36,719 bases of DNA from positions 1 to 36,719 of the IMG/VR virus record IMGVR_UViG_3300043446_001841; one strand, 5' to 3'. The notes under the pieces were generated by a model. That model was not told the DNA's origin. It searched no databases and was given only the letters and a program-made list of their open reading frames with translations. Shown piece by piece: positions 1-36,719 of this stretch. This stretch comes from a virus. A program made the position numbers and the translations under genes. Numbering within the stretch: position 1 is the stretch's first letter; the number at the start of each line of letters is the position of its first letter.

Positions 1-307
1 TTTGTTCTGAAGATTAAACCGCCCCCCGTTAGCCTTGCGTCTAAATAAGCATTTGTTCCATCAGAAGTCAACTGCCCTTCAGGGGCGGCGGCTGTACCAA
101 ATGCTAATGTTCCTGCTACAAAAAATTTAGCTGATGCTGGATTTCCTGTTGCTCCAACCAGCACATTACCAGAGGCGTCAATACGCATACGCTCTGTGTT
201 GGCGGTAATCATTGTCATTGAGCCACCAGTATTTGTTAGATACATATTGTTATCTGAAGTCGAATACAATCTCAGATATGCGTTGGCATTGCCTGAAACA
301 ATAGTGA
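1..307. repeat. Fibre module copy A, repeated at the right edge
   Basis: This segment aligns without gaps to 36413-36719 at a constant offset of 36412. Bases 1-180 carry about two dozen substitutions against the other copy. Bases 181-307 are identical over 127 bp. Both copies are read in the same frame on the minus strand. Confidence 0.9.
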
Positions 308-1547
308 TGGTTGGATTTGAAGCTGCATAAGTAGTAAAGATTCCGTAGCTGGATGGACTACTAGTACCAATCCCCACATTACCGCTTGTATCCACCCGCA
401 TCCTCTCACTACCTCCTGTGTAGAAGGCTATGGGAAGGTATGTGCCTGTGCCTGTAATAGTTGAATCAATTTGGTAAGCGGCTCTTGCGCCACCAATAGT
501 GATTGCACCTAGGGTTGAGTTTGTTAAATCTGCGCTATTTGTATAAAACGCAACGCCTGACGCTGTTCCTGTTCCGTTAGGAGTTGCGCTAATAACAGTA
601 TTGGAATTTGATGTAGTAGTTTGGAAAAAAACACGATTGGCAATAGAAGCCCCGCTTGTGGTGAAGTCACCCAGAATGCGGTTGCCTGTGCCTGTGAATG
701 TCAGGTTGCCTGAGTCAGTGATAGCAGGCGTGACCAGCGATGTTCCCAAGTACAAAGTGCGTGGGCGAGTTGCACCAGACGCACCAATGTCGTAGGTGTT
801 GTCAGTAAAGATCAGATTGCTGGCGATCGTGCCGTTCACGGTCACCGTATCAGCAGAAGCGTCGCCAAGGGTTGTGTTGCCATTGACGGCCAAAGCGCCA
901 GTCAAAGTAGTGGCACCGGTCACGCCCAAAGTCCCGCCCACACTTGCGTTTCCAGAAGTCGTGATGGTGGTCACGCCAGTCAACGCACCGCTTACGTTTG
1001 CCGTGCCATCAAACGACTGACCCCAAATCGTGCGCGATGTTTGAAGCGCAGTTGCGGTCGACGCGTTACCTGTAATCGCCCCCACAACACCGCCAGTAGC
1101 GGTGATCGCGCCAGTAAAGGTTGAGGTTCCAGTCACACCCAACGTACCAGCCACCACGGTATTGCCTGAAGACGCAGCCACCGTGAATTTGTTGGTGTTA
1201 ATTGCAAAGTCACCTGACGCGGCCAACGTGCCAGTCACTCCAACGCCAGTCGACAAGAACTGCATCACCTGAGAGCCGGTGATGGCCAAGCGCATGTCAC
1301 CAGAACCAGCGCGATACAAACCTGTCGACGTCTCGCTGGTAAACGCAAGACCAGGCAACGACACCGTGCCATCAAACAAACGCAACGCGGCCGTCATACC
1401 GCCCTCGCCTGCGCGTGACAGCGAGTTGGTCATTGCGGACGCCAAGTCCGACAACGTGGTATTGGCCCAATTGGCCTCAATGAGCGTGCCCGACGTTACG
1501 GGGTTGCCGCTGGGAAGTGTGTAGGTTCCTGAACTATTGCGTGGCAT
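1..1547 (-). CDS. Tail fibre, N-terminal part (runs off the left edge)
   Basis: The frame is open from an ATG at 1547 (preceded by GGAGAAAAAC) to the first base, giving about 515 residues with no stop. The N-terminus, MPRNSSGTYTLPSGNPVTSG followed shortly by NWANTTLSDLA, is the start seen in many podoviral tail-fibre proteins and probably anchors the fibre to the tail. The rest is Gly/Ser/Thr/Ala-rich beta-repeat sequence, with modules such as GTLGVTGTSTFTGA and GTLGVTGATTLTGA. It then turns to ERMR(V/I)D-SGNV-(G/V)(I/V)G modules typical of trimeric fibre shafts. It follows the 632-residue ejection-type protein by 12 nt. The missing C-terminus is almost certainly the fragment at 36055-36719, which encodes the same module and then ends in a stop. 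It should bind the host surface, but the receptor cannot be read from the sequence. Confidence 0.85.
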   Translation of the reverse strand, partial: MPRNSSGTYTLPSGNPVTSGTLIEANWANTTLSDLASAMTNSLSRAGEGGMTAALRLFDGTVSLPGLAFTSETSTGLYRAGSGDMRLAITGSQVMQFLSTGVGVTGTLAASGDFAINTNKFTVAASSGNTVVAGTLGVTGTSTFTGAITATGGVVGAITGNASTATALQTSRTIWGQSFDGTANVSGALTGVTTITTSGNASVGGTLGVTGATTLTGALAVNGNTTLGDASADTVTVNGTIASNLIFTDNTYDIGASGATRPRTLYLGTSLVTPAITDSGNLTFTGTGNRILGDFTTSGASIANRVFFQTTTSNSNTVISATPNGTGTASGVAFYTNSADLTNSTLGAITIGGARAAYQIDSTITGTGTYLPIAFYTGGSERMRVDTSGNVGIGTSSPSSYGIFTTYAASNPTITIVSGNANAYLRLYSTSDNNMYLTNTGGSMTMITANTERMRIDASGNVLVGATGNPASAKFFVAGTLAFGTAAAPEGQLTSDGTNAYLDARLTGGGLIFRT

Positions 1548-1559
1548 GTTTTTCTCCGC

Positions 1560-3458
1560 TTACTGTGTGTCGATCTGAATGGCCGCCTGTGCTGCAAAGG
1601 GACGCAACAGATCAGCGATTGTCTTAGGGTCTTTGGCTGCCAAGATTTTCGCAGCAACCTTGGGGTCAGTCAGAGCGCGTGCGAGCAGCTGCTCGGTTTG
1701 CGACTGAGTCATCTTGAACGGCAAATCAAGCAAGCCCGCAGCCACTCGACCAAGCATCGAGTCGGCCGCCGACTGTGGCAGTCCTAACGGGCCCATGAAC
1801 TGACGCAGCACGTTTTGCGCGCCAAGGTATTGAGCTGTCGGAGAACCGGCGACCCTGCCTGCCTCTTGCGAGGTGGCATAGCGCGCCATGTCCTTGCCAA
1901 TGCCCTCGATGGTCTGCATCTGCGCAGGTTCCATGATGTTGGCCAACTTGGCGCCTTGCATGCCGGTGGCCTGGCGTGCGGTGGTGTCGGCATTGCGCAA
2001 GGCATTGGCGTAGCTGTTGGCGTTGACTCGAGCCAGCGAGCCTTCGCTGAAATCGGACAACGCAGGGATCGCCTTGTCGCGCAGGGTCTGTGCAACGTCC
2101 ATCTGATTGATGGGGCGCGACATTGCCCTGTAGGTGTTGAGCGCCTCACCGTAGGCAGGCGACGCCTCGGTCAGGTAGCTCACCAGCTGATCTTTTGTGT
2201 CCTTCAAGGCGTCAGCCATGTTGCCGTTGCCGGCACGATTGGCGGCGCTAATTTTGTCGTCCAGAGCCCGTTTGATGTAGTGCAGGCCCATCACACTGCC
2301 CTCTTGGCCAGTGATGTCGACGCCCTTCTCCAAGGCTAAAGTGCGCGCTTCTGTGATCGCAGACTGCACCGACGGGCGCTTCATCAACTCAGCAGCGGTG
2401 GCGTCGAGCTGGGGCGTGGATTTCAAACCACCTGCCCATGCGCGGCCGTATTCTTGCTGGGCTGCCCAGTCGCGGGCGCTGTCATAGAACTCGCGCTTGC
2501 CGTCGTTGCCGGCCATGTCGTCCAACGCGCCGCGATAGCCAGCAACCTGACGGGCGCGGGACTCCGCAAGGGCGCTTGCGACGTCCGGTGACGTGGCCTG
2601 AGCGCCTCGTTGCAGCTGAGCGATGCCGACATCGCCCGTGGCCTCGGCCAGCGTGGGCGTGACACCAGGCACAAACACTTGCGGGTTTGCGGCCGCCGCG
2701 CGCACTTTAGTGGGGTCTGTTGCAAAGCGATCGATCGTGCGTTTCAAAATCCGATCGCGACCTTTTTCGGTCAGAGGGTCAAGAACGGCCTTTGCGCCGT
2801 TGTAAGTGGCACCAAGCACCCTACCCCCTACCTCGCCCGCAGCGCCTGCCAGAGCGCCCGTTTGAGCGCCTCCTGCCATGTCTTCCGGCGACATAGAGGC
2901 ACCAACCAGTGCGCCGGAGCCAACGGCGCCAACGTAAGGTGCCGCACCTCTGACCACGGCCTGAGTGGCCTTGGGCAACAGAATTGAACCAGCGCGAACG
3001 GCGCCGGTGATGCCTTGCTGAGCGCGATAGCCTGGTACAGCAGTCAACGCAAGGTCACTGCCCACACCGCCCCAAAACGCCGCAGAGTCCTTGTCTCGCA
3101 TGGCATTGCCGGCTTTGGTGGTGATGCTCTCTTGCGTGCTGGGCTCGGTGAACAGATTCTTTGCGGTTTGCACCAGATCATTGACGCGGGAGCCTGCACC
3201 GATGGCCGCGCGCTCATACCAAGGCTTGTCATCCAAGGTCATGCTGGCGATCGCTTGAGCTTGCCAGTCAGGCGTGACGTCACGCTTAACTGCTGGTTTG
3301 GCTGCCTTTGTGTCGAAATCGATGTTGCTGTAGAAGCGCTGGGCAGGGATGTCGGGGTAATACTTCTGACGAATGGCCATCGCCAGGTCGTCGTCGCTCA
3401 AGTCCCCATACATGGGGAACTGCTCGCGGATCGCTGACATTTTGATTTTGTCAGCCAT
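1560..3458 (-). CDS. Large ejection/internal-virion type protein, 632 aa
   Basis: The chosen start is ATG at 3458; an in-frame TTG two codons upstream overlaps the previous stop and is less likely. Near the N-terminus is a short domain, roughly residues 5-45 (IREQFPMYGDLSDDDLAMAI, then a KYYPDIP stretch). That pattern recurs at the start of many podoviral internal virion proteins. The middle (about residues 100-220) is Gly/Ala-rich and hydrophobic enough to touch membranes, and the remainder is helical and Ala/Gln-rich. It lies between another virion protein and the tail fibre, where short-tailed phages keep DNA-ejection proteins. I infer a role in forming the channel or protecting DNA during ejection. 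No lytic-transglycosylase motif was recognised. Confidence 0.7.
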   Translation of the reverse strand: MADKIKMSAIREQFPMYGDLSDDDLAMAIRQKYYPDIPAQRFYSNIDFDTKAAKPAVKRDVTPDWQAQAIASMTLDDKPWYERAAIGAGSRVNDLVQTAKNLFTEPSTQESITTKAGNAMRDKDSAAFWGGVGSDLALTAVPGYRAQQGITGAVRAGSILLPKATQAVVRGAAPYVGAVGSGALVGASMSPEDMAGGAQTGALAGAAGEVGGRVLGATYNGAKAVLDPLTEKGRDRILKRTIDRFATDPTKVRAAAANPQVFVPGVTPTLAEATGDVGIAQLQRGAQATSPDVASALAESRARQVAGYRGALDDMAGNDGKREFYDSARDWAAQQEYGRAWAGGLKSTPQLDATAAELMKRPSVQSAITEARTLALEKGVDITGQEGSVMGLHYIKRALDDKISAANRAGNGNMADALKDTKDQLVSYLTEASPAYGEALNTYRAMSRPINQMDVAQTLRDKAIPALSDFSEGSLARVNANSYANALRNADTTARQATGMQGAKLANIMEPAQMQTIEGIGKDMARYATSQEAGRVAGSPTAQYLGAQNVLRQFMGPLGLPQSAADSMLGRVAAGLLDLPFKMTQSQTEQLLARALTDPKVAAKILAAKDPKTIADLLRPFAAQAAIQIDTQ

Positions 3459-3460
3459 GA

Positions 3461-4711
3461 TCAACGGCCCCCAGGTTTACGCAGCCCTAACGGGTCAGCG
3501 TTGGCCGGAGCTGCCGGAGCGGCACCAGGCGCTGGGTTGTTGGGAATGGCGCGGCCTGCACGGGTGCGCAGCGAGTTCATGTACACCTCGTAGGCGTCCA
3601 TCTTCTGCTGAACCGTGCCAGGCTTGTCACCCAGCTGTGGCACAAGCTCCTTGACCTTTTGATCGGCCTCGTAAGCGTTGATGCCGGCGCCGGTCGCAGC
3701 CCGCAGCAACGCCTCGGACATTGAGCCTGCAGCCTGCACAAACTTCTGGCGATCTTCGGGGCGCAGTGAGTTTTGAATGTCAGTGCCCACGCCAGGAATG
3801 AACCCGGCCATGCGCTCGGGCACGGTCGGATAGGCGGCCTTGGGATTCTTGTTGATGACGTTGGCCATGTTGCGGCGTGCGTTGTCGGCCTGAAAGTACC
3901 AACCGGCTGCCTTGCGCTCGTCCTCGGTGGGCTGAGCGTTTGTGGCCTTCGGGCTGATCTGGCCTTGGAACGGAACGGGCTTGGCGTTCTGGTCGTAAGT
4001 GAACAGCTGACCGTTGGGTTGACGGAAGATCGGCTCGTTGTTTGCGCCGGAGCCAATTTGCGTGGCGTTGCCTGAGCCGACCGTTCCATTGCCCGCCATC
4101 ATGCGAGCAGTGTTGGCGTTCATGCGCGACGTCTCTGCGTTCATGCCTTGGAACTGCAGCTGCATCTGACGGAACTGATTCAGCATTTCGTTTTGCGCAC
4201 GCGTGGCCTCGGCGCGCTCTTGCGCGGTCGCGGCCGTCTGAGCCAGGCTTTCGTAAGCCTTGGCCTGCTGCAACAGAAACTCGGCGCGCTTGTCTTGAGC
4301 CGCAAACGGGTCTTTGATGAACTGACCTTGGTCAGTCAACATGCCGCCGCCGACCTTCATGGGCTCCTGCGCGGCCGCAGCACGCTTGAGGTATTGCGTC
4401 TGCACGGGCTGAAAACCCTCACCAGCAAACTGAGCTGCCAACGCGTTGAGCATGGATGCCTCACCCTGGCTGCCTCGAGTCTTGGCGTACTCCTGCAGCT
4501 GGCTGATGTCGGGATCAGCGTTGTAAAGGTCTGAGCCTTGTTGGTACAAGTCGGTCGCGCGCTTGCGATAGCTTGCAATTGCGTTTGGCAAAGCGGACGC
4601 ATCGCCAGGGCGCACGGTGTCAGTCAGCATGCCGCCCTTGGACTTTGTCCGCGCCTTCTTTAAGACGATTCCTTCATCGTCTTCGTTGGGCAAGATGCTG
4701 TAATCAAACAT
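3461..4711 (-). CDS. Probable internal virion / ejection protein, 416 aa
   Basis: Starts at ATG 4711 with GAGG about 9 nt upstream; the in-frame TTG at 4717 overlaps the previous stop and is disfavoured. The product is soluble, helical and rich in Ala, Gln, Asn and Met. The middle (about residues 140-190) contains AQERAEATRAQNEMLNQFRQ, a likely coiled coil. There is no signal peptide or enzyme motif. The next gene begins 2 nt after its stop. Position between the S74-type protein and the 632-residue ejection-type protein suggests one of a set of DNA-ejection proteins, like gp7/gp20/gp16 in P22-type phages. That is a context inference, not a sequence match. Confidence 0.6.
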   Translation of the reverse strand: MFDYSILPNEDDEGIVLKKARTKSKGGMLTDTVRPGDASALPNAIASYRKRATDLYQQGSDLYNADPDISQLQEYAKTRGSQGEASMLNALAAQFAGEGFQPVQTQYLKRAAAAQEPMKVGGGMLTDQGQFIKDPFAAQDKRAEFLLQQAKAYESLAQTAATAQERAEATRAQNEMLNQFRQMQLQFQGMNAETSRMNANTARMMAGNGTVGSGNATQIGSGANNEPIFRQPNGQLFTYDQNAKPVPFQGQISPKATNAQPTEDERKAAGWYFQADNARRNMANVINKNPKAAYPTVPERMAGFIPGVGTDIQNSLRPEDRQKFVQAAGSMSEALLRAATGAGINAYEADQKVKELVPQLGDKPGTVQQKMDAYEVYMNSLRTRAGRAIPNNPAPGAAPAAPANADPLGLRKPGGR

Positions 4712-4713
4712 GA

Positions 4714-5091
4714 TCAAGCCTCGTTGCCGTAGCTGAATTGCGAGTAAGGATCGACGTTCACAGGCGTGGGTTGCCCGTTCATGCCGGGAACAGCTTGTTT
4801 GCGACGCTTACGCAACTCTTCAAGCATTTCGGCCTGGCGGGAATTCATGCCTCGCATGCCGGTGTCAACGTCGCCTTGGCCCTTCTTGGCAAAGTAGCCT
4901 TGACCAACCTGAGCCAGCGTTTGCGTAATGCTTGGCGCGACATAGTGCTTGCCAATCATTTGGCCTTGTGCCGGTGTCATGGCGTTCTGGCGCAAAGCGT
5001 CAACCATTGCCTGCTTGCGCTTCAACTCCTCTTGATCAGGACGCATAGCCCCCATCTGCAGCAAGTACTCAAACATCAAATCGTCATTCAT
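4714..5091 (-). CDS. Small virion-operon protein, 125 aa, function unknown
   Basis: ATG at 5091 shares one base with the TAA of the upstream gene (TAATG) and has a strong GGAGG site. The protein is short, polar and Met/Gln-rich, with a basic stretch (LEELRKRRKQ) near the C-terminus. No family was recognised. The tight coupling to the S74-type protein and to the following ejection-type gene supports a virion or assembly role, for example as a small ejection protein or chaperone. Confidence 0.6.
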   Translation of the reverse strand: MNDDLMFEYLLQMGAMRPDQEELKRKQAMVDALRQNAMTPAQGQMIGKHYVAPSITQTLAQVGQGYFAKKGQGDVDTGMRGMNSRQAEMLEELRKRRKQAVPGMNGQPTPVNVDPYSQFSYGNEA

Positions 5092-7238
5092 TACAGACCT
5101 CCCATTCCTGCGTAATCAACCATCAAGTAGCCGTTGGTGTGGCGCTTGACCAGGTCAGGACGCACGGCTTGAACCTCTTGGGCAATCACACCGCGTTGTG
5201 CAATTCCCATCATTGTGTACTCATAAATGCCCACGCCAATGGCGTGCTCGCCCACCCGCTTGATATTGCGTTTCAGACGGCGATCGGAAAACATGAACGC
5301 GGTGGATGCAAGCGAACCTAGCCCATTCATCGTGTTGGCAGAAGCCGCGTTTTGAGCGTTCACCGCGCCAAGCTGTGCGTCGTAGGTGTTTTGCATGGCA
5401 CCCAGCAAGTTGGGGGTTTCTGCCCGCGACGCCGGATTGAATGACGGCATCTGTGGCATGCCCACCTGTTGGCCAGTCAACAACGCATTCATTTCGTTCA
5501 AAGACATGCCACGACGCTGAGCTTGCTCGGCAATCGCTTGCTGACGCAGTTGGTTTTGGAACTGTGCAGCTTGTTGGTTGAGGCCAAACTGATCTTGCAA
5601 AGCCTGGTTGTTGGCGTTTTGACGGGCGATGTCCAATGAGGAGGCCTGTCCAAGCGCTTGATTGCCAAACTGCGCGGCCTGCAGGTTTTGATTGAAGGCC
5701 TGTTGCGCAGTCTGATTGTTAAGGTTGGCAAGCCCCAAGTTCTGGTTGTAGGCCTGCTGCTGAGCCTGATTGCCGAAATTGAACGCGCCCAGCGTCTGGT
5801 TGTACCGTTGATTCAGCGCTTGGTTTCTGAGGTTGGCGTTGGTGACATCTTGATTGAACGCTTGGCCACGCGCTGCATTGGCGGCTTGAGTTGCCGACAT
5901 TTGCTGATCAAAGGCTTGCCTGTTTGCCGCATTATCAAACTGACCGGCTTGCAAGTTTTGATTGAACAGCTGACCTTGCGCAGAATTTGAGGCCTGTTGA
6001 GCTCCAAGCGCCTGCGCGTACGCCTGCTGCACAGCGCTATTGCCAAACTGTCCAGAAGCAAGGTTTTGATTGAATTGCTGGTTCTTTGCTTGGTTGCCTG
6101 CCTGCCTGGCTTGCAAGTCTTGATTGAAAGCCTGCTGCGTAGCTTGATTGGCAAATTGATTTGCGCTCAAGCCTTGATTGAACGCCTGATTTGCGGCCGC
6201 GTTTGAGAACTGACCACCAGACACATCTTCATTGAACGCTTGCTGGCGCGATCCCATTTGCATGTTGTACAGGCGCTGGGCCTCGCTACCGGACTGATCC
6301 AGCGCGTTGAAACGCTCAAGCGACTGCTGGTTGCCCAGCTGATTCATTGCGCGGTTGTAGGCCTCAGAACCAGCGCGCAGCCCCTGATTGGCGAGCTTTG
6401 TCTCGAGTTGCTTGGTTTGATAGTCATGCACCGGCTGCATCTTTTGCATGAGCTGATTTGCCACGGTGTCGCGGTAGGACGAGTCAAACTGCGGCAGGTT
6501 GGGGTTGTCTCCCGTGGCCAACGAGCGCTGTACGTTTTCGTTGTTTGTGTTTGATCTGATGCCATAAGCAAAATTGTTGAATCTGGTGTTCAAGGCAGGG
6601 TTGCCGACATTTTGTTGAATGCCATTGGTCATGTCGCGAAAGTTCGCGTTGATTGGCGTTGTCTGCATCCCTGACCGAATGCCGCTGGCCAAGTTATTGA
6701 ACCCTGTGTCGACGTTCTGCGGTGTCGCCCCTAAAGCGATGCCGTCTGTCATTGGCGACATGCTCATTTGCGGGCCGCGCAAACTGAAACCTGATTGCAG
6801 GTTTTGCGTCATTGGATCAACGCCGCCCTGCAGCCCTTGCGAGTAATTGCCTACGCCAGCACCAAGCGTGGGGGCACGTCCAAGCGATCCAGTCTGAGGT
6901 AAGTCGTTCCAATTAAATGGTTGCGAATACTCGTTCTGAACTCGACCCATGAATCCTTGTGCCAGGTCGCTTCTGCCGGCTTGAATTTGCAGTTGATCAT
7001 CAAGCGCGTTTTGCAGCTGAGGAGCCAAGCTCGTGTTTTGAGTCCACTGTGTAATTGGCTTGCCCGTGGCGGGATCAACGCCTTGCTTGGCATTCCAACT
7101 TACAGAGCCAAAAGGCGTGTTTTGTGTTGGGCGATTGGCCCAGTTCTGCACGTCCGTCAGCTCACGCGACGCCGCCGCCTGCGTTAACGCTGCACCGTTG
7201 TAATCAGGTGCTGCTGGTGCTGATGCTTTGCCGCCCAT
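5091..7238 (-). CDS. Tail protein with 18-residue helical repeats and C-terminal S74-type chaperone domain
   Basis: This 715-aa protein starts at ATG 7238 behind AAGGAG. The N-terminal third (to about residue 330) is Asn/Gln/Gly-rich with recurring N-F-x-x-(L/F)-x-x-G-I-(R/Q) units. From about residue 333 to 560 there are roughly twelve 18-residue repeats of the form QAFNQxLxAxQFxNQAxx. An 18-residue period equals five alpha-helical turns, so a long rod or coiled coil is likely. The last ~65 residues (SDRRLKRNIKRVG, GIYEYTM, RGVIAQEVQAVRPDLV, GYLMVDYAG) match the intramolecular chaperone (peptidase S74) of endosialidase-type tail proteins. That domain trimerises and often cleaves itself off after a Ser; here the S of SDRR is the obvious candidate. 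Gene position indicates a tail component other than the main fibre. Confidence 0.8.
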   Translation of the reverse strand: MGGKASAPAAPDYNGAALTQAAASRELTDVQNWANRPTQNTPFGSVSWNAKQGVDPATGKPITQWTQNTSLAPQLQNALDDQLQIQAGRSDLAQGFMGRVQNEYSQPFNWNDLPQTGSLGRAPTLGAGVGNYSQGLQGGVDPMTQNLQSGFSLRGPQMSMSPMTDGIALGATPQNVDTGFNNLASGIRSGMQTTPINANFRDMTNGIQQNVGNPALNTRFNNFAYGIRSNTNNENVQRSLATGDNPNLPQFDSSYRDTVANQLMQKMQPVHDYQTKQLETKLANQGLRAGSEAYNRAMNQLGNQQSLERFNALDQSGSEAQRLYNMQMGSRQQAFNEDVSGGQFSNAAANQAFNQGLSANQFANQATQQAFNQDLQARQAGNQAKNQQFNQNLASGQFGNSAVQQAYAQALGAQQASNSAQGQLFNQNLQAGQFDNAANRQAFDQQMSATQAANAARGQAFNQDVTNANLRNQALNQRYNQTLGAFNFGNQAQQQAYNQNLGLANLNNQTAQQAFNQNLQAAQFGNQALGQASSLDIARQNANNQALQDQFGLNQQAAQFQNQLRQQAIAEQAQRRGMSLNEMNALLTGQQVGMPQMPSFNPASRAETPNLLGAMQNTYDAQLGAVNAQNAASANTMNGLGSLASTAFMFSDRRLKRNIKRVGEHAIGVGIYEYTMMGIAQRGVIAQEVQAVRPDLVKRHTNGYLMVDYAGMGGL
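5580..6245 (-). repeat. Tandem 54-bp (18-aa) coding repeat, about 12 units
   Basis: On the minus strand, successive 54-bp units encode Q-A-F/Y-N-Q-x-L-x-A-x-Q-F-x-N-Q-A-x-x. Examples are QAFNQGLSANQFANQATQ, QAFNQDLQARQAGNQAKN and QAYNQNLGLANLNNQTAQ. Conserved Phe/Tyr, Leu and Phe positions set the register. The units have diverged at DNA level, so the array looks old and selected for protein periodicity. The boundaries are approximate. Confidence 0.8.
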
Positions 7239-7644
7239 GAGCGTTCTCCTTAATCCACCGACACTCGTCGGCCTTCATTTCAAACATGATGCAATCAACC
7301 GTCTCTGCAATTTGTCGAAAACCTAATTTTCGATTCATTGAAACCGCGTCATGCAAACGCTTTGGTGTGAGGCCGTAAACCGCCTGCTTGCCACAAGTAA
7401 CAAGCGGGTATTCAAAGGCCGCACGCCAAAGCGATCGAGTCAAACCATGCGTGCCATCAAACGCCGCATGCATCCAGCACGCATTGTCTGTCCACGCGTT
7501 AAAGCCCACTGCGCTGGCAATCGTTCCATCGTCACGCATCGCCGCAATACAACGCAGGTCGCTGCTCCACGGCAGGTGTGTGCGCTCATGCATCCACTGC
7601 CAAATGACCGGAGGGTGTCCTGGTTGATCGGTGACCAATTTCAC
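7204..7644 (-). CDS. GNAT-family acetyltransferase, 146 aa
   Basis: The start is GTG at 7644, overlapping the upstream stop (GTGA), with GGAGG just upstream. The upstream reading frame extends further but lies within the previous gene. The sequence fits a short GNAT fold. Beta strands are GTIASAVGFNAW and ACWMHAAF, followed by a CoA-loop region around THGLTRSLWRAAFEYPL. Then come KQAVYGLTP and the C-terminal motif NRKLGFRQI, typical of GNATs. Phages often carry such an enzyme inside the virion operon; the substrate is unknown (a protein N-terminus or lysine of host or virion is plausible). It overlaps the following tail gene by 35 nt. Family assignment is good, function open. Confidence 0.75.
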   Translation of the reverse strand: MKLVTDQPGHPPVIWQWMHERTHLPWSSDLRCIAAMRDDGTIASAVGFNAWTDNACWMHAAFDGTHGLTRSLWRAAFEYPLVTCGKQAVYGLTPKRLHDAVSMNRKLGFRQIAETVDCIMFEMKADECRWIKENAHGRQSISTSST

Positions 7645-9248
7645 ATGACACCTCCCATCTCTGACATCACATGCGCGGATGTGAAGATTGTCCCAGGCAA
7701 ACCTTTCACCTTCATGCGCACTGAACCGTAGTAGCCCAGGCCAAACACGCCAACCCACGCCTGGTAGGTGTTCTGGTTGCCGGCAAAGTAGGCCTGGTTC
7801 CAGTTGCTGTCGTCCCAAATGCCGGTCGTCGGATCGGCAAACGCGGGAGCTCCGGTCACGTTGTTGAGCGCGTACTGGGTGTTGAGCTGCAGCTTGACGC
7901 TGGGCGCTGTGGGCGCAACAAAGATCGGGCGCACCATCTGAAACTTCTTGAGCTGCGCGGGCGTGTTGTAGGCGTTGAATGAGGCCTGCACGTCGCCCTC
8001 AATGGCAGAGCCGTTCTCGCCGTCAATGTCAGCGCCATCAAACTGTTCAAACAGGCCTTTGACCACCTGGCCGTTGTTGTCGGCGTAGTACAGCTGGCCG
8101 CCCAGCAGCGTGCTGCAGATCATGTTCATGTTGGAGAACGTCGACCACGCGCCAGTGATTGTGTTCATCACAAACTGGCTGAATTGGCCGTAGACGTTTG
8201 GCGGCAGCTTGATGATCAAAATGCTTTCCTTGGGAACCATCATCACGTCCCAGGACGCCACATCTTTCAAGGTCGTCAAAGAAGTGACCAGCGCGGGCTG
8301 AATCTTGGACGCGGGCATCATGTTGGCCGCAGCCTCGTTGTACTGACCTGAAACGATCTTGGACAAAGGAATCAGCCCTTGCTGGCTCAAGATCATCACG
8401 TCACCGCCAAACGGGGTGAAATAGACGCCGTACTTGGGCACGGGGCCGATGTACCAGACGCCCTTCAAGCCAAACGTGTCGGCGCTGGTCGGGTCTGTGC
8501 CGACCCAAATCCCTATGTCTCCCTCTGTGCCGATCACGGCCATGTAGTCGTCCATCGAAAAGCCTGAATCGATCGTCCAGTTCAGCAGCGCAGAGACACT
8601 CCCGCCGTTGCGCAGCACCGACCCCATAGGGAACGGCACAGCAGTGCCTTGGATCGCATTCACGCCGTCCAGGTAGTACACGTCACTGCCGCCTTCAACC
8701 GTGAACCAAACGCGCTCTTTCCACACGGCCACGGTGCGCACGTTGGTGGGTAAGCCCGCGCAAGATGCCGTGCGATCTACCCAGCCGTTGGTTGGGTCGT
8801 AAGTCCAATAGCCGGCACCAGGCGACACGGCCAGGAGGTAGCTGCCGGAGGTTGTGGAGTACTGGGTCGTCCACCACTGATCTGACGTGCTGCCAGTGTT
8901 TGACTCAATCACCGTGGCAGGGTTTTCGGTCACGTCATAGATGTCGCCATCAAACGCAGCGAACAGCTTTGAGTTTGCTGAGCTGGCCGCGTTGTACCCA
9001 AAGATGGATTTGAATTCCGTCACGCCCTCAAGAGCTTCTGTGTGGACGCGTGTCCCTTTGCGCAGCTCAACACCTTGCTGACGTGCAATGAAGTTGTCGA
9101 GCACGATCGCGTCGAGCGGCGACATCTCACTGATCGGATCACGCAAATTCAAACCGCCCGTAGGGGGCGGGTTGTTGAACAGCTGAGACGTTTGACCGGC
9201 CGCTGCCTTGATTGGTGTCCTGAACGGTTTGAGCGGCACGACAGGCAT
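7641..9248 (-). CDS. Tail hub/nozzle (stabilisation) protein, 535 aa
   Basis: ATG at 9248 overlaps the previous TAA by one base (TAATG). Near the N-terminus, GGLNLRDPISEMSPLDAIVL followed by DNFIARQQGVELRKG is a hallmark of the podoviral P22 gp10 / T7 gp12-like tail proteins. The rest is beta-rich with repeating WTYD, VWFTVE, VYYLDG, GIWVG, GVYFTPFGG and WSTF blades, consistent with a beta-propeller-containing tube. It should sit below the portal and adaptor, closing the tail and carrying fibres. Length is in the usual range for the family. Its stop overlaps the GNAT start. Confidence 0.8.
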   Translation of the reverse strand: MPVVPLKPFRTPIKAAAGQTSQLFNNPPPTGGLNLRDPISEMSPLDAIVLDNFIARQQGVELRKGTRVHTEALEGVTEFKSIFGYNAASSANSKLFAAFDGDIYDVTENPATVIESNTGSTSDQWWTTQYSTTSGSYLLAVSPGAGYWTYDPTNGWVDRTASCAGLPTNVRTVAVWKERVWFTVEGGSDVYYLDGVNAIQGTAVPFPMGSVLRNGGSVSALLNWTIDSGFSMDDYMAVIGTEGDIGIWVGTDPTSADTFGLKGVWYIGPVPKYGVYFTPFGGDVMILSQQGLIPLSKIVSGQYNEAAANMMPASKIQPALVTSLTTLKDVASWDVMMVPKESILIIKLPPNVYGQFSQFVMNTITGAWSTFSNMNMICSTLLGGQLYYADNNGQVVKGLFEQFDGADIDGENGSAIEGDVQASFNAYNTPAQLKKFQMVRPIFVAPTAPSVKLQLNTQYALNNVTGAPAFADPTTGIWDDSNWNQAYFAGNQNTYQAWVGVFGLGYYGSVRMKVKGLPGTIFTSAHVMSEMGGVM

Positions 9249-10012
9249 TAGCCAAGCCCTCCGTAGCCGGTGTCAGGCGTGTTGGTCAGCGGCTGGATGT
9301 ATGGGATGCGGAAATCGCGAGCCATCGACAACACTGCCGCGCCCTTCTCGGACGCCTTGCGGTTTTCGTAGGCGATCTGGAAATCACGCATGGCCGCGCT
9401 TGAGTCCAAGCCCTTCATCTCGAGCCATTTGACGCGTGTGTACAAGGTCATCAGCGTTGCATCAAGCAGCGCGATGTCCCCGTTCTTTGTCATGCGGTTT
9501 TTGTACAGGTCGGCGTTGTCCTGGTCGCGAACCCACGCGTTTGACAAATAGAAAAACTTCATCGTCTGCGGCGCTTGTGGCGGCGCCAAGACGTAGAGCT
9601 TGTTGTCGCGCACTTGCCAATAGAACGACAAAGTTGGCAGCGTGAGACGAATCAACAGCTGCTGCCACATTTGCGGAGACACAGGCCCCAGCGAGGGGAA
9701 CTGCGTCGTCGCGTTCCAGTTGGTCTGATCAATCCAATCGTAGAAGTCCACCGGCAACTCAAACGCGCGTTCGCGCTGGTTGGGATCGAGTGGGTCTGCA
9801 ACGATCGAGATGTTGTAGTACTTGATCAGCTCCTGCCAGTCATACATCGATAAGAGCTCGATGCCGGCCATGTTTGCGGCCTGCACCATTTGGATCACAG
9901 CGGGGTCGGTCGAGCCCGCAGGATCAGCGGGCGGGGGATACCCAACCATCGCGGCCACGTTTTGAACAATGGCCGACAGCGACGTCTCGTCGATGATTTG
10001 ATAGCTCGGCAT
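9248..10012 (-). CDS. Head-tail adaptor (tail tubular A-like) protein, 254 aa
   Basis: The product begins MPSYQIIDETSLSAIVQNVA and contains long helices followed by a region with FELPVDFYDWI, NWNATTQ, LAPPQAP and MKFFYLSNAWV. This order (helical bundle, Leu-Pro-x-Asp-Phe motif, beta-strand 'P-P-A/Q' motif, Trp-rich tail) is typical of podoviral adaptor proteins that dock on the portal ring. It is translationally coupled (TAATG) to the tail hub gene, as adaptors usually are. The assignment rests on pattern and synteny; a direct P22 gp4 match was not testable. Confidence 0.65.
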   Translation of the reverse strand: MPSYQIIDETSLSAIVQNVAAMVGYPPPADPAGSTDPAVIQMVQAANMAGIELLSMYDWQELIKYYNISIVADPLDPNQRERAFELPVDFYDWIDQTNWNATTQFPSLGPVSPQMWQQLLIRLTLPTLSFYWQVRDNKLYVLAPPQAPQTMKFFYLSNAWVRDQDNADLYKNRMTKNGDIALLDATLMTLYTRVKWLEMKGLDSSAAMRDFQIAYENRKASEKGAAVLSMARDFRIPYIQPLTNTPDTGYGGLG

Positions 10013-10029
10013 CCCGCGCCCCCCTTTAC

Positions 10030-10644
10030 TTACTCGGCCGCTTCGGCCGTTGCTGCAACCTTGCGGGCCTTGCTCGATTGAGCAGCCTGCAAAGCCTCTA
10101 CCATCGTTCTGAGGTTCTCAATTTCAGCGTCACGCTTCTCGAGCTCTTCGTTCATCTTCTCGATGGGAGCGTTGTTGCGTGCCACTTCCATGAATGCCTT
10201 GGCGCGTTGCTTGTCTTGGTGAAACGACATGAACTTTTGGCCCAATCCGTCGTTCGCTTCCGCGAGTTGCTCCACCGTCATCAGCTTGAAATACTTGTAT
10301 TCCTCGACTTTGGCGGGGGTCATGCCAGGCAGCGCGGCCAAGGGTGTGCCAATGACGGCCTCCGCTTGTCCTGCTTTCCATTTGCTGTAGCGATCGCCAA
10401 AACGTTGGATGTCCATTTCGGTGATCGGGCGCTCGATGACAGAAGATTTATCGCCAGGGACATACACGCGGATGTAGTCGATTTCCTCGTAAATGGCGCG
10501 GCCTTCCTCGCGGCTTTTGCCGGGGTGGAGGCGCGGTTTGCGAGAGAACTCAACGTACAGCTTGTTGTCGTGCGCAAATCGACTTTCGTCGGGACGCGGC
10601 AGGTCTGAGTGTTCCTCAAAGATAGTAGGGGTCGTGGGTTGCAT
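10030..10644 (-). CDS. Capsid-operon protein, 204 aa, unknown function
   Basis: ATG at 10644 has AGGAAA upstream. The N-terminal half has a basic beta-like segment (NKLYVEFSRKPRL, IDYIRVYVPGDKSSVIERPI). The middle contains LAALPGMTPAKVEEYKYFKL, resembling a short helix-hairpin. The C-terminal ~50 residues (NEELEKRDAEIENLRTMVEA) form a coiled coil followed by an Ala/Lys-rich tail. Proteins of this make-up are often found just after the major capsid gene in podophages, but I know no assigned function. A head-completion or minor capsid role is a context inference. Confidence 0.6.
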   Translation of the reverse strand: MQPTTPTIFEEHSDLPRPDESRFAHDNKLYVEFSRKPRLHPGKSREEGRAIYEEIDYIRVYVPGDKSSVIERPITEMDIQRFGDRYSKWKAGQAEAVIGTPLAALPGMTPAKVEEYKYFKLMTVEQLAEANDGLGQKFMSFHQDKQRAKAFMEVARNNAPIEKMNEELEKRDAEIENLRTMVEALQAAQSSKARKVAATAEAAE

Positions 10645-10663
10645 GAATTTTTCCTTTTTTTAA

Positions 10664-11110
10664 TTAAATCGAACCAGTCTCGTACTTGAGATTGGTTGTC
10701 GTGCCAGAAGCGCCGATACGCCAACCGCCGATGGACGTGCCATCAGAGCCGCTCTTACCGATGCCTTCACAAACAGAGCCGAGGCCTTGCGTTGTGTTGG
10801 TGTCCAAAATAGCCACAGCGTCTGCGCCGACGGCGCTGCTGAAGCCGATGGTGTTGAAAGTTGCCGTCGCAACATCAGAGTTGTCGCTGCCGCTCTTGAC
10901 GGCAAACGCGCGCACAACCACGTTTTGACCAGACTGAGTTGGCAAATTCACCGCGCCTGAATATGCAGTCCAATTGGTCGTGCTGGGGTCTGTGTCGCCG
11001 TAGGTGTAATAGATGGTTGAGCCGCTTGTTGCGCAAGCGATCTCGAAAGACGCCGATGTTCCAACCTGACCGCCTGCGGGCGTGAAGGTCGGAGTTGCTA
11101 CTTTTGCCAT
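10664..11110 (-). CDS. Ig-like (chitobiase C-terminal type) capsid decoration candidate, 148 aa
   Basis: Begins MAKVATPTFTPAGGQVG behind TAGGAG. Residues ~5-87 fit the beta-sandwich domain found at the C-terminus of chitobiases: TPTFTPAGG at the start, then ATSGSTIYYTYGDTDPS, the middle strand VNLPTQSGQNVVVRAFA, and the closing strand SDVATATFNT. The C-terminal third (GADAVAILDTNTTQGLGSV) is a separate beta-rich part. The gene sits directly after the major capsid gene, separated by a terminator-like hairpin, a common place for head decoration proteins that bind the capsid surface or glycans. Decoration is inferred; the domain call is fairly sure. Confidence 0.65.
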   Translation of the reverse strand: MAKVATPTFTPAGGQVGTSASFEIACATSGSTIYYTYGDTDPSTTNWTAYSGAVNLPTQSGQNVVVRAFAVKSGSDNSDVATATFNTIGFSSAVGADAVAILDTNTTQGLGSVCEGIGKSGSDGTSIGGWRIGASGTTTNLKYETGSI

Positions 11111-11132
11111 GATGTTCTCCTAGTTCAAAAAG

Positions 11133-11178
11133 CCCGAGGAAGTGGGTCACCCCAGTCCCTCGGGAAAGGGTGACCCAC
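11133..11178 (-). terminator. Nested hairpin / attenuator after the capsid gene
   Basis: GTGGGTCACCC (11142-11152) pairs perfectly with GGGTGACCCAC (11168-11178). Read on the minus strand, an alternative stem CCCGAGG/CCTCGGG forms around part of it and is followed by CTTTTTG (ending near 11128). The two stems share bases and are mutually exclusive. This lies in the 84-nt gap after the major capsid stop and fits a partial terminator that lowers expression of downstream genes. Confidence 0.65.
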
Positions 11179-11194
11179 GACAGGCCTACCAAAA

Positions 11195-12166
11195 TCAGTT
11201 CTGGATACGGCCTTGGAACTGAGCGCCGTTGCTGGTCAGGTTGCCTGCCCAAGCCAGGATTTGCACTTCTGCGTCCTGGTTGATCGCGTAGCGACGGTTT
11301 GGCGACAGCGGAACCATGTTGCGCTGTGCGTGTGGACGCCACTTGATGTACTTGGTGTTCAACATGAAGCCAGTGTTGGCCGGGCAGTAGCCGCCGATAC
11401 CGCCGTCGAGAACGACGTCGGCGTCCATGAACTTCAATGTGGGGAAGCCAAGGTTGCCGGTTTCGGGGCTGGTGAAGCGCTGCTGGGCTTGCAAGCTGGA
11501 CATGTAGTAAGTCCAGTAGTTGTTGTCCAACACGATCAAGTCGGGACGGTCAGTGCCACGAACCAAAGAAGACCACAGCTTGTTGAGTGCGGCTTGAATG
11601 GTTGTTGCGCTGGGGGTCACGCTTTGAGCGCTGAAGTCATACAACTGTGAGCGCCAGAAGCTCCATGTAGCGCGGTCGATTGCGCCATAAGTGCCGGTGG
11701 TGGGGTCAGAAGGCACGGCGGCGTTCAGGCCGGTGACTTCCTTGCCGCCAGAACCCAAGCCGTCGGAATAGATCGACTGGGCCAGCTTATTCATCATGGT
11801 GCTTTCGGCCACGTTCAAACGGCCTTCGAGCAAGTCGATGAATGCCTCTTTGCCGCTGTTCTGCAACATTTCCAAGCCGCTCATAACGACAGGAACTGCG
11901 AACTGCTTGATCTGAAACTCAGCAGCAGAGATAACGTCTTGAGCAGCCACAGGCAGCAAGTCGTAACCAGAGTAGAAACCGGCGTTTGCGTTCTCAGCAA
12001 AAGACAGTTCTTCAAAAATTACGTTACCGCCAGAGATGGTCTTGACGTTGCCGCGCTGATTCAGACGGGCCAAGAGAGCGTTGTTTTTGGTGACGTTGTC
12101 CGCGATTTGACGCGAACGGTTTTGGATCGTCGTTGCGACGATGTCGCTGACATTAGGAAAAGACAT
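11195..12166 (-). CDS. Major capsid protein, 323 aa
   Basis: ATG at 12166 has a strong AAGGAG. The sequence begins MSFPNVSDIVATTIQNRSRQ with a helical N-arm. It contains VIFEELSFAENANAGFYSGYD and FQIKQFAVPVVMSGLEMLQN, and then the surface-strand region SVTPSATTIQAALNKLWSSL with DRPDLIVLDNNYWTYYMSSL. It closes with INQDAEVQILAWAGNLTSNG. This order (E-loop-like Gly/Phe region, long spine helix, 'P-D-L-I-V-x-D' P-domain strand, C-terminal A-domain strand) is typical of HK97-fold capsid proteins. Here it is preceded by a scaffold gene rather than fused to a protease. A 181-nt leader with a hairpin separates it from the scaffold, suggesting separate control of the most abundant virion protein. Confidence 0.85.
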   Translation of the reverse strand: MSFPNVSDIVATTIQNRSRQIADNVTKNNALLARLNQRGNVKTISGGNVIFEELSFAENANAGFYSGYDLLPVAAQDVISAAEFQIKQFAVPVVMSGLEMLQNSGKEAFIDLLEGRLNVAESTMMNKLAQSIYSDGLGSGGKEVTGLNAAVPSDPTTGTYGAIDRATWSFWRSQLYDFSAQSVTPSATTIQAALNKLWSSLVRGTDRPDLIVLDNNYWTYYMSSLQAQQRFTSPETGNLGFPTLKFMDADVVLDGGIGGYCPANTGFMLNTKYIKWRPHAQRNMVPLSPNRRYAINQDAEVQILAWAGNLTSNGAQFQGRIQN

Positions 12167-12305
12167 GATGACTCCTTCATCTGAGTTAAAACGAGCTTTC
12201 GCTCACCTTTTCAGATGCGCCTACGCGAACCTTTCACAGTCCGACTTTGTCGTAGGTGGGGCGCCGTGCGCCTCCTAGGAGCTTGCGGTGGCTGGGGTGC
12301 TTGGG

Positions 12306-12338
12306 CACACCAAGGACAATTGCTTGTCCAGTGGTGTG
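12306..12338 (-). promoter_or_regulatory. Strong stem-loop in the capsid leader
   Basis: CACACCA-a-GGACAA-TTGC-TTGTCC-ag-TGGTGTG forms a 13-bp stem with one internal mismatch, just after the scaffold stop and upstream of the capsid gene. No U-run follows in either direction, so it is not a classic terminator. It may be an RNA-processing or mRNA-stabilising hairpin. The rest of the 12167-12347 leader shows the capsid Shine-Dalgarno and no further gene; I did not find a convincing sigma70 promoter there. Confidence 0.55.
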
Positions 12339-12347
12339 ATTATGGCA

Positions 12348-13469
12348 TCAGCGTGAGGACATCTGAATAGCTGCCTCAATCGCAGAGCGCACGTCGGTCG
12401 ACGGTTGCTGCAATGCACCCACCGGAGCGCTGCCAGAAACGCTCACAGCGGCCGATCGGGCGCGCTGGGCGGCTTGGGTCTGCACCTGAGCACCTTGGGA
12501 CAGTCGGCGCTGCTGTATGACCTTGGCGACGCTGTCATTGAGCAAGCAGGCCTTGTCATAGGCCTGTTGCAAGGTCATGGGCTGACCACGACGGTGTGCG
12601 GCCTCGAGCAGGTCGGCCATGTCAGAGCTCACATCGGCGCCAAACTCAGCCTGGCTGATGAACTGCTCGACCTCGCTTTGCGCCTGTTGGGCAACGCGCT
12701 GCTGCTGTTGCACCTGAACCTGCTGGAACTGCTGAAACATGCTCTGCAACGGTGCCAGGCGCTGATTGAGCACCTGGTCAATGGCCGACTGCTGAGGGTC
12801 AACGTGCGGGGTTTGTCCCGCCAGAGCTGAATCCAGTGCCTCGATAAACCCGTTGCCAAACCGACCAACGCCAAATTGCTGAACGATGCCGGCCACCAGG
12901 TTTGCCAGCTCAGGCGCCGTGCCGGTGCGCAAACGCGCTGCCGTGCTCATCAGGTTGTCAATGGCCTGCAGGGGTGAGCTGTTCTCAGCCTTGATGAACG
13001 CCTCGTAAGGGGCAATGGTCTTCATCACTGCCTCGGCCGTCTTGCGTGCTTCTGCGGTTTCCTGCAGCGTGCGTGCTACCTCTGACTCACGGCGGGCAAT
13101 TTCACCGCGCACGGTGTCGGGCAATTGCGCCCAGTGCTCGCGCACCTCTGGACGCCATGACGCTGGCGCCTTTTCACCCTGCTGCTTTGGCCCTGCCTTG
13201 GGACCAGGCTGCACGCCATCTTTTTTTGCAAACTTTCCTTGCTCGTCTCTGACCTGTTGTTGAACCGACTCGTTATCAGCCTGCTCACCCTCCGCAAGTG
13301 CATTCAAATCTGCAGCAGGCTCGTTGCCCTCGGCGCTGGATTCAACCGGCGCAGAGCTCGGCTCAGGCGATTCGATCGACGTCGGCTCAGGTGCTGGTGC
13401 TGCCGCGTTTTCTGGCTCCTCAAACGCTGCCTCGAGGGCGTCGCGCAGTGATGTCGTGGGTTCACTCAT
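12348..13469 (-). CDS. Capsid scaffolding protein, 373 aa
   Basis: The N-terminal ~110 residues are acidic and Pro/Ala/Glu-rich, hence disordered. They are followed by a charged stretch DEQGKFAKKD, common in phage scaffolds. The centre is a long helical coiled coil (HWAQLPDTVRGEIARRESEV and onward), with a Gln-rich segment MFQQFQQVQVQQQQRVAQQA at about residues 240-260. The C-terminus is Ala/Ser/Gln-rich and helical. Composition, length and position immediately upstream of the major capsid protein fit a podoviral scaffold that guides procapsid assembly and then leaves. No protease motif is visible. Confidence 0.75.
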   Translation of the reverse strand: MSEPTTSLRDALEAAFEEPENAAAPAPEPTSIESPEPSSAPVESSAEGNEPAADLNALAEGEQADNESVQQQVRDEQGKFAKKDGVQPGPKAGPKQQGEKAPASWRPEVREHWAQLPDTVRGEIARRESEVARTLQETAEARKTAEAVMKTIAPYEAFIKAENSSPLQAIDNLMSTAARLRTGTAPELANLVAGIVQQFGVGRFGNGFIEALDSALAGQTPHVDPQQSAIDQVLNQRLAPLQSMFQQFQQVQVQQQQRVAQQAQSEVEQFISQAEFGADVSSDMADLLEAAHRRGQPMTLQQAYDKACLLNDSVAKVIQQRRLSQGAQVQTQAAQRARSAAVSVSGSAPVGALQQPSTDVRSAIEAAIQMSSR

Positions 13470-13475
13470 GGTTTG

Positions 13476-13799
13476 TTACCTGTTTTGTAGTTGATGAATC
13501 GCGCGTTCTATGTCGCGTTTGCTGAACGAGCCGCCCTGTGTGTAGGCGCGTTCTCGTTGTTCCTGGGCCTTCGCCCAAGTCTGTTTGAAGTCGTCGGCCG
13601 TTGCGAGGCCTGTCGCCTTCATGTATTCGCGGTGCTTGCTGCGTGAGCTGATGTCTGTGCCGTCAGGCGCTTTGAGCCCGTCGTAGGAGCGATCGCCCCA
13701 CAGCGCGCCAGAGTCAACGCGCAGCGCGGCCTGGTAGTCGGGAGTGACTTCGATCAGCTCGCCTGTTTGCCTGTCTTGAATCCAACGACGTCGTGTCAT
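13476..13799 (-). CDS. Small head-operon protein, 107 aa
   Basis: Starts at ATG 13799, directly abutting the previous TAA, with AGAGGA upstream. Begins MTRRRWIQDRQTGELIEV and contains SYDGLKAPDGTDISSRSKHR. This 'RRWIQDR-TG-L' start with a later 'DGT-I-SR-KHREYMK' motif is recurrent in small phage proteins encoded next to scaffolds, but no role is known to me. It is basic and may bind nucleic acid or capsid. Confidence 0.6.
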   Translation of the reverse strand: MTRRRWIQDRQTGELIEVTPDYQAALRVDSGALWGDRSYDGLKAPDGTDISSRSKHREYMKATGLATADDFKQTWAKAQEQRERAYTQGGSFSKRDIERAIHQLQNR

Positions 13800-16160
13800 T
13801 TATCGTTCCTCTGCCATGCTGGGAAGTGAATAGCCAAGAGCGGCCACAGCTGCAGCCGGGGCCATGCCTTTGCGCATCAGCTCAACGGCCTTTGCCCAGT
13901 CGGCCTCGCTGAAGAACTTGCGCATTTGCTCCACGTCCTTGCGTGAGCTCGCAAACTGCGCATCGCGTTCCATCTTTTGCTTGATGATCTTGCGAATGTC
14001 CTCGGACTCGCTGAGGTTGCCGGTAACGGCCTTGGACACGTTCTCTGGCAAGTCAGCAAACCCGCGCAGCACAGCCTCTGTGGCTTTTCCTTGGCCGTAC
14101 TCAAGCGGCGTGTAGACCGACTCAATGCCGCCCTTGGTGAGTGTCGCGCCCTCGGGCAACACTGTCGCCAGCGGACTCTTCTTGCCTGACAGCTTGCGCA
14201 GTTCTGCGGCCTTGAGTGCCGCGTCGTCGCCGTAGTTGGCGATGGCCACGCCTCGAGCGCTGGCGCTGGGCATGTAGTCAGTGCCGCGCAACGCAGACTG
14301 GATGGCGGCCATTTCGGCTGCGCTTGCCTGGCGTGGCATCTCGACCAGCAACGCGTCTTTGCCCTTGCGATTGCCGCCGGTGAACATGATGTGACCGGCA
14401 CCAGCTTCTTGCACGTCATTGGCTGCGCGGAATCGTTCTCCGGCCTCCATCGCAGCGCGAAAGTTGGGATGCAATGTCGCGCTGTCGCCGGTGGGGAAGT
14501 TGGCCAACGCGCGGGAGACAGTCACAGGGTTGTTCTCGACCATGCCGGCGGTGTTTGTGTACACGCCAGTGCCCTGCACGGTGGGCAACTGACGCAGGCC
14601 CATTGCAGAGTGAATTGCGTCGCGATTACCGGCGCCAACTGCCGCAGGCATGTTGTACAGGGCGGCCTCGCCGGTTTTGTCAACGTCCCAGCGGCCAATG
14701 TTTCCGTAGGCCTGTTTGGCCTCGTTGGTTTCGTTCAGCAGCTCTGGAATGTGGCCAGTGTTGGCGCCCGGCACATACTCGTAGGTCGAGTTGAACGTGT
14801 GCTTGGGCATGTAGTCGGCGGTGGTCTTGTTCGCGTCGCGCAGGGCCTTGACGATGCCCTCTGTGCCACCCTTGTAGGTGGCCTTCTGGCCGCGCTCGTA
14901 CAAGTCCTGCGCCTTGCCGTAAATCCAAGGTACTTCCTGCAAATGCGGGCCAGTCCAGTCAGTGCGACCGCCTGCAGCTCGAGCGTTCGCACGGTCGACC
15001 ATCAGCGCGGTTTCAGCGTCCATGAACGGGTGCATTTGCTGTGACACGCCCGCCTTCCACGGCTTGCCTTGTGCGTCGGTGTAACCAAAGCCCTGAGCGG
15101 CACGAAAGTCGTTCACACCAAACGATCCCTCGACCGGCACGCGTGGATCGTTCTTTACGCGGTATTCGCCAATCTTGGCCGCCAGGTTGGGCTCTGTGCC
15201 GCTTTCAACGGCTCGATCGAGCGTGCGCATGCCTGCGCCTCGGTAGGCCATCTCAGGCTCACCCAGTGCGCGCGTGTTGGCGTGCTTGAGTGCAAACGCA
15301 AGCTCAGACTCGGGCGACACGCCGGCCGAATAGACGGCAGTCGCGTCGAGCGATCGGTCGAGCTGATACGGCTCGTTGGACGCGGCCTGGCCGGCCTTGG
15401 CACGCTCGTACCAGTTGCCAACGCGCTCGGGGTCTGCGTACTTGAGAGCGTCCACGCCCTCGTCAAACTGGGTGTCAAGATTTCGACGCATGGCGCCTAA
15501 GCCTGCGCCGCTGCTGATGTGACGTGGTGCGCCAATGATTGAGCCGTCAGCGCGACGTGAAATGTGCTCGCCCTTCTTGGCCGCACGCAACACTTCTGCG
15601 GCGCCTTTTTGTTGCTCCATTTGGCGGTAGTAATCGGCGGGAATTGCGCCGCTCTTGCGTTGGCCACCAACCTTTTTGACAGTCTCTTCAACAGACTCGC
15701 CGGCAGACGCCGCGGCCTTTGCGTCAGCCTGAGCAACCGACTTCTCGATTTCCTTTTGGCGCGCAGCTTCCTTGGTTTGTTTCTTTCCAAACCCAGCCAA
15801 CTCCTCGGGCACTTTTTCAGAATTTGCGACGGCCTGCTCGAGCACCTCGCGCAGAGCTGGCGTTGCTGCTTCTGCGGCCTTCTCTGCTGCCTTTGTGCCC
15901 TTGCGCACTTTGTTGATGCCGGCAGTCACGCCACCAACCACAGGCAGCATGCCAATGCTTGACAGGCCCATGCCCAGCATGTCGCCTTCACGGCGTGCGC
16001 GCTCAAAATCGCGGCCTGCTGTTGCCGTGCCAACCACAGGCACAAAGCCCGCGCCGAGGTCGATGGCCAAGTCGCCCAGGTCAGAGTCCTCGGGACTACT
16101 CAGCGAAATGAACTTGCGACCTCTGTCGCGCAATGCCTGAATGATTGACTGGTAGTCCAT
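13800..16160 (-). CDS. Large virion-operon protein, 786 aa, function unknown
   Basis: ATG at 16160 with GGAGT upstream. Residues ~25-85 contain two hydrophobic Gly-rich stretches (AIDLGAGFVPVVGTATAG and GMGLSSIGMLPVVGGVTAGI) that could insert in a membrane. Residues ~85-165 form a charged, Lys/Glu/Ala-rich coil. The middle holds a Tyr/Trp-rich globular region (VPWIYGKAQDLYERGQKATY, MPKHTFNSTYEYVPGANTGH). The C-terminus ends in AVELMRKGMAPAAAVAALGY. A closely similar ending occurs in large phage proteins encoded near the portal. Size, membrane-like N-terminus and location between portal and scaffold suggest an internal or ejected virion protein. I cannot assign an enzyme activity. Confidence 0.6.
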   Translation of the reverse strand: MDYQSIIQALRDRGRKFISLSSPEDSDLGDLAIDLGAGFVPVVGTATAGRDFERARREGDMLGMGLSSIGMLPVVGGVTAGINKVRKGTKAAEKAAEAATPALREVLEQAVANSEKVPEELAGFGKKQTKEAARQKEIEKSVAQADAKAAASAGESVEETVKKVGGQRKSGAIPADYYRQMEQQKGAAEVLRAAKKGEHISRRADGSIIGAPRHISSGAGLGAMRRNLDTQFDEGVDALKYADPERVGNWYERAKAGQAASNEPYQLDRSLDATAVYSAGVSPESELAFALKHANTRALGEPEMAYRGAGMRTLDRAVESGTEPNLAAKIGEYRVKNDPRVPVEGSFGVNDFRAAQGFGYTDAQGKPWKAGVSQQMHPFMDAETALMVDRANARAAGGRTDWTGPHLQEVPWIYGKAQDLYERGQKATYKGGTEGIVKALRDANKTTADYMPKHTFNSTYEYVPGANTGHIPELLNETNEAKQAYGNIGRWDVDKTGEAALYNMPAAVGAGNRDAIHSAMGLRQLPTVQGTGVYTNTAGMVENNPVTVSRALANFPTGDSATLHPNFRAAMEAGERFRAANDVQEAGAGHIMFTGGNRKGKDALLVEMPRQASAAEMAAIQSALRGTDYMPSASARGVAIANYGDDAALKAAELRKLSGKKSPLATVLPEGATLTKGGIESVYTPLEYGQGKATEAVLRGFADLPENVSKAVTGNLSESEDIRKIIKQKMERDAQFASSRKDVEQMRKFFSEADWAKAVELMRKGMAPAAAVAALGYSLPSMAEER

Positions 16161-16163
16161 GCT

Positions 16164-16526
16164 TTACTCCAGCGTCAACATGTACGAGGTGGTTTGGTAT
16201 TGACGCAGGATTTCGTCAATCGTGTTCTGCAGCGCGGTTTCGTCCTTGTCGCAAATGTCGTAGCGTTTCATCTCAATCCACTCGCACTGGTAATCGAGCA
16301 GCTTGGTGATCTCTCCCTTGCCGTCGGCCTTGTCGCGGCTGATGTCCATGCGGGTTTTGTAGTAGCCCTGGTACTGCTCGACAAAGCCGTCGATCAGCTC
16401 GAGCGCGTTGTCGTAAAACTCGTTGAGGGCTTTGTGCTCGGCGTAGCTCTTGGTCTTCCAATGAGCCAAATGCGCGGTGTCGCGCGCCAACAAAACCATA
16501 GAAACAAATTGCTCTGCTGTGTTCAT
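16164..16526 (-). CDS. DUF5856-like helical protein, 120 aa
   Basis: All-helical sequence with HLAHWKTKSYAEHKALNEFY followed by DNALELIDGFVEQYQG. The H-x(2)-H-W-x-T-K-S-Y-x-E-H-x-A-L pattern recalls the first two helices of Dps/ferritin-like folds and a phage family I associate with DUF5856. GAGGT precedes the ATG. No catalytic role is known; the His/Glu pattern could bind metal. It lies between the 22-aa-repeat protein and the 786-aa protein. Confidence 0.55.
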   Translation of the reverse strand: MNTAEQFVSMVLLARDTAHLAHWKTKSYAEHKALNEFYDNALELIDGFVEQYQGYYKTRMDISRDKADGKGEITKLLDYQCEWIEMKRYDICDKDETALQNTIDEILRQYQTTSYMLTLE

Positions 16527-16534
16527 GCGTTACC

Positions 16535-17605
16535 TCAATCCAAAAGCAGCAAGAGCTCATCGTCTCGCTTGCGTTTAATTATCCGTGCCACGGTCGCGCG
16601 GGCGATCACAAGTGCTCGCTCTGCGTCCTGTCTGCGCTTGACGCGCATGGCCTCGACTTTTGCCTCTTCCAACACCTCGGAGACGATGCGCGCGACCTCG
16701 GCCACGTCAAACGCGGCGGGCACGTCGATGCCAATGCGGCCACCGTCAACAGACAGCACCTGCACTGACTTCTTGGCCTCGGACACCACCACCGGCTGAG
16801 CCTTTTCGACCACCGGATTGATGACGCGCACGATCTCTTCGCGCAGCTTGGCTTGCTCTTGCTTGAGCTTTTCAAACTCTGCGTCGCGCTTCTTTTGTGC
16901 TTTCCTGCGTCGCTTCTCATCGCCTGGCCCAATGTCGGCCGTGATGACGGGCAGGGGATTGGGTGTGACTGTGCCGGTGGCGGCAAACTCGTCGACCTCT
17001 GTCTCGACGGCGGCCATGTACCCGTACAGGCCAACGTCGCCCTCGGCCGCAAAGACATCGATGCCGGTTTCCACTGCGGCCATGTAGCCGGTCGTCTCGA
17101 CCGTGCCTGTGGCGCTGAAACTGTCGACGCCGGTTTCGACGGCGTCCATGTAGCCAGTTGTCTCGACTGAGCCGGTGGCGCTGAACACGTCAACACCGGA
17201 CTCAATCGCTGCCATGTAGCCGGTGGTTTCAACGTCACCCTCGGCGGCAAACGTGTCGGTGGTGCTCTCGATCGCCGCCATGTAGCCGGTGACCTCGACA
17301 GTGCCCTCGGCCGCAAAAACGTCAGTGCCAGTCTCAGTCGCGGCCATGTAGCCTTGAACTTCGACTGTGCCGCTGGCCGCAAAAACATCAACGCCCGTCT
17401 CGACGGCAGCCATGCTGCCTTGAACTTCTACCGTGCCAGCTGCTGCAAATGTGTCGACCGTCGACTCTGTGGCCGCCATCGTGCCGGTGACGATGACATC
17501 GCCCTCGGCAGCAAACGTGTCAACACCGGACTCGGTCGCGGCAAGAGTGCCGTAGACCATGTCCCAGTAGGACTGATCCCACTTGGCTGAGCCCCACTGC
17601 GCCAC
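16535..17605 (-). CDS. Nine-repeat beta protein with C-terminal coiled coil, 356 aa
   Basis: Start is GTG at 17605 (GTG GCG CAG, protein MAQWGSAKWDQSYWDMVYG). Residues ~20-217 are nine tandem 22-residue units of the form MAAxETGxDxFAAxGxVExxGY. Each probably makes a pair of beta strands. After a Pro-rich linker (TVTPNPLPVITADIGPG) comes a highly charged helix, KRRRKAQKKRDAEFEKLKQE, and a long coil to the C-terminus (RDDELLLLLD). Repeats of this 'ETG-D-FAA-G-V' type occur in phage head-operon proteins. The position next to the portal suggests a head decoration or head-vertex fibre, but this is not established. Confidence 0.65.
   Translation of the reverse strand: MAQWGSAKWDQSYWDMVYGTLAATESGVDTFAAEGDVIVTGTMAATESTVDTFAAAGTVEVQGSMAAVETGVDVFAASGTVEVQGYMAATETGTDVFAAEGTVEVTGYMAAIESTTDTFAAEGDVETTGYMAAIESGVDVFSATGSVETTGYMDAVETGVDSFSATGTVETTGYMAAVETGIDVFAAEGDVGLYGYMAAVETEVDEFAATGTVTPNPLPVITADIGPGDEKRRRKAQKKRDAEFEKLKQEQAKLREEIVRVINPVVEKAQPVVVSEAKKSVQVLSVDGGRIGIDVPAAFDVAEVARIVSEVLEEAKVEAMRVKRRQDAERALVIARATVARIIKRKRDDELLLLLD
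16950..17545 (-). repeat. Tandem 66-bp (22-aa) coding repeat, nine units
   Basis: On the minus strand a 66-bp period runs through the gene. Conserved residues are A-A-x-E-(T/S)-x-x-D-x-F-(A/S)-A-x-G-x-V. Units 3-8 are closest at DNA level, sharing the GGCTACATGG/AGCCACATGG-type junctions, so unit number could vary between relatives. Confidence 0.85.
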
Positions 17606-17617
17606 GCCGCGCCCCTA

Positions 17618-18001
17618 TCAGTTCGCTGTAATGGTCGCGCTGTTGAGCGTGACGATTTCACCGGCGTCGATGTTCGTGGTGTCCAAAATGATGTCAGCGC
17701 CAGAGCCGGTCATACCTACCGTCAAGCCGGTGATCACGTCCGCGCCGTTGCTGTCGCGAATGCGTGCTGCTGCGGCCACGCCGGTGGCGTTGGCGCTGGT
17801 GTCGCTGCGCGGAAAGCTCGAAAACGTGAGCACGCCGCCGGTCACTGTGCCGCTGGGGTCGGCCAGGGTGATCTCTGCCAGCACGGTTCCCATTGAGGTT
17901 GTGCCGATTTGCAGGACGCCGGCGCCAGAGCCTGCGTCGATGGTGTTCACGACCGCCGTCAGGCGGGCATTCTTTGCTGCGGTTGAATAAACGACTGCCA
18001 T
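17618..18001 (-). CDS. Small beta-rich head protein, 127 aa
   Basis: ATG at 18001 with AAGGAG. Begins MAVVYSTAAKNARLTAVVNT and continues Gly/Thr/Ser/Ile-rich with alternating hydrophobic residues (LQIGTTSMGTVLAEITLADP, ILDTTNIDAGEIVTLNSATI). It looks like a compact beta-sandwich. Proteins with this 'YS-AAKNARL-AV-D-ID-GSGAG-L-IGT' start are common next to phage portals or capsids and are usually unannotated. A decoration or head-joining role is inferred. Confidence 0.6.
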   Translation of the reverse strand: MAVVYSTAAKNARLTAVVNTIDAGSGAGVLQIGTTSMGTVLAEITLADPSGTVTGGVLTFSSFPRSDTSANATGVAAAARIRDSNGADVITGLTVGMTGSGADIILDTTNIDAGEIVTLNSATITAN

Positions 18002-18011
18002 TTGTTACTCC

Positions 18012-20252
18012 TTAGATGGGCATTTGTGGTTGAGGGGCGACTTGCGGGGTGACTGCCGGCGGTAGTGGTGCGCCGCCGGCCAACGCGGCCTGAGTGCCTG
18101 GTAACAGGTCGGGCTCGTCGTCCATCTCGCGCACCTCGAGGATGTCGCCGGTCTGTGGGTCGCGAATCGGCACGCGGCGCTTCTTCTTGCCCACTGCTTC
18201 CATGACGGCGCGCATCTGCTGCTGAGTGTCGAGCTGCGTTTGCAGCGCGCCTTGAGCGATGCTGCTCACGTTGTCGAGCAGCTCGCCCAGTTTCTGGCCA
18301 GATTCGGGGTTCATCGACAGCATGTCTTTGATGGTCGAGAACTGCTCGGTCATTTGATCCATCTTTGCCTGCATCTCGATCTTTTGCAGATCGATCGTGC
18401 CCTTCAAAGCTGCGATTTCCTTGTCGGTTTCCGACTCCATCATTGCGATCTTCTCGTTGCTCTGAATCTTCTGCATTTCGATCTGCTGCTCGATGGTCGG
18501 CTGCGGTGGCTGCGGTGGTGTTTGTAGCTTTTGGTTCATGCTGGCAATGGCCTGATCCAGCACTGACTCGATTTCGGTCGACACGCGGAACTTGGCCACA
18601 CCCCACTGCAGCAACTTCATCAAAATTGGCGCCGCTTCGGGATTTTGTTGAGCCATCGGCGCCACTTGAGACACAAACGCACCCATGCCCTGCAGGAACT
18701 GCACTGCCGCGTCGCGTTCTGCTGCCCAGTCCAACGCGGCCATGCTGTCGGCCTCGACGTTGATCCGGTACTCGGCCATTTCTTCGTTTTTCAGCAGTGC
18801 AATCGCGCCAGGCACAAACTGAACGTCGGGCGTGCGCTCGATGTTGCTGCGCTTGACCATCGTCTCAGGCTGAAAGTGCTTGCAAATGATCTCGGCCTTG
18901 ATGCGCAGGCCGTTGCAAATCCACTCAGCGATGTAGAACTGCTTCAACTGAACGCGAGTTGAGCCGTACTGGGCCTTGATCTGCTGTGCGGTGGCTGTCT
19001 CTGAGGCCTTGGAGCTGCCGCGCATCACGTCGGACACGCCCAGTACCTCGTAAATCTGCATGACCTTGTCTTGGCGGTACTGGCGCAGTTGGTTAATGCA
19101 GTTGACCACCTGGTCAATCGGCGCAAAGTCAATTTTTCCTTTGACACCGCCTGCCTCAGCAAACATCGCCCAGTTGTCGACCGGGATCAGCTGGTTCTCA
19201 GAGGCCTGCGAGAACATGCGGCCAACAGAATCGCCGGCCGTCTTGTCGTACACGCCGGCAATTTTGGCTGCGCGGGTCAGCCAGGTGATGCGGGTGTTGA
19301 TTTCGTCCAGCTCGTTGAACTGGTCTTGCGCCATGATGTAGTCGGCGCGGGGCATGAAGTTGCTGGTGGTCGCGTTTGCGATCAACGGCTTGGGGCACGG
19401 GAAAAAATTCTCTAAACCCAGTGGGTCGTCTTTCACGTCAAGGATGACGTCGGCGCCCTTGGCGTACCAGTAGACCTTCTTGTTCTCCTTGCACCAAATC
19501 TCAAACACCTCACCCTTGTTCCACGGGTCGTTTTGAGGGTTCTCCTCACGCACGTTGCCTTCACGGGTGGGTCGGCTCAACGGCACAACTGACGCGATGT
19601 CTTTGCCAAAGCGCTCGACCAGTTGGTCTTTGGTCATGTACACGCGGCGGGCTACCCAACGCACCTCAGACCAGGTGCGCGCCGGCGACCAAAAGAAGTC
19701 GTCCCAATAAACGTAGTCGCAGGGCGCGTCCTCTTCGGTGATCCGCTCGGCCTCTGAGGCGGGGCTCAGCTCGTTGCCCATCTCATCGACCACGGCCTCA
19801 ATGGTGTAGGGCTCGGTCTTGACCTCGTAACGCAGCCACATCTGCCCCATGCCGACGGTCAGCCAGTCCTCGATGCCGTTGCGCACGGTCGCGTCCCAGG
19901 GGGACACGTTGTCGTCAAACGATCGGTTGAGCAAGCGCTGCATGATCGTGCCCGCAACGCGCGCCTCATCGTCCTCGGAGTCCTGCCAGCTGCGTGACAC
20001 GTCAGCCCGTGGGGGGCGCGCGTACAGCATGGACAGCAATACCTGCATGGTCGACCAAAATAAATTGACGCGTGACTGGTCACGGCCAAAGTCGTCGCGC
20101 TTGTCAAGGTATCGGTGAACGATCCTCTTGGCGTCTTCGTGGAACTTGGTCAGTTCCTGCTTTGCCGCGCTGATCTCTGTGTTCCAGCGCTGCGCTAGTC
20201 CTTGCGGCGTGTCTTTGAAATCGCTCGCGCTGGTGATCTTGCCTTGTTCCAT
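18012..20252 (-). CDS. Portal (head-tail connector) protein, 746 aa
   Basis: ATG at 20252 shares a base with the terminase stop (TAATG) and has AGGAAGG upstream. The N-terminus is helical (AKRIVHRYLDKRD). The wing region follows with VNLFWSTMQVLLSMLYARPP, a classic portal motif in P22-type phages. Next come YVYWDDFFWSPARTWSEVRW and VARRVYMTKDQLVERFG, then the clip/stem region with QDQFNELDEINTRITWLTRA. After about residue 560 is a long Gln/Glu-rich coiled-coil tail, matching a P22-like barrel. Length is close to P22 gp1. It forms the dodecameric DNA gate between terminase and adaptor. Confidence 0.85.
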   Translation of the reverse strand: MEQGKITSASDFKDTPQGLAQRWNTEISAAKQELTKFHEDAKRIVHRYLDKRDDFGRDQSRVNLFWSTMQVLLSMLYARPPRADVSRSWQDSEDDEARVAGTIMQRLLNRSFDDNVSPWDATVRNGIEDWLTVGMGQMWLRYEVKTEPYTIEAVVDEMGNELSPASEAERITEEDAPCDYVYWDDFFWSPARTWSEVRWVARRVYMTKDQLVERFGKDIASVVPLSRPTREGNVREENPQNDPWNKGEVFEIWCKENKKVYWYAKGADVILDVKDDPLGLENFFPCPKPLIANATTSNFMPRADYIMAQDQFNELDEINTRITWLTRAAKIAGVYDKTAGDSVGRMFSQASENQLIPVDNWAMFAEAGGVKGKIDFAPIDQVVNCINQLRQYRQDKVMQIYEVLGVSDVMRGSSKASETATAQQIKAQYGSTRVQLKQFYIAEWICNGLRIKAEIICKHFQPETMVKRSNIERTPDVQFVPGAIALLKNEEMAEYRINVEADSMAALDWAAERDAAVQFLQGMGAFVSQVAPMAQQNPEAAPILMKLLQWGVAKFRVSTEIESVLDQAIASMNQKLQTPPQPPQPTIEQQIEMQKIQSNEKIAMMESETDKEIAALKGTIDLQKIEMQAKMDQMTEQFSTIKDMLSMNPESGQKLGELLDNVSSIAQGALQTQLDTQQQMRAVMEAVGKKKRRVPIRDPQTGDILEVREMDDEPDLLPGTQAALAGGAPLPPAVTPQVAPQPQMPI

Positions 20253-21589
20253 TAACCAATCCTTCCTGACTGGACGGGAGCACAGTCCCAAATGTCATCC
20301 AATGCGAACTGGTAATGCGCGCCCTTGGATTGCTTCGATGCGATTTTATGCCCAGCTTGCGATTTCCTCGACACTTTGCGCGCGGCAAGCGCCAAGTACC
20401 TGAACGAGTCCGACGCGTGCGAGTGCTGGTCATGCTTGGGCTTGTTGCGGTAGGTCTGCGTCCTCTCGTCCCATTCCCGCATGTACGCGCGCAGGTGATC
20501 GACCCCGTCGTAGGTCGGCTCCTCATCAAAGAAGCAGTCAGGCAGGATCAGCCTGGCCGCCTCGATGCCGTCTTGCAGGCTCATCTCCGGCACCAGTCGC
20601 GGCTGAATGCCGTTTTGCAGGAACTGCTCAACGATCGACTTGCCGGTCTGCAGCGACTTGGCCTTGGCGTCGTGTGGCAGATAGACGTGGTTGACCTTGT
20701 ACGGACGCGACTTCACCCAGTCGATGTAGTGCTTGATCGGCTGGTTGTCGTCTTCCATGAAGTCAACGATCCGGTAGCCGTCGACCGTCTCCTGCCAACC
20801 CCACCATGAACATGAGTCGGTGTAACCCAAGTCAGCCACCAGGTTCACGGGCAGCTCAGGGTCAACGGCAAACTTGCCAATGCGCCCGTCCGCGTACGCG
20901 TCGCCGATCTGCTTGGCGTAGTACGCACCAGGCACGGCCGCGTCGAACGAGCACTCGTACTCAACCAAGTACGCGTCCTCGGTCATCTGCGCCTTGGCGT
21001 CACGCAGCTCGTCAGGGTGAATGATTCCGGTCTTTGACGCCGGCAACTCAATCAGCATGTGGCTGCCGGGGTTCATGCGCGCCTCTTCGCGCAAGTTCCA
21101 GAACATGTTCTTGCCCGCAGGTGTTCCGGCAAAGATCGCCCAGCCGCGCCGGTCTGAGAGCGCCGGACGCAACACCCTGTACCAGGCGCTCGGTCTGATC
21201 TGCCCCACCTCGTCCAGCACCACGCCGTCAAAGTACATGCCGCGCAGCGCGTCGTAGTTGTCGGCGCCAGCCACAAAGATCGTCGACTCCTGGCCGTGGC
21301 CGTTGTTGATCGTGATCTTGAGCTCGGACTCGTTCGGTGGCTTACTCCACATCGGACGCGTCAGGTCTTTGAGGTACGTCCATGCCACGCGCTTGGCCTG
21401 GTCACGCTGCGGGGCCATGTACGCAAACTGCGGTTTGGGCAGTGCTGTCTCAAGTGCCCCAATCACCAGATCAGCGCACATGGCCACGGTCTTGCCGCAG
21501 CGCCGGTGCGCCACAACGACCGTCCAGCGCTTGTCGCGATTGTGGAGCGGGACGAACACGCTGCGGGGTTGGTACTCGTTCAGGTTCAT
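20252..21589 (-). CDS. terL: Terminase large subunit, 445 aa
   Basis: I chose ATG 21589 (MNLNEYQPRSVFVPL) because the longer frame to 21703 reads through G/C-tract DNA and gives an unlikely N-terminus. The ATPase has Walker A AHRRCGKT (~27-34), an adenine-binding QPRS just before it, and Walker B VVLDE (~123-127). It also has coupling motif FAGTPAGKN. The RNase H-like nuclease has LVADLGYTDS, HVYLPHDAKAKS and a C-terminal HDQHSHASDSFRYLALA with the expected acidic and His residues. It packages DNA through the portal encoded next. Confidence 0.92.
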   Translation of the reverse strand: MNLNEYQPRSVFVPLHNRDKRWTVVVAHRRCGKTVAMCADLVIGALETALPKPQFAYMAPQRDQAKRVAWTYLKDLTRPMWSKPPNESELKITINNGHGQESTIFVAGADNYDALRGMYFDGVVLDEVGQIRPSAWYRVLRPALSDRRGWAIFAGTPAGKNMFWNLREEARMNPGSHMLIELPASKTGIIHPDELRDAKAQMTEDAYLVEYECSFDAAVPGAYYAKQIGDAYADGRIGKFAVDPELPVNLVADLGYTDSCSWWGWQETVDGYRIVDFMEDDNQPIKHYIDWVKSRPYKVNHVYLPHDAKAKSLQTGKSIVEQFLQNGIQPRLVPEMSLQDGIEAARLILPDCFFDEEPTYDGVDHLRAYMREWDERTQTYRNKPKHDQHSHASDSFRYLALAARKVSRKSQAGHKIASKQSKGAHYQFALDDIWDCAPVQSGRIG

Positions 21590-21777
21590 TGCGGAAAACT
21601 CAACACGGCTTTTTTGGGTACTGAAAGTGGGGAGGGGGGCCCAGCTCGAGCGAGCCACCCCCCTGCCGATTGAGGGGGGATGGGGGGTCAGGTAGCCAGG
21701 CACGATGAGACACGGCCAGGATCGCGTCAGATCGACGCAGGAGAGGCGATCGAGGCGTGGTCAATGGGGTGATAGCC
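21590..21777. other. 188-nt gap between terS-like and terL with G/C tracts
   Basis: Contains three G6 runs (21634-21639, 21674-21679, 21682-21687) and one C6 run (21658-21663). They can form alternative hairpins, and the C6 can pair with either flanking G6. Further right, GCGTC-agatc-GACGC (21724-21738) is a perfect inverted repeat among three GATCG copies. No gene was found. It could be a cos/pac element, an attenuator, or the terL leader. Confidence 0.45.
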
Positions 21778-22422
21778 TCACTCACCTTTGAGGCCTTGTG
21801 TCGCGTTTCTAGCGTTGCTTGTGTCCATCGCGCTACTCGCTTGCTTGTCTGCTGTGGCGCTCATGCCTCCCTCAGCCGCTCCTCGCTCGACCCCCTCCGG
21901 CGATAAAAAATCTTTATCTGCCGGCTGTTGCGGATCTTTAATCCGGTACTTGCCGCCGTTATCCCGTTCTAGATCAATGACTTGCGTAATCTCTTCCGCT
22001 TGTTGTGCCGTGGTTGTGCCAATTGATCGCTGGCCAAGCCAGCTGAGCTGCACCTGAATGCCGCCTTCCACGCTTGCGTTGATCTGGCTCGGCAGCACCT
22101 TGCTGACCAGGCTCACAAACGCCGCGCGATCGCTCTGCGTACCGTTGGCCAAGCGCGCCAGGTACTGCGTGCCGCCGACCTGGTCGAACGCCTCGAGCAC
22201 CGCGTCGCGCAGGTTGGTCAGCCGGTTCCGAACGCCCTTCGGTCGACCCGGCGGCACGGGCGCGCCGGTGAGCGGGCTCACGGCCGGCGCCTTCGCGTCC
22301 TTTTCCTCGTTTCCCCCTGCTTTTTCCGGCTCATTCACCGTTGCGTTAGACGCAGCGTTAAACGCCGCATGAAGCATCGCGGCCTGAAGCATTCGCTGTT
22401 CGTCTTGTTGAGTTTCGATCAT
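21778..22422 (-). CDS. Probable terminase small subunit, 214 aa
   Basis: ATG overlaps the upstream stop (ATGA). Residues ~1-55 are Ala/Glu/Lys-rich and flexible. Residues ~58-112 hold GRPKGVRNRLTNLRDAVLEA, then DQVGGTQYLARLANGT and AAFVSLVSKVLPSQI. This is a helical DNA-binding pattern repeatedly seen just before terL in phages of this kind. The C-terminal half is acidic and disordered. It would recognise the packaging site and stimulate TerL. It is separated from terL by 188 nt, unlike the tight coupling elsewhere, so TerL may be separately controlled. Confidence 0.65.
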   Translation of the reverse strand: MIETQQDEQRMLQAAMLHAAFNAASNATVNEPEKAGGNEEKDAKAPAVSPLTGAPVPPGRPKGVRNRLTNLRDAVLEAFDQVGGTQYLARLANGTQSDRAAFVSLVSKVLPSQINASVEGGIQVQLSWLGQRSIGTTTAQQAEEITQVIDLERDNGGKYRIKDPQQPADKDFLSPEGVERGAAEGGMSATADKQASSAMDTSNARNATQGLKGE

Positions 22423-22598
22423 GGTTTGATTTTCGCACTGCTCACGATCGCATTGATCGCGGCCGCGGCGCCAACGACCGGCACGATCGTCACCCAGCCA
22501 TCAACCTCAAACCACAACCACACGCACGCGCCCAGCAGCCCCAAAGCCACCAAACCCAAATCCTCAGCCAACTGACTTGCCTTCATTTCCCAATCCAT
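22419..22598 (-). CDS. 59-aa membrane protein
   Basis: MDWEMKASQLAEDLGLVALG and onward, with GGGAG upstream of ATG 22598 and an ATGA overlap with the terS-like gene. Residues ~14-30 (LGLVALGLLGACVWLWF) and ~35-52 (GWVTIVPVVGAAAAINAIV) are two likely transmembrane helices. The coupling and ribosome site make it a convincing gene despite its length. A small inner-membrane protein or holin-like role is possible; no family was recognised. Confidence 0.6.
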   Translation of the reverse strand: MDWEMKASQLAEDLGLVALGLLGACVWLWFEVDGWVTIVPVVGAAAAINAIVSSAKIKP

Positions 22599-22628
22599 AC
22601 CTATCTCCCGATGGTTTCAATTTTGTAA

Positions 22629-22656
22629 CTGCTCTCACTCCCCTGCTCTCACTCCC
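22629..22656. repeat. Perfect 14-bp tandem duplication
   Basis: CTGCTCTCACTCCC occurs twice in immediate succession (22629-22642 and 22643-22656) in non-coding DNA between the leftward early genes and the terS operon. Confidence 0.9.
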
Positions 22657-22678
22657 ACACCCTATCTAAGTTGAAGCA

Positions 22679-22836
22679 GATGCACTTGATGCACCCCACT
22701 TTTGAATACTTTTACGCTCCAAGCAGTTGCAGTATGTGAACCCCCTTGAGGGGGGTTCCATACATCCTGCACTTACTGCATCAGACTTGCACTCACTAGT
22801 CGATGCAACTTCGATGCACTTGATGCACTTGATGCA
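22679..22836. repeat. GATGCA iteron cluster flanking a hairpin
   Basis: GATGCA starts at 22679, 22688, 22802, 22813, 22822 and 22831, with an inverted TGCATC at 22777. Four units are spaced 11, 9 and 9 bp and extend to TGATGCACTT. The group brackets the hairpin at 22732-22763. Such iterons suit a replication initiator, a small terminase or a regulator. Confidence 0.75.
22732..22763. other. 13-bp hairpin in the iteron region
   Basis: GTATG-t-GAACCCCC-TTGAG-GGGGGTTC-CATAC folds into a 13-bp stem with one bulged T and a short loop. No U-tract follows on either strand, so it is a weak candidate for a simple terminator. Confidence 0.7.
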
Positions 22837-22841
22837 AACGC

Positions 22842-22958
22842 TCATTTGCCGCACGGTTTGATCGACCGCAGGCTCAGCCAAACGGTCACAAACAGCCCAG
22901 CAAGGACGACCAAGCCGCCCACCATCAGGAGCGCGATCAAAGCCAAGATGTTGCTCAT
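22842..22958 (-). CDS. 38-aa single-pass membrane protein
   Basis: MSNILALIALLMVGGLVVLA continues as GLFVTVWLSLRSIKPCGK. Nearly the whole chain is one transmembrane helix with a basic end. The ATG overlaps the previous TGA by 4 nt, which supports translation. It is the last gene of the leftward early chain. Function unknown. Confidence 0.55.
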   Translation of the reverse strand: MSNILALIALLMVGGLVVLAGLFVTVWLSLRSIKPCGK

Positions 22959-23107
22959 AAGTCCACCCAAACAAAGCCAAAGAACCACGCGGCCATTTTG
23001 CGATGCAGCCAGCATGGCTTGTGTTTCAAATTGAACTGCAGCGCGTTGGGGCCGCCGATCTGATACCCGCCGACATATTTCGGCATCTCTAATGTTTTGA
23101 AATTCAT
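22955..23107 (-). CDS. 50-aa early protein
   Basis: MNFKTLEMPKYVGGYQIGGP, then Trp/Lys/His-rich with KPCWLHRKMAAWFFGFVWVD. It is coupled by ATGA on both sides. The aromatic, basic end may contact a membrane. No family recognised. Confidence 0.5.
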   Translation of the reverse strand: MNFKTLEMPKYVGGYQIGGPNALQFNLKHKPCWLHRKMAAWFFGFVWVDL

Positions 23108-23310
23108 GCGTCCATCCTCCTGCCTATGCCGTGTTCCTTTTCAAGGGCGCGGCAAAGCCACTCCACTGACTTGTGACCCTTCACCATTTCGCGAGCCAAC
23201 TCGTGGACGCGCTCTTCAGGCAACGGCAGCACTTCCTCGGGCTCAACCAGGTCAATGCCGTCAATGCTGTGGCCAGTGGGAACCAGCCTGATCAGTCGGG
23301 GCGCGGTCAT
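23104..23310 (-). CDS. 68-aa early protein
   Basis: Begins MTAPRLIRLVPTGHSIDGID with ATGA coupling at both ends. The C-terminal half (VHELAREMVKGHKSVEWLCR) is an amphipathic helix pair. The acidic VEPEEVLPLPEERV sits between. No family recognised; a small regulator is possible. Confidence 0.5.
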   Translation of the reverse strand: MTAPRLIRLVPTGHSIDGIDLVEPEEVLPLPEERVHELAREMVKGHKSVEWLCRALEKEHGIGRRMDA

Positions 23311-23516
23311 ACCTTGTGCTCCCTGATCCAAATGGCGAACGAGGCCCCTGTGTCGCTGAACGGGAAGCGCTCGCACTCGCTGGCCAGCTCCTCGAGCTTG
23401 GCGTTGATGGCCTGCCTGATCTGTTCCTCAGTGGGTGCCTGGGGCGTGTCCCAGTTCCTGACGATGTTGTCCATGTGCCTCCTTTTGCGCCATGCGCTGT
23501 TGATGTCGTCGCTCAT
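23307..23516 (-). CDS. 69-aa early protein
   Basis: MSDDINSAWRKRRHMDNIVR starts at ATG 23516, overlapping the previous stop by 4 nt. It is basic at the N-terminus, with a helical centre (EEQIRQAINAKLEELASECE) and an aromatic C-terminus. No family recognised. Confidence 0.5.
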   Translation of the reverse strand: MSDDINSAWRKRRHMDNIVRNWDTPQAPTEEQIRQAINAKLEELASECERFPFSDTGASFAIWIREHKV

Positions 23517-23716
23517 GCCTGCTGCTCCCCCCAACGCTTGCACAGCTGGCGCACGGTCTTGGTTTGCTTTTTCCTGTCGCAGATGGCGCTGCGGGACTTT
23601 TGCTTGGCCTTGGCCTGCAGCTGGCTTGAGGTGAGCGGCAGCGGCTCGGGCGCCGGCAGCAGCATGTAGGTGCTCCAACCAATGACTGAGCTCAGGAAGA
23701 TGACGCGAGAGATCAT
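23513..23716 (-). CDS. 67-aa protein with N-terminal membrane anchor
   Basis: MISRVIFLSSVIGWSTYMLL is a likely signal-anchor. It is followed by a Pro-rich linker and a very basic tail with two Cys (SAICDRKKQTKTVRQLCKRW). ATGA coupling at both ends. Function unknown. Confidence 0.5.
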   Translation of the reverse strand: MISRVIFLSSVIGWSTYMLLPAPEPLPLTSSQLQAKAKQKSRSAICDRKKQTKTVRQLCKRWGEQQA

Positions 23717-23934
23717 GCGTAGTCCCCTTCCTCTGTGTGCTCGGTGAGCCTGTCCTGCAGGCGCTTGATGCGCTGCTCGTTGTAGATGACGATCGAGCGC
23801 GCGTACTCGACGGCCGACTCGGCCTCGAGCTTCTTGAGGTGAGCCTCGCGCAGCTCCTTGGCAATCACCTCGCGGATGGTCTTAGGCCGCAGGATTTCCT
23901 TTACAAACCTAGATGTTGTTTCGCGCCAGCTCAT
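23713..23934 (-). CDS. 73-aa coiled-coil early protein
   Basis: MSWRETTSRFVKEILRPKTI starts at ATG 23934, overlapping the previous TGA; the longer frame upstream lies inside the previous gene. The rest is charged helix (REAHLKKLEAESAVEYARSI and a basic RIKRLQDRLTEH), a coiled coil. Function unknown. Confidence 0.5.
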   Translation of the reverse strand: MSWRETTSRFVKEILRPKTIREVIAKELREAHLKKLEAESAVEYARSIVIYNEQRIKRLQDRLTEHTEEGDYA

Positions 23935-24227
23935 GGTTTGAGCTCCTGGCGCTGTGGTGGGTGGGCGTAGAGAGGTGTACCCGGCTCCAAATCTCTGTAA
24001 AGCAAACCTGTACTCCAATCATGATCGGACACTTCGCCAACAGGCTCTTGCTTTCTTGCATCACAAGCAACACAACCCTTACCTGCACAATGTTGGCAAG
24101 CCCCGTCTTGCTTCTCTGCCTCTGCAATGGCTTGGCGTAAGTCCTTGGCGTATGCGTGAAAGTTAACACCGCCACCTTCTGCGGCTATTTCCAACGCCTC
24201 AAGCGCCTGTTTCAATACTTCAATCAT
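23931..24227 (-). CDS. 98-aa phage early protein with CxxC cluster
   Basis: MIEVLKQALEALEIAAEGGG opens a helical part, followed by CQHCAGKGCVACDARKQEPV with two C-x2-C pairs that may bind zinc. It ends in a Pro-rich LYAHPPQRQELKP. The 'ALEALE…AIAEAEKQ…EPVGE…LY-HPPQR' layout is very common in phage accessory proteins; the CxxC insertion is less so. It is coupled to the primase-helicase stop by ATGA. Confidence 0.6.
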   Translation of the reverse strand: MIEVLKQALEALEIAAEGGGVNFHAYAKDLRQAIAEAEKQDGACQHCAGKGCVACDARKQEPVGEVSDHDWSTGLLYRDLEPGTPLYAHPPQRQELKP

Positions 24228-26350
24228 TCGTCGTCCCCTTCACGTTGTGCCCATGTGGGCGCTGCCCCTGATCCCAGTGCCACACGCACGCCACCGGCCT
24301 CGGTGAGCACCACGCGCTGACCCGTCATGCGGTTGGGTTTCCTGAACTCCTGCTGCTCAATCAGGCGCTCGCGCTCGAGCTCCTGCACGATCTGGAAGAA
24401 CTCCCTGCGCTCGATGCGCGGGAAGTCGTCCTCCTTGCGCAGCACGTTGTAGATGTTGGTGGTGGGCGCGTTGGCCTTCATTGACAGGTTCACGCCCGCC
24501 TCACTGGCCACCTTGATCAGTTTGAGAATCGCAGCGCGGTGGGTATTTCGCATCACCGACTTCGCAAGCTGAGTGCTGGCCACCGTGCCCCAGCGCTTGA
24601 ACACCTTGGCGCCCGAATCGAACTCGAGGCGCATCTCTTCCTGCAGCGGCCCCAGGTTGCACTTCTCATGGCGCAGCACCACGGTGTCAGCGTCGCGCAC
24701 CATCGCCCAACGTGACCTGGCTGAGTTGTTCCAAGCGGTTGAACCGCTGAATGTGGTGTTGCTGTCGAGCCCTGCCCCGCCGCGCACTGACGCCTTGTCG
24801 ACGTGTGCCAGCAGCAGGACGGCCGCGCGTGTGACGTGGGCAATCAGGTTGAGCGAGCGCATGAACCCACGCACGGCAGTGCGATCGTTCTCGTTGTCCG
24901 CAAACACGTCGGACGCGTTGTCGATGATCAGCACCTCGGCTTTGAGGCGCACGGTCGTGTCGGCCAGCCACTGCATGCGCTCGGTGACCGTGCCGTCCTT
25001 CCACAGCACGCAGTCGGCTTGGGTCAGGTCATAGACCACCAAGCGATCGGCCAGTGTCGACATTTCGACACCCAAGTCGGCACAAATGTTGGCCACGCGG
25101 AAATGGACGGTGCGGGCCTCGTCCTCGCCGGAGAGGATCAGCACCTTGGATGGCTTGGCTTGGATGTCGAACAGGCTCATTCCGTGAGCCAGTGCCACGC
25201 CCAGCTGCAGGGACAAGTTGGATTTGCCGACACCGCCGTTGGCGCTCAGCAGCGTGACCGTGCCCTCGGGCAGCCAACCGTCATAGCGCCAGCTGGTGGG
25301 CTCGGGCTTGGTGTTGTTGAGCGCGCCCCAGTCCATTGGCTCGAGGTCGCCGGGCTTGGCCTCGGGGGCAGGCTCATCAGGTGAGCTTGTGCCCAGGTTG
25401 ATGTTGATGGTCGGCGGCTTGCGCTCCTCGGGCGCGAACTTCTCGGCTGAACGCACGGCACGCGGAATCTCAGCACGGCGCTGCTCCCAGCGTTGCACCT
25501 CAGCCGGGTCACCTGGTCGCACCTGATCCATGAGCGAGTACAAAAACTCGACGGCCGCGCCAGGGAACATGCCGCCACTGACCAAGCTCGCGGCCAGGCG
25601 GGTGATGCTGTCGTGATAGATGCGCGCTGACGGGTTGGGGTCAGTCAGGCCGGTGATCATCTCGCCGGCATGATTTTGTTGCCCTGTTGATGAAGGGGAC
25701 GTTTTCGGCAGCTGTGCTGCGATGCGCAAACTGTCTAAGTCAACGCCGACGGCCGCGCAGGCGTCGTCCAATGACCAACGCACGCTCGGGTTCCACATCT
25801 CTAGGCGCACTGGCCATTCGCCTGCGGCGCGCGGTTTGGTGTTGCGTCCGACCGGCAAGCGAACGTACCGAACGCAGGCGTTTCCAGAGGCGTCATTGCT
25901 GCGACCGCGTGCGGCCAAAGCACTCATTACCCTGTCAACGAGTTGCCTATTCCGGGTATCAGGGTCTTCCCCATCGAGGAAGATACCTATCTGAAATTTG
26001 CCTGGGCTGGTCTGTAGGGCGTACGAGTAACCCTGCACGTCATTTAGTTGGACATCGTCTAGGACAAGAACCGCAAGACGCACGAACGCGTCCTTGCGTC
26101 GAACGATCTCACCGTCCTCGGTGGCAGTCAGGACGGACGTGCAAAAGTAGGTGTTGTCTTGCTCAGCCCTGTCAATCAAGGCCGCCTGTTGCGGCATGCC
26201 CTTGTAAGCACGCCCACCCCATACGAGCGGTGTCGCGTTGCCTGGGTCAGCTCGAAAGTTGCAAACCCAACCGTGTGTGCCGGGTTCGAGTTGGCCGTAT
26301 ATCTCGGCAAGGAAGTCGCTGTTGGTCATCGTGAGTGCTCCGACGACCAT
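24224..26350 (-). CDS. Primase-helicase fusion (RepB-like primase plus RecA-fold ATPase), 708 aa
   Basis: Start ATG 26350 follows GAGGTG and lies 2 nt past the previous stop; ATG 26329, with GGAG, is an alternative. Residues ~85-200 resemble the archaeo-eukaryotic-type/RepB-like primase: VLVLDDV, TSPGKFQIGIFL and VRYVRLPVGRNTKP. Residues ~355-580 form a RepA/RecA-fold ATPase with Walker A NGGVGKSN (~371-378) and LSGEDEARTV, plus Walker B VLIIDNAS (~473-480) and LLLAHVDKASVRGGAGLDSN. The C-terminal ~100 residues (~610-708) look winged-helix-like. It should prime and unwind phage DNA. It is one gene where many phages use two. Confidence 0.8.
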   Translation of the reverse strand: MVVGALTMTNSDFLAEIYGQLEPGTHGWVCNFRADPGNATPLVWGGRAYKGMPQQAALIDRAEQDNTYFCTSVLTATEDGEIVRRKDAFVRLAVLVLDDVQLNDVQGYSYALQTSPGKFQIGIFLDGEDPDTRNRQLVDRVMSALAARGRSNDASGNACVRYVRLPVGRNTKPRAAGEWPVRLEMWNPSVRWSLDDACAAVGVDLDSLRIAAQLPKTSPSSTGQQNHAGEMITGLTDPNPSARIYHDSITRLAASLVSGGMFPGAAVEFLYSLMDQVRPGDPAEVQRWEQRRAEIPRAVRSAEKFAPEERKPPTININLGTSSPDEPAPEAKPGDLEPMDWGALNNTKPEPTSWRYDGWLPEGTVTLLSANGGVGKSNLSLQLGVALAHGMSLFDIQAKPSKVLILSGEDEARTVHFRVANICADLGVEMSTLADRLVVYDLTQADCVLWKDGTVTERMQWLADTTVRLKAEVLIIDNASDVFADNENDRTAVRGFMRSLNLIAHVTRAAVLLLAHVDKASVRGGAGLDSNTTFSGSTAWNNSARSRWAMVRDADTVVLRHEKCNLGPLQEEMRLEFDSGAKVFKRWGTVASTQLAKSVMRNTHRAAILKLIKVASEAGVNLSMKANAPTTNIYNVLRKEDDFPRIERREFFQIVQELERERLIEQQEFRKPNRMTGQRVVLTEAGGVRVALGSGAAPTWAQREGDDE

Positions 26351-26352
26351 GC

Positions 26353-26595
26353 TCACACCTCGACGGCGACAAGCTCCATCACGTTGATGGTCACGCTTTG
26401 CTTGCGTGCCATCGCGATCAGCTGCGGCCAATACCGCTGCGGAATCAGTCCACCTGTGCCACCAGGCGCGGGCTTGCACCAGCGCGAGAGTGTTGACTTG
26501 TCGAGCCCCAGCTCGGCAGCCACAGCACTCTTACCCCCCAACTTTTCAATGATCGTGTAGGCGGGCTCGAGCTTATGGATAACGGGAATGGTCAT
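26353..26595 (-). CDS. HTH regulator with carph-isopro-type domain, 80 aa
   Basis: ATG 26595 with AGGAG upstream. KLGGKSAVAAELGLDKSTLS is a helix-turn-helix. GGTGGLIPQRYWPQLIAMAR matches the conserved 'GGTGG-IP' tail that names the carph-isopro regulators. It is transcribed divergently from the repressor and heads the leftward replication operon, the position of Cro or CII in lambdoid phages. Its DNA target is probably in 26596-26674. Confidence 0.7.
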   Translation of the reverse strand: MTIPVIHKLEPAYTIIEKLGGKSAVAAELGLDKSTLSRWCKPAPGGTGGLIPQRYWPQLIAMARKQSVTINVMELVAVEV

Positions 26596-26616
26596 GTTTG
26601 ATTCTCCTAATGCATT

Positions 26617-26632
26617 GCGATTGACTCATCGC
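26617..26632. promoter_or_regulatory. Operator candidate between divergent regulators
   Basis: GCGAT-tgactc-ATCGC is a perfect inverted repeat (5-6-5) inside the 79-nt gap between the two divergent regulator starts. This is the place for a CI/Cro-type operator. A TTGACT occurs in its centre, but I could not find a clear -10 for it. Confidence 0.5.
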
Positions 26633-26674
26633 GGAGTTTATGTCAGTCTCAATGACGACTTGTATGAGGCTCAA

Positions 26675-27256
26675 ATGAATACCGAGTGGTTTCGTCAGGT
26701 ATTGGCATCCAAGAAGCTGTCACAGCGCAAGCTGGCTCAGCTGATGGAGCTCGATCCGGCTGCTGTGTCGCTGATGCTGCGTGGCCAACGCAAGATGACC
26801 AACGAGGAAGCGCACCAGGTCGGCATCATCCTGGGCGTGAAGACTACAGAGGTCTTGCGTCAGGCCGGCATCGCGGTGAGCGATGACGTGCGCCATGTGA
26901 AGGTCACAGGGCACATTGATGAAAACGCCGTTGTCACTTTGTTCCCCAAGCGCACGCACGACAAAGTGGTCGGGCCAGCGGACTGTCCCGAGGGAACGTA
27001 CGCGCTGCAAAAGCGCTCGCCCAACAGCCTGAAAGACGGCTGGATGTACTTTGTGTCACCGGCAGAAAACGACCCGCGTGCTCATTTGGGTGAGATGTGT
27101 TGCATCGCGCTCGAGAACGGCGACCACCTGGTCAGCTTCCTGCATCGCGGTTACCGCTCTGGCACATTCAATCTCATCAAATGCACTGGTGAATCTCTGC
27201 GCACCGACGCCAATGTGGTGTGGGCCTCGCGCATTCTGTGGGTCAAGCCTCAGTAG
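26675..27256 (+). CDS. Xre-family repressor, likely lysogeny repressor, 193 aa
   Basis: I chose ATG 26675 (MNTEWFRQVLASKKLSQRKL) with GAGG upstream, because the longer frame from 26588 overlaps the divergent gene and its operator. Residues ~12-65 are an HTH_3 domain (SQRKLAQLMELDPAAVSLML). The C-terminal part is beta-rich (TGHIDENAVVTLF, GTYALQKR, VVWASRILWVKP), resembling the S24/LexA-like fold. However, I see neither the Ala-Gly cleavage site nor a clear Ser-Lys pair. It may therefore be a repressor that RecA does not cleave. Confidence 0.7.
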   Translation: MNTEWFRQVLASKKLSQRKLAQLMELDPAAVSLMLRGQRKMTNEEAHQVGIILGVKTTEVLRQAGIAVSDDVRHVKVTGHIDENAVVTLFPKRTHDKVVGPADCPEGTYALQKRSPNSLKDGWMYFVSPAENDPRAHLGEMCCIALENGDHLVSFLHRGYRSGTFNLIKCTGESLRTDANVVWASRILWVKPQ

Positions 27257-27269
27257 TACTTAGGTTCGC

Positions 27270-27282
27270 AGGGAAAATCCCT
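27270..27282 (+). terminator. Weak hairpin after the repressor
   Basis: AGGGA-AAA-TCCCT forms a 5-bp stem 14 nt after the repressor stop, followed by ACAAAAT rather than a U-run. It may slow read-through into the early operon. Confidence 0.3.
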
Positions 27283-27303
27283 ACAAAATCATTGGGTTAC
27301 ACG

Positions 27304-27344
27304 TTGGGCTTTTCTCATCGTTGATGTAAGATCACACCATCAAC
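27304..27344 (+). promoter_or_regulatory. Early rightward promoter with operator palindrome (box copy 1)
   Basis: TTGGGC (27304-27309), 17-bp spacer, TAAGAT (27327-27332) fits sigma70. Overlapping its -10 is a perfect inverted repeat GTTGATG-n11-CATCAAC (27320-27344). The segment 27309-27344 closely resembles 32737-32772 upstream of the integrase. Confidence 0.6.
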
Positions 27345-27367
27345 AACGCAACCAAGGAGAAGCAACG

Positions 27368-27661
27368 ATGACAACGACACACACACCAGGACCCTGGACC
27401 ATTCACCCGCAAGGTGAGGCCAATCATTACGCGGTAATTCTCGACGGCGGCAAGTGGCTGGCTGCGCTGCAATTTAATGGCGAACTGATGGAAGCCAAGC
27501 AACTTGCTAACGCCAAACTGATTGCGGCTGCGCCCGATTTGCTTGCTGTTCTGCAAGAGCTGCAAGGCTCAGCAGCGTATTGGTCTGAGTATGACGTGCC
27601 GCTTGGAATTACAGACCGAATTCAAGCCGCCCTCGCCAAAGCAACGGGAGAGCAAGCATGA
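27368..27661 (+). CDS. Early phage protein of the 'HTPGPWT' family, 97 aa
   Basis: AGGAG upstream of ATG 27368. Starts MTTTHTPGPWTIHPQGEANH and contains ANAKLIAAAPDLLAVLQELQ. Both motifs are diagnostic of a widespread but uncharacterised phage/prophage family. It is the first gene of the rightward early operon and overlaps the next gene by 4 nt. Confidence 0.7.
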   Translation: MTTTHTPGPWTIHPQGEANHYAVILDGGKWLAALQFNGELMEAKQLANAKLIAAAPDLLAVLQELQGSAAYWSEYDVPLGITDRIQAALAKATGEQA

Positions 27662-27867
27662 GCGCCCTTGACAAATACAAAGCCGCCCTCAAGGCGCACG
27701 ACTGGTTCTACATGTACGCCGACGACTACAGGTCGTTTGACAAAGGCAAAGACGAATGGGCGGCAATCAGCGCGATGCAAAAAAGCATTGACCCCGACTT
27801 CATCATCTTCAACGAGTACGCACCACCTGCCATGAAGGTGATCATCAAGACGGGAGAAAAAGCATGA
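27658..27867 (+). CDS. 69-aa early protein
   Basis: MSALDKYKAALKAHDWFYMY and onward, rich in Tyr/Asp/Lys. ATGA overlaps join it to both neighbours. The 'HDW-Y-YADD-R-FDKGKDE' stretch is recurrent in small phage proteins without known function. Confidence 0.55.
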   Translation: MSALDKYKAALKAHDWFYMYADDYRSFDKGKDEWAAISAMQKSIDPDFIIFNEYAPPAMKVIIKTGEKA

Positions 27868-28043
27868 AACCCAGCCACACACAAACCCCACGCAACCTGG
27901 CCGACTGCACGTTCACTGTCGGCTATGACGCCATCGATCCAATGAGCCCTGAGACACCGATCGAGCGCATCGCCGGTTATGCCGTCGCGTTCCTGATTGG
28001 CACTGGCCTGGCCCTGCTTTTGGTTGCATGGTGGAGCAGTTGA
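27864..28043 (+). CDS. 59-aa single-pass membrane protein
   Basis: MKPSHTQTPRNLADCTFTVG leads to a C-terminal transmembrane helix (AGYAVAFLIGTGLALLLVAW). ATG 27864 overlaps the previous stop (ATGA) and follows GGGAGAA. The next gene begins directly after its stop. Function unknown. Confidence 0.55.
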   Translation: MKPSHTQTPRNLADCTFTVGYDAIDPMSPETPIERIAGYAVAFLIGTGLALLLVAWWSS

Positions 28044-28256
28044 ATGAAATGCCCCGAGTGCGGTGTGTGGACGTCAGTCTTGGAAACACGCAAGCGAGAC
28101 GACGGAGCCATGCGCAGGCGCTACGAGTGCGCCAACCTTCACCGATTCACCACCATTGAGACGATTCAACATGTCACAAGCAAACAAGATTCAAGTGGCC
28201 GGCACCCACTACAAACAAAAAGCGATACAGCCCTGGGACTACATCGCAGCCAATGA
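28044..28256 (+). CDS. NrdR-like zinc-ribbon protein, 70 aa
   Basis: MKCPECGVWTSVLETRKRDD, then RRRYECANLHRFTTIETI. C3-x2-C6, the basic 'R-R-R-Y-E-C' and the FTT-x-E closing match the N-terminal zinc ribbon of NrdR, which represses ribonucleotide reductase genes. The ATP-cone domain is absent. The second half of the ribbon has only one Cys plus a His (CANLH), so metal binding would be C-C-C-H. The last 28 residues overlap the next gene and look non-homologous. Confidence 0.65.
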   Translation: MKCPECGVWTSVLETRKRDDGAMRRRYECANLHRFTTIETIQHVTSKQDSSGRHPLQTKSDTALGLHRSQ

Positions 28257-28452
28257 GCTGGGATATTTCGAGGGCAACATCGTTAAGTACGTTTCACGCT
28301 GGCGCGACAAGGGCGGCGTTGACGATCTGCGCAAGGCGCAGCACTACCTGCAAAAGCTGATCGAGCTGCAGGTTCTCATCCCGCAAGTCGACGACGGCAA
28401 AGACCGTTGCGATTTTCACAATCCCACGACCCACGACAGGAGTACCAATTGA
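28171..28452 (+). CDS. DUF3310 protein, 93 aa
   Basis: MSQANKIQVAGTHYKQKAIQ, with PWDYIAANELGYFEGNIVKY and RKAQHYLQKLIEL. The 'HYK…QPWD-I…L-Y-EGN-IKY--R---KG---DL-KA-HYL--L' pattern is the DUF3310 (SaV-like) family, suspected to bind nucleotides. It overlaps the zinc-ribbon gene by 86 nt in another frame. Confidence 0.8.
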   Translation: MSQANKIQVAGTHYKQKAIQPWDYIAANELGYFEGNIVKYVSRWRDKGGVDDLRKAQHYLQKLIELQVLIPQVDDGKDRCDFHNPTTHDRSTN

Positions 28453-28835
28453 TGGAAGCACTAGATGACCTCGCCAGCCAATGGCGAATAGCAAAAGCCA
28501 AGGAGGAAAGCGCCAAAGAACTGCGCGTGTTCCTTGAAAACGAAATCCTGAAACTTCACCCCGCACGCGAGGAAGGTTCAGAGACGTTCACGACCGCCAA
28601 CGGTTTCAAGATCAAGCTCACCGCCAAGCTCAACTACAAGGTTGACGTTGGCAAGCTGGTTGAGTTGACGATGGACTGGCAAGAGGACGCACGGCCCATC
28701 AAAACAAAAATCGAGGCCGACGAAACCAAACTCAAGGCCATCAGAGCCGAGGCGCCAAGGCTGTGGTCTGACATTGCTCCGGCCGTCACCGTCACACCGG
28801 CCAAGGTCGGCGTGACTATCGAGCCGAGGGAGTAA
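28452..28835 (+). CDS. Recombination-operon protein, 127 aa
   Basis: TGATG overlap with the previous gene; AGGAG 9 nt upstream. N-terminal helix (MEALDDLASQWRIAKAKEES), then beta strands around FTTANGFKIKLTAKLNYKVD and a C-terminal helix plus strand. Proteins like this often precede Sak4-type ATPases in phages, possibly as a partner. No activity is known. Confidence 0.55.
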   Translation: MEALDDLASQWRIAKAKEESAKELRVFLENEILKLHPAREEGSETFTTANGFKIKLTAKLNYKVDVGKLVELTMDWQEDARPIKTKIEADETKLKAIRAEAPRLWSDIAPAVTVTPAKVGVTIEPRE

Positions 28836-28837
28836 TC

Positions 28838-29581
28838 ATGGCCTTCAACCTTCAATCGATTCAGCGCACCAAGCGCATGCGAGCGCCAAAGATTGTGATC
28901 GCCGGCCCCGGCAAGATCGGCAAAACAACCTTTGCTGCTCACGCACCAAACGCGGTCGGCATCCTGACTGAGGACGGCGCAGACGCGGTCGACACAGCGG
29001 CCTTCCCCTTGGCGCAGTCACTCAATGACGTGTACGAGGCCATCAGCACGCTGCTGAAAGAAGAGCACCCCTACGAGTCTGTGTTTTTGGATTCACTGGA
29101 CTGGCTCGAGCCATTGCTGCATGCGCATGTGTGTGAGGCCAACAAGTGGGCCAACATCGAGACGCCTGGCTACGGCAAGGGCTACATCGCGGCCGCCGAG
29201 GAATGGCGCAACCTGCTCTCGGGCTTTGAGGCCTTGCGCCAGCAACGCAACATGGCCGTGATCCTGATCGCGCACGACAAGATCAAGCACTTTGAGTCAC
29301 CGCTGCATGACGGCTATGACCAGTACGTTTTGAAATTGCACGACCGCGCTGGCGCCCTGGTGCAAGAGTGGGCTGACGTGATTGGCTGGGCCAATTACCA
29401 GATCGTCACCACCGAAACGAACGCGGGCTTTGGCAACAAGGAAGTCAAAGCACGCACGACCGGCAAAAGAATTCTTCACGTCGAACCGCACCCCGCTCAC
29501 ATGGGCGGCAACCGTTTTGGTTTGAAGAACATGCCTCTCGACTGGGAAGCATTCGCAGCTGCTCTTGCAGCAAACAACTAA
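28838..29581 (+). CDS. Sak4-type RecA-like recombination ATPase, 247 aa
   Basis: KIVIAGPGKIGKTTFAAHAP holds Walker A (GPGKIGKT, ~23-30). SVFLDSLDWL is Walker B (~81-90), and VILIAHDKIKHFESP is the sensor-like strand. This is the AAA_24/Sak4 family of single-strand annealing ATPases. Its neighbours (SSB-like DUF669 protein, Cas4-like nuclease, RuvC-like resolvase) complete a homologous recombination module. It is translated 2 nt after the previous stop. Confidence 0.85.
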   Translation: MAFNLQSIQRTKRMRAPKIVIAGPGKIGKTTFAAHAPNAVGILTEDGADAVDTAAFPLAQSLNDVYEAISTLLKEEHPYESVFLDSLDWLEPLLHAHVCEANKWANIETPGYGKGYIAAAEEWRNLLSGFEALRQQRNMAVILIAHDKIKHFESPLHDGYDQYVLKLHDRAGALVQEWADVIGWANYQIVTTETNAGFGNKEVKARTTGKRILHVEPHPAHMGGNRFGLKNMPLDWEAFAAALAANN

Positions 29582-29602
29582 GCCATCAACCAGGAGTAAA
29601 TC

Positions 29603-30079
29603 ATGGCCAACTTCAACTTCAACGCCGCATCGGTAGAACCCATGCAACCACGCTCATACGCGCCCATGCCTGACGGCGAGTACGAGATGATCATCACCAA
29701 GTCGGACGTCAAGCCCACCAAGGCAGGCACAGGCCACTACCTTGAGCTCGAGATGCAAGTCATTGGCGGCGAGCACAGCGGCCGCCGGCACTGGGAGCGA
29801 CTGAACGTCGACAACCCCAACAAGCAGGCCGAGGACATTGCCAAGGCGGCGCTTGCGTCCCTGTGCTTTGCGGTGGGCGTCGAGGACATGACCGACACCA
29901 CGCAGCTGCATGACATCCCGTTCACCGTCAAGCTCGAGATCGATCGCAAGGAGCCCGACCGCAACCGGATCGTGGGCTACATCAACACCGGCGGCGCGTC
30001 CCCTGCAGCGCCAGCCAAACCCGCAGCGCCAGCACCAAAGCCGGCTGCACCAGTGGCAGGCAAAAAGCCCTGGCAATAA
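29603..30079 (+). CDS. DUF669 single-strand DNA-binding-like protein, 158 aa
   Basis: CAGGAG upstream of ATG 29603. 'PDGEYEMIITKSDVKPTKAG' followed by 'LELEMQVIGGEHSGRRHWER' is the DUF669 signature, an OB-fold SSB substitute usually paired with Sak4. The C-terminal Ala/Pro/Lys linker ends in GKKPWQ, like the acidic-aromatic tip that SSBs use for partner binding but basic rather than acidic. Confidence 0.8.
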   Translation: MANFNFNAASVEPMQPRSYAPMPDGEYEMIITKSDVKPTKAGTGHYLELEMQVIGGEHSGRRHWERLNVDNPNKQAEDIAKAALASLCFAVGVEDMTDTTQLHDIPFTVKLEIDRKEPDRNRIVGYINTGGASPAAPAKPAAPAPKPAAPVAGKKPWQ

Positions 30080-30169
30080 AACAAAGGGGGAAAGCGGATG
30101 CCGTGCCTTTTACTTCTTTGGGATGCACACACGGTGCAGCGAGTACCCCGCCTAACAAGGAAACAAACC

Positions 30170-30430
30170 ATGCGAACCACGACAACACTCTTTTCAACAT
30201 TTGCGCTCAGCGCATGCACCACCGGCATCACGCCACCCATGCAGTCACTGGTCATCGACAAAGAGCTGCAGGGCATGTCTCGTAACGAGGTGATCAGCGC
30301 GATCAACGAGTGCGAGGTCAACAACACGCGCGCCGTGATGGTGTACGCCAAACGCAAGATCAGCGGACACACCGCCGACGTGGTGGCTGACGTCACCTGC
30401 GCACCAACTTATTTCAGCCGACGCAACTGA
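30170..30430 (+). CDS. Small lipoprotein, 86 aa
   Basis: AAGGAAA precedes ATG 30170. MRTTTTLFSTFALSACTTGI has a short signal and a lipobox (LSAC). The mature part carries GMSRNEVISAINECEVNNTR and two more Cys (DVTCAPTYFSRRN), so a disulphide is possible. It sits between the SSB-like protein and the nuclease, an unusual place for an exported protein. Superinfection exclusion or lysogenic conversion is a reasonable guess, not shown. Confidence 0.65.
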   Translation: MRTTTTLFSTFALSACTTGITPPMQSLVIDKELQGMSRNEVISAINECEVNNTRAVMVYAKRKISGHTADVVADVTCAPTYFSRRN

Positions 30431-30438
30431 GAACAACG

Positions 30439-31629
30439 ATGGCAACACTTCCCGACTCAACACACACCACCGCGCACCAGATCGTGCGCTGGTACGAATC
30501 AAAACCACAACAGCACCGCCCGCACATGGGCGCGTCGCTGATCGGCCACCAGTGCAGGCGCAGCGTTTGGCTGACCTGGCGCTGGGTAATGAAACCTGAG
30601 TTCTCTGGCCGCATCCTGCGTCTGTTCAACCGTGGCCAGCGCGAGGAGCAGCTGTTTGTTGAAGAGCTGCGCGGCATTGGCGCCACCGTATGGGACAAAG
30701 ACCCTGAGACAGGCGACCAAATCCGCGTGAGTGCCTGCAAGGGTCACTTTGGTGGGTCGCTGGACGGTATTGCAAAGGGACTGCCCGAGGCGCCAAAGAG
30801 CACCGCAGTCCTCGAGTTCAAGACACACAGCAGCAAGTCGTTTGCCGACCTGGTCAAGCACAAGGTGCAAGCCAGCAAGCCGCAGCACTATTCGCAAATG
30901 ATGGTCTACATGGGGCTGATGGTGATCGACCGCGCCTTGTACATGGCCGTCAACAAGGACACCGACGAGCTCTACACCGAGTGGGTGCATTTCGATGCTG
31001 GCCATTTCAACGCGATGATGGAGCGCGCCGAGGAGCTCATCGAGATGAACGTGCCGCCAGTCAAGTTCAGTGACGACCCCGCCAACTATGTGTGCAAGCA
31101 GTGCAACTTCTGGAAGCACTGCCACGGCGCCCAGGCTGCGGAAGCAAACTGCCGCACCTGCTGTCATTCCTCACCCGTTGAGGATTCGGCATGGCATTGC
31201 CAGAAGCACGACGGCAAGCCTGATCTGAAAGTGCAGGCCGACGGCTGCAACGACCACCTGATGATCCCTGCGCTGGTTCCCTACGGTGAGCCGATCGACG
31301 GTGGCCAAAGCTGGGTTGCGTACAAGCACCGCGACAACGGCGTGCTGTTTGTGAACGGCCCCGAGAACTGCAGCGACTATGGCCCGATCTTTTCCAGCAA
31401 GGAGCTGCACAACTGCCCTAGCGATCTGATCGCGGACGTGATCAACATCAAGCAGGAGTTCCCTGTCAGCAAGGTCACCAGCGGCAGCGTGAACGCGCCA
31501 GGCATGGACTGGGATTCGATTTGCACACACCCCGACGATCTGCCTGTGCAGCCTGACCCACCGGCCAAGCGTGCAGCACGCGAAAAAATCCGATCAGCAG
31601 TGAAGGCGATGGAGGCGTTGAAAAAATGA
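30439..31629 (+). CDS. Cas4-like PD-(D/E)XK exonuclease, 396 aa
   Basis: HMGASLIGHQCRRSVWLTWR holds the first Cys (~39) of the Cas4-type cluster. GGSLDG gives the catalytic Asp (~109), LEFKTH the Glu-x-Lys pair (~126-128), and QHYSQMMVYM the QxxxY motif (~150-157). CKQCNFWKHC completes a four-Cys Fe-S site. A further zinc-like CRTCC and WHC region follows. It would resect ends for the Sak4/DUF669 pair. Confidence 0.8.
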   Translation: MATLPDSTHTTAHQIVRWYESKPQQHRPHMGASLIGHQCRRSVWLTWRWVMKPEFSGRILRLFNRGQREEQLFVEELRGIGATVWDKDPETGDQIRVSACKGHFGGSLDGIAKGLPEAPKSTAVLEFKTHSSKSFADLVKHKVQASKPQHYSQMMVYMGLMVIDRALYMAVNKDTDELYTEWVHFDAGHFNAMMERAEELIEMNVPPVKFSDDPANYVCKQCNFWKHCHGAQAAEANCRTCCHSSPVEDSAWHCQKHDGKPDLKVQADGCNDHLMIPALVPYGEPIDGGQSWVAYKHRDNGVLFVNGPENCSDYGPIFSSKELHNCPSDLIADVINIKQEFPVSKVTSGSVNAPGMDWDSICTHPDDLPVQPDPPAKRAAREKIRSAVKAMEALKK

Positions 31630-31745
31630 AGGCCATCAAGATTGTGGTTGGTGCCGTTCTCACTTGGGCTCTGTCGTTGGCGCTGTTGGGTGCGATCGCT
31701 CGAGCCACTTGGGAGATGCTGCGTGTGGGGTGGGATTTGTTGTGA
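31626..31745 (+). CDS. 39-aa membrane protein
   Basis: MKAIKIVVGAVLTWALSLAL continues to LLGAIARATWEMLRVGWDLL: one transmembrane helix with a basic start. ATGA overlaps link it to both the nuclease and the next gene. Function unknown. Confidence 0.55.
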   Translation: MKAIKIVVGAVLTWALSLALLGAIARATWEMLRVGWDLL

Positions 31746-32242
31746 GGGGGTTGCTTGACCGCATTCGCGACAGAGTGATCGAGGTGGGCGACTGCTGGGA
31801 GTGGCAGGGCTCATTGCAAACAAACTCACCCGTGCCCACCATGAACTACGCAGGCAAGGTCAAGCCGGTGCGCAGACACTTGGCCGAGGAGATGGGGCTC
31901 AAGCTCGACGGGAAGCTGGCCACATACAAGTGCGGTAACCAGCTGTGCGTTCACCCTGATCACATCGCTGTGATCACACGCAAGCGACTGCAGCAACGCA
32001 TCGCCAAAGAGCAAAAGCACCAGCTCAACCCATTGCGGCGCAAGCAGCTGTCAGACATTGCACGCAAGAACGGGAAGTTAACGCTTGAGCAGGCGCACGC
32101 AATACGCGACGCCGAGGGGCCGCAAAGGGAAATAGCAAAGAGGTTTGGAGTGACGCAAGCGACCGTCAGCGTGATCAAGCGCGGCGTGAGCTGGCGTGAC
32201 TACACAAACCCATTCATTCAATTATTCGGGGGACTGAAATGA
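31742..32242 (+). CDS. HNH-type endonuclease with C-terminal HTH, 166 aa
   Basis: GTG 31742 overlaps the previous TGA; the in-frame stretch upstream is inside the previous gene. GDCWEWQGSLQTNSPV, RRHLAEEMG and CGNQLCVHPDHIA follow the HNH_3 'CWEW-G…R-H--AEE…C-N--C--PDHL' layout, although the usual 'CH' before CGN is replaced by YK. The C-terminus (AHAIRDAEGPQREIAKRFGV, then TQATVSVIKRG) is an HTH. It is probably a free-standing homing endonuclease; weak catalytic conservation leaves activity uncertain. Confidence 0.65.
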   Translation: MRGLLDRIRDRVIEVGDCWEWQGSLQTNSPVPTMNYAGKVKPVRRHLAEEMGLKLDGKLATYKCGNQLCVHPDHIAVITRKRLQQRIAKEQKHQLNPLRRKQLSDIARKNGKLTLEQAHAIRDAEGPQREIAKRFGVTQATVSVIKRGVSWRDYTNPFIQLFGGLK

Positions 32243-32715
32243 GCTTCATTATTGGTATTGATCCAGGCGCCGGCGGGGCCGTGGCCATCCTCGAGCGCAA
32301 CGGCACGCTGGTGCAGGTGTTTGACATGCCGGCCGTGGAGGTGATCGTAGGTGGCAAGGCCAAGCGCCGCGTCAGTCCCGAAATGCTTGCGGCCGAGCTG
32401 CGCATGTACAACGTCCACGGCACGGTCGCGTTTGTCGAGCAGGTGGGCGCCATGCCTGGCCAGGGCGTGAGCTCCATGTTTGCGTTTGGCGAGGCCTTTG
32501 GCCTGGTCAAGGGCGTGCTGGCAGGCATGTCGATCCCTTTCCAGACCGTTACGCCAGGCAAGTGGAAAAAGGCCCTGAACCTCAACTCAGGCAAGGACGG
32601 CGCACGCGCCAAGGCGGCCGCCCTGTGGCCAGAGATGGCGGGCGAGTTCAAGCGCGTGAAGGACGACGGGAAGGCCGAGGCAGCCTTGATTGGTCATTGG
32701 GGTTTAACCGGATAA
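32239..32715 (+). CDS. RuvC-like Holliday junction resolvase, 158 aa
   Basis: MSFIIGIDPGAGGAVAILER has Asp8. GTVAFVEQVGAMPGQGVSSM has Glu67 and the 'M-GQG-SSMF-FG' helix typical of phage RuvC-like proteins. VTPGKWKKAL and KDDGKAEAALIGHW carry the last acidic residues (Asp142/143, Glu147). It resolves branched DNA made during replication and recombination. Confidence 0.85.
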   Translation: MSFIIGIDPGAGGAVAILERNGTLVQVFDMPAVEVIVGGKAKRRVSPEMLAAELRMYNVHGTVAFVEQVGAMPGQGVSSMFAFGEAFGLVKGVLAGMSIPFQTVTPGKWKKALNLNSGKDGARAKAAALWPEMAGEFKRVKDDGKAEAALIGHWGLTG

Positions 32716-32736
32716 ATCTTTTTGTGTGCTGGTGTG

Positions 32737-32772
32737 TTTTTCTCAATGTTGTGTTACAGTCACCTCATCAAC
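32737..32772 (+). promoter_or_regulatory. Integrase upstream box (copy 2 of the shared element)
   Basis: About 26 of 36 bases match 27309-27344 without gaps, including TTTTCTCA, GTTG, TCAC and CATCAAC. TACAGT (32755-32760) aligns with the -10 of copy 1, but the -35 is poor (GTGTGT). This suggests an activator or repressor common to both promoters. Confidence 0.55.
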
Positions 32773-32791
32773 GGATTAACGAGGCACAACT

Positions 32792-33748
32792 ATGGCAATC
32801 AAGAAACGCGGCGACACCTACTGGATCGATGTCACTATCAACGGCAATCGCATCCGCGAATCCCTCAAGACCGACGACCCCAAGCAGGCCAGGGAGCTGC
32901 ACGACATCCGCAAGGGTGAGCTGTGGCGCACGCGCATGCTCAAGGAGCGCCCCAAGAAGACGTTCAAGGACGCCTGCGACCGCTGGTTGGTCGAGCGCTC
33001 ACACAAGGCGTCCATCGAGGACGATCGCCAGAAGATCGTCAAGCTCACGCCCATGATCGGCAGCAAGCTGCTGTCCGAGCTGGATCGTGACGCCCTCGAG
33101 GCCACCCTGCCGGCCGACACCAAGCCTGCCACCCGCAACCGTTACCGCGCCCTGTTGCGTGCGATCTTGCGCTGCGCTGAGCGTGAGTGGGACTGGCTGG
33201 ACAAGGCCCCTACCCTGCGCACCGAGGCTGAGCCACGCCGCCGGGTCGCATTCCTGACACGCGAACAAGCGGAAAGTCTTGTTTCACACCTACCGGAAAA
33301 GTATCGGTGTCTTGTCCGTTTCGCTTTGCTCACCGGATTGAGAAGATCGAATGTCCACGGCCTGCGCTGGGAAGACGTGAACCTGGCCGCCGGCATGGTG
33401 GTCGTGCATGCCGACCAGGCCAAGGCCCGCGAGCGCATCCTGGTGCCGCTCAACAGCCAAGCCAAGGCCATGCTCGAGGCCATGCCAGAGCCCCGTGAAG
33501 GCCTCGTTTTCAAGTGTCCTTTGCGCATATCGCCCACCACCTGGACGAACGCCTGCAAGCGCGCTGGCGTGCCTTGGTGTCGCTTCCATGACCTGCGCCA
33601 CACCTGGGCGTCGTGGCATGCGATGGCCGGCACGCCCATGTCGGTGCTGCAGGAGCTGGGCGGCTGGCATTCGGCCGAGATGGTGCGCAAGTATGCTCAC
33701 TTGGCGCCGGAGCATTTGGCGGCCGCCGCAGAGAAGGTCACGCTGTGA
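32792..33748 (+). CDS. int: Tyrosine integrase, 318 aa
   Basis: N-terminal arm-binding part (KKRGDTYWIDVTINGNRIRE), core-binding region ~55-145, catalytic domain from ~155. Catalytic residues: Arg184 (TGLRRSNV), Lys211 (ADQAKARERI), His266 and Arg269 (FHDLRHTW), His293 (GGWHS), Tyr301 (VRKYAHL). All are present. It integrates the phage at attP 34081-34124, just beyond one small gene. The same-strand box upstream suggests regulation with the early operon. Confidence 0.95.
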   Translation: MAIKKRGDTYWIDVTINGNRIRESLKTDDPKQARELHDIRKGELWRTRMLKERPKKTFKDACDRWLVERSHKASIEDDRQKIVKLTPMIGSKLLSELDRDALEATLPADTKPATRNRYRALLRAILRCAEREWDWLDKAPTLRTEAEPRRRVAFLTREQAESLVSHLPEKYRCLVRFALLTGLRRSNVHGLRWEDVNLAAGMVVVHADQAKARERILVPLNSQAKAMLEAMPEPREGLVFKCPLRISPTTWTNACKRAGVPWCRFHDLRHTWASWHAMAGTPMSVLQELGGWHSAEMVRKYAHLAPEHLAAAAEKVTL

Positions 33749-34074
33749 AAGACATCGAACAAATCAAGGCCCATGCACGGGCCATCAAGACCAAGCAACG
33801 CGAGGAGCTCGAGGACGCCGGGCAGCTGCTGGCCGCGCCTGGTTACCAGGTGGTGGTCATTCGCAAGCCGTGGCCGGTCGGGCGCCGAGGCATCGTCATC
33901 GGCCTGATTGGCACGTCGTTTTCACCGCGCGCCGTGATCGATTTCGACGGCACGTTTGCCGCGCTGCCGCTAGACGCAATCGCCCGCCACGCCGGAGCGA
34001 TCGACTGCGCCAAGGCACAAATAAGGCACAACGTCGCTTTGATCAAATTTCGAGGAGGGGAGTTTCTTGAATGA
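33745..34074 (+). CDS. 109-aa protein coupled to integrase
   Basis: GTG 33745 overlaps the int stop (GTGA). Helical N-terminus (KDIEQIKAHARAIKTKQREE), then an SH3/KOW-like beta part (GYQVVVIRKPWPVGRRGIVI, PRAVIDFDGTFAALPL). It does not look like a known excisionase, though position would permit a recombination-directionality role. Unassigned. Confidence 0.55.
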   Translation: MKDIEQIKAHARAIKTKQREELEDAGQLLAAPGYQVVVIRKPWPVGRRGIVIGLIGTSFSPRAVIDFDGTFAALPLDAIARHAGAIDCAKAQIRHNVALIKFRGGEFLE

Positions 34075-34080
34075 AATCAA

Positions 34081-34124
34081 TGGAGGCGGGGGTCGGAATC
34101 GAACCGGCGTACACGGATTTGCAG
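34081..34124 (-). other. attP core: 3' half of tRNA-Cys(GCA)
   Basis: Read on the minus strand, CTGCAAATCCGTGT, then ACGCCGGTTCGATTCC and GACCCCCGCCTCCA. This is the anticodon loop with GCA, T-arm (TTCGATT), acceptor strand and CCA of a tRNA-Cys. The 5' half is absent, so it is not a tRNA gene. The T-stem has a C-A mismatch, so the copy may differ slightly from the host. It is the expected integrase target. Confidence 0.8.
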
Positions 34125-34135
34125 TGGGATCGGCC

Positions 34136-34161
34136 AAAAAAATGCCCTGAAAATCAGGGCA
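34136..34161 (-). terminator. Intrinsic terminator of the lysis operon
   Basis: TGCCCTGA-AAA-TCAGGGCA (34143-34161) has a perfect 8-bp stem. Read on the minus strand it is followed by seven T (34142-34136). It ends the lysis transcript before attP and the convergent integrase operon. The remaining bases up to 34217 show no other feature. Confidence 0.85.
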
Positions 34162-34217
34162 CAAGGTTTTGGCAACTGCTCCGTGGCACAAGTCCACGGC
34201 ACAATTTTGGCACAGCG

Positions 34218-34682
34218 TCAGGACAGCAAAAGAGCACGCTCAGCCTCACGCCGACGCACCAGGCCGGGCAGCTGCCTGCCACCGCCTCGAGTCCACAGCA
34301 TCAGCTGCTCAGCAGCCCCCGCCCAGTCCCCTGCATTGACCTTGCGCCGCAGGGTTGAGGTCTGCAGCCGCCCCACCCCCAGGTTGTAGGCAAAGTCGAC
34401 AATTGCGTTCAGTTTGCGCCAGTCGTTGGCCTTGAGCGCCAGCGGCAAGAGGCCTGGGCACTGTCTGACAACGCCAGGCGCAAACCGGTTGAGCAGGTCA
34501 GACACCAGCATCATTCTGGCCGTAGGCTCGTCAATCGCGGGGTCAGTCATGGCCACCTTGCGCCCGTCCTGGTAGTAGGTCGAGCCATAGCCGATCGTCG
34601 GCACGCCAGCTGGGCAAAGGTACGGGGAAGATCGAAAGCCCTCAAAGCGCCGGCACAGCTCAGCGGCCAGCTCGACGTTCAT
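34218..34682 (-). CDS. GH24 endolysin (T4-type lysozyme), 154 aa
   Basis: ELCRRFEGFRSSPYLCPAGV, then PTIGYGSTYY. Catalytic Glu14, then Cys23 and Thr29 give E-8-C-5-T, the Cys variant of the E-8-D-5-T triad. The C-terminal lobe has LNAIVDFAYNLGVGRLQTST and the LWTRGGGRQLPGLVRRREAE motif usual for the family. No signal peptide, so release depends on a holin. It overlaps the holin candidate by ATGA. Confidence 0.92.
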   Translation of the reverse strand: MNVELAAELCRRFEGFRSSPYLCPAGVPTIGYGSTYYQDGRKVAMTDPAIDEPTARMMLVSDLLNRFAPGVVRQCPGLLPLALKANDWRKLNAIVDFAYNLGVGRLQTSTLRRKVNAGDWAGAAEQLMLWTRGGGRQLPGLVRRREAERALLLS

Positions 34683-35176
34683 GCCAGGCCGCGCTTGGCC
34701 AGGGTGCGGTCAAGAATCCAGTAGTTCACGACACCAGACAGCAGGGCCATGTCGTCGGCCGCCCACGTTTTGGTGAGCACCTCGGCCATGTTCTGGTTCA
34801 TTGAGTACGCCAACCACATTGCAGCGGTCTTGGCTGCGCCGTAGAGCAAGAGGACGTAGTAGGTCATCACCGGACGCACTGAGGCGCTCAGAGAGGCCGC
34901 AAAGCCGCCTGCGGCCTTGACCATTTCGGATTGCTGATTGATGGCTGCGGTGAAGGCGGTCATCGCGCCGGAGTCGATTGCCAGATCGCGCTGTGCGCCG
35001 ATCTCTTGCATCTTTTGTTGGCCGCGCACCTTCTCAAGGTCGCACTGCTTTTCAAACATTGCCAGCTCATGCTGGCGCTCGCTCTTCTTGTCGAGCCACT
35101 TGAGGAACTCGGGGGCAAGCCTGAACACGCCGCCGATCAATGACCCAACTACACCGCCACCAAGAAGTTCTAGCAT
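34679..35176 (-). CDS. Holin candidate (3TM type), 165 aa
   Basis: I chose ATG 35176 with GAGG upstream. MLELLGGGVVGSLIGGVFRL is a hydrophobic Gly-rich N-terminus, then a coiled coil (ERQHELAMFEKQCDLEKVRG). Two hydrophobic segments follow (PVMTYYVLLLYGAAKTAAMW, ALLSGVVNYWILD). This layout and position upstream of the endolysin fit the 'holin of 3TMs' family. It would permeabilise the inner membrane. Confidence 0.7.
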   Translation of the reverse strand: MLELLGGGVVGSLIGGVFRLAPEFLKWLDKKSERQHELAMFEKQCDLEKVRGQQKMQEIGAQRDLAIDSGAMTAFTAAINQQSEMVKAAGGFAASLSASVRPVMTYYVLLLYGAAKTAAMWLAYSMNQNMAEVLTKTWAADDMALLSGVVNYWILDRTLAKRGLA

Positions 35177-35183
35177 GTGCGCC

Positions 35184-35507
35184 TCACTTGTACTGCGCGA
35201 GGCCAAGTTTGACCGTGACGCCGACAACGACCAGGCCGCAAATGATCACCAGCAGTGACCACAGGCCCTTCTTTGCAATTTCGAGTTTCAGCTCGCGCCA
35301 GAACTCTGCTTCGGCCTTTGCGGCCCTGACTTTTTCTTCGTGAAAACGGCGGTGGCCTTCAAAGTCCGTTGAGCCATCTTCTGTCGTTGCAAACGCGTTG
35401 TGAATCTGTTTCACCTCGCGCATGAGCTCATCGAACTTGCGATCGATGTGGTCACTGTCATGCTGAGATAAAGAAACCTCAGTTTGCTTCTTGTCCGTCT
35501 CCAACAT
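35184..35507 (-). CDS. 107-aa lysis-cassette protein with C-terminal TM
   Basis: ATG 35507 with GGAGCAGG upstream. A coiled region (HDSDHIDRKFDELMREVKQI), the motif FEGHRRFHEEKVRAAKAEAE, and a single TM helix near the C-terminus (LWSLLVIICGLVVVGVTVKL). Common next to holins in phages; a co-holin or holin regulator is likely but unproven. It overlaps the previous gene. Confidence 0.65.
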   Translation of the reverse strand: MLETDKKQTEVSLSQHDSDHIDRKFDELMREVKQIHNAFATTEDGSTDFEGHRRFHEEKVRAAKAEAEFWRELKLEIAKKGLWSLLVIICGLVVVGVTVKLGLAQYK

Positions 35508-35661
35508 TTGCCTGCTCCATCGATTTCTTGGGCAGCTGTTCTTCGGCTTGTTGGCGAATCTTTGCGCACAGAGGCCACACGTTGCTGCTGGTGGGCATCT
35601 GGCCAAGCAAGTTGAGGGTCGCGTTAACTTCGTCGAGTGACAGCTTTAAATTGATTTCCAT
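35479..35661 (-). CDS. 60-aa conserved lysis-cassette protein
   Basis: MEINLKLSLDEVNATLNLLG, then MPTSSNVWPLCAKIRQQAEE. The 'LDEVN-IL-LLGQ-PT…V-PL--KI-QQAE-Q' pattern recurs in small proteins near phage tail-fibre and lysis genes; function unknown. GGAG precedes ATG 35661. The 58-nt gap upstream holds GCGAT-t-ATCGC (35708-35718). Confidence 0.65.
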   Translation of the reverse strand: MEINLKLSLDEVNATLNLLGQMPTSSNVWPLCAKIRQQAEEQLPKKSMEQANVGDGQEAN

Positions 35662-35719
35662 GCGTTCTCCGATAGGTTGTCGTGGGTTGAGGTTTTATTT
35701 TTGTGTCGCGATTATCGCA

Positions 35720-36037
35720 TCATGCCGCCCAAGGCAAAGGCGGTTGAGTCACGGGGGGATTCACCTGATTGTCAATTTGTTGTTGAACGGCGGCCTCAGT
35801 CGCTTCTTTGTCTACGCCGCTCGCCCAGCACCAACCAAGCACTTGCTCTTGCGTCAGTTGGTCATAAGGCGTGAATTGACCTTCCGGCTGACTAAACGAA
35901 CACGTCGAATACACGCTGGCTGAATGCTCGCCGTCCTGGCCGGCACAAGTCCAATGAGCCGTGATGACGACGTCGGTGTACTGGCCCTCAGAGGGTTTGC
36001 AATTGAGCGCGGTGATTGTCCAAGTAATTGTTGTCAT
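35720..36037 (-). CDS. 105-aa tail-associated protein
   Basis: ATG 36037 with AAAGGAA. MTTITWTITALNCKPSEGQY, YTDVVITAHWTCAGQD and FTPYDQLTQEQVLGWCWASG form a recognised, unassigned phage family (DUF7936-like). The beta-rich N-terminal half and the 'F-PYDQLT-EQVLGW' helix are its marks. It is encoded just after the fibre and may be a fibre chaperone or cap. Confidence 0.65.
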   Translation of the reverse strand: MTTITWTITALNCKPSEGQYTDVVITAHWTCAGQDGEHSASVYSTCSFSQPEGQFTPYDQLTQEQVLGWCWASGVDKEATEAAVQQQIDNQVNPPVTQPPLPWAA

Positions 36038-36054
36038 GGTGGTTCCTTTCAAAA

Positions 36055-36719
36055 TTAAGCGTTGGCAATGGTGGTGATAGTGCCGGAAGAGCCGCGATAT
36101 TTAAGCGCGCCGCTTTGGACATACAAGAAACCACCGCCGGAGGGGTTGGCGGCAGGCACAGAGCTCGAGTTGGCGATGAACAAGTTGGTGTTTGCGTCGA
36201 TGCTCACTTTTTCGGAGCCGTTCGACATGATCAACTTGTCGCTGCTGTTGTACAGCGACCAGTAGCCTGTGTTGCCGGAATTGTAGAGGGCGATGCCGTA
36301 GCCGCTGCGAATGTGCTGGTCGCCTACAACGGTGAACTTAGCGCCGGTGCTAGAAGTCGTCCCCACCAGCAAGTTACCGCTGGAGTCGATACGCATCTTT
36401 TCTGATGAGCCGTTGGTTCTGAAAATCAAACCGCCGCCAGTAAGCCTTGCATCTAAATAAGCGTTTGTTCCATCAGAAGTCAACTGCCCTTCAGGTGCAC
36501 CGGCTGTTCCAAATGCTGATGTACCCGCTACAAAAAATTTAGCTGATGCTGGATTTCCTGTTGTACCAACTAGCACATTACCGCTGGAGTCGATACGCAT
36601 ACGCTCTGTGTTGGCGGTAATCATTGTCATTGAGCCACCAGTATTTGTTAGATACATATTGTTATCTGAAGTCGAATACAATCTCAGATATGCGTTGGCA
36701 TTGCCTGAAACAATAGTGA
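36055..36719 (-). CDS. Tail fibre, C-terminal part (open at the right edge)
   Basis: The frame is open from 36719 (TIVSGNANAYLRLYSTSDNN) to the stop at 36055. It contains ERMRIDSSGNVLVGTTGNPA, EKMRIDSSGNLLVGTTSST and a second fold with IRSGYGIALYNSGNTGYWSL. It ends GSSGTITTIANA. Its first ~100 residues repeat the module at the left edge, so it continues the gene that starts at 1547. No S74 domain is present here. An apparent internal start near 36681 is only a window-edge effect. Confidence 0.85.
   Translation of the reverse strand, partial: TIVSGNANAYLRLYSTSDNNMYLTNTGGSMTMITANTERMRIDSSGNVLVGTTGNPASAKFFVAGTSAFGTAGAPEGQLTSDGTNAYLDARLTGGGLIFRTNGSSEKMRIDSSGNLLVGTTSSTGAKFTVVGDQHIRSGYGIALYNSGNTGYWSLYNSSDKLIMSNGSEKVSIDANTNLFIANSSSVPAANPSGGGFLYVQSGALKYRGSSGTITTIANA
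36413..36719. repeat. Fibre module copy B
   Basis: Matches 1-307 at offset 36412 without gaps. The last 127 bp (36593-36719) are identical to 181-307. Confidence 0.9.

Follow-up and report, generated by a model that had tools for sequence, protein, structure and literature searches.

The iterons of the IncQ replicon RSF1010 are ~20 bp long, and its ssi hairpins are the sites at which primase starts. The O protein of phage lambda recruits host DnaB through P. Binding of lambda-type O proteins to iteron arrays in phages is described in a comparison of Stx phages (PMC7466680). In the RepA_N/ori system of the PLE satellite, the DNA-binding domain of the initiator covaries with the ori and the two have been swapped repeatedly, as was proven by origin exchange (PMC8263062). 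A stem-loop immediately downstream of the gene for ORF904, a multidomain replication protein with primase activity, is the origin of the crenarchaeal plasmid pRN1 (PMC4234260).

Here we compare with these systems a locus in a viral DNA of 36,719 nucleotides, the whole of which is called the window below. We consider, with a probability of about 0.84, that its gap at 22599-22841 serves as a replication origin, which a one-chain primase-helicase-initiator reads through its C-terminal domain.

Gene order around the gap

The genes are arranged leftward in the order divergent CI/Cro-like pair (26588-27256, plus strand, and 26353-26595, minus strand), primase-helicase, small ORFs, the gap, a small ORF, a terS-like gene, terL and structural genes. 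The primase-helicase gene, rep (24224-26329, minus strand), encodes in one chain of 701 residues a putative RepB'-like primase, an RSF1010-RepA-like helicase and a winged helix; its start was placed at Met51 of the listed ORF (open frame from 26479), which removes an unlikely upstream start. No RepC-type PHROG match was found among the small neighbouring ORFs. The TerS-like gene (21778-22422, minus strand) is the downstream neighbour of the putative origin, and its product is not the proposed reader of the repeats.

An ORF at 32792-33748 reads like a tyrosine integrase and, together with the CI-like and Cro/YdaS-like genes at 26353-27256, suggests a temperate phage. The search of the window for tRNA genes gave none. 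Both ends of the contig (3-1547 and 36055-36717) are tail-fibre coding sequence with ~100 similar residues in common, and the contig is therefore probably a permuted and almost complete genome whose break falls within a repetitive fibre gene.

Repeats and hairpin in the gap

The first-pass annotation had described a 243-nt non-coding gap before terS, with six direct and one inverted GATGCA at 9–11 bp spacing in the main group, a 13-bp GTATG…CATAC hairpin and a perfect 14-bp tandem repeat, and each of these could be located. The gap lies between ORFs at 22599-22841. GATGCA starts on the plus strand at 22679, 22688, 22802, 22813, 22822 and 22831, and is inverted (minus strand) at 22777-22782; these seven copies in 158 bp compare with ~0.14 expected (Poisson P ~2e-10), whereas the whole window has 28 against 33 expected, so that the motif is not enriched overall and only the cluster is unusual.

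The true repeat unit is the 9-bp TGCATCAAG on the minus strand, which is the coding strand of rep and terS. The main array (22799-22836, minus strand) has four direct units, TGCATCAAG, TGCATCAAG, TGCATCGAA and TGCATCGAC, with measured spacings of 9, 9 and 11 bp. The interval between array and hairpin holds the inverted or degenerate units TGCACTTAC, TGCATCAGA and TGCACTCAC, as read on the plus strand (22768-22796). The G+C-rich hairpin follows at 22732-22763 (no strand assigned), with CCCCC first on the minus strand; GTATG-GAACCCCC pairs with GGGGGTTC-CATAC to form a 13-bp stem in which one base is bulged. The hairpin is also returned when the minus strand is folded, and the region around it is more structured than 200 out of 200 shuffled sequences (z −3.9). 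Beyond it are two distal direct units, TGCATCAAG and TGCATCTGC, 9 bp apart (22676-22693, minus strand), and a CTTAGATAGGGTGTGGG motif (22654-22670, minus strand), which is conserved in relatives with different units and lies there between the arms of an inverted unit.

With this motif and the distal arm, the feature extends to ~22629. The perfect 14-bp tandem repeat of the distal arm (22629-22656, no strand assigned) is TGCTCTCAC when read inverted. The arm as a whole (22629-22670) reads TGCTCTCAC/TGCTTCAAC, of the TGCTTCC/TGCTCTC type, a mismatch to the window's own TGCATCAAG. TGCTTCC units are used by two relatives (L016 and L036), and in another (L004) the left and right units likewise differ. 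To judge by these letters, the distal arm is perhaps a relic of an earlier TGCTTCC-type specificity, as if a switch had been left half finished, although this is suggestive only.

The same layout in related phages

Scans with terS and with the primase-helicase, with 350 relatives reported, gave well over 100 loci among the matches listed, in many cases the same contigs under overlapping records; all of the relatives except one are metagenomic contigs. For the statistics, near-duplicates were removed at 97% C-terminal identity. At the DNA level the window matched nothing in the phage collection, the scan of genome contigs for the primase-helicase gave no relative, and the plasmid search returned weak helicase-domain matches only. 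Few new loci were added when the proteins of L138 and L089 were used as queries.

Most of ~70 related viral loci among the matches listed have a repeat array in the interval from the primase-helicase gene to terS, and in many no more than a few tens of bases separate its start from the stop codon of the primase-helicase gene. Its layout is constant: 3–5 units of TGC plus six variable bases, a first spacing of 9–10 bp and then 11 bp, and inverted units. A CCCC..GGGG hairpin, ~50–80 nt away from where the array starts, is present in 36 of 49 relatives compared with 16 of 588 random windows; this oriented test replaced a generic best-stem test, which is confounded by the inverted units. The C-run is nearly always first on the rep-coding strand, and after the hairpin comes a CTTAGATAGGGTGTGGG-like motif enclosed by a palindrome of the unit. 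As at iteron-type origins, several direct repeats at approximately helical spacing thus lie in non-coding DNA near a putative initiator gene.

What varies is the unit itself: TGCATCAAG, TGCTCCTCA, TGCACCGAA, TGCACCGCA, TGCACACGC, TGCACCCGC, TGCTTCCGG, TGCACGCGC, TGCGCTCGC, TGCGCCTGC, TGCACGCAC and others, ~20 types in total, with letters shared by nearly all copies within one genome. The first-pass annotation would have given up the site if close relatives lacked the iterons. The letters GATGCA are indeed absent from them but the array is present with another unit, and judging by iteron absence would mislead.

A perfect DnaA box, TTATCCACA, occurs at the same place in six array regions and nowhere in the other 714 kb of the loci. 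In the distant cultured Rhodoferax phage P26218, TGCTACAAC repeats lie between the genes for RepA and TerL; the passages found in its genome paper (PMC4657236) make no mention of this array as an origin.

Two observations on individual contigs may be recorded here. Four loci (L223, L226, L228 and L229) have non-homologous Rep C-termini, with no TGC-type array in the available DNA downstream of the rep match, and are possibly further initiator/origin types. The 71-kb contig IMGVR_UViG_3300047554_000338 (L016, L024) has two terS/rep systems, with units TGCTTCC and TGCACCGAA, and is either a double prophage or the product of joining two phages during assembly.

Domains of the primase-helicase

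The primase-helicase contains an AAA_25 domain. For its helicase part, the nearest relative both by sequence (phmmer 6e-8) and by fold (Z 25.8, rmsd 2.3, 222 residues) is RSF1010 RepA. When the full-length fold was used in the search, the match list was filled by the helicase domain. The RepB-primase family PF16793 matches 16 of 38 members, at best with 1.2e-4; the value for the window protein, 0.0055, is weaker than the Pfam cut-off. The C-terminal domain (residues 580–691; 24257-24592, minus strand) is the proposed iteron-binding domain. Its model (residues 580–690, pLDDT 84.7) is a MarR/PadR-like winged helix with fold matches to VanR, PadR and MepR (Z 8–10.9), and PF03551 (PadR) matches the C-terminus in 4 of 49 members (best 5e-5). 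Both the model and these matches give the domain the winged helix-turn-helix fold.

A winged helix of this kind is like those of transcription regulators, and Rep might use it only to autoregulate or to switch late transcription toward terS, with the array as operator and replication starting elsewhere. The site does lie where early and late genes meet, on the coding strand, and the hairpin could be a terminator. However, the array is downstream of rep rather than upstream, neither a sigma-70-like promoter nor a T-run terminator was found in the gap (the scan for them was empty at the hairpin), some relatives have DnaA boxes, and the winged helix is fused to a helicase and a primase. We therefore regard an operator as unlikely.

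Covariation of the unit with phage proteins

In 43 non-redundant full proteins, the distance between units correlates with the distance between C-terminal domains (Mantel r = 0.37, p = 5e-4; partial 0.43) and not with that between other parts of the same chain (primase −0.08, middle −0.06, helicase 0.04). Units chained automatically, without curation, gave 0.43 for the C-terminus versus 0.04 for the helicase and about 0 for the others. The maximum in a sliding window falls at residues 605–645, and the correlation with the C-terminus holds in the 27 loci where the array is at least 500 bp from the gene (r 0.31, p 5e-4). A k-mer distance over the whole region was less selective than the unit distance, with helicase and C-terminus equal at 0.19 each; it mixes hairpin and lineage signal, and restriction to the unit restored the separation. 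The distances of TerL, Cro and CI show no correlation with the unit, and an operator for CI or Cro was rejected on this ground.

The first-pass annotation had proposed an origin or a packaging site, with the primase-helicase or TerS as binder of the repeats. A pac site, at which packaging would start on binding of the adjacent TerS-like protein, accords with the array being before terS in nearly all relatives and with a raw correlation of TerS distance with the unit of 0.27 (p 5e-4). This falls to 0.056 (~0.06) once the C-terminus is accounted for, whereas the C-terminus keeps 0.33 when TerS is accounted for. Moreover, a relative (L010) that keeps the primase half (63%), TerS (63% identical) and TerL, and in which the helicase and C-terminal half are replaced, has repeats of a wholly different type, ~12 unrelated GGGACA units instead of TGC units (L010 1-1780). 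TerS is not supported as the binder, and a pac site is very unlikely; the origin half of the proposal is well supported, since the unit covaries with the primase-helicase C-terminus. In sequence comparison, the unit tracks only the C-terminal winged-helix domain among the proteins tested, which gives good support to the primase-helicase as the probable binder. A structured RNA encoded in the gap, for which the minus-strand fold beating all shuffles might speak, is hardly credible, given that an Rfam search of the gap gave no match and that the unit changes in concert with a DNA-binding domain.

The covariation can be followed to single residues and bases. At residue 666, in the wing, N is present in 36 of 36 sequences with A or T at unit base 4, and D, H or S in 13 of 13 with G (Fisher P 4e-12 at the tips, relatedness ignored). 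Of the 13 sequences with G at base 4, 12 have K at residue 668. At residue 623, N goes only with G at base 8 (26/26) and R only with A or C. These residue-level associations were picked after viewing the data, with light held-out testing only. Among held-out loci, L200 (D) and L231 (S), both with G at base 4, follow the residue 666 rule; L197, found afterwards and close to a training sequence, also obeys it. On a tree of residues 5–575, base 4 and residue 666 each change ~10 times, like shuffled labels, with no discordant tip. The specificity cassette thus changes independently of the backbone, and its two halves stay matched. The pair L045/L042 has 97% identity over residues 5–575 versus 70% in the C-terminus, and units TGCGCTCGC versus TGCACGCGC. 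L197/L200 is a similar swap (backbone 97%, C-terminus 66%), and L052/L044 are 98% and 74% identical in the same two parts.

Discussion

We infer origin function because the protein is of initiator type, the unit covaries with it, relatives have DnaA boxes in the array region, the position fits and P26218 has a similar array. Some observations go against an origin: the window has no DnaA box, the distal arm is unlike its own unit, the GC skew of the window, which had been put forward as a check for ori, makes no sharp turn at the site, and in some relatives the C-terminus is non-homologous or no nearby array was found. A DnaA box beside the iterons is not universal among iteron-type origins.

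In the mechanism that we propose for the origin, the Rep winged helix would bind the 9-bp TGCATCAAG units, spaced by about one helical turn, and, once bound, would place the fused RepA-like hexameric helicase and the primase at the site. The hairpin may provide a single-strand site for priming or belong to the region that melts. Host DnaA may help in some relatives, as their DnaA box suggests. Winged helix and origin would switch specificity jointly, often with the rest of the protein nearly identical. On balance, we favour the idea that in this widespread group of uncultured phages the winged-helix tail and the origin form an exchangeable cassette, switched many times under a near-deterministic residue-base rule (666/base 4, 623/base 8), perhaps driven by incompatibility or by rivals that target origins.

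Partners such as initiator and origin must change on both sides together, and they are hard to study with the few natural variants known. These dozens of phages offer ~20 origin specificities on nearly constant backbones, including natural pairs that differ almost only in winged helix and origin, so that the evolution of replication specificity and its drivers become directly testable. They also offer a practical route, from sequence alone, to the origins of uncultured phages in this group. The concept is known from PLE RepA and lambda O; we found no description of this primase-helicase-initiator family or of its residue-base rule in the open-access literature, and both appear to be undescribed.

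The comparison with known systems can now be made more closely. The RSF1010 replicon shares with the phage locus a RepA-like helicase, a weak RepB-primase match and iterons with a hairpin, but phage Rep fuses the activities in one chain, has a MarR/PadR-like winged helix in place of a separate RepC and belongs to a phage genome; the ~20-bp oriV iterons are not matched by the phage units of 9 bp at 9–11 bp spacing. As with PLE RepA and the ICP1 Odn nuclease, covariation with the origin is confined to the DNA-binding domain, and swaps have recurred in conserved backbones (PMC8263062). PLE differs in its RepA_N domain and three ~30-bp semi-palindromic iterons, and in having two specificity groups versus the ~20 unit types here (PMC8263062), and the remainder of its RepA is thought to recruit the replisome rather than being a helicase-primase (PMC8263062). 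Lambda O is likewise a phage-encoded initiator on an iteron array, but the lambda iterons are inside the O gene, whereas here the array is outside rep and the helicase is part of the initiator. Finally, pRN1 shares a multidomain replication protein with primase activity and an origin just downstream of its gene, but has a large stem-loop origin without iterons and proteins of other families.
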